Shown here in pieces: positions 1 to 64,000 of a DNA stretch of 64,000 bases. The notes below the pieces were generated by a model. The model saw nothing but the letters and a program-made list of their open reading frames with translations, searched no databases and was not told the origin of the DNA. Both the position numbers and the translations under genes were made by a program. This stretch comes from Owenia fusiformis (lineage: Eukaryota > Annelida > Polychaeta > Sabellida > Oweniidae). Where the stretch lies: NCBI GenBank assembly GCA_903813345.2, contig CAIIXF020000002.1, forward strand, positions 18,056,813 through 18,120,812, in the 5' to 3' direction. Position 1 is the stretch's first letter. Each line of letters begins with the position of its first letter.

Positions 1-690
1 AGATGGAAAGTATGCAACAGATTTTAGACAGTCATATCTTGGATTCTGGCTATTTTCTTAGGATTTAAACAGGTGCATATGATTGGGCAATGCATTACCT
101 CTAGAAAAAGTACTCATAGAGATGATATAAGATAGTTTCGACTTTGAGACAGGGAAGATGTAAACAACCCATCCACATTTTTTTCTGAAATGTTGTCCTG
201 ATTTTCAACCACTTCCACCACTGCTTTTTCAATTTATGTTACATCAATGTGTTGCGTTTTGACACAGTTAATCCCTCTTTAGAGGAATAAGTAATTCCTT
301 CGGGTTTTTTAAGGATATCCATTATGGGTGGCCAAAATTGAGCTGAAAGCAATGGATCGCATGAGTTTTGCCTATGGGAAAATAACATGGAAATATTGTT
401 TTCTAATTAGGAACTTATATCTTTAATGGGGTCAATTGTGTCTCAAAGTGCAACATATTGATGTAACAAAAATTGAGAAAACAGGGATGGAAGGGGTTGA
501 AAATCAGAAAACATTTCAGAAAAAACATATTGGTGGGTTGTTTGCACCTTCCCTGTCTCTATCTTATCTGCATCTGTATGAGTATTTTTCCCGTAGGTTT
601 ACATTGGCCTAACATATGCACCTCAGAAAACTGAAAATCCAACATATGACTATCTGAAATCTGTAGCGATAATAATTCAAGAGGGTCTTA
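1..690. mobile_element. Foldback element with about 300-bp inverted arms
   Basis: The left arm (from position 1 to about 300) is matched by the reverse complement of about 420-690. Shared blocks include GAGACAGGGAAGATGTAAAC at 147-166 against the complement of 544-563, the TGATGTAAC block, and CATATGCACCT at the outer part. The arms are diverged but colinear around a centre near 340-400. The left end probably lies outside the window. A related diverged copy of the centre plus right arm lies at 60590-61010. No coding sequence is seen. Confidence 0.8.
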
Positions 691-883
691 TAATGATTGA
701 CTTTATCCATCTACGATTACGGATATAGTTGTATTTTTGGGCCAATCAACATATCCCGTTCTCTTGTACGCAATCCTGCATTTTCTAGGTCGAGAGATGA
801 ACCTCTTGGGTAATAAATAATTAAAATGTTATCTAAAATAATTAGAAGTAGCTTTGTTTCACATCAAGTGTCAGTTATATAGT

Positions 884-895
884 GATTAACCAGCA
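884..895. repeat. 5' target-site duplication of LINE
   Basis: GATTAACCAGCA here is repeated directly after the LINE poly-A tail at 4105-4116. This marks target-primed insertion and fixes the LINE limits at 896 and 4104. Confidence 0.85.
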
Positions 896-3800
896 TATAC
901 TTACGATGTTTTTCTTATATTTCTATATTTGCCACCCCAGTATTCAAAAACATATTGGAGAATTGGTGAGGATAATGGTATTATTTGTTTGGAACAACAA
1001 ATCGGGCATATTAAAGCAACATTCGGAGATTGCAAGTTTCTTATTATGGGGGACCTGAATGCGAGAACCGGGAATGAGTGTGACTATATATTAAATGATG
1101 ATATTCAAAATTTGCCGATTGGTGCTGATTGGTATGATGTTGATACCTTTTCACTTCCACGATGTTCAAGTGATCACACTACAAATGAGTTTGGCAGAAC
1201 CTTCTTAGAAGTTTGTAAAGAATGTGATATCCATATATTGAACGGTCGTTTTTCGGGGGATAAAGATGGAAACTACACATATATAAACACATCCATGGGG
1301 CGCAGCGTCATTGACTATGGTGTATGCTCATCAGACCTCTTCAATTTTATAAATAATTTCACTGTGGGCAATATTAATACATCTGAGGGAACGGATCATT
1401 TTCCAATAACTTGTGATCTCAAATTGATGTTACATTCAGCAAATAGAAATGATCAACAAAACATGCGACAATATGACAGGTATATTTGGAAGCCTGATAA
1501 AGTCAATATATTTAAAAGCAAAATTCGTGACCAAACATCCCAAAATATATTAAGGGGATTTAACGATATGATTCAAAATGGAAACATAGATGGTGCTGTT
1601 GATAAAATTGTGAAATGTATTAACTATGGAGCTGAATGCATGAAAGTTAAACTGAGGAATCAAAATACAAAAACTGATGATTGGTGGGATGGTGATTGTG
1701 CAAAATTAAAGAAAAGAAAAATAAATAGTCTTCTTAATTATAGGAATTCAAAATCAAATGAATCTTTAATTGCCTATATAACAATCAAAAAAGAGTTCAA
1801 GCTATTATGTAGAAATAAGAAACAGGTATATGAAAATGAATTTATGAGCAAATGTAGAGATTGTATGAATGATGTAAATAAATTATGGCAATTGATTAAG
1901 TATGTAAAAGGGTCTCAAACAAAAGGTCATATTTCACCAGTCGAATGGTATGAGTATTTCAAAAATTTGCTTACTACAGATTCCGATATAAATAAAGACT
2001 TTCAAAATGTTGTAGATGACTTTCTCAAAAATCATGACCAAAATGATTGCAATCAATGTTTACAAAATTTACCAGATGAACTGAACTGTAATATATCTGT
2101 AGTGGAAATTGAAAATGTAATTACAAATTTAAAAAGTAAGAAAGCCCATGGTATAGATGGGATCACATATGAGATGTATCAAAATAGTTATGACACTTTA
2201 ATGCCATATGTTCATTTATTGTTCAATTCTATCATGTCAAATGGCTACTTTCCAAATTTGTGGAGCGAGGCTATCATTGCAGCATTATTAAAAAAACCAC
2301 CAGTTGACAATGTTAATAATTACAGGGGTATATCTTTACTTTGTACACTTGGTAAGATTTTTACAAAGGTTCTAGCGAATAGATTTATTAAGTGGGCTAA
2401 AACAAATCATAAAATAGGTGACCATCAAGGAGCATATCAAGAAGGCAAAAGCACTTATGATCATATATTTAGTCTCTCTGCTATGGTAGAAAAATATTTA
2501 TGTAAATCCAGAGGGCGCTGTTTTATAGCATTTGTTGATTTTAGCAAGGCATTTGATTCTATTCCTCATAAGCAAATGTGGTATAACTTACTTAAGGAGG
2601 ATGTTCATGGAGCTTTTCTCAAAACATTACAATCTATGTACTGTAAATTAAAATCATGTGTTAGAACACCAGATGGTCTTACCCAATCATTTATGTGCCA
2701 AGTAGGTACAAGACAAGGTTGTATGATTAGCCCTTTTCTGTCCATTTTATATTTAGAACAGTTAGTAAAAATGTATAAATGTTCAGAAATTGAAGGAATA
2801 TTTGTAACAGAAAGTGTGGATAATGTACATATACTTTTATACGCAGATGACATTGGTCTTTTAAATCATACTGTTGAAAATATGCAAAATCAGCTAAATA
2901 TACTATCAGAATTTTGTGATAAATTTGGCATGAATGTGAACCTTTCGAAAACTAAAATCATTGTATTTAGAAATGGTGGTATTGTTAAAAAGGATGAAAA
3001 ATGGCTATACAAGGGTAAAAATGTAGAAATAGTTTCTTATTACAAATATCTGGGTTTAATGATTTCTTCTAGGTTAAACTGGTCAGTCGCAACCAAAACA
3101 CTAGCCAATCAAGGTGGAAAGTCACTACATGTCATAAACCAAATCTCAAAATTAGGTGGCTCATTATCATTTCAAATGGGATTCAGACTTTTCGATTCTC
3201 TGACGCTTCCTATTTTAACATATGGCTCAGAAATATGGGGTTTTAAAGTTTACGACCAAGTGGAAAAGGTTCAAAGAAAATTTTGTAAATCATTTCTTAA
3301 AGTTGCATCACAAACAACAAATGAGGCAGTTCTAGGGGAATGTGGACGATACCCATTATGTACAATATATATGTCAAAATGTGTAAAATATTGGTTAAAA
3401 CTAAATATGGAGATGGAAAATGGGAGAATCCCAAAACATTGTTATTCTATGTTAGAGAACCTTGATTCAACAGGCCATATTACATGGGCAACACATGTTA
3501 GAAAGTTATTGTGTACAAATGGCTTTGGTGATGTTTGGGCTTTCAAAGAAGTAGGTGATGTGGACCTTTTTATTTTAAGTTTTAAGCAGAGGCTAAAAGA
3601 CATTTACTGTCAAGAGTGGGCTGCTAGACTTTCAGAATTACCAAAAATGGTAACATATTGTAATATTAAAACAGTGATGGAAAGAGAAAAATATCTTTCC
3701 TGTGTAAATATAAATAAATTTAGAGTTGCTCTAACTCGATTGAGATGTAGTAATCATTCATTAGAAATTGAAATGGGTCGAAGAAATAATGTGCCCAGGG

Positions 3801-4104
3801 AACTACGGTTTTGTAAGTTCTGTTTAGCAGCAAATGTTAATATTATTGGAGATGAGTACCACATGGTTATGATATGTGAGAAATTCAGATCTCTAAGAAA
3901 AATGTATTTGCCAGATTATTATTGTTATAGACCAGATATGGTAAAATTTATACAGTTAATGTCAACTGAAAATGAAAACTTAATTTGTAATTTAAGTTGT
4001 TTTGCTTATCACTGTCTAAAATTGTATGAAAATTAACTGTAACTAGGAGGCCTGTGGCCTTAGAAGTATTGAAATAAACATTATTATTATTAAAAAAAAA
4101 AAAA
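896..4104 (+). mobile_element. 5'-truncated APE-type LINE copy with poly-A tail
   Basis: The unit lies between two copies of a 12-bp direct repeat (884-895 and 4105-4116). It ends in an (ATT)n run followed by about 13 A residues. It begins inside the endonuclease region, so the 5' UTR, any ORF1 and the endonuclease N-terminus are missing: a normal truncated product of target-primed reverse transcription. It lies in an intron of the minus-strand Cys-loop receptor gene, in opposite orientation to that gene. Confidence 0.92.
929..4036 (+). CDS. LINE endonuclease-reverse transcriptase ORF2 (N-terminally truncated)
   Basis: This is a 1035-residue open frame of a non-LTR retrotransposon polyprotein, which nicks DNA and copies its RNA at the target. 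Visible in order: the C-terminal part of an apurinic-type endonuclease (GDLNARTG near residues 41-48, TDHFPI near 155); reverse transcriptase blocks (KKAHGIDGI near 410, FVDFSKAFDS near 535, GTRQGCMISP near 592, YADD near 638, NLSKTK near 671); and a C-terminal Cys/His finger (CKFC...H....C near 962-985). The first Met is not the native start, because homology begins at the truncation point. No stop or frameshift interrupts the frame, so the insertion is probably recent. The LINE clade is not assigned. A deleted relative of this element lies at 46096-46530. Confidence 0.92.
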   Translation: MPPQYSKTYWRIGEDNGIICLEQQIGHIKATFGDCKFLIMGDLNARTGNECDYILNDDIQNLPIGADWYDVDTFSLPRCSSDHTTNEFGRTFLEVCKECDIHILNGRFSGDKDGNYTYINTSMGRSVIDYGVCSSDLFNFINNFTVGNINTSEGTDHFPITCDLKLMLHSANRNDQQNMRQYDRYIWKPDKVNIFKSKIRDQTSQNILRGFNDMIQNGNIDGAVDKIVKCINYGAECMKVKLRNQNTKTDDWWDGDCAKLKKRKINSLLNYRNSKSNESLIAYITIKKEFKLLCRNKKQVYENEFMSKCRDCMNDVNKLWQLIKYVKGSQTKGHISPVEWYEYFKNLLTTDSDINKDFQNVVDDFLKNHDQNDCNQCLQNLPDELNCNISVVEIENVITNLKSKKAHGIDGITYEMYQNSYDTLMPYVHLLFNSIMSNGYFPNLWSEAIIAALLKKPPVDNVNNYRGISLLCTLGKIFTKVLANRFIKWAKTNHKIGDHQGAYQEGKSTYDHIFSLSAMVEKYLCKSRGRCFIAFVDFSKAFDSIPHKQMWYNLLKEDVHGAFLKTLQSMYCKLKSCVRTPDGLTQSFMCQVGTRQGCMISPFLSILYLEQLVKMYKCSEIEGIFVTESVDNVHILLYADDIGLLNHTVENMQNQLNILSEFCDKFGMNVNLSKTKIIVFRNGGIVKKDEKWLYKGKNVEIVSYYKYLGLMISSRLNWSVATKTLANQGGKSLHVINQISKLGGSLSFQMGFRLFDSLTLPILTYGSEIWGFKVYDQVEKVQRKFCKSFLKVASQTTNEAVLGECGRYPLCTIYMSKCVKYWLKLNMEMENGRIPKHCYSMLENLDSTGHITWATHVRKLLCTNGFGDVWAFKEVGDVDLFILSFKQRLKDIYCQEWAARLSELPKMVTYCNIKTVMEREKYLSCVNINKFRVALTRLRCSNHSLEIEMGRRNNVPRELRFCKFCLAANVNIIGDEYHMVMICEKFRSLRKMYLPDYYCYRPDMVKFIQLMSTENENLICNLSCFAYHCLKLYEN

Positions 4105-4116
4105 GATTAACCAGCA
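4105..4116. repeat. 3' target-site duplication of LINE
   Basis: The second copy of GATTAACCAGCA directly follows the poly-A run of the LINE. Confidence 0.85.
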
Positions 4117-4670
4117 ATCTACACAATGATCTTTTAATGCCATTTCCAGGTTCGAATCTCGGGAGGGGTTTGGATTATTATTTTATAAATAAGCTCATTG
4201 GCTAGTATAGTGCCTAGGAATCAATCTAGGATAGCTATAATCTTTTTTATTGCTTTGGTGATGATGAGTGAATGAAAATCATTGCTCGAGAATTTTGTCC
4301 CATTGAGAAACCAGAGTTCTAGATTACGTGCAACAATAAAAACAGTTGTTTGATGTTGCTACAGAACTCTACTTTAATTTAAGCAAAATATATGAATTCC
4401 TTTGTGTTTCAGATTCTCAACGGCACCAAAATATCCCCTGTACCGTTTTGATATCGAAATTTTGAATTTTTGAGGCATTGTCACCAAATATTGTTCATCA
4501 CCTCTACAAGTTCGACAGTGATAAAGTTCTTTTAAACAACACGTATGCCTGTTAATATACCTAGCTGGTATATCAACTTAAACAATCCATCAATTTTGTC
4601 CTATAAACCATAAACATGATTTTGAGACATTATGGAATTTATGAAAGAAATATTTAGTTTTAAAACTTAC

Positions 4671-4738
4671 CATGTTAACCTCACTTATTGAACCAAAGCT
4701 GCTTATAAACACCTGACATTTAACTATAACTGGTGGAC
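4671..4738 (-). CDS. Cys-loop receptor exon 3 (68 bp)
   Basis: The acceptor is a T-rich tract ending in CAG, and the donor is GTAAGT. It encodes GPPVIVKCQVF...SISEVNM, the beta1-beta2 region of the ligand-binding domain. Phase 1 in and phase 0 out. No later exon was recognised in 1-4670. Confidence 0.9.
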
Positions 4739-7700
4739 CTGAAAAATAAGTTGCAATGATTGACAGTTCAAATAAAAAGTTCAGAAGTCGATTTATTCTT
4801 ATTCGTAGAGCTTAATAGGCCCAAGTCTTCGTCCAAATATGAGTCTAACGTGGCTGATAATGCTGATGCCCAGCCACAAGCACATGTGCACTTGTTTAAT
4901 GCATTCTTTCAGGGAAGTGAAGAAAACTCCTATGAAAAGTTTGTCAACACCATTATTCCCTAACACGAAGTGATTTAAATAGGCTATCCAATGGACACCC
5001 AGGATTACACACGTCTGTTCAAGAGAAGAGCAAAATTAGAGTTGCGCACCCAAAGTGATATATAATCCTATGGAGCATTGAATCTCTCTGTAAATCTCAT
5101 ATAAATGAAGGATTGATTCGAACATGGATCATTTTGGACTTATTTTAGAGACATACAGATTTCCAATTTCGATGAGTTGGGTGACCGGGGACGACGGGTT
5201 AAGTCCCATTACAATTCTATTCCGGTTATTAGAACAAGTATATATATTGTACTATATCAACCCCATAATATCAGATTGTATCATTCCATCTCGGTTAGAT
5301 GATCTATAATGCCTGGATCACATGTGCTCCGATTCATCGGCCGGCGCCCGGCCAATTGAGTATTTTGTTCAAAATTGTATTCAGTTTTGAACAAACTAAT
5401 AACGTCATTTCTGCGAGCAATATAGTGAAATATTGGACCTTGGGCCTTCGGCCCTCGGTCCAATATTTCACTATATTGCCCTTAAAAATGACGTTATTGT
5501 ACTATTGCCCTTTGTTGTTGTTTTTTGGGGAGGGGGTAAATGCATATTATCTGATATACGTACTGTGTCTATCGTGTTAATTGTACATTGGCGTAGCATC
5601 TCTAGAATGTTTGCCATAGACAATTCCAATGTACAGTGCAGTATGATAATGAAATATGAACTATATTAATAGGGCTAATGGGATATTGTTTGCAGATGTA
5701 AAAAAGGAAGCTTATGGCATATTTCGTCAAGGCAATTAATTTGATGGAAACGTAAACTTTATTGTATCATGTTTTAATCAGCAAATATTAGATGGATGGA
5801 TGAGCATTATTATCTCGTAGAACTATATCGTATGATTCAATACATTACAGGCATTACAAGCCGCCGGTGTTGAGAACACCTGATATAAAATATTAACATA
5901 TTAATTACTAACTTCGGGGGATCCCAAGTTTTTATTGAAGCTTTTTAACGTTTGACCATGCAACTTGCCCATGAATATAAAACTTTGATCACTCATCATA
6001 AATAAGTATTATTTACTTCTAATTAAAGGCCAGCCCCTGATACAATATTTTGTCCAACAGTGCAATTGTGCAAAACTAAAATGAATTTTGAGAAACAAGA
6101 AGAATCTATATCAATACCACAAAGGATTAATCCCAAGAAAATGACACATTTTACTCATTAAAACGTCACGTTTCTTGTAATTTTGTACGTTTAGTTCTGA
6201 TTACAAATATTCATTTTTCAAATAACTCTGGAAACTTTTTCGGGGTCTGCATTTTTACTTACCATTATGGTTGGGCCGGATTCTCTGGTCGACAAGGCTG
6301 CGATTCTCTATCATATTCATAAACTCAACAGCAGACGTATGGCCAGAACTGCTGAAGTAGAACAAAAACATAGCGATCAATCCAAATTCAATCATTTCTG
6401 TATTGTCATATTATCCAACTATGGACATTGCAAGACTAAGATGTGTACTTTGTGCGGCCTTATGCCCTCGTCTCCTATGCTAAGGCATTCGAGGATAGAC
6501 AATTCTAAATTTCCAATTTTGGAGATCGAGTTAAGATAATAGGGTAGTTAATTATCGGCGGTGTCAATGGAGTCCTGTTGGGACTTCCGATGAGCTTCTC
6601 CAATGTTATTAAGGCCATCTTTGGAGACTTACTGGATATATCTTGATGATCAGATAATTTTTTTGTTTTCGATGTTTTGCCAATCATGTTGTGTCCAAGA
6701 CTAGGATTACAACTGAAGCAAGACTATGGTTGGTATTAAAAGTGGTAACTTGGTGAGGTTAAAATTACCGTTTTGCCTACAAACTTCATGACGTGAAAAC
6801 ATATTACCCAAATAATTGAACAAGTATGTCCTTCAGCACGAGGACATTAATTTTGCTGATATGATATTTCACTGTCAATCGAAAGTTTTTTTACGCTAAA
6901 ATTGCTTTTAGGTTATTGTCGCATAGGGAGCGTCAATCTAAAGTTTCTTTAATCAGTGTGCTTATCTATCTGTGATACACATCGGTCTCCTTTACGTTTG
7001 AGCTGCATTCGAGGTTACGTTTTTATTAATTACTACTGTGCCACAAAATTGAGACGTATGCGATATGACGAATGTCAAAATTTCCTCAGCGGTAGCGCCA
7101 GAAAGATGTCTGTCTCAGGGGAGTTAGGAAATAATTATTTCAAAGCCATCTTTTAGCGTTCTATGGTTAATTACTGAACATAGGCTTTATACCTGTACAT
7201 GTTAACAAAGTGTTTCGTCGTTAGCTTAATGTCGTTATAGGCAACGTTGAGAGTGGAATTAGTGCCAGTGGATCGGGATGAGGTTTATATGACCTCATAT
7301 GGTCTTTGTGACCGATCGAAACGCCGTTCCATATTTGGTTCGAAAATTAGACCTCATTGTCGGTTCTCACGCTTAATTACTCCGTTTTATGAGGATAAGT
7401 CCAAATCCTGACGATGCAAGACTCTCTGTTCGCATCGTAATATTCTTGCTTTAAGACCCTTGGCCCCTTTATCTCCTTTCACAACAGTGTGAAGTTGAAA
7501 GGAGGACGGGGGGGGGGGGCGTCCAGGGTATTGAAGCAAGACTACCGTCGTAAGAGATCATTCAGTGTCTTCGGGGTATATTGACAGATCGAAACAAAAA
7601 GATGTGATTATTATTCCAAATGCATCCATCGTGAGTTTTTATGGACATTTGAAACGTTTTTAGATTTTTCTAACCATAGGACAACAATCATCTATTGACA

Positions 7701-10700
7701 TTCAGCAACTCTTTTGGTTCTCTTTAAGGCAAATTAGTTGATACAATTCACGTAACACATACATCATCATTCACAGATACGTTTTTAACTATTGTGCTCC
7801 GACATCACTGCAAGACTATCAGAAGAATTTGATGGATCGAGCTAGTCGCGCATCCAACAATGAATATTAAATGTTTTGCAGTAAAGTAAAGTTATTCCAG
7901 ACATCTATAATGAGTCTCAAGGATACGCTCTTTTACCATAATAATCTCAAAAGTTCAATTGATTATGCCGGATTAATTACGACGGCAATGTGAATGTTTT
8001 TAATCAGATAAATCTCCGCTTATTAACATTTTGAAATTCGAAAAGCACATTGAAATCTGGGAAATCAATGGTTAATTGGAAAATATTCCAAATACTGGAA
8101 GGTCAACAGTGTATGGAGATCCCGGAATAGAGATAATTAACTATCATCATCGTGTCACATTTAAACCAATATTTCTATCATGATATCCATGCTTTTTGTG
8201 ATATGGTGATGCTATAGAAAATAAGTAATCTACCTCTTTCACAAATCGCATATAAATGCAACTGGTTCATGAGGTGTAAGGGAGAGGTAAATGGAATACG
8301 AGTTCCAAGTCTCTAGATCTAGCTGATACTGCCTCAGATGAGTCTCAGCTGATGCGCAAGCGCATGGCTCGGGGGCTACTTGAACGCGCTGTTACGCGGT
8401 ATATGGCATACATTCATGGTTGCGCGGTATTTGTGATACGGGTGAATATGCCATACTCACCTGTGGTATATGGCATATTCCGCAGGTGAGTATGCGATAT
8501 TCAGTGAGTGAATATGCGATACATTGATTCCAGTGAATACCCGATACTCACCTGCGGAATATGTCATACTCACTTGCGGAATATGCCATATACCGCAGGT
8601 GAATATGACATATACCGCAGGTGAAAACGTGATACAGAAAGCCTTGATTTGATTGGTTGCGAGAATCGACTCTAAATGTAAAACTACGCTGGATTACCAT
8701 GCGTCGAGTACTAATATATGAATCCTGGATTGATTGAGTAAGTTTATTACACGACTGATAATTCTGCTAATTGTTAATATATTCGATAATTTTGATTCAG
8801 TAATCATTATAATAATTTATAACGTTTTGTACTTGTTCGCTCAATCGATGCAATTGACAATTGCGTACTTCCGTATCACGTTCTCATTGGTTAGTGTGTA
8901 TGCCATATACCGCAGGTGAATCTGTCATACACCGCAAGTGAATATGCCATATTCGTTGCGGAATATGACATATTTTTGTATCGTGTTTACCGCGTAACAC
9001 GCGCCATTATCGCGTATCTTTACGCAATATTATGTTGATTGGGTATTTTGGTTAACATAGCCTCAATGCCTCAATTACTTCTGGAATAGTACTTGGTTAA
9101 GATAGTGAGAGTGGGACTTAGAAAAATCAAAATGCGGTCAAAGCCAAGGGGTCGCAGAAATAGTATGCCTTCCCCTCACTTATGTTTAACATTTTTATAA
9201 TCAATAAAAGTCACTATTTTCTAGTTACATGAAATGGTATGAAGCAAATAATGATTACTGGCACTTAAAATTGTGTTATATTTAATAATTATACGTAATG
9301 AGTAACAATTATATTTTATTTAGTATGAATTAAACCGTACGAATCCAATGAAATATTCAAAAATATTCCAGTAAAGGAGCGTATTCATATCATAAGACAA
9401 ACAGAAGTGTTTAGATTAACCGTCTTCAGCAACCAGTACGTTTGTTGACGTTAAAACAAGGCAACCAAGACGTTATGAAATTCTCCAAATATATCGCCCT
9501 GGTCGCTGAAGTGAAGAATTCTTACTCGATTATTGGAGCTGCTGGATATATTTGCTCGTCATTGACTAGTTTTCAGTAACGGATATTACTATTAATATTC
9601 TGGTAAAATGTTTGGATGCTAAATCAACCAAATTGTTTGTGAAAATAATGAAAACAAGTCCCTCCGTCGGAAGTTCATCCACGGCCACTTTGTTAGAAAG
9701 ACGTAACGTTTTAATAACCAGGTGGGGACAAGTTATACTTTTTGCATGCTTTAATGAAGTTAAAGCTTTTGTAATTATTTAGTCAAAAAAGCGTATTGAT
9801 TTTTGGAAAGTGCCCAATATTTCAGATATATGAGCATCGATGTGCTGATATTAGATTATAGAAATAGAAATATAATGTTCAAGAGTAAAAACAGCATAGC
9901 ATGGCTTTATTGTTATAGTTTTTACCTAACGTGTTATTACGTGATTATTATCGGAAACATTTTGAAAATAGCTTGAACTAGAAACGTAAAATTACAAAAG
10001 CCTATAATTACATAGATTCCAAATATCGATTGGTAGGGCTAAACAATAAAACATGTAATTTGTAGAAATTGTTTCATTCTAGAAACTCAGAGAAATGGAA
10101 AACATATCTTGTCTACCTTCTCTCGTCTGGTATTATTGTTATTAGACCCAGGTTGAAAATCTGTAGTCTATTGCTTTTGCCTGTATTCTTATTATCTTAC
10201 AGGGTGTTCCAAAAGTAACAGGACTGGTGCTGGCATTTTGTTAAATATGCACCAATCATCTTAAAAATTTCACATAATGTACTCTCATGTATCGTTACTA
10301 AGATTGCAAAGTTTCGACAAAATATGTGAAACTCGGGTAGAGTTATGGTTGCTATAGTAACATGACATCGCAATACCCGGGGCAACATTCCACGCCAAAA
10401 ATTACAGAGACATTAAGCATTTTGTACATGCCATATCAAAGTTGAAATGCAACAACTGGTGTGAATTACATTTGTTTTACATCATTTGATATATCTATAT
10501 ATCCTCTACTTTGAAAAATAGGCTCCTCTTTGGTCAGTACAAGAGTAAGACTCTGTATCCATGACCCAAACACATGTGTGAACCCATTTGAGGACATGTC
10601 ACACAGCGTCAATTGGACAATTTGGAGAAGGTCATTCTCATCTTTAAAGGTCTTTCAGCACTGATTTGTATTCCATTCCCAATATAAGTAAAAACTAGAA

Positions 10701-13035
10701 AACATTTTGATAATAGTGAGTGTGTGGCAAGAGTAAATTAGATATTGCATGATCAGAAGATTATGGAGCATGGTTTTAGACCTCAAGACCTAGCTTCTAT
10801 ATCGCTGCATAGTCTTTAATGGTGTACCTGCGGGCAGGCGCGCTATCAAGGAAGATGCCTGGCTTCAAATTGGGTCTTTTTAAAAACTCAACCGTGAATT
10901 GTTCGGACTGTTATACATAGTGATATTCCAGGAAATTGAATGAATATTATTATCATTGTAAAATTATACTTGAATCTGAGTTGTATAGCAACACCTTTAC
11001 AACAAAGCAACTAATAAAATAAACAAGAAATGTTGTATTATAATAGGTGAATTAGATACTTTCTTCAGTAATACAAAAATGTTGGATATCACATGTTCAG
11101 GAAAAAAGTTGCCCCGGGTATTGGGATGTCATGTTACTATAGTAACCATAACTCTAACTGCATTACATCATTTTTTCTGAAACTTTGCAATTTTAGTTGC
11201 AATACTTCAAAGTACAAGTTGTGAAAATTTGAAGACACTCAGTGCAAAATTGACAAAATGCCAGCACCAGTCCTGTTACTTTTGGAACACCCTGTATTCT
11301 TATTTTTTCCTTACAAAATGGCTTTAGAAAAATGCTCCAAAAAACACCTTTTACACTTATCAAATGTCATACAACTTTGTAAGACCAAAGATTATGCTAC
11401 TAGTATTATATTTCATTATCTAATAACATATTTGGATAAGATGGAGGGTGGCCATTCATCAATACGATGCTAAAGTCAATACGATATTCGTATACATATT
11501 TTAATAATCAAACCAGTACATTTCATTTTGAAATATCTGGTGAATTTATATTTTTCATGGGGAGGATGGCACACTTCTGTTCAAGTTTTGCTTGTGAAGA
11601 ATACAATTACTTTTCTTTCTCATTCTTCATCAATATAAGATGTCAAATCGTTTTTCGTATATAAAATTGAATCTGGAGTCTTCAGCTGAACTTAGTTCAA
11701 TTTCACCAATCTAGTTATATCTCCCATCATGCATGCTAGGATTGCTAGGTCTGAACATATCGTTATATATGTTAGGTTTGGAGTCGTACTCACGCCATGT
11801 ATATAAGGTCTAGAGTCCTACTCACCTCATGCATATTATGCCTGGGGTAATATTCACGTTTACATATATTAGGTCTGGAGTCACACTCACGTCATGTACA
11901 TGTATGTAGGATCTGGAGTCGTACTCAAGCCATGCATATTATGTCTGTGGTAATATTCACGTTCACATATGTTAGGTCTGGAGTCACACTCACGTCATGT
12001 ACATGTATGTAGGATCTGGAGTCGTACTCAAGCCATGCATATTATGTCTGTGGTAATATTCACGTTCACATATGTTAGGTCTGGAGTCACACTCACGTCA
12101 TGTACATGTATGTAGGATCTGGAGTCGTACTCAAGCCATGCATATTATGTCTGGGGTAATATTCACGTTCACATATGTTAGGTCTGGAGTCACACTCACG
12201 TCATGTACATGTATGTAGGTTCCAGAGTCGTACTCACGCCATGCATATTATGTCTGTGGTAATATTCACGTTCACATATGTTAGGTCTGGAGTCACACTC
12301 ACGTCATGTACATGTATGTAGGTTCTGGAGTCGTACTCACGCCATGTATATTATGTCTGGGGTAATATTCACGTTCACATATGTTAGGTCTGGAGTCACA
12401 CTCACGTCATGTACATGTATGTAGGATCTGGAGTCGTACTCAAGCCATGCATGTTAGGTCTGGAGTAATAATACGTTACATATGTTAGGTCTGGAGTCAT
12501 ACTCACTTCATGTACATGTATGTAGGATCTGGAGTCGTACTCAAGCCATGCATGTTAGGTCTGGAGTAATTATCACGTTCACATATGTTAGGTCTGGAGT
12601 CATACTCACGTCATGTACATGTATGTAAGATCTGGAGTCGTACTCAAGCCATGCATGTTAGGTCTGGAGTAATAATACGTTACATATGTTAGGTCTGGAA
12701 TCGTACTCACGCCATGTATATCAGGTCTAGATCAGTCAGACTCACCAAATCTACGCCAAGTTTTCGGGGTCTGGAATCGTACTCACGCCATTTATTTAGG
12801 TCTAGATCAGTCAGACACACGAAGTCTACGCCAAAGTTTTTCGGGGTCTGGATGAGTACTCTCGCCCCATATATAAAATCTGAAATTAGTACTCACGGCA
12901 AAAAATTTGCGTCTTGAGTAGGGTCGATGAAGGCTAATGCCATGTTGACCAAAATCCCGAAGATCGTCAACATCAGCATGGTGACAGACGACATTCTTCT
13001 CCAAACCACCCACAACAATATTTCGTGCTAATGAT
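4671..13035 (-). CDS. Cys-loop ligand-gated ion channel subunit, glycine receptor-like (5' part, three exons)
   Basis: Read on the minus strand. Exon 1: 13035-12897, ATG at 12994. Exon 2: 6351-6263. Exon 3: 4738-4671. All three have AG acceptors and GT donors, and the phases agree (2, then 1). The joined N-terminus starts with a signal peptide ending near NMALA, then the agonist-site lead-in with RIRPNHNGPPVIVKC and FISSFGSISEVNM. This matches the start of the extracellular domain of glycine/GABA-type chloride channels (RIRPNFKGPPVNVTC in vertebrate glycine receptor alpha). Exon 3 is 68 bp, the usual size of this exon in the family. The Cys-loop, TM segments and all later exons lie outside the left edge. 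Protein role: pentameric neurotransmitter-gated anion channel in the plasma membrane. Ligand and subunit class cannot be decided from this part. Confidence 0.88.
5358..5397. repeat. Short perfect hairpin beside the MITE
   Basis: TTGTTCAAAA and TTTTGAACAA form a perfect 10-bp inverted repeat with a 10-nt loop, directly before the hairpin element at 5398. The two may be parts of one larger element. Confidence 0.6.
5398..5498. mobile_element. Hairpin MITE, copy 1
   Basis: This is a 101-bp near-perfect palindrome. AATAACGTCATTT at the left end is answered by AAATGACGTTATT at the right end, and GCAATATAGTGAAATATTGG by its complement. The apex is GGGCCTTCGGCCC. A second copy at 45653-45752 shares the whole structure, which shows that it is a mobile family and not a local regulatory hairpin. 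Confidence 0.85.
6263..6351 (-). CDS. Cys-loop receptor exon 2 (89 bp)
   Basis: The acceptor is TTTGTTCTACTTCAG and the donor GTAAGT. It encodes SSGHTSAVEF...RSLVDQRIRPNHN, the segment that precedes the conserved R-x-R-P. Phase 2 in, matching exon 1, and phase 1 out, matching exon 3. Confidence 0.85.
6352..8394. other. Intron of the Cys-loop gene, no further feature recognised
   Basis: AT-rich non-coding sequence with a poly-G run at about 7508-7520. No exon, TIR pair or tandem array was recognised. It lies between exon 2 (lower coordinate) and the TIR element at 8395. Confidence 0.5.
8395..9004 (+). mobile_element. Non-autonomous TIR element with internal ATATGCCATA repeats, copy 1
   Basis: The ends are an inverted repeat around GTTACGCGGTA (8401-8411) and TACCGCGTAAC (8988-8998). 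Both subterminal parts are packed with variants of a unit near 20 bp, GAATATGCCATACTCACCTG or its complement (8440-8630 and 8895-8970). The middle (about 8640-8890) is unique and non-coding. A diverged copy lies in opposite orientation at 51885-52450. No transposase is present. Confidence 0.75.
10200..11294. mobile_element. Mariner-like non-autonomous element, about 200-bp TIRs
   Basis: Starts CAGGGTGTTCCAAAAGTAAC and ends with its complement, flanked by TA on both sides. The arms are colinear for about 200 bp (10200-10395 with 11100-11294) and include CCCGGGGCAAC near the inner edge. The 1095-bp unit has no transposase frame. TA target and CAGGG ends fit the Tc1/mariner group. It lies in the first intron of the Cys-loop gene. 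Confidence 0.85.
11740..12890. repeat. 103-bp satellite made of three about 34-bp sub-repeats
   Basis: The GTCATGTACATG anchor recurs at 11891, 11994, 12097, 12200, 12303 and 12406, exactly 103 bp apart. Within a unit, three diverged copies of a block GGTCTGGAGTC-GTACTCACGCCAT-TATAT can be seen. The flanks (11740-11890 and 12450-12890) are shorter, degenerate versions. The array abuts the splice donor of Cys-loop exon 1, and its sub-repeats carry the same GTGAGTAC (minus strand) as that donor. Confidence 0.92.
12897..13035 (-). CDS. Cys-loop receptor exon 1: 5' UTR and signal peptide
   Basis: The acceptor TTTCCAG at the high end means an upstream non-coding exon exists. ATG is at 12994-12992. 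The 32 codons encode MSSVTMLMLTIFGILV.., a hydrophobic signal peptide with likely cleavage after ALA, then FIDPTQDANFL. The donor is GTGAGTAC. Phase 2 out. Confidence 0.85.
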
Positions 13036-13061
13036 CTGGAAATGAAAATAAGAAACTTGCA

Positions 13062-13235
13062 TTGTATTGTATTGTGTTGCATATTTTATTGTATTGTATT
13101 GTATTGTATTGTATTGTATTGTATTGTATTGTATTGTAGTGTGTTGTATTGTATTTTATCATAAGGTATTGTAATTTTTTTGCATCGAATAATATTGTAT
13201 TGTTACATTGTTTTGTATTTTGTTGTAGTGTAATG
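13062..13235. repeat. (TATTG)n microsatellite
   Basis: A run of about a dozen clean TATTG units at 13085-13136, with degenerate units on both sides. The same pentamer (complement AATAC/CAATA) is the core of the arrays at 16549 and 20288. Confidence 0.95.
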
Positions 13236-13789
13236 CAGTGTAGTGTAACATCACAATTAACGATTTCACTTAACTTATAACTTAAAAAATACATTTTGAT
13301 CTTATCTGATTTCTTTTTCAATTACTTTTTTCGAAATTTCCCTACTGCAAATTATATATTATCATTATATATCTGACATTTAGAAACTCCCGGTCGTTTT
13401 CTTATCACTGCCAAAGCAGAAATCGAATGTTCTCGTTTCCGAAGATAAAATAAAACCAATAGGTTGCGCGCACCTTTAAACTAAAGTTCAGTGTGGTTCT
13501 ATTTATTTCCCCGATTCATCATGTTAAGCCGTTTCCAAGCTGTCTTGTAATTTAGGCCGACTCAAATTATCTTTAAACTCAATAAGTACAATACAAATAC
13601 CTCAGTAATAGGCAGGTTTAGTCACGCGGACAAGACAGGTTAGTAATAATGCAATTATAATGTAAAGCTTGCAATCAGGCTTATCGTCATTCTGTATATC
13701 ATCGGGTAACTTCCGATACTCTTCTTCCGTAAACGCATCCCTTGCAATGAATCACTTGCTATATACCCTCAATGCACGACTGGAGGACC

Positions 13790-13850
13790 AAACAGCAGTT
13801 ATTTCAATAAAAATGGCGGCCGGAAGCGGATAATCAATTTTGTAGTTAAA
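13790..13850 (-). promoter_or_regulatory. ETS/YY1-like motif cluster, possible promoter element
   Basis: AAAATGGCGGC followed by CCGGAAGCGG resembles the YY1 and ETS sites of many animal promoters. It lies about 800 bp upstream of exon 1 of the minus-strand Cys-loop gene. Similar ATGGCGGCC strings occur inside repeats near 32.3 and 33.9 kb, so a repeat origin is possible. Confidence 0.2.
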
Positions 13851-14019
13851 CTAAACTTTATTTTGAAATGCGGTATATATGTCAGGCCGATCAATGCCAT
13901 ATTGTGTCGAATAATATGGATGACTTAAAAATAACTGTATAAAACATAAACTACTTTGAGAATTGTATGAGATGATAAAAAGGCAGAAAATCAATTGTTA
14001 TATATTTTGGAACGTGTTT

Positions 14020-14340
14020 GTTCGTAGATAAAGACTTTACGGACGAGATTTTAAGATCGGAAATCCAAAATAGTCCCATTTGTGTTTACCCTTAATGCCT
14101 TAAACTAATCAGTTTGAGAGTTTCATACGCCACGTTAGGACAAAAAGTCCAAAAAGCCGCCTTTACATTTACCCAGAATGTCCAAAGACTAACCAGTTCT
14201 TCGAGACTTTCATACAGAGAATCATCACTGAAATTTGAAATGAATCCATTAAACGGCTCGCCTGAAAACGCGTGGGACGGACGGAGGGATGGACAGACGT
14301 TACGCGTCTAAGCCGACACAGTATGTGGCGGGACATTAAA
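14020..14340. repeat. Probable dispersed repeat ending in GGACGGACGGAGGGATGG-type sequence
   Basis: GC-richer block with a GGACGGACGGA-GGATGGACAGACG stretch near 14276-14299, a pattern seen in dispersed repeats of marine invertebrates. A short open frame runs through it but has no recognisable domain. Only one copy lies in this window. Confidence 0.35.
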
Positions 14341-15156
14341 ATGGGAAAACATGAAAAAACCCTACCCGAAAGGGCACGTACTATCAGCTCCTCTTAGTAT
14401 TGATAAATGGCTATATTTGGGTGCCATTGGTGGTGACGTACACTGACATTAGGTCATCTATATGTGACAAAGCCATCATGGTTCTTACAAGTATGTATGT
14501 ATGCTTAATGTAGCTAGATACGAGAGAGGAAAAGAAATATTGTTAAAACAGGTGCCATTTTACCTGAATATTACAAATGGCTCATAGACAATATTGATTA
14601 CCTAATCAATGTGTCTGAACAATGCCTAATGGGAGTACTTTACCATTATCTTACATGCCACAACGTTTGTCAGTCAACTTGTGTTATTTAGTTCTTACAT
14701 GGGTGTGATCCGGATCTGTCACGTCCGTAATCTTAATCATTAATTTCTAAGGTAAAGAGAAATACAAAGAAATACAGTGGAAAATGGTGAAAGTAATATT
14801 TTCGAAAATCATGCCAATATTTTCTTGAAATCCCAATTCTATGTTCCATTAAAGGAATATAGATATTACTGATCAAACAGATAGAAGTTATGAAGTTTTT
14901 TCCAGAGTAAAGGAGATAAATTTGATAAAACAAAAAATTGCAATCGACGCTTACCGTCGCCATTTTGAAAAAGAGAAAGCAGGTTCAACAATATGCTTCG
15001 AGATTGGGTGGATCTGTCTTTTAGCCAGAGAGGGAAAAACACCAGGGTTCAAAGATGACATACGCTTATAATGTAAATCTGTATTGAGATGGCATCGTCG
15101 CTGATTGGTCAAAAGTCGACAAACAAATGTTGTCATCAATGGCTGTTTCAAAGTGT

Positions 15157-15238
15157 ATGATATTGGTTAACACGCCAGCAATGAACATAATATTTCGAAT
15201 AATATTATGTTCATTTCTGGCGTGTTAACCAATATCAT
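15157..15238. repeat. 82-bp near-perfect palindrome
   Basis: 38-bp arms (ATGATATTGGTTAACACGCC outward, ATAATATT inward) with a 6-nt loop and one mismatch. It has no flanking gene and is AT-rich at the apex. It is probably a very short foldback element, or an extruding cruciform. Confidence 0.85.
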
Positions 15239-16548
15239 AGCTTCTCATTTCACATCAAGATAAAGAAAGGTGTACGGAATATGCCTATTTCAATTAAAAC
15301 ATCCCATCGAAGTGTAGTATTTGATAACTAGCCGATGAAAATTCGAACGAACGAAGGTGGTAAGCAAGAGAGGTAATTATGTCTGTCATCTTTAAACTCT
15401 GGGGCTTTCCCTCCTCTTTCTTTTAGCCGTGTAGTTTAGATTGACCTTGTATTGACACAGAGATACTAATTACAATCCTTGATTAAGGCAAATACGATAA
15501 GTGATGAAAGTATCTCACTTCACCTTTGACAATACAAACCCATTTGTTGTCCTCCCTTTTGAGATTGCTATTATAGATATTCTGTTTACCCGAATCAAGC
15601 TGCAATTTATATAATATATAGTACCCATTAATATGAGAATCCATTAAAAGAACTCAAAGGGTACTAATGTATATATCAAGGGGCTTCCTTGAGGGCTACC
15701 CATTTAAAAATCGAATGTTTTACATAACCACATATAAGTTCGTAACAGGGTATGCATAATTAATTATGGATCTTTTCATGTAAATGTGCAAATAAATGCC
15801 ATAATTTGCAAAATTTGGGAACAATTAATATTGATTAATAAAATTCAGAAGCGAAAAATAGAGGTTTTAAAATAAAGGCTGTCACTTTTTCCCCTGAAAG
15901 AATTCTGATGGGTAATCAAATATAGTAGTTTTTGAATTCATTAGAATACCATTTGCTATATACAGAAAAAGAGCACGTACGTGTGTTGGTTGAATATGTT
16001 TTATATTATGGAGACAACTGGTAAAAAGTCACAAAAGCTGTTCAATCAGTATTCATGACAGGTGTATAACTATGATACGCATTGTGCTTTGCGTCTATGA
16101 TTTGCAATCGATCGACTTTGCAAAGTTTTAACTAGCTTCTTCTATCACAGTGTCTATAGACTGAAAGTTATATCTTATGTACTCTTTAGCATTTAGAATT
16201 CGAGAAAGTTGTACTTGATTAGCAAGTAAGTTATCCCTAGCACAATATTTTCTCAATAGCTAAGTTGTTTTTGATCGAAAATACATGAGAATATATATAC
16301 CTACAACGTTAAGTAAACTCTCTATACAAAGCTCTCCAGAAATGTTATTTGTATGTTTTGTTTTAATCGTCATGGTATCTTTTTTCAAATTGAATTGAAG
16401 GATGGCGCAAACTTTCGGACAATGTTATTTGTTTGGTTCTTTGAATTTCGACGAGGTCTGTCAATAGATGACAAAGAATTCAATGAGTTTATATGCATGA
16501 ACATTTAACATTTCTCCAAAACTCAAAGCTATATATTGCTACGAGTAA

Positions 16549-16588
16549 AATACAATACAATACAATACAATACAATACAATACAATAC
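16549..16588. repeat. (AATAC)n microsatellite
   Basis: Eight clean AATAC/ACAAT units. Confidence 0.95.
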
Positions 16589-17350
16589 GTCGATAATATG
16601 AACTTCATGTCATGTCTTTTTGTCATTGAATGAAATATTTGGTAGATTAAGAATTAGTGTAATTAATTACATTAAAAGCCTAATTTGTAACACCGTCGCA
16701 CGTTCGGCATTCACTGTGTTCATCAGTAGAAGAACGCAGTGACAACTAGCTTGGTCTGATAGCTATTTTACGTTGTCGCATATTCTGATTGTAAAACCTG
16801 GCGACCATCAGAACATTTTGATCATGCTTTAAGTCCCGGAGGACCTACCTGTTCAAGTTCGTTCATGAAGTTTGTAGATTTACCCAAAACGGTTCTAGGT
16901 TTGTCCAGTCCGTTCGTACATAGTTTAAGCCCGTTTCGAGAACGTAATGAGAACTAATTTGGTGATAGTAGTGTTTATCAGCCCGGATATGACGGGTTGA
17001 GAACTAATTTGGAGAAACTTGAGTAAAGATCATTCTGATACTTTTAACATCTTTATGTTTCACCAGAAACGTGTTTCAACGATGAGAAGAAATGTGATGT
17101 CATTGTTTATCATGATGGATGGTTGAAAATCTATTTGTGACTCATAGCTCATAAGTAATATGAGTTATCATATGTTCTCTGTATGTTCTTCACTTATGCT
17201 TGCAAATTATGCAACTAAGAACAATCTACTGTATACTAAACAAATAGTCACATCATTACTTCACTTACTTATCCACAATTGCTGCTATTTTGGCAGGTTT
17301 CCTAAGTCATAAATATTAAGGTCTACTATTAGAAGTGTAACTGCTAGTGT

Positions 17351-17394
17351 GCCGGCATGGGCTCTACCATCTGATAGAGCCCATGGTGCCGGGA
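17351..17394. repeat. Stable GC-rich hairpin
   Basis: ATGGGCTCTA and TAGAGCCCAT pair perfectly across an 8-nt loop, and the stem extends through GCCGGC/GTGCCGG with a bulge. It is not a tRNA: there is no cloverleaf or B box. No promoter or conserved RNA family was recognised. Confidence 0.6.
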
Positions 17395-19499
17395 ATGACC
17401 TGTAACTGAAGTTATCGTTTTAATGCCATGGACATGCTTTTCCACTAAGAGAAATATTAGCTCTTCTACTCGGGGCTTCTACTCGATACCCTTAAGAATT
17501 ATTGGATAGTACTCTATGTAATTGTCATTATGTTTTTCTATTTTGGCTACGATTTGATAATATTGGTCGTTGCTTCCGAAACACGTTTCTCGTTTTATTT
17601 TTGAAGAAACGATAGGGTTTATCAGGGGACTCTTATCTTCAAAGCTGATCTAAAGCAAGCAGGTAAATTCCAATATGATGTACATGTGTGTGGAAAATCC
17701 GCTGACTAATAAGTAGAAGCAAATCTGTCCAAATATATCAACAGTTCGGAAATGTTACTTTAAATTTGAGGGAGGGTGGTAAATACTCACATAAAGGAAA
17801 TCAGATAAATGCCTGAAATACTACAATACAGTAGGTCTATTCTATTGATACAGTACTATATAGTATACAGGTTACTTGCGTCATATTAGCCAGTGGCTAA
17901 TGAACCTCTAACTCTGATCCAAAAATACTCCAAAATCTAAGAAAAAACAGAACGATGTATTTCACTTTTTGTACTTTTAAAGCGATATACACTTAGTTGA
18001 CCATCAATGATCAATATAAAGGTTTTATAACTTTAAAAGGCAGAACTAATTCAATGCTTAAATTATTTGCAAACGCTGTAACATTGTAAACTTTTAATTT
18101 ATAAAATCCACAATTATACATTCACCTTGTTTACCTTTCTCTAATTTTCGATGGTACATGTATGACTGCTCCAAATAGAGATTGATGCGTTCAATCAATC
18201 TAACAACTGTGTTCACGTGGCAATCAACATTGCTATTGTCTACCCTTTCAGAGTTTTAGGAACGATTTAAACGCGGAGATTTTTTCTTTTTGGGCTTGGG
18301 ATTAGAGTACTTTTGTCATATGTTTACAAGCCCGACTCCATATCAAGCCTGATAAATCTTGTTAAAAAAGATAATAAAGTCAGTTTATCCTAAATAACAA
18401 TAGACAGAAGATAAATGTCTAGGATGAAATTATTTTTTACAAATCGCGAAACGCAAAAAATAATTTTAGACACATGTGTTAAGGCGGAGTTGAGGGACTG
18501 CAAACCTTTTCAGAAAACATTTTGTTATGAATCGGTTTAACGTCCTAAATACGTGAACAGACAGGTAATGAGTTTGTTAGACATACTTAGAAATACATAG
18601 ACTTTTGCCAAGGCTTGAATATATTTCATGAACCTGCTTGGCCTCATTCTGACTGTCTGACCTTCCTTAGGTTAGTTACATTCGAAAAATATATCATTCT
18701 AGGGGTGCATCACGTCAACCTGCAGGATAATTCTTTACAAAATTTTCCACTTATTTTGTTTCCACAAAATTATTATTATATTTTGCAAGTTTTTTTTCAC
18801 AAAATTATATTTTGCACGTTGCATCTCTAGTTTAAAACCAATAGGTTTCAATGTCCAATAACTTATAGTATTCTCCGTCAAGTTCTTCTTCCACCTAAAG
18901 AAAAAAACTCACATAACAGTTGGGACTTCCCACGTGGCTTTATACCTTTCTAAACGTGTTATTTCAATTAGGGCGCTTATTGCTTGGCTCTATCTAATGC
19001 TCCTTTAAGTGAAAGAATTTGCCCGTCTAAGAATATACCTTTAATGGCCATTAAAAGTCATAGCTGATCCCAGGGCTTCTTTTTATCTTATTTTTACAAC
19101 GAGTATCACTTAAATTATGTAATAAAGACAGAGGGAACAAGTACTTTATAAGGTCAAGAATGATGGAGATATCATCAGTTGTACTTAGACTCAAATGCTT
19201 TACCACCTTTCAGTTTTGTCCAAGTTTTCAGCAAATAAGAATAGATTTAAGTACTCGGAGTCATGTCATGAAACTTGCCAAAAATATCATGATAATGAGA
19301 GGCAGACTCTGATATATTTGAAAGAGTCAAACGATGGCCAACTTGCATTTTGTGGTAATGAAAAAGTGTGCTTCTTTGTTTCGATTTCATAGATCAGCTT
19401 AACACAATTGAACCAGGCTACCCTTTGCATTCGTTTGACTTCACTTCTTAAAAGAGAGCTTCGTCTTCACTCTTTCAAACTAAAATAAACCTGTGAACT

Positions 19500-19850
19500 C
19501 ACCGCGCCAATCATTGTTCGTCGGCCAAATTTGACCGACGTTCTATATATGGTCATTCCTTCTGACGTCATCATTGAGCCCGGAATTGACCAATGACATG
19601 CGCATATTTAATTGGAACGCATTTGGCGTGTTTCTTCAAGCTCGCTGATTGTTGGAAGAAAGGTCAGCGCGTAGGTCAGAAGTGATTTACAACCCAAACT
19701 GTCACCGGTACCCGTCGTGGGGGCGGGGCTACTAAACTGTAATATGGTCTCTACTAGGCAGAGTGTAGTTTGACTAGACTCTGCACGCAGGGTAGAACCA
19801 GGCCGTTTATAAAATGCTTATATGAGGCGCAGTAAATCCGGCGACATTTT
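19500..19850. promoter_or_regulatory. CRE and GC-box containing region, candidate promoter
   Basis: This patch is richer in CpG than its surroundings. It contains a perfect TGACGTCA (about 19574), a GGGGGCGGGGC GC box (about 19719) and a TATATAT stretch. It also has a GCAGAGT/ACTCTGC inverted repeat near 19758-19793. No exon next to it was identified. It could be the distal promoter of the minus-strand Cys-loop gene, which needs an upstream 5' UTR exon. Confidence 0.3.
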
Positions 19851-20199
19851 CATTGAAAGATCATTTTCAATCCGACTCCGTTTTTGGAATAAATAAGTTT
19901 AGTTTTGATATAAACCGAAACAAATTCAAAAGTCAGTTTAAATCACGAAAAAGCACAGCGTCAAAGCAAACAAACTGCGTTAATTTACATTAATTATATG
20001 AACTTCTGTTTTTAAAGACAAGATATTCGACTTTATACGAGTAGTACATAATATCTTCGACATGTCTGTAATGCCCGGGCGATTGACATATACCTGCATG
20101 TACTAAGTAGTATGTAAGTTTGCTTAAACTAATAAATACCAAGTGAAAAGATGTCTGCATTTAATACACGCTAACTCTTGTTAGTGATGACTAAATAAA

Positions 20200-20830
20200 A
20201 GCTGTTCGCAATTTCACACTTCACTATTTCAAGAGAAAGGCACTTGTGCGAAATGTGAGAGGAACTTGTATCCCAATTACAATATGGGGAATAAAGCAAT
20301 ACAATACAATACAAATAATACAATTCAATACAATACAATACAATACAATACAATACAATAGGTCTTCGCAATTTCACACGTTAACTATTAAAAAGGAAAC
20401 GCACTTAGTGAGAAATGTTGGAGAATAATTTGTATCCCTACAGGACAATACAATACAATTCAATACAATACAATAGGTGTTCGCAATTTCACACGTTAAC
20501 TGTTAAAAAAGGAAAAACACTTAGTGCGAAATGTTGGAGAATGACTTGTATCCCTACAGTACAATACAATACAATACAGTACAATACAATACAATTCAAT
20601 ACAATACAATAGGTGTTCGCAAAAATCTACACGTTAACTATTTCAAGAGAAGAGCTATGGTATGATATGTGAGGAAAATAATTTGTATCTCTATTCAAAT
20701 ATGGGCAATACAATTCAATAAAATACAAGATAATACAATACAATACAATATAATACAATACAATAGGGATTCGCAATTTCTCATGTTAACTATTTCAAGA
20801 GGAAAACACTTGAGATGTGAGATAGTTTCA
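20200..20830. repeat. Compound minisatellite: (AATAC)n plus conserved about 90-bp spacer
   Basis: Five units are anchored on TTCGCAATTTCACACGTTAAC at about 20205, 20365, 20480, 20616 and 20770 (the fourth diverged). Each has a spacer with GTGCGAAATGT and CTTGTATCCC, then a variable run of AATAC pentamers. Unit length varies from 115 to 160 bp, mostly through pentamer number. Confidence 0.9.
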
Positions 20831-20984
20831 CCTATTGCTGAATTTTGGATCCATCTAGTGCAACTGTAGAAAATTGCCAACTAAAGTTAAAAATATATAG
20901 CTCCTTTATATTTGTAGAAAAGGTCACGATACAAAGCCCTTACTTCAACTCAACATCTTCCAAGTACTTGATCTTTAGATTTAA

Positions 20985-22115
20985 CAAATTAGACAACTGT
21001 TGATTCATCTGAAGGCGATGTATATTCTTCAAAAAAAGGTATACCGGTCTTATTAATCATATCGATGATGATATGGTTTGAGAACCTACATGTAAGGCTA
21101 ATGGAATTATATGAAATAACAAACATAAGAGTCTTTGATATTTGCATTTAACAAATCAGACTCTTTTATTTTTTATTATTAAGTACTGTTCGTGTTAGGT
21201 TATTCAATATGTTCAGAGCCATGTATTTGATCAAACCAGTAAGCACCACATTTCAATTAAACTTGCCAAAACAATTAATATAGCAAGTTTTGGTTGGAAT
21301 AATGACTTTTGCTGATTCTTCTGAACTCATTACTTTTGTCCTGACAAAATCCCTATATCCCCTGAAATGAAAAATTATCCCATATTCTATTGAAAAAACT
21401 AGAGATTATTAGAAATTGATTATTAGTCATGGCAAAATAGGCATTTTCCCTCCCCTCAAACGGACACAATTTAATCCGACCCATTATATTGCAAAATAAG
21501 GTTTGTTCTGTCATTGCTCGTGCCATCAATAATCATGACCATCCCAAATTAATAATAGAAAAACATTTCGATAATAAACCATGTCGTGAAGCTGGATTCA
21601 TCAAAATGAAAACGCGGATTCACTACAAGTAAAAGCTATTGTATTCTGGGTTTTGTAGAATATAAATTCAATTAACAAAAAATATACATAGGATTCACAT
21701 TTGTTTTTAATTAAATCCATGTGCTGACAAGTAATATATTATTTGTGATACTAACTGTTTCTCGAATACTAACGTCGTAAATTAGGAACACTACAATTAA
21801 CTTTGCAAACCGATAAAAACAGCCATATTCCAAGCTCATAAACTCTCCTTTTAATCGTGATAAAACGATCGTGGTGGGGGGGGGGGGGGGTGAAGTACAT
21901 GGACCTGATTCAGAAATGATGACATTTGTATAATACTGTATACTTACTCTAAATGCAAATATCAAAGACTCTTATGTTTGTTATTTCATATAATTCCATT
22001 AGCCTTACATGTAGGTTCTCAAACCATATCATCATCGATATGATTAATAAGACCGGTATACCTTTTTTTGAAGAATATACATCGCCTTCAGATGAATCAA
22101 CAGTTGTCTAATTTG
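20985..22115. mobile_element. Inverted-repeat element with near-identical 166/169-bp arms
   Basis: The left arm 20985-21153 and right arm 21950-22115 are identical apart from one 3-nt indel (AAC at the left). The ends are CAAATTAG and CTAATTTG. The 800-bp interior has no transposase or other recognisable coding sequence and a poly-G run near 21875. Arm identity implies a very recent insertion or gene conversion. The superfamily is not assigned: no clear target duplication is seen. Confidence 0.9.
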
Positions 22116-23100
22116 GAATTAATAATTATAATGTGAAATAGGCAGCAGGATTTAGTATTTAAATTCTTATCTTGCATGGGACACTGTTTGCAGTGTTAAA
22201 CGACTTGTAATCAAAGATACGTACAATCCCATTGCATTCAAACTCAATGTATTACAAATATATAATTAAAATAATTTAGATAATTACTCACCAACAGTTG
22301 ACTTAGCGGTACCCCCTTCTCGCTTTCCGCTGGTGTATTGTAATACTATTAAATGAGCTGATAAAATGTCTGGATCTAGTTTTTAATATATCTTTTTATA
22401 ATTAAAGTTTATAATAGTATATCAGCAATGCCCGTTCTTAAAATCCTTATTCTAAATCCGGACTATAGTATCTATTCAACACCCACGATGGAAATAATAA
22501 TTTAGGAATGGCTTATGTAACAGTAGACGTATAGTCTAGTATAATACCTATTGGTAATAGTTGAAGGTCACGTGCCAAGTTTAGTGAAGGCCGTCTGTAG
22601 GAACGCGCGGAATGTTTTGTCGAAGATCTGCTGATGCATGGACTTGTGTTTTGCAGGGACGAGCAAGATGCTATATGCTAGCTGTATGTGTGCGTGATTC
22701 ATTCTGGTACTTAAAGCATCTCTATCTGTTGTGGCTTACCACGATGTGCGTTTATTTACTTGGTATGTTCAACGGTTTCATCCGACCCCCTGTAATAGCT
22801 CCACGCAATGACAGTAGGGACATCATCAACCGACGTTTAAAATCATCATCTCGTTTCATTGTGCCCAAGTTCATAATTGGATGTGACTTTCTACTTAACA
22901 TTAGTTAACGATTATAAATAATCGATATTTTTAATCAGTTTTCTAATGGAAAGAGATCACTTCTCTGAACTTTAAGATGCTTGCTGTAATGCTGTATTTT
23001 GTAAAGCGATCTGCTATATTTAGTATTTTGTAACTAAACATGTTATATGGAATATGCAGCTAGGCTGATTCCCTTTGTTAAACAATTAAGTCTTTAAAAA
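22116..23100. other. Non-coding stretch
   Basis: No supported gene or repeat. A 98-codon frame at 22612-22908 has no splice context, family motif or coding-like composition. Confidence 0.45.
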
Positions 23101-23124
23101 ATGTATTTATTCTTTCATTATGGC

Positions 23125-23390
23125 GTATATTCCCCTTTATACCATGGTAAGTGCAATATCAGGTGTATAATAACAAGTGATAAATCACATATTTGGGATA
23201 GGGATGATATCAGGGATATTGGGATAAGAGGGAGGATATCAGGAATGATATGGATATCAATCCGGGTATTTATAAAAAATTCATTTTCGAAACTATTTTT
23301 TCAAAACTTTTTTCGCTCAACCAATGGTGATATTTCCCATATCAAATCCCTCTGGCGAATAATTTCTTTTTATTCAATAATACTACTGTT
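23125..23390 (+). repeat. Dispersed repeat, copy 1 (second copy at 60225-60345, minus)
   Basis: GATATTTCCCATATCAAATC with CCTCTGGCGAATAATTTC, and an outer TTATACCATGG, recur in inverse orientation near 60.3 kb (complement of GAATTTATTCACCAAGAGG and of ATTTGATATGGGGAATATC). Internally it is rich in GATATCAGG-type words. Confidence 0.6.
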
Positions 23391-23394
23391 TTCC

Positions 23395-23545
23395 CTGGGA
23401 AATAAAATCATATTATCCCTCTTAAAATCATATTTACTCGAAAAATATTATTGTCCCTGGAAAAAAATCATATATACTCGAAAAATCATATTGTCACTGG
23501 AAAAAAAATCATATATACTCGAAAAATCACATTGTCCCTATTTAA
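23395..23545. repeat. Tandem repeat, about 40-bp unit, three copies
   Basis: ATATTTACTCGAAAAATAT / ATATATACTCGAAAAATCAT with TTGTCCCTGG recurs every 40-41 bp. It directly borders the 186-bp satellite array. Confidence 0.75.
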
Positions 23546-23549
23546 AAAA

Positions 23550-26500
23550 ATCTATGTTGCAGTTTGTGCTCTGGAGGAAATGTCAATTGAGTATATCAGA
23601 TATTAAGTATCTAATTTGTCATACAAGTCTGATTTACTTTGGGCTATGTACGGAATGTCAATTTTGGACCAGCTGTACATCGCACTGGTAGCAGCGACTA
23701 GTTTGATATATTGTGAGACGTTTATGTATATATTTTTACGTTTGCCAAAGGAGGGATGTATCGATTGACTTCTCTGTTAGGGGGATATATAATATCCAAT
23801 TCGTCTTAAATCGCTTATGCAATTTGCGCTCTTGACGAAATGTCAATATTCCGACCAGTCGTACGTCACACTGCTACATGCCAGTCCTTTGCAATTTTGT
23901 GAGACGTTTATGTATATATTTTGGAGTATGCTCTTGAATGGATTTAATGAATGATGTTCCCGTTCGTGATATATTTTATATCTAATTCGTCTTAAATCTA
24001 TGATGCAGTTTGTGCTCTGGAGGAAATGTCAATTTTCGGACCAGTCGTACGTAACGCTGATGGCAGCATGATATTTGTTATTTAGTGAGATGTTTCAGGA
24101 TACATTTTTACATTTGCCCTACCGAGGACTTGTTGATTGGTCATTCTATTCGTGAGATATTGAGTATCTAATTTGTCATACAAGTCTGATTTACTTTGGG
24201 CTATGTACGAATTGTCAATTTTCGAACCAGCTGTACATCGCACTGGTAGCAGCGACTAGTTTGATATATTGTGAGACGTTTATGTATATATTTTTACGTT
24301 TGCCAAAGGAGGGATGTATCGATTGACTTCTCTGTTAGGGGGATGTATAATATCCAATTCGTCTTAAATCGCTTATGCAATTTCGCTCTTGACGAAATGT
24401 CAATTTTCCGACCAGTCGTACATCACACTGGTACATGCCAGTCCTTTGCAATTTTGTGAGACGTTTAAGTATTTATTTTGGAGTATGCTCTTGAATGGAT
24501 TTAATGAATGATGTTCCCGTTCGTGATATATTTTATATCTAATTCGTCTTAAATCTATGATGCAGTTTGTGCTCTGGAGGAAATGTCAATTTTCGGACCA
24601 GTCGTACGTAACGCTGGTGGCAGCATGATATTTGTTATTTAGCTAGATGTTTCAGGATACATTTTTACATTTGCCCTACCGAGGACTTGTTGATTGGTCA
24701 TTCTATTCGTGAGATATTGAGTATCTAATTTGTCATACAAGTCTGATTTACTTTGGGCTATGTACGGAATGTCAATTTTCGGACCAGCTGTACATCGCAC
24801 TGGTAGCAGCGACTAGTTTGATATATTGTGAGAGGTTTATGTATATATTTTTACGTTTGCCAAAGGAGGGATGTATCAATTGACTTCTCTATTAGGGGGA
24901 TATACAATATCCAATTCGTCTTAAATCGCTTATGCAATTTGCGCTCTTGACGAAATGTGAATTTTCCGACCAGTCGTACGTCACACTGGTACATGCCAGT
25001 CCTTTGCAATTTTGTTAGACGTTTAAGTATATATTTTGGAGTATGCTCTTGAATGGATTTAATGAATAATGTTCCCGTTCGTAATATATTTTATATCTAA
25101 TTCGTCTTAAATTTATGATGCAGTCTGTGCTCTGGAGGAAATGTCAATTTTCGGACCAGTCGTACGTAACACTGGTGGCAGCATGATATTTGTTATTTAG
25201 TGAGATGTGTCAGTATACATCTTTACATTTGCCTTACCAAGGACTTGTTGATTGGTCATTCTATTCGTGAGATATTGAGTATCTAATTTGTTATACAAGT
25301 CTGATTTACTTTGGGCTATGTACGGAATGTCAATTTTCGGACCAGCTGTACATCGCACTGGTAGCAGCGACTAGTTTGATATATTGTGAGACGTTTATGT
25401 ATATATTTTTACGTTTGCCAAAGAAGGGGTGTATCGATTGACTTCTCTGTTAGGGGGATATATAATTTCCAATTCGTCTTAAATCGCTTATGCAAAATTG
25501 CGCTCTTGACGAAATGTCAATTTTCCGACTAGTCGTACGTCACACTGGTACATGCCAGTCCTTTGCAATTTTGTGAGACGTTTAAGTATATATTTTGGAG
25601 TATGTTCCTGAATGGATTTAATGAATGATGTTCCTGTTCTTGATATATTTTATATTTAATTCGTCTTAAATCTATGATGCAGTTTGTGCTCTGGAGGAAA
25701 TGTCAATTTTCGGACCAGTCGTACGTAACGCTGGTGGCAGCATAATATTTGTTATTTAGTGAGATGTTTCAGGATATATTTTTAAATTTGCCCTACCGAG
25801 GACTTGTTGATTGGTCATTCTATTCGTGAGATATTGAGTATCTAATTTGTCATACAAGTCTGATTTACTTTGGGCTATGTACGGAATGTCAATTTTCGGA
25901 CCAGCTGTACATCGCACTGGTAGCAGCGACTAGTTTGATATATTGTGAGACGTTTATGTATATATTTTTACGTTTGCCAAAGAAGGGATTATCGATTGAC
26001 TTCTCTGTTAGCGGGATATATAATATCCAAATCGTCTTAAATCGCTTATGCAATTTGCGCTCTTCACGAAATGTCAATTTTCCGACCAGTCGTACGTCAC
26101 ACTGGTACATGTCAGTCCTTTGTAATTTTGTGAGACGTTTAAGTATAAATTTTGGAGTATGCTCTTGAATAAATTTAATGAAAGATTTTCCCGTTCGTGA
26201 TATATTTTATATCTATTTCGTCTTAAATCTTTGATGCAGTTTGTGCTCTGGAGGAAATGTACGAATTGTCAATTTTCGAACCAGCTGTACATCGCACTGG
26301 TAGCAGCGACTAGTTTGATATATTGTGAGACGTTTATGTATATATTTTTACGTTTGCCAAAGGAGGGATGTATCGATTGACTTCTCTGTTAGGGGGATGT
26401 ATAATATCCAATTCGTCTTAAATCGCTTATGCTATTTCGCTATTGACGAAATGTCAATTTTCCGACCAGTCGTACATCACACTGGTACATGCCCGTCCTT

Positions 26501-29500
26501 TGCAATTTTGTGAGACGTTTAAGTATTTATTTTGGAGTATGCTCTTGAATGGATTTAATGATCTAATTCGTCTTAAATCTATGATGCAGTTTGTGCTCTG
26601 GAGGAAATGTCAATTTTCGGACCAGTCGTACGTAACGCTGGTGGCAGCATGATATTTGTTATTTAGTTAGATGTTTCAGGATACATTTTTACATTTGACA
26701 TACCGAGGACTTGTTGATTGGTCATTCTATTCGTGAGATATTGAGTATCTAATTTGTCATACAAATCTGATTTACTTTGGGCTATGTACGGAATGTCAAT
26801 TTTCGGACCAGCTGTACATCGCACTGGTAGCAACGACTAGTTTGATATATTGTGAGACGTTTAGGTATATATTTTTTACGTTTGCCAAAGGAGGGATGTA
26901 TCAATTGACTTCTCTATTAGGGGGATATACAATATCCAATTCGTCTTAAATCGCTTATGCAATTTGCGCTCTTGACAAAATGTCAATTTTCCGACCAGTC
27001 GTACGTCACACTGGTACATGCCAGTCCTTTGCAATTTTGTGAGACGTTTAAGTTTATATTTTGGAGTATGCTCTTGAATGGATTTAATGAATAATGTTCC
27101 CGTTCGTAATATATTTTATATCTAATTCGTCTTAAATCTATGATGCAGTCTGTGCTCTGGAGGAAATGTCAATTTTCGGACCAGTCGTACGTAACACTGG
27201 TGGCAGCATGATATTTGTTATTTAGTGAGATGTTTCAGTATACATCTTTACATTTGCCTTACCAAGGACTTGTTGATTGGTCATTCTATTCGTGAGATAT
27301 TGAGTATCTAATTTGTCATACAAGTCTGATTTACTTTGGGCTATGTACGAATTGTCAATTTTTGAACCAGCTGTACATCGCACTGGTAGCAGTGACTAGT
27401 TTGATATATCGTGAGACGTTTATGTATATATTTTTACGTTTGCCAAAGGAGGCATGTATCGATTGATTTCTCTGTTAGGGGGATATATAATATCCAATTC
27501 GTCTTAAATCGCTTATGCAATTTGCGCTCTTGACAAAATGTCAATATTCCGACCAGTCGTACGTCACACTGGTACATGCCAGACCTTTGCAATTTTGTAA
27601 GACGTTTAAGTATTTATTTTGGAGTATGCTCTTGAATGGATTTAATGAATGATGTTCCCGTTCGTGATCTATTTTTATATCTTATTCGTCTTAAATCTAT
27701 GATGCAGTTTGCGCTCTGGAGGAAATGTCAATTTTCGGACCAGTCGTACGCAACGCTGGTGACAGCATGATATTTGTTATTTAGTGAGATGCTTCAAGAT
27801 ACATTTTTACATTTGCCCTACCGAGCACCTGTTGATTGGTCATTCTATTCGTGAGATATTGAGTAACTTATTTGTCATTCAAGTCTGATTTACTTTGGGC
27901 TATGTACGGAATGTCAATTTTCGGACCAGCTGTACATCACACTGGAAGCAGCGACTAGTTTGATGTTTCAGGATACATTTTTACATTTGCCCTACCAAGG
28001 ACTTGTTGATTGGTCATTCTATTCCTGAGATATTGAGTATCTAATTTGTCATACAAGTCTGATTTACTTTGGGCTATGTACGGAATGTCAATTTTCGGAC
28101 TAGTCGTTCGTAACGCTGGTGGCAGCATGATATTCGTTATTTAGTGAGATGTTTTAGGATACATTTTTACATTTGCACTACCGAGGACTTGTTGATTGGT
28201 CATTCTATTCGTGACATATTGAGTATATAATTTGTCATACAAGTCTGATTTACTTTGGCCTATGTACAGAATGTCAATTTTCGGACCAGCTGTACATCGC
28301 ACTGGTAGCAACGATTAGTTTGATATATTGTGAGACGTTTAGGTAAATATTTTTACGTTTGCCAAAGGAGGGATGTATCGATTGACTTCTCTGTTAGGGG
28401 GATATATAATATCCAATTCGTCTTAAATCGCTTATGCAATTTGCGCTCTTGACTAAATGTCAATTTTCCGACCAGTCGTACGTCACACTGGTACATGCCA
28501 GTCCTTTGCAATTTTGTGAGACGTTTAGGTATATATTTTGGAGTATGCTCTTGAATGAATTTAATGAATGATGTTCCTGTTCGTGATATATTTTATATCT
28601 AATTCGTCTTAAATCTATGATGCAGTTTGTGCTCTGGAGGAAATGTCAATTTTCGGACCAGTCGTACGTAACGCTGGTGGCAGCATGATATTTGTTATTT
28701 AGTGAGATGTTTCAGGATACATTTTAACATTTGCCCTACCGAGGACTTGTTGAACAGTCATTCTATTCGTGAGATATTGAGTATCTAATTTGTCATACAA
28801 GTCTGATTTACTTTGGGCTATGTACGGAATGTCAATTTTCGGACCAGCTGTTCATCGCACTGGTAGCAGCGACTAGTTTGATATATTATGAGACGTTTAT
28901 ATATATATTTTTACGATTGCCAAAGGAGGGATGTATCGATTGACTTCTCTGTTAGGGGGATATATAATATCCAATTCGTCTTAAATCGCTTATGCAATTT
29001 GCGCTCTTGACGATATGTCAATTTTCCGACCAGTCGTACGTAACACTGGTAAATGCCAGTCCTTTGCAATTTTGTGAGACGTTTAAGTATATCTTTTGGA
29101 GTATGCTCTTGAATGGATTCAATGAATGATGTTCCCGTTCGTGATATATTTTATTTCTAATTCGTCTGAAATCTATAATGCAGTCTGTGCTCTGGAGGAA
29201 ATGTCAATTTTCGGACCCGTCGTACGTAACACTGGTGGCAGCATGATATTTTTCATTTAGTGAGATGTTTCAGTATACATCTTTACATTTGCCTTACCAA
29301 GGACTTGTTGATTGGTCATTCTATTCGTGAGATATTGAGTATCTAATTTGTAATACAAGTCTGATTTAATTTGGGCTATGTACGGAATGTCAATTTTCGG
29401 ACCAGCTGTACATCGAACTGGTACATGTAGCAGTGACTAGTTTGATATATTGTGAGACGTTTATGTATATATTTTTACGTTTGCCAAATGAGGGATGTAT

Positions 29501-32325
29501 CGATTGACTTCTCTGTTAGGGTGATATATAATATCCAATTCGTCTTAAATCGCTTATGCAATTTGTGCTCTTGACGAAATGTCAATTTTCAGTTCAGTCG
29601 TACGTCACACTGGTATATGCCAGTCCTTTGCAATTTTGTAAGACGTTTAAGTATAATTTTTGGAGTATTCTCCTGAATGGATTCAATGAATGATGTTCCC
29701 GTTCGTGATATATTTTATATCTAATTCGTCTTAAATCTATGATGCAGTTTGTGCTCTGGAGGAAATGTCAATTTTCGAACCAGTCGTACGTAACGCTGGT
29801 GGCAGCATGATATTTGTTATTTAGTGAGATGTTTCAAGATACATTTTTAAATTTGCCCTAGCGAGGACTTGTTGATTGGTCATTCTATTCGTGAGATATT
29901 GAGTATCTAATTTGTCATTCAAGTCTGATTTACTTTGGGCTATGTACGGAATGTCAATTTCGGACCAGCTGTACATCGCACTGGTAGCAGCGACAAGTTT
30001 GATATATTGTTAGACGTTTATGTATATATTTTTGCGTTTGCCAAAGGAGGGGTGTATCGATTGACTTCTCTGTTTTGGGGATATATAATATCCAATTCGT
30101 CTTAAATCGCTTATGCAATTTGCGCTCTTGACGAAATGTCAATTTTCCGACCAGTCGTACGTCACACTGGTACATACCAGTCCTTTGCAATTTTGTGAAA
30201 CGTTTAAGTATATATTTTGGAGTATGCTCTTGAATGCATTTAATAAATGATGTTCCCGTTCGTAATATATTTTATATCTAATTCGTCTTAAATCTATGAT
30301 GCAGTTTGTGGTCTGGAGGAAATGTCAATTTTCGGACCAGTCGTGGCAGCATGATATTTGTTATTAAGTGAGATGTTTCAAGATACATTTTTACATTTGC
30401 CCTACCGAGGACTTGTTGATTGGTCATTCTATTCGTGAGATATTGAGTTTCTAATGTGTCATACAAGTCTGATTTACTTTGGGCCATATACGGAATGTCA
30501 ATTTTCGGACCAGCTATACATCGCACTGGTAGCAGCGACTAGTTTGATATATTGTGAGACGTTTATGTATATATTTTTACGTTTGCCAAAGGAGGGTTGT
30601 TTCGATTGACTTCTCTGTTAGGGGGATATATATTATCCAATTCGACTTAAATCGCTTACGGAATTTGCGCTCTTGGCGAAATGTCAATTTTCCGACCAGT
30701 CGTACGTCACACTGGTACATGCCAGTCTGTTGCAATTTTGTGAGACGTTTACGTATATATTTTAGAGTATGCTCTTGAATGGATTTAATGAATGATATTC
30801 CCGTTCGTGATATATTTTATATCTAATTCGCCTTCAATCTATAATGCAGTTTGTGCTCTGGAGGAAATGTCAATTTTCGGACCAGTCGTCCGTAACGCTG
30901 GTGGCAGCATGATATTTGTTATTTAGTGAGATGTTTCAGGATACATTTTTACATTTTCCCTAGCAAGGACTTGTTGATTGGTCATTCTATTCGTGAGATA
31001 TTGAGTATCTTATTTGTCATACAAATCTGATTTACTTTGGGCTATGTACGGAATGTAAATTTTCAGACCAGTTGAACATCGCACTGGTAGCAGCGACTAG
31101 TTTGATATATTGAAAGACGTTTATGTATATATTTTTACGTTTGCCAAAGGAGGGATGTATCGATTGACTTCTCTGTTAGGGGGGTATATAATATCCAATT
31201 CGTCTTAAATCGCTTATGCAATTTGCGCTCTTGACGAAATGTAAATTTTCCGACCAGTCGTACGTCACACTGGTACATGCCAGTTCTTTGCAATTTTGTG
31301 AGACGTTTAAGTATATATTTTGGAGTATGCTCTTGAATGGATTTAATGAATGATGTTCCCGTTCGTGATATATTTTATATCTAATTCGTCTTAAATCTAT
31401 GATGCAGTTTGTGCTCTGGAGGAATGTCAATTTTCGGATCAGTCGTACGTAACGCTGGTGGCAGCATGATATTTGTTATTTAGTGAGATATTTCAGGATA
31501 CATTTTTATATTTTCCCTACCGAGGACTTGTTGATTGGTCATTCTATTCGTGAGATATTGAGTATCTAATTTGTCATACAAGTCTGATTTACTTTGGGCT
31601 ATGTACGGAATGTCAATTTTCGGACCAGCTGTACATCGCACTGGTAGCAGCGACTAGTTTGATATATTATGAGACGTTTGTGTATATATTTTTACGTTTG
31701 CCAAAGGAGGGATGTATCGATTGACTTCTCTGTTAGGGGGATATATAATATCCAATTCGTCTTAAATCGCTTATGCAATTTGCGCTCTTGACGAAATGTC
31801 AATTTTCCGACCAGTCGTACGTCACACTGGTACATGCCAGACCTTTGCAATTTTGTGAGATGTTTAAGTATATATTTTGGAGTATGCTCTTGAATGGATT
31901 TAATGAATGATGTTCCCGTTCGTGATATATTTTATATTTAATTCTTCTTAAATCTATGATGCAGTTTGTGCTCTGGAGGAAATGTCAATTTTCGGACCAG
32001 TCGTACGTAACGCTGGTGGCAGCATGATATTTGTTATTTAGTGAGATGTTTCAGGATACATTTTTTACATTTGTCCTACCGAGGACTTGTTGATTGGTCA
32101 TTCTATTCGTGAGATATTGAGTATCTAATTTGTCATACAAGTCTGATCTACTTGGGCTATGTACGGAATGTCAATTTTCGGACCAGCTGTACATCGCACT
32201 GGTAGCAGCGACTAGTTTGATATATTGTGAGACGTTTATGTATATATTTTTAAGTTTGCCAAAGGAGGGATGTATCGATTGACTTCTCTGTTAGGGGGAT
32301 ATATAATATCCAATTCGTCTTAAAT
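23550..32325. repeat. 8.8-kb satellite: 186-bp monomers in a 558-bp trimeric higher-order repeat
   Basis: Three monomer types, A, B and C, share TGTCAATTTTCSGACCAG and follow each other at 186-bp steps (for example 24582, 24768, 24954, 25140). The A anchor GATGCAGT recurs at 24002, 24559, 25117, 25676, 26233, 26583, 27142, 27701, 28619, 29177, 29741, 30298, 30843, 31401 and 31958. Most steps are 557-559 bp. Exceptions are the rearranged steps near 26233-26583 and 27701-28619 and small indels (545 and 564). All short open frames inside are incidental readings of the repeat. Copies differ by a few per cent, much less than A, B and C differ from each other, so the trimer was the amplified unit. 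Confidence 0.96.
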
Positions 32326-32629
32326 TTAAGATGGCCGACAAGATGGCCGCCAATGGATACCATGGGACAATATTTCATTCTGGGAACATGCAAAAAACTT
32401 TAGTATGGACCTTTAGGATTACAAAAATGTACATTAAAAAATACATCTTTAGGGTGCATGGGAACCCCTCCTTCCTACCCGTCTATAAGTATATCTGCAT
32501 CATTGCATTGCATCATTTCATGTCGTTTGGTGTCAACCTTTTTTGTATATACTTTTCAAAATATCAGAGAAAATATTAAAGATATTCGAGTGATTATATT
32601 TGTTACCTTAAATAGGGGTACTGCGAATG

Positions 32630-32735
32630 AAATTCCTTTCACATGACACAGGTGTTCATGTTGTCAAAGAACTCAGATTACCAATGCTATCGGGGATTCG
32701 AAAATGTATATTGTTTCATATTTATTCAGTATAGA
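32630..32735 (-). repeat. Dispersed repeat shared with 52515-52630
   Basis: The ACACAGGTGTTCA, TGTCAAAGAACTCAGATTAC and TCGGGGATTC blocks match the complement of 52515-52630 in order. Non-coding. Confidence 0.75.
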
Positions 32736-33016
32736 CCATATGAATCTCAGTGCGCTGACGTTGACTTAGTGTGTTTTTAACTTTGTACGAATTAATTGGA
32801 TATTTCGAAACGTTCCAATCTTTTACGAATCGACCTTTCCCTTAGTTAAGATTATGTATATGGCTAACTAAACTAAACTTAAATAATATACGTTTTAAAT
32901 GTAAGTGCAGATCGGACAAGTTGACACTGAAAACAGGTTAATGTAATAGGGCCAAAAAAAGTTCAATGTCCTGTTTAAGAACCTCGTTTCTTGCTACTTG
33001 GAATCCAAAATAAGGC

Positions 33017-33434
33017 CAGGGTGCAGACAAAATTGGTAGTTTCTGTTTCTTCATGTTTTATTTAATGGTACTAGATTGTATTCATAGAATGTTCGTTGAC
33101 TATACCAAGGATTACGATGGACATCTATATATAAATGATATACTAAATCTATGTCCCATAATTCCCATGTGAAAAATGTCAAGATGCTTAGTTGATATTC
33201 TAAAATGGCGGATGACCTCACCGAATAAACACAAAGCCCAAATACGTCGAATAGGCGTTTCCTTTTCAGTCAATATGTAGAAATAAATTTCTTTATGAAA
33301 GATCTGTCAAGAGGTGTCGATCGTATTCCTTGGTATTATATAAATAAAAGTCAACGAACATTCAACGAGTAAAACACTTGTACCATTAAATAAAACATGA
33401 AGAAACAAACTTATAAATTTCGTCTGCACCCTTA
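33017..33434. mobile_element. Foldback element, about 100-bp arms
   Basis: GGGTGCAGAC-AAATT, TTTCTTCATGTTTTATTTAA, TGGTAC, GAATGTTCGTTGAC and ACCAAGG on the left arm (33017-33115) recur as complement, in mirror order, at 33329-33434. The interior is about 210 bp and non-coding. Confidence 0.8.
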
Positions 33435-34166
33435 TGACTTGATATGTCTATGTGTTTCATAAGAGTGTAACATTGACACTTTATTAATATCAATAATGCG
33501 TCGCAAGCCCTGAACCACGTTTTGTGTTAAAAATAAAAACACACAATATAATTTATGATAATAATAATGTATGTTAATATTTCAAAAAATAAAGACGAAA
33601 CGATGAAAATTGAGATGATGTCTTGATGTCTTGTTTTCGCATTTCTGATTTTAGAGTGTATTAATACACATTCATAACCCTCTTAATATCATAATGGGTT
33701 GTCCCTCGAATTAGCTCCCAGAAGTGCGCAATACAATGAGGACACATTTGGTGATGATCTTTAGATTAAGTCATGTACGAGACGTAAATAAAGAACATAG
33801 TGCATAAAAAGGTTTTTATATTAGGACCTGTGCATGATTCACGATCTTTAATGATTAGTTTTTATCTAGACGTATAATGCGTCAGTCACATTTGGTCTAC
33901 AACAACATGGCGGCCGTAGCTTCCCAAAATCGAGAGAAATATGCAGCATAAAATATAGGAATAAGCAGTACGATGTAGATTTCTTGCATCGATAATGTGA
34001 AACTACGGTCGCCGTACGAATGCCGCAGAGTATTTTACATTTTCTCATTGCAATTAGCTTTGGTATGGTTTATCTTTTTTCGTTGTCCATTTTGTGTTGC
34101 TATGACACAGAGCATCTGATAATTGCAGCCCTTACTCATTATTTCCATCGATTTCCTGATATATAC

Positions 34167-34215
34167 AGGGTGTCAAATAAGTCCTGCCCCCCCCCCTCTA
34201 CAGCCAAAACCAAGA
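34167..34215. repeat. Solo mariner-like terminal repeat
   Basis: CAGGGTGTCAAATAAGTC preceded by TA closely matches the TIR of the full element that begins at 34428. No partner end was found, so this is a truncated copy. Confidence 0.55.
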
Positions 34216-34427
34216 TATATGGTACCAAGTGTGATCATTGGAAAGGTCTTCCAAAGTTACGTTGATTGGCATATATCTGACATATGTCAATCAGTCTCAC
34301 ACATTTTTACATTGCATCAATTGAGGTGACCATAAGCCTAGAAACATGGTAATTTTGGCGTATTTGGCAGGATTTTAAGAATCGGGTATAAGAAAAGTCG
34401 AAGGATCTAAATATGACTACATATGTA

Positions 34428-36193
34428 CAGGGCGTCAAATAAGTCTGTTCTTCCCCCTTAACTTTTTTAATTCAGAGATAACATAGGGTTGGTATATATC
34501 ATCTTAAAGGGAATTTAATTTGCTGATCACACACCAAATGTCAGAGTGATTTATTAAATTTCCAATTTTTTAGAGTATTTTTAGTGATGTCCATATTTCA
34601 CTTTTTTAATAGTCTGTATGTCTCTTTGGGTGTTATCAACTAATTTGTGATGAAGGATGCCCCTGCTTCAAAGGCTCCCCTGAATGTAACACATTTTACT
34701 CTGTAATGATATTGAGATACATCAAAATCACCCAATGTTGGCAATGTCACTGCAGTATCAACTTTTCACGTTTCATTCACTATACCCAAGGGAAAGATCA
34801 ATACCCGGTGATTTCAGCGGGAAGTGGCGTTTCGTTCAGTGGATGAGCTGCGCGCGCACGCATAAATGTGATTATCCAATATAATTAGGGGAGGGCTATT
34901 TGAAGTAGTTTTTGGTCTCAGGCGCGACCCAGGGCTGTTGTCTTAAGGACATTTCGTTGAAAATGAGCCATTCGGCTGATAATTGGTAAGAGTTTGCGAT
35001 CTTATAATGTATAACTGTTACTCAGACACATATTTTGACACGATTCTGTTGGAAATAAGCTTTGAACCGAGAGATATTCACGATTGATATGCACATTTTT
35101 GATTGTGCCATTGCTTTTCTATTGCACAATCCATGTATTGATAGAAGAAACATTAATAATGCAGATTGGTTTACCTTCAATACATGGCAGACACTACATA
35201 TCGGTCTATTAATACCAGTTTGTGCCTTAAATAGTTTTATATTTCCATCCACGGCCTGGAGCCTGGGCCGTGTTTGTCTCTTATGTGTATGCTTGTGCAT
35301 GGACTTCTAATCACTAGCAGAATTTAACATGATGCAAACTCGACATTATAACTCATGCTGTAACATTTTGACTTCGCTGGAAAACAATATGAATTATTTT
35401 TCTTGCCAATCAATCATGAATCACAATCAAAATTTCAGAATGATCAATCAGGCAATGGTCCAAATCTAGTTATAACATTATATGATATTCAGCAAGAAGT
35501 CCGGTAGAAATACAGAATATTTAAACATCAAAGCTGAAAGTTAAAAGCTAATCTGTCAATTTTCTGTCTGCAAAAGAGCGTCCCAAGAGCGTTTACATTT
35601 GACACAATAACAGACTGAGGCTTTGAAATCTAGGATTCCCCATGAAAATATGACGTCATACTAATTAGCATAAGGATTTCCCTATTGGTATGGGTCGAGC
35701 CTTGTTCGAAAACACAATCCATAAATACATGCTAATTTCTAAGGAGATAGGAAGTGTATAACGTGTTTATCGAAAGATTTAATCAATTGTCAAATAGTTT
35801 AAGTGGATAAAGTGGTCACACTTGCTTCAATTCATAGCGAAATCGACGGATAGAAACTGACCAAATTCCCGATATCCTACCCCGTATTACTGTAGGCTAT
35901 AAGCACAGTGACCTACAGAGGGCGCTATCACAAACAAGTACTGCACGAACCGATAAATTCCCGGGTATTGTAACGCCCTTGCTATACCTGGTAATTTTAC
36001 TTGTTTTGACGTAATCAAAGGTCTACTACAACCTCACAAGAAACATTGTAGCAATTTTATTAGGAGGAGTTTATAATTGATTTTTTGAGGGTGATCAGCA
36101 TTTTCCATGAGCTTCAAAATGATATATGGGAAAGTATGATAAATTTAAAGATAAAAAAGTTAAGGGGGGAGAACAGACTTATTTGACACCCTG
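34428..36193. mobile_element. Mariner-like non-autonomous element, 1.77 kb
   Basis: Starts CAGGGCGTCAAATAAGTCTG and ends with the complement of CAGGGTGTCAAATAAGTCTG, each flanked by TA. Similarity between arms continues through the C-rich tract, AACTTTTTT and a GCTGATCAC block for about 100 bp. The interior has no transposase frame; short frames at 35022-35310 on both strands lack domains. Confidence 0.8.
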
Positions 36194-37270
36194 TATATGG
36201 CAATGAATTTAACCAATTTCTGGATAGGGTTAGATGTCTAGAAAATAGAGGTGCTAGGAAAAATGGTAAAAACCTTTTTGTAACAAGTGGAATGCGAAAA
36301 AGATTAACTTTTTGACATATTTCTGAGGTCATATCCTTCTCATTTTTTAAGAATATATATTTTCTGACAGCTTTTGGAATGTCAACGCAAAGAAAAACAC
36401 AGGTGAGAAAAATCATTAAAATGGCATCTTATTCAATGAAATCGTATCAATGAACTTTATAGTCATGTATTACCTATAGAAAGAAGTATTATTTGTGACT
36501 ACATAGTTACACAGTATGCTTTTAAAATGTAATTTGTCTTAACTGAAGTGCTTCAAGTACCAAGCGACTTTGATGCAACTCAACAATTGGCTATAGGGCG
36601 TTACCTCGACATACGGCAGTTCATAAAGGTCTATATGATTTTAAAATTAATTGACTGGCATTTTTCAAGTGCCAAGAGTTTCTAAAGTCGCTAGCCAACA
36701 ACTTTGCTATACAACATCATGACATGTGGAGCACCGTGAACCTTAAAGATTTGAATTAAAGAAATATTCTAATCAAAAGCTATTACAAAAATTCTTGTTA
36801 GAATCGTCCGTATAAAGTCAAAAAATCTTAAAATAAAAAAATCATTCAATTATCAAGCGTTTTACATGTCTAAGGTAAGATTTAACACTTTGATATTGGA
36901 GCTAAATAATTACTCGATAATTTGTGTGACTTTGGTTAGTATGGTAACTATGGTTAGCCAGACAGGCCAGGAAAGCGTTTACCGCATTTTGTTCCATATA
37001 ATATCTACGACCGTATATGCAAAGAAAATGATATCCAAATAAGCACTAGGAATACCGAAGAACAGCATACAACGGTCGGATTTATATGACTAATCATATC
37101 ATAATTGGTATTGGAAGTGACCTTCCTAAATATATGTTTTTTACAGTGTAGGTAACGACAGGCGCGGCTGAGTGTAAGTATATACTTTTATCATATCATT
37201 GTTTGAAATCGTGTGATTCGATTGAGTGATTCAGTACCATGTGATCAAAAATACCATAGCGTATTTCACA
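36194..37270. other. Non-coding stretch
   Basis: No exon, tandem repeat or TIR pair recognised. Confidence 0.45.
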
Positions 37271-37279
37271 GCCCAATGA

Positions 37280-38250
37280 GTTATTGAAAACTACGCTCGC
37301 CCTGCGGTCTCCATACGGCGTATATAATCCAGTTTTTTACAGACCGCAGGAAATTATAATTCGAAGTTATAATATTTTTCATTTTTTCGATCGCCGTAGA
37401 AATCAGCATGCCGTTGGCAGACCGCGGAACTGTCACACGGTAGCTGCACCTCGAGCTTACGGTCAACTTGCGCCTACCGTAGTGTTTTGATGGGTTATGT
37501 ACCTTTGGAAACAGTTTTTCAGGTCAGGTTTGCTGACACATATTTGCTGTGAACACGATGCAATAGGTATACTGTTTGATTTAAGGTCACAGCAACGTAT
37601 ATTACAAAAGATTAAGTTTCTAATGGTCTCTCAACACTTTTTATTGATATTATATCTTAATGTAGTACTATGAATAACATTTAAAAATTGTACTGATGTA
37701 AATAAAATAAAAACAAACATTAACGTTTATCATCAGAAATTCAAAATTACGAATGCGACTGCCGTTGGTAATGTGACTGCAAAAGTATCCGACCGCAGAA
37801 ATTCTTCGGCAAGCGCAGAAATGTTACTGACCGCAGAAATGATAGACCACATGGCCGCCGTAAGAAATGTGACTGGGGTGTTAGAAGTGTGACTGGGGTG
37901 TAACACCCAGTCACATTTGTCGTACGGAGGCCGTGCTTCGACCGCAGATCAATTAAATCAGTGAATTTCTGCGGCGAGCGTAGGAAAACTACGCTGAGAC
38001 TTGCTCGCCTTGCGGCCTCCGTACATAACATTTATAAATTGTCCTGATGTAAATAAAATGAAAAAAAGTATTATTTATCAACAAAAATTTAAAATTCACA
38101 GTGCGACTGCCGTGGGAAATGTGACTGCAAAAGTATGAGAGCGCAGAAATTCTACGGCGAGCGTAGAGAAGCTACTGGCCGCAGAAATGATAGACCGCAT
38201 GGCGGCCGTGGGAAATGTGACTGGGATGTTATTGCCGGGTATAAAAGTAA
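37280..38250. repeat. GC-rich dispersed repeat cluster (GACCGCAGAAAT family)
   Basis: GACCGCAGAAAT, GCGGCGAGCGTAG, GTGCGACTGCCGTGGG and AATGTGACTG recur in direct and inverted order. A block at about 37745-37880 repeats at 38100-38225. The two are linked by an inverted TGTGACTGGGTGT/ACACCCAGTCACA pair near 37870-37918 and by ATTGTACTGATGTAAATAAA / ATTGTCCTGATGTAAATAAA. A related fragment is at about 33900-34020. It lies immediately 5' of ZP gene A. Confidence 0.7.
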
Positions 38251-38548
38251 TAGTAGTCCCACGGAGGTAGGACCAATTCCTACCATTTTATATTAGACCA
38301 TGGACTTTGATCACCAAATCCGTGGAAATACCAATTCCAGATTTTAAAGTCCGACTCTCATACCCTCCAAAAACCAGGAGACCTTAAAGAATCCTCATTT
38401 TTTCAGAAGAACTCAAGTTGAATCTCAACAAGTAAATTCCTGTTGGATAGTATTGCTAAAGTCCACGTGCATGTACTTCAGCTCTGAAAGAGATTTTGAG
38501 CCAACAGTCTTTGAATACTGTATGTACTGTGGTTATCACATATTTCAG

Positions 38549-38760
38549 TGACCTTCCAATGTAGGTATGATAGTGGCACGGGAAGAAAAACAATCTACAT
38601 CGACTTGAAAAAAGGTGGAGACACAATCGGAGCAGCGTACGCAGATGGTAAATTTACGACGTGTAGATTGGTAGACGCTGGAGCGGATGCTTTTGAACTG
38701 AGTATAGATGTCACAGCTGGCTCTTCATCACCTGATTACACTGGTTGTGGACTAGCAACG
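38549..38760 (+). CDS. ZP gene A exon a (ZP-N)
   Basis: The acceptor is TATTTCAG and the donor GTAAAC. It encodes VTFQCRYDSG..., TTCRL and YTGCGLAT. It starts in phase 1, so at least one upstream coding exon exists, as in gene B. Confidence 0.92.
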
Positions 38761-41700
38761 GTAAACGAACTAAATACAATCTTAAAACGAAATATACAAT
38801 ACAATCTAGTTAAGCTGTCATTATAAAACATTGCGGCACAATATATCTATCTTACAATAAAATATATCTCATAATTACTAACCTTAAGTATTGATCGGTT
38901 AAACAGGCAAAATATGCCTATAAACCGTAATCATCTTATACTCTTATAATAATACGCTTCAGTCTGTATACTTTTATTAAGGAAATGTAGAACAGATGAT
39001 CACACATTCAGTTTCAATGACTGTCACTATGATACAGCTAGCCTGAACATTAACCATCTTTCATAGGGTACAACTGGTAGCTACAAAGTGTCCATTGTTA
39101 CACAATCGAACGAGCCCTCTGAAGGCATCCTAACTGCTGCTGACAAGATATATGCGGACGTCGGTGACCATGCTAATTGTGATTTCCCGGCGTCCATATC
39201 CGCAACTGCAATCTCCGCGTAAGTGTAGTCACAATCTGAATTATTTTTTTTCCTATTTTGCTGATTGACCCATCTAGAATTCACTGGCGGATCTGAGGAG
39301 GGCCCCCTTGGCTGGCCCAGAAAAAATGGGTCCAAAAAGGCCTTAAGCCCAAAAAGTGAAGAAAATTTTGAAGAAAATGGGCCTCAAAATTTGGGCCGAC
39401 TTTTGGGTTTTAGGGGCCCAACTTTTTTTTCTAACTCAGACTCAACGAGTATATCCCAGTGCGGGTATGAGGGACTTAGGAGTCTAGATATGGTAGAGAG
39501 TTAAGTTATATACGCAAGCTCCATAGACTAATGCCACCCCATGCAGACAGATCACCTAAAATTACATTCGTATACTACACGATTCTATATTCACCAGAAA
39601 ACTAGAAACATTTTGTCCCCCATTAAGCAAATTCATTTTTATCGTACCTAAAAAAGGTACAGATATTGTCGTCAGCTTGACGGGCTGGTGGCGTCTCACT
39701 TTCTTGTCATCACGATTCTTTTTAGATAAATCTTGTCATCGCGATTCCAGGAAAACCACTCAACGGATTTACTTCAAATTTTCACACACGTTACATAGTA
39801 AATGCATGCAATTTTCGGTATGAATATTCAAAGGGCTGGTTTGAGGATGTTTAACTGAATGACTTCAGAAAATGTTTATTTATGCCATTTTGTCCAATCT
39901 GTATGATTATCATATGACGGCTATTCAAATTCCAGCATACCTCATCTCAAAAGAGCATCACGTTATGGAGCTTTCTTATTTTTATAAGGTTATGGTAACT
40001 TTTTTGAATACAGTCTAACGGTCACCCTGCAAGAAAGGCATCATACAATATTCCTCTTTTACATTGGTCTGGTTAGTTATACCTGACGCTGGAAGTAATG
40101 TTCTTGATTCGCTTTGATGTGTCTTATCCTTTACTAGTATTAGTCTCGATGTGAAGAATAATCATCAGAGCCTATCAAGATTTCACCTTTATTATCGTTA
40201 GCAAAAGTTCATATGTTTTCTGGAAAACATTTTACCTCCAAGGCTGCGACATTTTGTTACGGAACGGATCCGTTTTGTAAACAATTTGACGAGTCCCACC
40301 AGTTTCTATCTGCATTATGTTTAAAAACTGTAATTTAACTAGAATATGTTTACAGAAATTTACCGACTGGAACTCAAACCTCTGAAGCACTGCCAGACGT
40401 CACATTGGAAATTTACGACGTTACCACCGATTCTGTAATCAGTAGCGGCGCAATAGATTTTTCAACTAACGTGGGAATTAAAATAAAGATGAATTTGGCA
40501 GATGACACAAAATGTAAGCAAATATTAAGTAACAGAAAACCATTCTATATTTTAGATCGTTGTGATATGTGATAAAAACACGCCATGTGGGATATCAAGT
40601 TACCCATAATATCAGCCTGTGCACATACCTTTGTAATACGTTCTTATAAGTCCTTTTAATTCATTGTTTCATGCATGATCAATTGAAATGCATTACCCTG
40701 CAGGGCATGAATTCCATGATTAGAGGCCACATTTGTAAAAAATTCAAAGTAACATTCAGAAAAATAAAATAGAAAAAATTAATATTTGAATATATGATAT
40801 TTCATCTTAAAATGAGAATACCATTATTTTATCATGGTATTTAAATTTATATGAGCGATAAAGTTGCTTGTCATAAACCGGAAGTAACTGTCTGCTGAAA
40901 AGACGAAACGCTGGTATAATGAGTTGTGCATATATCTGACTCTTAACATATTCTTTAACGATAAACAAACCAATATTCTTTGTTCATTTTGTCTATGAAG
41001 TATTTCTGTATCATATGTTTGGAGTTATATTGGATTTCTCAACTGCAAAAAATATTTTTTGATGTTTGAAAAAATGATCAAATCTGATCCTCCAAATTAC
41101 GCGTTTTTGTGATTCCGTCACGAAATGTACTAAAAAGTTAGCCAACTCTTTCCACATCAAAAGATATAATTTTTTACTGGGGATCTACTTTAAATAACAC
41201 GTAACGTTCCTTCCTGTGAAGTTTAAGTGACACACGACCTCATTATCGCTTCGAACTGGTCGTGACGGAATCACATTTTTCGTGATGGAATCACATTTTT
41301 CCGTGATGGAATCACATAGCTTTTTTCTAGCCTTGATCTATCAGCATACATTATATAAAAAAGCGTTGATCTATTACATTCGTAAGTCGGAATGTATCTT
41401 TTTGCTATCTTTTTGATAAGCCAGCAGTACAGGCCTATTAGTAACTCATTATACCACCATTTCGTCTTCAGTAGCCTATTAAACGTATTCGTTGATGGTA
41501 CATTCATAATTTATGGAAGGTTCGGACTCAAGTTCGCCTGAAGATGACGATGCTACGGCTCAATTTTTTATAGTGCATAGATGTCAAATATGTCGATTTA
41601 ACCCTTTGGAAAATGCTTTCGAAATAAGCAACCGTATTATTAATGGATATTCAAACGTGATTATTGACAACGTATGTTACGTTTTTTGTGTGAAATGTTT

Positions 41701-44362
41701 AAAAGTTTTCCATTTGGAATGTATACGGAACGTTTTACCGGAAAGTGAAAAGGAACTTTTAATGCCTGATATTGAATACTCTTGCTGTTAGCTAGTAATT
41801 TATAATGGCAAAAACTCCAGCTGAGCGCCAACAGGCTAGGCGCGACAGAATTAAACTTAATCTCCAAAAACACAATGAATTCAAAGAAAACGATAGAGTA
41901 AGAAAAAACAGAAAACGAGAAAGCTTGTCAGCAGCTCGACTCAGGTTAGAGAGAATCAAATCAAGAGAGGCCACAAGAAAGTGGAGGGAAAACAAATCAA
42001 AAAAAGATGAGGCAAATATCAATAATATCAATGAGCCTAAGAGGTCGAATGAAAGGCCTACTCAAGCCTACAAGAGCAATTCTACATTCGGAAAGGCCAA
42101 GAATAGGGCTGAAAAAGCCCTCCCAAAAAGTCCTCGCAAACGTAGTTTGATAATAACCACCCTTGCTCAGAAGTATGCTGCCCATGCAGCTAGAAAAGCT
42201 TCCGGCACGTCCGGCATAAATCAAGTAACCGCACAAAAGGTACGCGAATTTTATCTTAGAGACGACATCAGTTATCAGCTGCCAGGAAAAGCTGATACTA
42301 TTGTTATTAGAAAAAGCATTGGCACTATAAATTTGAAAGAAACTTTTCAAAAAAGAGTCATGATCACTACAATAGCTGAGGCATATGAACTTTTCAAAGA
42401 GGACAACATCGAGGAAATAGGAAAATCGAAATTCGCAGAGCTTCGTCCCAAACACATACAATTGGTATCTAAAATGCCACATAATGTTTGTGGCTGTAAA
42501 TATCACAACAACATTATCCTTCTTCTTGAGGCACTCCACAGAAAGGTTCCAGTAATACCTTTGTACGGAGCAGAGTTCTTAGACCTTGTTACGTGTGGAC
42601 CTGAGAACGAAGAATGCATGTCTCAAAATTGTGAAGATTGTATGAATTATGAAGTCTTGGATACATTAGTTACCGCCAATGCCAAAGATGACATCCCTTT
42701 GAAGTACCAGCAGTGGAAGGAGGATGACGATGGGTACCTTATAAAGGTTGACCTCACTGGAACAGTGCAAGACGGAGTTCGCCTTCTCAAAAGTCAACTC
42801 CCTCGGTTCCTGTGGCACGTCTTTATCAAAAGACATCAAGATGCCAGCCACAAGGACTCCATTCTCGAAGCCATTCACGAGAACAGTAGCACCAGTGTTG
42901 TGCAGATGGATTTCTCTGAAAATGCTACCATCACGTTTCAGGACGAAATTCAATCTGCCCACTGGAAACAAAGGCAGGTGACACTGTTCACAGTCATGAT
43001 ATATCACAGACAATACAAAATCTCGTTGATTATTCTGTCTGATGACACGGACCATACCAAGGACAGCATCGCATGTTTTCTCAACACCACTATCTCATAC
43101 ATCAAATCCGACGTTTCTCCTGATGTGAAAACCATTAAAGTTTGGACTGACGGTCCATCAAGTCAGTTCAAAAACAGGTTCATAATGGCACTGATCCCAA
43201 ACTTAGAACGGCGACATGACGTCGGAATCCAGTGGAATTACCATGCCACGGGCCATGGTAAGTCGGCCAATGATGCCATTGTTGGAATGGCGAAGAGAGT
43301 GGCGTTTCGAAAGATCAAAAGCAAGGAGCTGGTTGTCCATGACGCATTAACATACAGCAAAGCCCTCAAGAGCATGCAGGGGATAAAAACCCTGTTTATT
43401 CCTAAATCAAAGATAATTGAAGGTATGTTGATCGCATTAAGTTCAAATTGAATTATCATATAATTTTATCATTCACTGTATACTGTATCATATTCAATGT
43501 CTTAAAACGATATTCAATTTTCAACCAAGTAATGCTACGATTTCAACATGTCACATTGTACCGTTAATCCGAAATTCAGCCAGTCAAGACTTCAACCAAG
43601 TATCAACAGATTACAAATGTATTATATGTTATATTCCAATAAAACTCATTTACAGCTTGGTATTTAAAATATTTTCAGATTGCAAAGAATTGTCAACGGA
43701 GGAGATTTGGTCCAAAGCGACGGTAGTGAGGGGGATTATTAACGTCCATTCTGTTGAAACAGAACACACGGCTATGGGCCCGGTCATACTGTTGACAAAA
43801 TTTTACACCACGTCTCCGAATGAAACTCGCTTTGAACTAGGTAATAAACATCATGACATTGGCATCGCCGAGTTAATATCAAATATCAACACGAGTGAGC
43901 GAAGACTATGGACATTTTATTATTAGCATTATATTCATGTACATTAAAAAACATTTTAGAGCTAGGTTATGATTAAATTTGATATAGTGCCATAGCTTTA
44001 GCTTTGCAGAATATTGTATTTAATGTGTCTCTCGTAGTCCGGCAACGGCTGGATGTATTATTCATCATGTGAGAGGTAAATAAATTAATATAAATACATA
44101 CCGTTACATAGGCCTACACACGATATCACACGCATATGATCTTGATAAACGATTTTTTGGAAAATATCACACGGATTTCAATGATATCAGAAATATCACT
44201 AGCTATGTACAGATAACACATTAATCGTGGGAGATGTATTTGCTATATTTTGACGTGGTACTAGGTCCATCTAGGGTTATTTGAACTTCACCTTAGATCG
44301 CATATTTATTTTTATTTACTTTTAGATGTTCTGGTAGAAATTCCGTTAGAAACGCAACAAAG

Positions 44363-44393
<31 letters not shown>

Positions 44394-47300
44394 AAGTGTT
44401 TTCTATGTGGCAGTGTTTACGGTAGTGCCAGTGATAGGAAAAGTAAAGAAGATTGGGTAAGTGCAATGGTATTATAAAATTGTTAGAAATATATATCCGA
44501 GACATTTCATCCCTAGAAGTAGAATTTTTCTCCCTGGATGCTGTGTATTTCATATGCATAGGTGTCCTAATGTATGTTTGTAATTTGGTCATCACATATA
44601 ACCTTGGTTCCATTTTGTAATTTCAGGTGAAATGTAGTAGCTGTGGGAAGTGGGGACACATAAGCTGTTCAGGGTCCCACTTCCCAAAGTGCATGCAATG
44701 ACACTGGGTCGAAAAGGATAAATCAACAAACAAAATCTTTTTGGTGAAATTTTTTGGCTAAATGAAAAATTAGTGAGCAACAAGGGAAAATTTTTTTACA
44801 GTCATAATTGGATAAGAAGTGGGTTTATCTATATAAAGGATTTTTTTTAAAGATGGAGTTTTTGTTGATGAGCAGTATATTCTGAATAAATTGATAAAAA
44901 AACATAATTGGATGATCGAATATATACGAATAAAAGGTTATTTAAAACAGAAAAATATACAAATATAAAAGCAAAAAGCAATTACCTTATGAAAGATGGT
45001 AAATGGATACATATACAGCACATCAATGCTAAACGACTGTATAATATTTTACTAGAAAGTAAACATGAAAGAAGCATTATGGAAAGGCATTGGGCAACAG
45101 TTTTCAGCACACCAAGATGTAAAACGTTCTATGGGAAAGTATATGATTCAAAAATAAAAAATATGATATATAAAAAACACGCGGAATTCAATTTTAAGCT
45201 TTTCCATAATATTTTAGCGTGTGGGAATACTATATGCAAATGGAATAAAGAAATCAACCAGTATTGTAGTGAATGTAAAGTGATACAAACTCCAAAACAT
45301 TTATTACTGGACTGTAAGATTGTACAAAATATTTGGGAAAAAATTAGAAATATCTTTAGATGTGATATCAAATGGAAACATTTTATTTTAGTGTTCTATA
45401 TGTTGGAAGGTAACGTATCTCAGTCAAGAAATGTAATTATTACCACCTTGCCGGGCCAGTTCTAGGGTTTTAGTGCTAGTTTAGAAGGCATTCATTTTAC
45501 TATATCGACCTGAGAAATGTAATGGTGGTCCATATGGACCGGTCTAGAATATATTCTGGACCGGCAAATTTTCCCCGGGAAATTAGATATCGTTCAATGC
45601 GTAAGATTTTCTTGCTATTTCACCCCTGGTCGTTAACGGTGGTAATAATACTAATAATGTCATTTCTGCGAGCAATATAGTGAAATTTTGGACCTTGGGC
45701 CTTCGGCCCTCGGTCCAATATTTCACTATATTGCCCTTAGAAATGACATTATGGTACTATTCTCACAATAGTGGGGTACACAATTTATTTAAATTGGGTT
45801 AAGAACTCAAATAATATGGACAGATACAAAAGTATAAATTTTGAAAACACTGTAATCAACCGACTGAAATTATACATAAACAATTTAGATATGATGAAGA
45901 GTGAAAAAAATGTTGTTCTAAAAAATAGCTTAGAGATCTTTTTAAACAAATTTGAATAGACTATGTATGTGTATTGATATATTGTCATGTATTATAATAT
46001 ATTGTATATATGTTTAATGTTAAATGGAGATTATTGTTGGTTTACAATAAATGCATTATGGATCCTACGTTAATCCTGTGTATATTTAACATCATTTGAC
46101 CCAGTGTGAGGGAACGGATCATTTTCCAATAATGTAAATTGGAATAATCATCGAAATATGAGACAATATGACTGTTATGACAGCTATATTTAAAAAACTG
46201 ATAAGTCAACACATTTAAAAACAGAATTTGTGATCAATCATCCAAGATAATATTAAATGAATATGATTCGAAAAAAACTTAGATGGTGCAGTTGCTGAGG
46301 GCATGAAAGTAAATTCAATTGATAATTGGATAATGATGATGTGCACAATTGAAAATGACCAGTCTTCTTAGTTTAAGCTATTACTAGTATGTAGAAAGAT
46401 AAAGAAGACACATGAAAATGAACGCGATCATGCACAAATGAAGAGACTATATGAATGATGCACATTGTTGTGGCACTTTAATGCCTTATATGTTCATATA
46501 TTGTTTAATAACACTGTTCAAAGTCAATTTCTTTTTATGTATTTTTGTCTCGTGATTCCATCACGCTTAAAATTGTGATTCCGTCACGGCATAATGATTG
46601 CAATATTACAATGCCAGAACAAGTAAGAGTGATTCCGTCACGGAGGAGACATAAGCCCGTAGCAATAAAAATATTGTACGCACATTGAATTTGATACTCT
46701 CCTATAGACAAACAAAACAGCCCGCTTCTAGAAGAACCCATATTAGATCAAGAAACCCATGTGTGTTTGACAGATTGGCTTTACAATGTTGTTTTTAAAG
46801 TCAAATGTGTGATTCCGTCACGTTGGAATTCATGACGGGCGTAGCCAGCAATTTACAAGGGGAGGGGGGTCAGTTCGATACTTGCACCACTGCAAGCGAA
46901 TCGAGCATCAAAAAGGGGGTACGGGGGTCCACCCCGGAAATTCTCATTGCATGTGGTGCATTTTAAGTATTTCAAACTATAATCTTTAAAATATTAATGT
47001 TTTTTCAACAAATTTTACAAAATTGCTTCTTTTTTGTGGCTACGACCATGCCCTGGAATACTTCTCTCGAAATACAAGTAATAGGCTAGTTTTATTTTGT
47101 TCATTACAGTGATGAAGGGTATCAAGGTGACTGAATGCTGGGCATATGCAGCATCATATCTGACGCAAACTGTCACACCAATTCAGCTGACAAACATGGA
47201 TGGGTAGGCAATGAACAATATGTATTGAGCGAAATCAAAATAATTGAGAAATGATATTTTTCTAAAGGAAAGTGAATGGTATTACATCAAAACAATAACT

Positions 47301-50246
47301 CTTTGTATGGTTCATAAAAATATCTATGGCGAATTTAAGAAAATCTCGCATATTATTAGCTATAAAAATCATGATACAATATAACCGAAAATATCTTTGT
47401 CAGATTCGGGATAGCCGTGTATAATTAAATGTCCATGTTATCACGTTTGTCAGTTTGAGGTGCCAAAACATGAAATTCAATGCACACACGTCATTTGGTG
47501 ATGTGCACGTGACAGTATATAATGTGATGAAACTCGCATAAAAGCATTTATCCATGTATTCTTTACATACATTTTCTACTTTAGTTGTTCTGAACATAAT
47601 GTAATGAACAAAGGAGCTACCAGGGGAAAGTTCGAAAAGGATGCAGCATTAACTGCTGGAGGCGTCTACTATGCCACTTCCACTGAATTCGCGCCTTTTC
47701 GTTTTGCTGATACAGAGGATCTCACTCTGCAATGTTTCTGGGTACCTTGTTATGCCGCAAATCTGACATCATGTGACAACGTAAGTATTTTCAAAGTATA
47801 GTACATGGAATAAAGCCAACTGGAAAGAGATTGATAACATTTGATACCTTTGATAGTTGTTTCGATAGTTGTTATAACCAACGAGATGGATCACCATGTT
47901 ACATGTTTTTTTTTGTTTCGTACTCCCCGACATTATTTCCTGTATTCTCTATGTTCACTTTCTAAAAAAGAGTTTGAGAACTCATTTTATTTTGATGTCC
48001 AAAGATTACACGACAATGACAAAGTATGTATTGCTGTTTAATTAGAGCTTCATACGGTACTATATAATATATCAATTGCAATTCGTTTTGAGCTCATGCA
48101 TTTCAATGGAACAAAAAATGATCTAGTTGAATCGAGCTCTTAATGAAACTTATCAAATTGAATGGAGTGATCAGTTTCAATAGAACATCATGGGATAGTA
48201 TGGAATCATAAAACATAATAAAATGCCAGTCAATCCTTATAGGCTGGAAGCAACTGTCCCGCCAAGAGAAGAAAGAGGAACATTATAGATGGCGCTTCTC
48301 CAGGAGAACGATATGTAACCAAAACATTCCATGTGATGACTGGGTCGGAATCCTCAGGCGATGACATGGGGACAAATGCAGGTAAATATTAACTTGCAAC
48401 TTCCACAAATAGAACTTACAAATATACGCGTACGTGTACGTGACGTAATATTCTTCGTCCTTATATACATCCATGTTCCTTAATTCTTCACATAATAGTC
48501 ACTGTCATATTCCCCACTCGCTCATTGGTCTTCACATTACACGTGACATAAAAATAAAAATACCTATTTTCACTTTCGATGATTCCACAAGGTTCGGAAA
48601 ATACACCTCGCTAGAATCATTGAAAGATGAACAGGTATTCACCTTATTAGTAAGAAAACATTTGTGTAGTACTACTGATGGATATGATTATCTGAAAGAA
48701 ATTGGTTCTCACTTACAAATGTTAATTTGCATGTTAACACATACATTTACGAGTATAAAATATCTTATAATGTATACATTTTTGAGCGAGCACACTTGCG
48801 TTGAAATCATTAGCTCACATTGAAAGACTCAATCACAGTGATTTCAGAGAAGAAATTGCTACCCATAATTCCAAGCGCCTCATTTCACTAAGATTTTATT
48901 ATTTATTTTATTGAAACAAATTTTAGATGTTATAGGTCTCTAGTCCTACCAATGCCATCTACTAATCCTTCTATATACAGGGCGTATAAAAAACGCAACA
49001 AGTACGTAGTTATCTTGAAAAATCACAAAACTAGTGATGACTACATCAATTTCATTAAATGTACCATAAAGCCACGTCTCTCCTCTTTGTAATATATGTC
49101 ATTCATTCACATGTGGTAATGGTTGGGTGAGAAATCATTCCATTTGCACAGTGGGTCAAAATCGGCTCTGGACCAAGTTTTAGATATTGAAAAAATCTGT
49201 GCAAGTTCTAAGTGCCAATGGAAGTTCCCCTGACTTGAATTCTTTTGGAGCTATTTCAGGAGCATTTGTGCTAACAATTCCTCCACCAGATATTGCAAAC
49301 CTCGAGAAAAAATTGCCCATGGGCTGCTTTTCTCTGCTTTAACCCACAGATGACTCAGGGCTGAGCGTATCTTTATGTGCAAGGGAGTGGTGGCAATTTG
49401 AAGGGGTATATGATGTTTTCTTGCAAGAGTATGAGTATGTCTATGCCACACCTGTCACAACTTCTTCCAATAGCCACTATGCCCCTTGTACTGACTTTTG
49501 CAATGTTTAAAACTTGGATCCGAGCTGAAATTTTGTCCCACTTTGCAAAATTAATGATTATTCGGCCAGAGATGACTCCCTGTGAATGAATGATATTCCA
49601 TTGCAAAGAGGAGTAATGTGGCTTTGTGGTACATTGAATGAAAAGGATGCAGCCAGCATTGGTTTTATGTTTTCTTCCAATATTGCATCGGGCTCCGAAC
49701 ACTGACCTTTGCGATTTTTAAAACTTGGTCCCAAGCTAATTTTGTCCCACTTTGCAAATGGAATGATTACTCGCCCAACCATGACCAACTATCAATGAAT
49801 GATATATCATTGTAAAGAGGAGACACGTGGATTTATGGTGCATTGAATGAAATCTATGCTGTTATCACTTGTTTTGTGCTTTTCCGAGATAACAATCTGT
49901 TGTGTTTTTTTGATACGCACTGTATAATTATATAGAACAGGGTCAATTTAACACCATCTTCCAGATGCGTTAGACGTTCGTTACCAATACGTTGATTTAA
50001 CTAAAGTATACTCTTTTGTCTTCAGCCAACAATGGTTCTTTGGGAAGCGCCTCTGGGTCATGCCTACATAGCATGGAGTTTTTGCTAGTTTCGATTGTTC
50101 TGGCAGTCCTGCTACTCCTTGCTATAGGTGTCGCCATGTGTGCAGTGTTTCGGCTCAGACAGAGTAACCAGGAGACATACAGACAGGAGAATATACATGG
50201 CTATGACAACCGCTCCCATTATTCCGAATCCAAGAGGATGCCGTAA
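38549..50246 (+). CDS. ZP-domain transmembrane protein A (5' exons missing)
   Basis: Seven exons: 38549-38760, 39067-39218, 40356-40513, 47110-47203, 47585-47780, 48243-48381 and 50026-50246, with AG/GT borders and consistent phases (1,0,2,1,2,0,1). They give 389 residues. The first two exons carry ZP-N with its four cysteines (FQC, TTC, GCG, NCDF). Exon 3 is the linker. Exons 4-6 carry ZP-C (TECWAYA, GCSEHN, LQCFWVPC, TSCD, NCPAK). Then comes a furin-type site KRRKR, a transmembrane helix (about 24 hydrophobic residues from FLLVSIVLAV) and a short polar tail. ZP modules polymerise into extracellular matrices or filaments after cleavage at such sites. A signal peptide exon is expected upstream but was not identified. 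Gene B downstream is a paralogue with the same exon pattern. Intron 3 hosts the PHD transposon. Confidence 0.92.
39067..39218 (+). CDS. ZP gene A exon b (ZP-N end)
   Basis: GTTGSYKVSIVTQ... ANCDFPASIS. Acceptor TTTCATAG, donor GTAAGT. It holds the fourth ZP-N cysteine. Phase 0 to 2. Confidence 0.9.
39240..39480. repeat. Intronic GC-rich repeat remnant
   Basis: ATGGGTCC, GGGCCTC and GGGCCCAAC words form a low-complexity block of a type common in dispersed invertebrate repeats. Any open frame here is without domain support. Confidence 0.3.
39780..40190 (+). repeat. Dispersed repeat, copy 1 (second at 53235-53760, minus)
   Basis: GGGCTGGTTTGA, GACGGCTATTCAAATTC, TACATTGGTCTGGTTAG, GATTCGCTTTGATGTGTCTT and ATCCTTTACTAG occur in mirror order as complement at 53.2-53.75 kb. 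Confidence 0.8.
40356..40513 (+). CDS. ZP gene A exon c (linker)
   Basis: NLPTGTQTSEALPDVTLEIY... ending KIKMNLADDTK. Acceptor TTTACAG, donor GTAAGC. It is 158 nt long, identical in length and phase to exon 5 of gene B (61162-61319). Confidence 0.9.
41109..41315. repeat. Left cluster of 14-bp palindromic transposon motifs
   Basis: GTGATTCCGTCACG is at 41109-41122. Its complement form CGTGA[CT]GGAATCAC is at 41261-41274, 41281-41294 and 41302-41315. The inner three point opposite to the four copies at 46552-46822, as expected for subterminal transposase-binding sites. Each motif is itself a near-palindrome (GTGA...TCAC). Confidence 0.75.
41513..41791 (+). CDS. Small PHD-like zinc-finger protein (transposon ORF1)
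   Basis: 92 codons. An acidic N-terminus (SSPEDDD) is followed by CQIC, a spacer, then FCVKCLKVFHLECI, the C-x2-C-x4-H-x2-C core of a PHD finger. It ends YSCC followed by a stop, so the last Cys pair is compressed or incomplete. The stop lies 13 nt before the ATG of the transposase-like frame, in another reading frame. It may be a translated upstream ORF, a first cistron, or a remnant of a longer exon. Its role is not known; PHD fingers usually read histone tails. Confidence 0.55.
   Translation: MEGSDSSSPEDDDATAQFFIVHRCQICRFNPLENAFEISNRIINGYSNVIIDNVCYVFCVKCLKVFHLECIRNVLPESEKELLMPDIEYSCC
41805..44701 (+). CDS. DDD-type transposase-like protein with C-terminal PHD finger (spliced, 661 residues)
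   Basis: Exons 41805-43422, 43679-43840, 44326-44456 and 44627-44701, with donors GTATGT, GTAATA and GTAAGT, acceptors TTTCAG, TTTTAG and TTTCAG, and phases that all agree. Residues 1-70 are strongly basic and helical (RRDRIK..RKNRKRES..RKWRENK), a likely DNA-binding region. Residues 365-495 look like an RNase H fold: MDFSEN (D369), SDDTDHT, KVWTDGPSSQFKN (D449) and GHGKSANDAIVG (D490), a candidate catalytic DDD set. Exon 3 carries an Asp run from (GAT)n, then CFLCG. Exon 4 carries VKCSSCGKWGHISCS, the C-x2-C-x4-H-x2-C core of a PHD finger. The final Cys pair is missing, probably cut by the LINE fragment that begins near 44705. The family resembles unclassified metazoan proteins; I cannot assign a named superfamily. 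Confidence 0.75.
44359..44392. repeat. (GAT)n microsatellite in transposase exon 3
   Basis: About 11 GAT units, translated as a poly-Asp run in the transposase frame. A likely site of length polymorphism. Confidence 0.95.
45434..45650. mobile_element. Short TIR element inside the LINE fragment
   Basis: ATTATTACCACC at the left and GGTGGTAATAAT at the right form the terminal inverted repeat. The centre contains GGTCCATATGGACC and a near-palindrome CCGGTCTAGAATA/TATTCTGGACCGG. It splits the LINE reading frame. Confidence 0.6.
45653..45752. mobile_element. Hairpin MITE, copy 2
   Basis: 100-bp palindrome of the same family as 5398-5498, including the GGGCCTTCGGCCC apex and the TTTCACTATATTGC arm. 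Differences lie mainly at the ends (GTCATT in AATGTC versus AACGTC). Confidence 0.85.
46096..46530 (+). pseudogene. Internally deleted copy of the 929-4036 LINE
   Basis: Patches follow the intact LINE in order: GAGGGAACGGATCATTTTCC (as at 1386), ATGAGACAATATGAC, GATGGTGCAGTTG, ATGTAGAAA, TGAAAATGAA and GCACTTTAATGCC-ATATGTTCAT (as at 2195). Large deletions separate them and no frame survives. It shows an older history of the same LINE family at this locus. Confidence 0.75.
46552..46822. repeat. Right cluster of 14-bp palindromic transposon motifs
   Basis: GTGATTCC[GA]TCACG at 46552-46565, 46575-46588, 46629-46642 and 46809-46822, all in one orientation, mirrored relative to the inner three copies of the left cluster. 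Confidence 0.75.
46848..46960 (+). repeat. CGTAGCCAG-type dispersed repeat fragment
   Basis: GGGCGTAGCCAGCAATTTAC followed by a G-rich block. Related starts are at 53446 and, reversed, near 58020-58040. Confidence 0.55.
47110..47203 (+). CDS. ZP gene A exon d (ZP-C start)
   Basis: MKGIKVTECWAYAASYLT... NMDG. Acceptor ATTACAG, donor GTAGGC (weaker than consensus). Phase 1 to 2. Matches exon 6 of gene B (MRVVKCTAYAG). Confidence 0.9.
47585..47780 (+). CDS. ZP gene A exon e (ZP-C core)
   Basis: GCSEHNVMNKGATR..., FAPFRFADTEDLTLQCFWVP, CYAANLTSCDN: the F-x-F and C-x4-C signature of ZP-C. Acceptor TTTAG, donor GTAAGT. Confidence 0.93.
48243..48381 (+). CDS. ZP gene A exon f with furin-type cleavage site
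   Basis: AGSNCPAKRRKRNIIDGASP... GTNA. RRKR directly after the last ZP cysteine is the usual position of the consensus furin site of ZP proteins. The acceptor CTTATAG has a weak pyrimidine tract, so the exact start is a little uncertain, but the phases fit (0 in, 1 out). Confidence 0.82.
48978..49922. mobile_element. Mariner-like non-autonomous element in ZP gene A last intron
   Basis: Left end CAGGGCGTATAAAAAACGCA and right end complement CAGTGCGTATCAAAAAAAC, flanked by TA. The arms share the TGTACCATAAAGCCACGT, CTCCTCTTTG and GAATGATT blocks. The interior at 49500-49640 repeats the right-arm module (about 212 bp period), so the element holds an internal duplication. Confidence 0.8.
50026..50246 (+). 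CDS. ZP gene A exon g: transmembrane helix and tail
   Basis: ANNGSLGSASGSCLHS, then a hydrophobic helix (FLLVSIVLAV...AVF) and a cytoplasmic tail with several Arg, Tyr and Ser residues ending SESKRMP and stop TAA. Acceptor TTGTCTTCAG. Confidence 0.9.
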
Positions 50247-50741
50247 CAGCCTACACATATCAACTGACACGATCCCCTCCATAAGTTTGTCAACCGGGGA
50301 GTCTTCATTAGATCGTATAGAAAGCACACCAAAGTCTTAATTTTGTTCCTTAACAACAAAAGTTCTGAAATTCATGACTTTGATGATGAGTAATTAGAAA
50401 TCGACAACATCAACACGTGACACGTGACCCAAAGAAGAACTTCCGGTTGCCAAACGTATAGAGGGCGTATGGCTATGGCCTTGGATTGTGGATTGAGTAA
50501 CAATTTGCAAACTGGACATTGATACCAAACATTTTTAGATGCTTTTTGTGACGCTTTTGCTTGATATTTATTTTTATTTATTTTGTTTCAGTAAATTGTG
50601 CTAAAACTATCGCACGTGCACACATATACATGTACGATGGCACTATATAGAATAATTTAAGTTTGATTCTACATTTAACATAATATGTAACTTTATGTAC
50701 TTTATTCAAGACTGGGGCTTTATTAATGTTTATATATTTGA

Positions 50742-50747
50742 AATAAA
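50742..50747 (+). terminator. Polyadenylation signal of ZP gene A
   Basis: First AATAAA of a plausible 3' UTR, about 500 bp after the stop codon. Confidence 0.55.
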
Positions 50748-50769
50748 AGCTTCAGATAATGTAATTGCA

Positions 50770-51884
50770 ACTGCTCTATAGGGACACGTTTTCTGTAAAT
50801 AAATTCTATGGCAAAGAAATCTGATTTTTTTTAATTCACTTAAGAAATCAAGTTGATCGAGTCTCAACTGACTGTAGATTTGTGTGGGAGAGTATTGCTT
50901 GAAACCAATTTCAATTGAAAGAATGTTAAGTTTCACAAGCAATTGTATTTTAGGAGCATCATATGCCACCTTTTGACAAATATTCAAAATTCAACTTCAC
51001 ACATCTTGCATAGAACCATATTCAGTACGACGTGATCCGACCTCATTAAGGCGCCACGCGTAATAAATTATATACGACAAGAGGACTATATTTAAAAATA
51101 GTCAACCGATAATTTTCATTTTGACTATATAGTGTTCCCAAGATTACAGGTACCAACAATACTTCATAATAATATTATCGGAGGGATATACACAATGCTG
51201 GGCTACAATGAAGAACGCGAAAATCGTCACGTTCGAAATGTCAAACCGTGATGCTGCGTTGGTAAAAGGTTTTCCCCATAAATGAAATTCAAAACTTCCC
51301 CAGAAGAATCCAGAAGTGTGCCTGTAAAGGAATGAACATCATTTAGAGCACAACCACCCACTAGTAACGACGACACTCATGAAAGTGCATCAAGTTAAGC
51401 TAGTCATCTCAAACTTCTTGTAGAGCTGCTCCACGGAGCATAATTTTAATGTGCTAAAGAACAAATCGGACATCGTGCCGACAAAAAACGAATGCAGCAT
51501 TCTGTAGTATCATCTATCTTACATTCATAAAATTTCAGGACCGTACACAATATACTTCTTGAGATACATTGACTATAAAATGTGAACCAATGGTCTCATG
51601 GTCCATATGATCGACGTCACTAAATTGAATTAATTTTGTGAATGCCTCGAAAGGCTGAAATTGCTCGGTCAATCTGTGTTCTTTGAATAGTTAGTCAGGT
51701 TATGTTATAATTGACTTATAATCAATCAAAATATAGTTTTTAATATGTGTCTTCCGTAGCAGGAATGCATTATTTGTAGCATTTTGTCCACCAGTCTTTG
51801 AAATTATGTCTGAACCATCCGACCTATAATTAATAATACTAATTAGCTCGTCACTCCCCTAATTAAAAACACATATTCCACAAC
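50770..51884. other. Intergenic stretch, nothing recognised
   Basis: AT-rich, no supported exon, tandem array or TIR pair. Confidence 0.45.
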
Positions 51885-52450
51885 GAGATCACTTGCGGTG
51901 TATGACAGATTCAGCTGTGGCATATGGCATACACACTAACCATTGATAATGTGATACGAAAGTAGGCAATTGTCAATTGCATCGATTGAACGAATGGGTA
52001 AAAGTTAATAAAATATTATAACGATCACTGAAGCAACATCACAGTACATTGAATGTATCAAATAATGTAGAATTAAGTATCACCCAGCAAGCACACGTAA
52101 TACGTAAACTTGCTCAATAAATGCAGGATTTATATACAGTGTATTGGTACTTGAAGCACTAACAATTTTGGTAATCTTGCGTAGTTTTACATTTAGAGTC
52201 GATTCTCGCAACCAATCAAATCAAGGCTTCTGTATTACGTTTTCACTTGTGGTGTATGACATACTCATCTGCAGTATTTCTCAAGTGAGTATGACATATT
52301 CCGTAGGTGAGTATCGGGTATTCACTGAAATCCATGTATCGCATATTAACTGCGGAATATGCCATGCGCACCTGCAGAAGCTGTCATATACAGCAGGAGA
52401 GTATGGTATATTCACCCGTAACACAAATACCCCGCAACCATGTATATATG
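51885..52450 (-). mobile_element. TIR element with ATATGCCATA repeats, copy 2
   Basis: Reverse complement of the 8395-9004 family. The CAATTGTCAATTGCATCGAT block (51966-51985) and TTTACATTTAGAGTCGATTC (about 52188) match the complements of 8843-8862 and of about 8665-8684. Both sides carry decayed GTATGACATA-type repeats. The terminal repeats are worn. Confidence 0.75.
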
Positions 52451-52514
52451 CCAAATTGCGTATAACAACCTTGAAGGTATACTAAGTTTTATTTTGAGGT
52501 TCATATATAGTCTT

Positions 52515-52630
52515 TATACAGAATAAAAATGCAACGGTATAAATTTTGAATCCCCGACAGCATTCATTTGGTAATCTGAGTTCTTTGACACTATCTGAAC
52601 ACCTGTGTCACGTGGAAAGATTATTTTCTT
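52515..52630 (+). repeat. Dispersed repeat shared with 32630-32735
   Basis: GAATCCCCGACAGCATT, GGTAATCTGAGTTCTTTGAC and ACACCTGTGTCACGTG correspond to the complement of the 32.6-kb copy. Confidence 0.75.
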
Positions 52631-53234
52631 CAAAGTAACTCTGTTTTTGTAGCTAAGCTCAGAAAACCGTAATTTCGGTAAAAAACAATTTCTGTTGATA
52701 TATTAATATTATAAATGAATGAATAAATATAAGATTCACACTTCATCATAATTGATAGAATCAAAATTATGAAAATGTCAATCAGAAATAATAATTTAAT
52801 ATATGCATTATTGAGTTTGTATCGAAGAGAGGATAGAGGTGTAGCATATTTTATTCATTGTTCCCCATTATTCCCCAATTCCAATTTAAGTAGATCATAT
52901 GTACCCTTGACGTGCTTAAAGCTGAAACGATTCAAGAACCATTTGGAACCGTTGTAAATACTATGTCAATTATAGGTCTTAACTGTCAAAGAACATGTAA
53001 CTTAAACATTTGCGCAGTGTATGCAATCAATGAATAGAATCTCTCGAATATTTTCTTTGATTTTGCGACACGTAGTACTAACAAAAAATTTAGCACTCAA
53101 CGACATCATAATGATGCAACTATAGCTAGTTTTAAAGAGTATACTTTAATAAATATCCAATTATAACCAAGCTCTCTGATACATGAGGTAAATAAAGAAT
53201 ACACCTAAAGTTTTTAGATGAGAATATGGTGCAA

Positions 53235-53760
53235 TCTTGATGAGCTTTGAGGATTATTCTTTACATCGAGACCAAATCTAGTAAAGGATAAGACACATCA
53301 AAGCGAATCAAGAATGTACATACAGCAGCGTCAGCTGTAACCAACCAGACCAATGTAGAACATGGATATTTTGTCATGCCTATCTTGCATTCAAAAAGTT
53401 GTCATTACCTTATGAGAGATCTGCTTGAATTTGAATAGCCGTCAGGCCCGTAGCCAGGATTTGCCAAGGGGGATTAACTTTTTGAGAAATTGTACGGGGT
53501 TCACTTTTGACAAATTTGACCCCAAAATGGCCAAAACCGCTTGAAAAGTGCGCAGAACTGTGAAAACTGCATGCTTTTGAAATAATTTATGGTCGGGGGA
53601 GGGTCCTAGTTATGAGTCTGCCCGTTATGTGACAATAATACAGATTGGACATCGTATATATTTCCTGAAGACATTCAGTTATACATCGTCAAACCAGCCC
53701 TCGATCAGAAGATTCACTTCTTATATCACTGAAATATTGCATGCATTTGGAAACAAATAC
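53235..53760 (-). repeat. Dispersed repeat, copy 2, split by an insertion
   Basis: Complement of 39780-40190. The GAATAGCCGTCA...TATGTGACAATAATACAG join is opened by about 170 bp at 53446-53620, giving a dated order of insertions. Confidence 0.78.
53446..53620 (+). mobile_element. CGTAGCCAGG-type insertion
   Basis: GGCCCGTAGCCAGGATTTGC at the left and GAGTCTGCCCGTTA at the right interrupt the repeat at 53235-53760. Rich in G runs; no coding sequence. Same start as the fragment at 46848. Confidence 0.65.
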
Positions 53761-54366
53761 ACATATTGCGCGACATTATCTTTCTCTTAATCTGAAAGCA
53801 GGAAATTAACATGAATAAGCACAGTCTTTATTGTTATTTTTACTATAATTGCTCCTTATTCAAAGTGCTACCAAAGATTTAAAAAACAAACTTAAACTAT
53901 ATTAAGAGGCTATAATGGAAATTGAGAGCTTTCGGAAGGAATGTTTAACACAGTGGCAGGACCACAAAGAAAACTAAAAAAACATTCAAAGGAATTAACT
54001 TTCAGTTAAGCTGTTCCCATAGAGAGAACTATTTTACTGTGAATAAATTGTATAATTTTAATATGCAATATGTTTAAACTGACTTACCCAAAAACGAGAG
54101 GCTTCATTTAGTACGATTGGGGTCGTCAACCTAACATACGCCAGTGTATAGAAGTTCTGTATAATTTCAAGACAATTTAAACACACATGGATTTAAATAC
54201 CTGGGAAAATACGAGCGAACGAAATATTAGGCTATTATATAGACCTGGTTAAACAGCTGCATCTAAAAAATTAATGTTCATCATTATACGCCGTGTTCTA
54301 CATTGCTTCCATTTTTAATACGAAGCCCGGTGTAAAAGAGTAGGAGGTCCTATCAAATTATGATCC

Positions 54367-54660
54367 TGAAAAAATCTCTTTCTCTTATTATCGTATCCAC
54401 AATCAGGGCCAGTAAGGGCCTTTAAGAAAGGAGACCATAATCCCCAGGGGACCATAATTTCTTTTACACCTGCAAATGAGACATCGTACGGGCACCGGGA
54501 GATTTGTTTCGCCGGGATCAAAGATGCCGATGTCTTGCCGTTTGTTTCTAAACCAAACCCATCGGAACCTGCCCCGTCGTGTCCAGTACTGCCATCGTAC
54601 GATTATGTAATGCTCCTGTTGGCATCGTTGGGTCATCCTGGGATTTTGTACAACCTTATA
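54367..54660. other. GC-richer block with several open frames, function unknown
   Basis: A plus-strand frame without ATG runs for about 98 codons (PANETSYGHREICFAGIKDA, KPNPSEPAPSCPVLP) to a stop near 54660. Two minus-strand frames overlap it. Base composition differs from the neighbours. No family is recognised, and no convincing splice pair marks one frame as real. It could be an exon or a decayed mobile element. Confidence 0.25.
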
Positions 54661-54879
54661 TAATAATTCTTAATTACAATATCCCAGATGCGAGTAGAAA
54701 TAATCTTGATTTATTTAAAGAGAGAATCAGAGATAGCGAGCAGGCTAAACAAAAAATTGTTTCAATTTTAGAATATTTTTGGCTCATGTCATTCCTTGTG
54801 ATGTCTATTTTCTAAAAATCACAAAAGTGCATACTTTATTCAAGGAAAACAAAAGATTTTTACAATAATGTATTATTTT

Positions 54880-55115
54880 TCTATAAGAATGGTTACCATT
54901 CTTATTATTTGGGAGAATTTAAACATATTTCACCCATTTTCGCACTTTGCATCATTAATAACTTCACCAATTTATAACATATCGTGAATCTTTTGGGAGA
55001 TATTGTATTTGATATTGTAAGGAATATATTGGTAGGTCAATTATGCATGTTGCCTGTAATTTTGTCACCCCCTATAGATCTGATTCTGCCTTTAATTAAA
55101 TTTTACAATTCAGTC
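54880..55115 (+). repeat. Dispersed repeat (second copy 62400-62620, minus)
   Basis: AAGAATGGTTACCATTCTTA, TTTGGGAGAATTTAAACAT, GATATTGTAAGGAATA and CTGATTCTGCCTTTAAT have complements in mirror order in gene B intron 6. Confidence 0.75.
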
Positions 55116-56081
55116 AAACTGATGTCATATTTGGAATCTACATGTAAATTTATATTTAGAAATATGGTTTTGAGTTTATCAACTTTGAAAATTTAATTTT
55201 CTTTGAAAATGTGACTTCTAGGTCGGGGAGATTCCCCATAGAGCCCATGTTGTAAAACCACAAAAAGTGAAATATCTTTTCTTGTGTTGGGCAGATAATA
55301 TTTTCTTTTACTGGACATATTTTAATTTGTACAACTATCAGATACATTAAGGTAATATGAAAAGTGAACCATCAAAACTGATGCATATTCAAGTTTAAGG
55401 GAATTTTGTAATACCCTGCCATGTTAATTCCCCCGAATCAGCCACCTGGTGGTGAAACTAGTAACTACCTTCTCGCATCTGAGTAATTACTTATAAGGTA
55501 TTATACATTTAAAAAAAAGGTTGAGAGATATTATTCATTAGAACAATGGTACCAATGTGGAAATAATGGGACGATGTATCTCTACAGCTATTGTATCTTA
55601 TATCTAACGCATCAAGAAATCGAATATGCATATATTTGGCATATTCAAATTTGTGAATAACTCGGTTATACTGTCACCACGTGGACCCATTGACAAATGT
55701 ATATAACCCTTTTAATGTGAAAATGGCAATATTGGAAACTAATTCATTCCTAAGATTTCATTATTTTATATTTTTACACTAAATCTCTTTTTTCCTTTTA
55801 AACACGCTCAATAACACTTCAAGGTGACACAATCAAATACTTTTACCATAGACATATTAATTGTACGGTTGTAATAACGTTCCTCATAATAGTAGTCAAC
55901 AATCGCATCTCTACAAGAATTCCAAAATTAACACCGTGTAAGTGTACTTCAAATACTCTTTCAATATATTAAAGTATAACTTATTATTACTTTTTACCTT
56001 GAATAAAGGATTTTTGAAAATCTCCCATAGGTAATTTTTAGGGGCTGTATAGCGCCGTATTCGCATATTGTCGATTGAGAT

Positions 56082-56307
56082 CTATTGAGGTTGTGGGAAC
56101 ATATATGTTCCTAGGTCATAATCACGGTCGATGCATTCCCAAGCACAATAGAAGAGCAGAAGTATAAAGGTATCGAGAAACGCCCGAATCATTAGATCAG
56201 TTTTAGCTCTCAAGGGTAAGTAGATGTACTTAGAAAACGCAGATGTTATAACAAACGGAGATGCTAGATGCAATAAAGACATCAACAGAACACAACTGTA
56301 ACCTAGG
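56082..56307 (-). CDS. Possible terminal exon of an unknown two-TM protein
   Basis: Minus strand. An acceptor-like ATTTATGTGCTTTTAG is followed by 75 codons ending at stop 56084-56082. The product has two hydrophobic stretches (SCVLLMSLLHLASPFVITSA and MIRAFLDTFILLLFYCAW) and a polar end ICPHQ-free tail DRDYDLGTYMFPQPQ. No upstream exon and no family could be recognised, and frames of this size also occur by chance here. Confidence 0.2.
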
Positions 56308-56598
56308 CTAAAAGCACATAAATAAGTATTTCAATTGTTTTAATGAACCACCTATGGAGATTATATTCTAGTTAGAATTAATTTGTAAGATACTGATTTT
56401 TGTAAGAAATTTCAAGATGTTACAAAACTTTTCATAAAATTCATAAATCCGATAAACAAAAATACATTTTAAAAGAATACTAAACCAATGTTTTAGCTGA
56501 AGTATTTACAAATTAAAACAATTTGTAATTCTTAAAAGTTCATACTTCAAATTCGAAATGAAATAGTGCATTATATAATCAAGGAGAATAGGAAGATA

Positions 56599-57613
56599 CG
56601 AGGGTATATCATAAAGTTCTTATAATACCTCTCAAGTTCGTTTATTTATCTAATATATTCGGATGTATTTTGCACAGAATGTTAAGAATAGAATGTTGTA
56701 TGAATCTATCAAAAAGTATTTGGTATAACAGAAATATTATTTAAGAAATGGTTGCCATGGTAACCGGAAATCAAGGCACCCGGGGCAAATAAAAAATCTT
56801 GCAAGAATAGCCCCAACTAACCATGTTTAAATGCATAATAATATACCAAATAAGCTATGAAACAAATCAAATTGTTGAATATCATGTGTTCTTGGCTGTT
56901 TTGAACTATTATAATGGTCATGTAAATTATGTGATCTCGTAATGGATGATTGTAATGCTTCATTAGAAGTGATGTTAGGTGACTGTTTTGTCATATATTA
57001 GAAGGGAAGTCGATATTCCCCTTTAGTTCACCTTAAATATGTTTAGACCACACATAGGGTGTAATTTGGTGATATCTTTGCAACATATTTGTTTTCGATC
57101 ATCTTTAATATGAGCAAATTATTTTTTGAACTAAGGTAGACTTTTTATCAGTGTGAATTTTATTTTTCTGATGATCTCCGCATCTGTGCAATATCTTACT
57201 TGGTCATTTCTGGTCATTAAGCTTTGATTTCAGAGTCTCGTATCAGATCAAATGAAGCATGTAAGCATCACCTACTACATCACAGAAATCAAATTTAAAA
57301 TTTACTTTATAGTAAACGCATTTACAGCATATTCAAGATAATATTTTAATGTGTTTGATAATTTATGAGACGTTATCATGTATGTAAACATGATTAATCA
57401 AGCCCATTCTTTCAATTATTTTTATTTGCCCCGGTTGCCTTGATTTCCCGTTACTTTGGCAACCATTACTTATCTAATATTTTTGTTATATCAAATATTT
57501 TTTGATAGATTAATAGAGTGTTCTATACTGCAGATTTTATGAAAGTTTCATTAGAATATATTGAAAAATAAAAAATAAGAGAGATATTATGATAACTTTA
57601 TGATATACCCTCG
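56599..57613. mobile_element. Mariner-like non-autonomous element, 1.0 kb
   Basis: Starts CGAGGGTATATCATAAAG and ends with its complement, flanked by TA. The arms stay similar for about 190 bp, to the GGTTGCCATGGTAACCGG / GGTTGCCTTG block and CCCCGG. No transposase frame. Confidence 0.83.
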
Positions 57614-58100
57614 TATACACGTAACCATGTATTTTAAGTTTGTGCTTTTGATCTAAGCCCAATGGCCGGGTTGACTGCATTAGGTTATTATGGCAAGAAC
57701 TGCTCATTCAAGATCTACCTTTTTTCGCTGGCATTAGACTTTAAAAAGAAATAACATATCAAGCAATATGAAAAAATGGTGAAAAGTAGCTTCCACGTTG
57801 ATCAGCTAGAAATGACTGCAAAATTAAATGTTAAAAATGTACTGAATCATGGATGTATATGTTTCCATGCTTACCAACTCCCTTGTTTGTAACACAAAGG
57901 GTATGTTTAACAAGACACCTGGGTCGATCTTGAAAATCAAGAGGTGTAGGGGCTCTTAAATATTTTGGACCCAATATATTGTGATGACCCACTTTTAGAA
58001 GATGAATGTCCAGTAGTGCCTCCGAACCCCCTGGCTACGGGGACTGTCTTGTTACTAATAATTGTCATTCTTTTAATAGTTACACTAAGACTGTCCAGCC

Positions 58101-58148
58101 ATGAAGATCATCTTTGTACTCGCAGCCATTCAGCTCTTACAGATTAAG
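58101..58148 (+). CDS. ZP gene B exon 1: signal peptide
   Basis: ATG at 58101 begins a basic-hydrophobic leader, MKIIFVLAAIQLLQIK, then donor GTAAAT. Phase 0. An overlapping longer frame (57965-58147) in another phase encodes a hydrophobic stretch but includes CGTAGCCAGG-type repeat sequence and is not favoured. Confidence 0.85.
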
Positions 58149-61100
58149 GTAAATATCTTTTAAATATCATGATTCAAATAAGTACGATAAACCGTCATAA
58201 CATCCGTGTCTAACCGGAGGAAATCTTGGATTGAAAAAGGTGAAAAAATTGAAAATACAAATAAAATCAGTGGAATACTTCAGTGCTTGGTGTAAATGTT
58301 CTGATATTTCACACACATAATATGTATGACAAACAATATGAGTATGACACTTGGAAAATGTGTTTTCAAATGTGCCTTCACATCACGATTATCGATTTAT
58401 GCTTTTTACACATTCTGTCTAAATGCTAACGTTTTGCTGTTTCAGGGTGCCTTTGGACAGGCTACAGCTACGGGTACGTATTTTTTTTTTATCGTAGTTA
58501 CACATTTGGTTAAACGTCTCGGGAAATGTTTCGGGAAAACATTTATTCAGTATGGGCAAATTCAACCAACTATTATTCTGATCAAACAGCCGCCATTTTG
58601 TTTAGTTTAATATCGTAAATTCGGGTCTTATTTCCAAACAAAAATTCCAAAACGCACAAGAAATGATTGAGATATTGGTTATGAAAATAGAGTTGAAATT
58701 AAATAGTTGTCCGTTTAAATATAAAATAAAATGTTTTGGGAAAAACATTTATTCAGTATGGGCAAATTCAACCAACTATTATTCTGATCAATTAAAACGC
58801 CCCATCATGGAAATGATTGAGTGACAAGAAAAAGTTGATTTATGGTTAGAATCTTCAGACTTTTTGTAAGCCTCTTTCGAAGGAGCGCAGATTATTCGGG
58901 TATTATCCGGATTTCTTATTTATTGTTTACTGCTTTAGATATTCGATTTCGAATGTTAAATGTAATGTGTTTCCTTTTTGTCGGTGTATTGTTTGTCCAA
59001 CTTTCCATAGATTTAGACCAAGGAGGATTGGCTCCCAGAGTGCAACATCGATATTCCGTCCCTGTCCAATATGGGCATGTCGTGATACAAAATTCAAACA
59101 GCCGCCATTTTGTTCAATTTAACATTTGAATCGTAAATTCGGTTCATATTTCCAAACGAAAAATTCCAAAACTCACAAGGAATGATTGAGATATTGATTC
59201 GAATCTTTTGAACTGTTAATTTTAAAATAGTCGGTTACAATTTCAGAAAATAACGATATTTCGGCGTTTTCATTGTTGGAAAATATCGAGTTTCGATCCT
59301 GGGAGCAAATCCTCCTTGTATTTAGACCATATCAAATCTGTCCTATTAGTAGTGATACTAGTAAATGAGGTTTCAATACAAATAAGGACGTAGTGACGTA
59401 ACCACCATCTCTTTCAATTTCGTTTCCAGCCGATGTCAGCTGCCAAAAGGACGTGGATGGCCATCGATCAATTCACATTCAACTGAACAAAGAATCTGTT
59501 AATATTGCGGAAGCATATGCCTTCAACAAAAAAACGAGTTGTCCATTCACCCTTGATGCTAATGGAGGTGCTACGATTGACATTGATCTGGCACAGGGTC
59601 ATCTCTCCCAACAATATGAAGACTGTGGTATTGTCGAGGATGCGGTGAGCTCATGAATGAACTATTTAATTCACTCAGTAATTAATGTGCATATCCATAC
59701 GAAAATCTTGTAAAAATTATACTATTTTGAATCTATTCCTTAATTGTGAACTTAATTTTGATTAAATTGATTAAATAGCCATATTGTTGAACCTAATTCC
59801 TTTATATATTTCTATTTTTATTCTAGACGGTTTGAGTGTCGAATATATTCAAGTTTAGTGTCATCTCGACCACTGTGCTGGCACCTATTATTGTTGCACC
59901 GACTACAGGAGTAGAGGTTTACGTCTATGCAATTGTCTGCGACTTTAATGGTGTTAGTAATACAGCTACGGTTAATGGCATAACTATAGAAGATAGGTAA
60001 GGTTGTCTAAAAAAACGTACCACAAATTGTACATATTCTACTCACTATGAAGGGGATGTATGACTTATTTTAAGTACTACTATACCGGGATAGCGTTCAC
60101 CCTGTTTATATGTTATGCTGAGGATCCGATGATATATTTTCAAGTTTTCAACGTTGATATGAATAACGATATATTTCGACGATGCTTCGGTAAAAACAGA
60201 ATATACATTTAAAAATGAAATACAAAGAATTTATTCACCAAGAGGTATTTGATATGGGGAATATCACAATATATCAATATTTGGTATCATCCGAGGGATA
60301 TTCCTCATATCATCGCGACAGGTGAATAATGACCTTATACCATGGTCAAGAGCGATATCTACCCAGTCCTCTGTTGAATAAGAGAAAAAATGTTAGACTC
60401 TTAGGAACATTAAAGTTAACGTGCATTGGGAATTTAGGAAAAAGATAAATATAATATTTAGAAAATTCGAAAATTAAAATTACAAAATGTAAACTTTCGG
60501 AAAAAATGAAAATTAAAAAAGAAAGCTCTTGTGCCAAGCCCTAATGTATTTATAACTCGATATAATACTTGATCCAAGGTCTATATTACGATTCGAACAT
60601 GGAATTTCAAGCAGGGATTTTAAAGATATTAATTCTGGGTGAAAAAAACAATAGATCGCATGAGTTTTCCCTCTCGGAAAATAACATGAGAAATATTGTT
60701 TTCCACCTTATCCACCTTATCCTACGTAAAACATATTTTCCTTTTAAGAGATTCATTGTTTCTACAGATGCAACCCATTGATGCATAAAACATTGAAAAA
60801 ACACGAGTGGAAGGGGACAAAAATCAAGAAAACTTTTTTGAGAAAAAAATGTTAGCGGGTTGTTTGCTCTTCCTTGTCTCGAAATACAAATTATTTGATC
60901 ATCTCTATGAGTACTTTTCCTTTAGATAATGCAGTGGCCTAACATATGCACGTTTTCAATTCTTCAGAAGAAACAATCAAACCTATGTAAAATCTGTTTG
61001 CGATACCTTCTGTTACCTTCATTTCCTACTTTCGGTGCACTGAACGAAACACTTAATACAGACTAGGTATTGACGAATAAATACCGGGTGAAATAATGAC

Positions 61101-63128
61101 TTTGTTTCACATTAATAGAAGGCGTGAATACAGTCATTTTCGAATACATGTTTTATTTCAGCGCCCTCGCTGCTGGCACAGTCACCGTTGCCAACCCAAA
61201 TCCGACTCTACAGTTGCTTGATGCAAGTGACAACGCTGTTACAAAAGCGGCTGGTGAGACGCTTGATATGGCCGCGATGCCTTCCATACAAATTCAAGTG
61301 ACCATAGATACGAGCCAAGGTAAGCATAGCAGTGCTGTGTTCTCTAGAGAACGTTTTCACTTTTAGGCTGATAGAAACTCGATGGAAAAGGAGTGGTATC
61401 GATATGGTGAACTTTTTGAACACGCGTTTTTCTTAAACCAATCATCAAAACATTCTGAAAATTTTACACATCGTCAATTTAATGGTCATCTTTTGGATGA
61501 TAACATTAGAATTTGAAATATATACCTTTTCTCTATATTGTTTTAGAAAACACACCAGCCACTTCTTTTGTTCTTGGTATCATATGTTCGGAATGAAAGG
61601 AAACATCTATCCGAACCTCATTGGAACAAAAAGACATAAACACAACGTGTTTAGCTCTCTCAATATTGTAATTGTACAAAGGAAAGTTTGGTTGATTTTA
61701 AAAAAAGTATCTTGTTAATGAAATAAGAGGTTTATCTTAATTTTTATCTATTTTGGGGGGTTTTCTTTTAAGTTATCCTTTCGATGTGCAATGTAGTGCT
61801 ATAAAGACGTACGAGGTTTTTCACCGAAAATCCCTAAATGTGAGTCCCAATTTGAAGAAAAAGTCCCAGATATAGGTCCCATTTTGATGAAAATTTCCCA
61901 ATAACTGGGTCTTCTATCTGAAAATCCTAATCCCGTGTTGTTCTTGAAAAAATAACAGGAAGTTGTTTATGAAAAATGAACTAGAAGTGGGTCTATATTT
62001 GATAGAAAACCCCTGGACGTGGGTCAATTTTAGAGAAAAAAAACCTTGATGTTTGTGAATATTTTGAATATTAGCGGCATCCCTGTACAAAAACTGTTGC
62101 CACCGGGATCACGGGTTATCAATTCTTGATTTATTTGTTCATTTGCATAACTTTACCATACATAAATAGCCTTATTCACATGTGGAGCCATGACCATTGC
62201 ATTACATTGTATTACAGCTGTAGGCGGTATGAGGGTTGTAAAGTGCACAGCTTATGCAGGAGCCGATACGACAGGCCAATCATTGAGACTTTCTGATAGA
62301 GAAGGGTGAGTCTAATGTTCATAATTGTTAATAACCAATAAAACGGTCACTTTCAATATTAAACTAAAAATGTAATTGTCATCGACGAATGGTTATAAAC
62401 GGTGTATATTAAAGGCAGAATCAGATATATAGGGATGACAAAATAACAAGCAACGTGTACAATTGACCAACCAATCTATTCCTTACAATCTCAAATACAA
62501 TTATTAAAAAAGATTCACGATTTTGTTATGAATTGCTGGTGAGGTGCAAAAGTGCAAAAACGGATAAAAATGTTTAATTTCTCCCAAACAGTAAGAATGG
62601 TAAGCATGGATTCTTATAGACGAAAATCGACTGCTTTTGTGCTAAAATACTGTAAATGCTCACGCTTTGGACTATGTTTTTAAATGGAATTTCAAAATTG
62701 CCCAAATTTAATTTTTTGTAATAATTTAAATACCAGTTGTAGGAATTTTCCAAATTCTAGAGACTTATATTGCCCTTCTCTCTCGAGGGAATTCCCTATA
62801 CTGCCACTCGATTCAAAATGGCAGCCGTTATTTTTTTTCAAATATTACTATCGATGTGAACCAATGTTGGGTTCAAACCAGGCCAATGTTTTTGTGTTGT
62901 AGATGTGGTACGGATCAGTACGCCAATGCAATAGGTATTCCTGAGAAAGATACGGGCCCTGTGTTTCCAGGCTCTGGCTACAGTGATGCAGTTTCTGGCA
63001 AATATTCTGGCAACTCCATTGCCTTCCCCGCCTTTAAATTCCTCAACTCGAATTCGGTGACCTTTGAATGTGTTGTTATCATGTGTACAACTTCGGAAAT
63101 AACAGGATCGAGGACTGGTACCTGTGAG
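58101..63128 (+). CDS. ZP-domain protein B (3' exons beyond the window), in-frame TGA
   Basis: Exons 58101-58148, 58446-58473, 59430-59644, 59827-59996, 61162-61319, 62218-62305 and 62903-63128, all with AG/GT borders and agreeing phases (0,1,0,2,1,2,0). Exon 1 encodes the signal peptide MKIIFVLAAIQLLQIK. ZP-N cysteines: VSCQ, TSC, EDCG, VCDF. ZP-C: VVKCTAYAG, GCGTDQ, FECVVIMC, GTCE. It is the same exon plan as gene A, including an identical 158-nt linker exon, so A and B arose by tandem duplication. With the strong acceptor at 59826, the third codon of exon 4 is TGA (59833-59835). A downstream AG at 59850-59851 would avoid it in frame. Furin site, TM helix and tail are expected right of the window but not seen. 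Confidence 0.88.
58446..58473 (+). CDS. ZP gene B exon 2 (28-nt microexon)
   Basis: GAFGQATAT between TTTCAG and GTACGT. Phase 0 to 1. It probably contains the signal peptidase site (AFG or GQA). Confidence 0.8.
58529..59325. repeat. Local direct and inverted repeats in gene B intron 2
   Basis: AACATTTATTCAGTATGGGC occurs at about 58538 and 58749. CAGCCGCCATTTTGTT with TCGTAAATTCGG occurs at about 58588 and 59098. GATTTAGACCAAGGAGGATT (about 59010) is inverted at about 59305. The intron seems built from one duplicated, partly inverted element. Confidence 0.7.
59430..59644 (+). CDS. ZP gene B exon 3 (ZP-N)
   Basis: ADVSCQKDVDGHRSIHIQLN... TSCPFTLDANGG... QQYEDCGIVEDA. Acceptor GTTTCCAG, donor GTGAGC. 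Phase 1 to 0. Confidence 0.92.
59827..59996 (+). CDS. ZP gene B exon 4 (ZP-N end) with TGA codon
   Basis: After TTTTTATTCTAG the frame reads T V stop V S N I F K F S V I S T T V L, then VEVYVYAIVCDFNGV and ends in phase 2 as expected. The rest of the exon is clean, so the stop is an isolated change or the true start lies downstream. Confidence 0.75.
60225..60345 (-). repeat. Dispersed repeat, copy 2 (see 23125-23390)
   Basis: Complement of the 23.1-23.4 kb repeat, including CCTTATACCATGG at the end. Confidence 0.55.
60590..61010 (+). repeat. Diverged copy of the 1-690 foldback element
   Basis: GATCGCATGAGTTTT, GGAAAATAACATG, GAAATATTGTTTTC, GGGTTGTTTGC, ATGAGTACTTTTCC and CCTAACATATGCAC appear in the same order as in 352-630. 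Only the centre and right arm are present. Confidence 0.8.
61162..61319 (+). CDS. ZP gene B exon 5 (linker, 158 nt)
   Basis: ALAAGTVTVANPNPTLQLLD... IQIQVTIDTSQ. Acceptor TTATTTCAG, donor GTAAGC. Phase 2 to 1. Confidence 0.9.
62218..62305 (+). CDS. ZP gene B exon 6 (ZP-C start)
   Basis: VGGMRVVKCTAYAGADTT... SDREG. Acceptor TATTACAG, donor GTGAGT. Phase 1 to 2. Confidence 0.9.
62400..62620 (-). repeat. Dispersed repeat, copy 2 (see 54880-55115)
   Basis: Complement of the 54.9-55.1 kb repeat in intron 6 of gene B. Confidence 0.72.
62903..63128 (+). CDS. ZP gene B exon 7 (ZP-C core)
   Basis: GCGTDQYANAIGIPEKDT..., FPAFKFLNSNSVTFECVVIM, CTTSEITGSRTGTCE. The F-x-F and C-x4-C ZP-C signature is present. 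Acceptor TGTTGTAG, donor GTAAAT. Phase 0 out, as in exon e of gene A. Confidence 0.92.
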
Positions 63129-63178
63129 GTAAATTTATGACTCTGAAATATATTTCTCGTATGGACAAGTGATACATA

Positions 63179-63311
63179 AGGGAGTTTAAGCTTGCATATA
63201 AAATCGAAACGCCAACCTATACGTATGACCATCGCCCATACAAATGCATCGCTTAAATGTTTTCCGTTTGCGTTTAGGTTGTAAAAAACATTGCAAGCTT
63301 AAACTCCCTAT
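63179..63311. mobile_element. Short MITE with perfect 18-bp TIRs
   Basis: AGGGAGTTTAAGCTTGCA at the left and its perfect complement TGCAAGCTTAAACTCCCT at the right enclose about 95 bp without coding sequence. Confidence 0.75.
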
Positions 63312-64000
63312 TGTTTTAGGACCACGGGTGGATCAGAAATTACAATATAGCATATATTTCCGGAATGCCTGTTTGTGAGCCAGTAGCACTACCTGAGTAG
63401 TTTCCATTCCATAACTATCTAAGCACGTATGTCACATATATGTGTACATCTACTGACAATTTATGTTTTGAAATAGTATCAGGAGTGTCAGGGACCCCTA
63501 CAGATTACAATTTTGGACCAAAAAATTATATTTTTGACGGTATCAGTAAATCGCCGGCATAATTACACCTCACACGCTTTTTAAAGAAACAAAAATCAGT
63601 GCTAGCTGTAAATCATACAATTTTCGTTTGTGGGATATTTTCTCACCATTTAAGCAAATGGGAAGTTTTGATTAGCACAACACGATCTCGATGTGCTGAC
63701 ATTTGAGAAATCTTATTTTGAACTTTGTCAATTTAACATGTATGTCTATAGCGAAATAGTAGGTTGTTTTCCCATAAGGTTTTAGAGGAACAATTACTTG
63801 ACATAAAAATGCCATTGAATGAAGTAATATAAAACGTATATGCAAATGTACGATAACACGCAATCTAAATAACAATTAAATGGGGATTTTGTTGTATATA
63901 AATTCCAAGTGAAACTGACCAGCGCCCTGTACATTTATGGAATTACTTAAAAGTATATTTTATTCCCTTCAATCGTTACCTTACTATGACAAGTATTCTC
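63312..64000. other. Intron or 3' region of ZP gene B, no exon recognised
   Basis: No furin-site or transmembrane exon matching gene A exons f and g could be found before the window ends. Confidence 0.5.

Follow-up and report, generated by a model that had tools for sequence, protein, structure and literature searches.

In this work we asked what kind of mobile element occupies part of a window of 64,000 nucleotides in the genome of the annelid Owenia fusiformis, where this element begins and ends, and to which transposon superfamily it might belong. The first-pass annotation had proposed an undescribed DNA transposon at 41109–46822. That it is a DNA transposon was borne out by its inverted repeats, 4-bp duplications and dispersed copies, and the element at 40706–46834 (+ strand, 6,129 bp, nested insertions included) is of the cut-and-paste kind: inverted repeats, target duplications, internally deleted derivatives and an unoccupied site, by which such elements are recognized, were all found. 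The borders had to be moved outwards. We set the ends by aligning the window with dispersed copies elsewhere in the same genome, which gave both the ends and a target duplication of 4 bp; the copies run 403 bp beyond the original border on the left and 12 bp beyond it on the right. The terminal inverted repeats are 11 bp long, CATGAATTCCA at 40706–40716 on the + strand and TGGAATTCATG at 46824–46834 on the − strand, and the termini read CATGA. They are flanked by AGGG on the left (40702–40705) and on the right by ACGG (46835–46838), which differs from it at one position. Among the eight two-ended copies the 4-bp duplication is exact in six and has one mismatch in the remaining two, the window copy (AGGG/ACGG) and L001 (TAAA/TAAG), whereas a length of 3 bp fits one of the eight and a length of 5 bp none; when left flanks were paired with the right flanks of different copies, 0 of 56 pairs matched at 4 bp. 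In one copy, L005, the left end was shifted four bases inward, by reasoning from the base before the terminus like that used for the sister family below. The duplicated sequences are mixed, with GAGA, TTCT, AGAG, ACAA and AGGG found as well as TTTT, TTTA and TAAA. An unoccupied relative of the window's insertion site, 76% identical, reads CTGC-AGGG-GCG; it supports the ends at 40706 and 46834 and, together with the 4-bp rule, the placing of the left duplication. Internally deleted copies of 0.85–1.93 kb retain the ends and the motifs. Four more partial arm matches were seen outside the analysed set, at C8:4776855, C10:8201634, C1:24558603 and C10:12406244.

Do the arrays of a near-palindromic 14-bp motif belong to this element? 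Allowing up to two mismatches, the motif GTGATTCCGTCACG has eight sites in the whole window against 0.27 expected, a number reached by none of 100 shuffles, and all eight lie within two clusters. Four lie on each side, and the inner left three are mirrored relative to every right copy, as first described; the outer left site has the orientation of the right ones. The left sites are 41109–41122 (+, 99% conserved in copies), 41261–41274, 41281–41294 and 41302–41315 (all −, the last two with one mismatch each); those on the right, all +, are 46552–46565 (one mismatch), 46575–46588, 46629–46642 and 46809–46822. The positions are subterminal and the array is lopsided, with the left cluster 403–609 bp inside the left end, the terminal 403 bp there free of the motif, and the outermost right site 12 bp inside the right end. 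Across the genome (498 Mb) we counted 46 exact motifs and 80 with at most one mismatch, compared to 29 for the reversed pattern. Both clusters recur in copies of the element, and the motif does not occur dispersed on its own: 45 of the 46 exact matches fall in loci with element similarity, the single exception being L013, a locus without detected similarity. In ten copies the motif columns are 98.3% identical (869 cells, some of which may pair a motif with an adjacent motif copy) versus 85.2% elsewhere in the arms (6,345 cells); of 723 windows outside the motifs, 11% attain 95%. The arrays, restricted to element loci and conserved above the rest of the arms, are part of the element. Such conservation is as expected of binding sites, and the transposase may be the protein that binds them.

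The transposase gene consists of four exons on the + strand, separated by three introns with GT/AG borders. The first exon (41805–43422) encodes a basic N-terminus and the DDD core, and its frame is open for 548 codons before the next stop. The second (43679–43840) is placed by its splice sites, and its DNA is conserved in L015, a copy with 67% amino acid identity; the third (44326–44456) carries an acidic run and the start of the PHD, and the fourth (44627–44701) its remainder, the stop falling where the finger's last cysteine would be expected. An acceptor ending at 43687 yields a spliced frame of 658 residues, and the alternative acceptor ending at 43678 adds nine in-frame bases and so recovers, by arithmetic, the 661 residues originally reported. 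The C-terminal PHD core described with that frame stands only in part, since there is a PHD-like match (Pfam PHD, E 0.00021, 21.7 bits, under the curated cut-off of 24) but the finger is incomplete, ending where the relative L021 has the last cysteine. D369, D449 and D490 are present in the contexts quoted for them (MDFSEN, WTDGPSSQ and GHGKSANDA). They are conserved in 8/8, 9/9 and 7/8 aligned sequences, respectively, the near-identical copies L017–L019, L024 and L029 and the fragment L014 having been left out; in L030, a degenerate relative, D490 is replaced by N. This conservation agrees with the earlier view of a DDD transposase, and the enzyme belongs to a diverse family of DDD type. The comparison with L015 gave a dN of 0.15 with saturated synonymous sites, which indicates strong purifying selection, and that with L014 a dN/dS of 0.53, a weak constraint. 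The sequence suggests an RNase H fold. Single-sequence AlphaFold models were of a confidence too low for use, with a mean pLDDT of 39.2 for 548 residues and 35.2 for a 166-residue core, and the two differ. The low-confidence 548-residue model has strands at 393–401 and 404–412, a helix at 415–437, a strand at 443–450, a helix at 453–471, a strand at 474–481 and a helix at 488–499, an order which would suit an RNase H core; D449 is at a strand end, D490 in a helix, and the first strand near D369 is missing.

The most unusual part of the element is a tiny zinc-finger gene, ORF-A. The separate PHD-like reading frame noticed upstream of the transposase was confirmed as this gene, which encodes an acidic and zinc-finger protein of 92 residues at 41513–41791 (+) and whose stop lies 13 bp before the transposase start. 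Its profile matches, zf-rbx1 (E 0.0011) and PHD (E 0.049), are both under cut-off. The counterpart in a second copy of the element is 93% identical and has one internal stop. An ORF-A-type gene also adjoins a different repeated element (loci L027 and L031), whose 709-residue gene is apparently unrelated to the transposon. If ORF-A is an exchangeable accessory gene, unrelated transposons would here have a helper protein in common.

A search of the genome with the transposase gave 26 match rows at 21 places, of which the window and 14 others were examined; the transposase has relatives within the genome at about 30% identity. Four of them, L016–L019, form a sister family of copies about 99.4% identical, 4,914–4,969 bp long, with 23-bp inverted repeats and 4-bp target duplications in 4/4 copies. 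Its termini were placed one base inside the BLAST edge, as CACTC rather than ACACTC, because L019 has T ahead of CACTC. The family carries its own 13-bp subterminal motif, CAATTTACGAGTC, in both arms, with 9 matches against 0.2 expected for a motif picked post hoc, after repeats had been noticed in that element. Judging from its nearly identical copies, the sister family looks recently mobile. An inverted-repeat search for the ends of the single-copy relatives L020, L021 and L023 found none.

To which superfamily does the element belong? Sola is described as having a DDD transposase, 4-bp duplications, lengths mostly of 2–9 kb and repeats of 11–1124 bp (PMC10741241). Our element resembles Sola (Sola1, Sola2 and Sola3) in the DDD transposase, as judged by the conserved aspartates, in the 4-bp duplications, which the sister family shares, and in size and repeats (6,129 bp with 11 bp; 4.95 kb with 23 bp in the sister). 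It differs from Sola2 of slime moulds, with its AT-rich 4-bp duplications (PMC3627910), in that the targets are not consistently AT-rich (GAGA, TTCT, AGAG, ACAA and AGGG occur). From these features, with Sola compared by its description only, we lean towards a Sola-type cut-and-paste transposon whose DDD transposase binds the arrays, probably a new representative of a known kind. The agreement with Sola's published description makes the original label "undescribed" doubtful, and so do the PHD fingers reported in Ginger1 and Rehavkus transposases. Neither PHD fingers nor subterminal arrays were mentioned in the Sola literature available to us, and literature searches found no mention of six amino-acid motif strings or of DUF7869.

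It is very unlikely that the element is instead an aberrant member of Chapaev/CACTA, Ginger, Kolobok, piggyBac or Academ. This placement would draw on the 4-bp duplications known in Ginger and Kolobok, on the PHD fingers of some Ginger1 and Rehavkus transposases and on the sister repeats, which begin CACT like those of CACTA elements. Ginger1 has 4-bp duplications and, in some members, a PHD finger (PMC2836005), as here, but the termini described for Ginger are TGTNR, not CATGA or CACTC, on which ground Ginger was rejected; Ginger1 moreover has CCGG/CCGT targets and an integrase-like DDE core, whereas our targets are mixed, and no integrase match to the transposase was found in Pfam. Rehavkus, of the MuDR group, likewise has a PHD finger in its transposase (PMC6446971), but differs in its 9-bp duplications and minisatellite. 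Kolobok shares the 4-bp duplication, but it is TTAA-specific and has a C/DxxH signature, which lies between the second and third catalytic residues in Kolobok, hAT, P, MuDR and Dada (PMC9587614). With C/DxxH absent between the second and third Asp in 8/8 sequences, hAT, P, MuDR and Dada were rejected, as was Kolobok, and the lack of TTAA duplications spoke against both Kolobok and piggyBac. In CACTA, Chapaev and Transib a CxxC lies between the second Asp and the third catalytic residue; it is absent between the second and third Asp in 8/8 sequences, and these three were rejected as well. As far as the tested features define the groups, Chapaev/CACTA, Ginger, Kolobok and piggyBac are refuted. 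Could this be a DDD superfamily outside the named list, with 4-bp duplications in common with Sola by convergence only? We consider this unlikely, as four features of Sola's available description are present. It would fit the absence of any transposase family above cut-off in Pfam, NCBIfam and PHROGs, of a meaningful relative in a PDB sequence search and in tblastn of phage records, and of relatives in viral and prokaryote contigs scanned with short patterns from two alignments, which can miss distant relatives. We know of no Sola model in Pfam, so the silence of Pfam cannot separate Sola from a new superfamily. Unlikely, too, is a fuller version, in which such a superfamily follows a set layout (subterminal arrays particular to each family, 5'-CA termini, 4-bp duplications and, in some members, a C-terminal PHD finger) and ORF-A, as a portable accessory gene with a zinc finger, has passed between this transposon and the unrelated repeated element at L027 and L031.

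How might a Sola-type element of this kind move? A DDD RNase H-like transposase would be expressed from the four-exon gene and bind the near-palindromic 14-bp sites in the subterminal arrays at both ends; it would then bring the two ends together, cleave at the short CATGAATTCCA repeats and join the element to a target opened with a 4-bp stagger, from which 4-bp duplications without a fixed sequence would result. The internally deleted copies would be mobilized in trans, and a role in expression, targeting or chromatin contact is probable for the C-terminal PHD and for the small zinc-finger protein encoded upstream. It may be that the arrays bind a host factor, such as a CREB/ATF-like promoter activator, and that the transposase binds the terminal repeats alone. 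The motif contains TGACG, which we take to be CREB/ATF-like, and the left cluster has a promoter-like place, 0.2–0.4 kb before ORF-A and 0.5–0.7 kb before the transposase start, while the leftmost 403 bp of the element are free of the motif. We find this improbable, as gene-less copies keep motifs at both ends with 98% conservation, the right cluster is without a gene to drive, and the arms of the sister family both hold an array of quite another kind, as expected of transposase-specific sites. For a transposase family unrecognized by current protein libraries, the element offers sharply defined ends, a target duplication of 4 bp and a motif that may be the binding site.

Nothing indicates that the window copy is able to move at present: it lacks a complete PHD, holds an inserted LINE-like fragment and shows only weak constraint in the comparison with L014. 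For an activity assay the sister family, whose four copies hardly differ, is the better candidate. The fragment lies in the right half of the element, at about 44725–46018 (+; zf-RVT, E 3.7e-05, under cut-off), and a high-copy repeat (about 0.33 kb) is in turn nested within it, at 45436–45761. Outside this interval the fragment matches seven other places in the genome, and a first look at the repeat gave 1,713 candidates in the genome, of which 40 were scored.

The eight copies of the 14-bp near-palindrome, four on each side of the candidate transposon, were confirmed at the positions reported in the first-pass annotation, and a scan of the window allowing two mismatches found no others. At this tolerance 0.27 copies would be expected, and none of 100 shuffles reached eight. 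The 498-Mb genome contains 46 exact occurrences (80 at up to one mismatch, compared with 29 for a reversed control pattern), which are spread over 14 places, the window and 13 other loci. All of these places except L013 have further similarity to the element, limited to 54 bp in L010 and being that of a diverged copy in L011/L015. Across both arms of 10 copies, identity to the window is 98.3% for the motif columns (869 cells), compared with 85.2% for the other columns (6,345 cells); agreement of at least 95% was reached by 11% of the 723 non-motif 14-bp windows. This is the pattern which protein-binding sites required for mobility would show, and we infer that the transposase is the protein that binds them.

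BLAST of window 40001-48000 against the exact-motif loci gave common blocks which start at 40706 and stop at about 46834. Eight copies have two ends (the window, L001, L003, L004, L005, L006, L009 and L012), while one end is missing in L002, L007, L008/L014 and L010. The left end starts with CATGAATTCCATG in all eight two-ended copies and the right end, as reverse complement, with CATGAATTCCA in six, L003 and L009 being one base short. Flanking 4-base duplications are exact in six of the eight (TTCT, GAGA, AGAG, TTTT, TTTA and ACAA) and have a one-base difference in the window and L001. With control lengths, 3-base duplications were found in one of the eight and 5-base duplications in none, and none of 56 control pairings of flanks from different copies matched. 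Using the window's joined flanks as the query, we found one place, C124:413039-413266, an unoccupied relative of the insertion site (76% identity) which crosses the junction without the element. Its junction sequence is CTGCAGGGGCG, indicating that the target was AGGG and that the window's right duplication carries one substitution. The right flank (46835-46990) is a dispersed repeat starting near GGGGCGTAGCCAGC, and the element is located at the repeat's start.

The seven other two-ended copies are 852-1,929 bp long and without genes. The sole other long copy, at C9:8946174, has a left arm 85% identical to that of the window; about 1.8 kb then interrupt the match, past which identity is 94% as far as window 43136, where the match stops; its transposase pieces are interrupted by stops. 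For a third, diverged copy on contig C5 (67% protein identity), dN was 0.15 and synonymous changes were saturated, which argues that the protein was under selection during divergence of the families. The dN/dS of 0.53 between the window and L014 indicates weak constraint. Inside the window's element, 44725-46018 matches seven other places as a single block, which is interrupted solely in the window, by a high-copy repeat roughly 0.33 kb long (45436-45761; 1,713 first-look candidates). A reading frame in this nested block has a weak zf-RVT match, and the block is therefore probably a LINE tail. Open frames at 38515-38826 and 47523-47801, on the same strand, flank the element and resemble exons of one host gene, within an intron of which the element may sit; Pfam gave no family for these frames at E 0.01.

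The transposase protein, as query, has matches at 21 places in the genome (26 rows). In an alignment of nine sequences, core identity to the window transposase is 29-36%, except for L015 (70%). Residues D369, F370, H417, D449, Q454, G485, K486 and a few others are invariant where at least seven sequences are present, and D490 is kept in seven of eight, all but the degenerate L030. Neither C/DxxH nor CxxC occurs from the second Asp to the third in any of eight sequences. The best Pfam score was under the cut-off for every protein tried, as were those of NCBIfam and PHROGs, and the family is unnamed in all three. L021, an intact relative of 786 codons, also has a PHD-like finger at its C-terminal end (Pfam PHD E 0.052), which indicates that the C-terminal PHD is ancient in some members at least.

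A sister family of four copies (L016:100-5051 and L017-L019), about 99.4% identical across about 4.95 kb and with an intact catalytic exon, looks recently mobile. Ends placed at CACTC/GAGTG give it 23-bp repeats, and all four copies then have 4-bp duplications (TTCA, TATA, TAAA and TGAT). The GTGA-N(3-7)-TCAC motif was sought in this family and none was found. Its own motif, CAATTTACGAGTC, chosen after repeats in the sister element had been seen, has nine matches within two mismatches, in both arms, compared with 0.2 expected. Thus both families studied have subterminal arrays with a family-specific word. Sola, ranging from bacteria to animals, is described by a DDD transposase, 4-bp duplications, a length of mostly 2-9 kb and repeats of 11-1124 bp (PMC10741241). 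Our element shows all four of these structural points. It does not match the AT-rich target described for Sola2 (PMC3627910). Repbase practice takes protein similarity as the defining test of membership (PMC4455052); we call the element Sola-like in the strictly structural sense of the published description.

The 92-residue ORF-A (41513-41791, +), upstream of the transposase, was found in the window and in the C9 copy, whose version is 93% identical with one stop; elsewhere in the genome there are weak relatives (23-39% identity). A search that started from the relative on contig C11 (E ≤0.1) returned 14 rows, which fall at 13 places and include the window (E 0.0075). At two of the 13, C11:29321421 and C12:10513742, the relative is upstream of a 709-residue-type gene, which has no similarity to the element's transposase at E 1e-3. 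Our guess, from its repetition and CxxH stretch, is that this gene is itself a transposase. Small acidic ORFs with a CxxC...CxxC...HxxC zinc finger, such as those of the window, L027:4922-5317 (-) and L031:2186-2521, form a loose family in the genome, upstream of two unrelated repeated genes. Among the reading frames listed for L025, L026 and L032-L036, neither gene was seen beside the ORF-A relative. L025 also has a frame in tandem repeats (1625-3124, -) with the recurrent peptide RRGGKFTDSFFKTDVAKSIFSGKDAVFYY.
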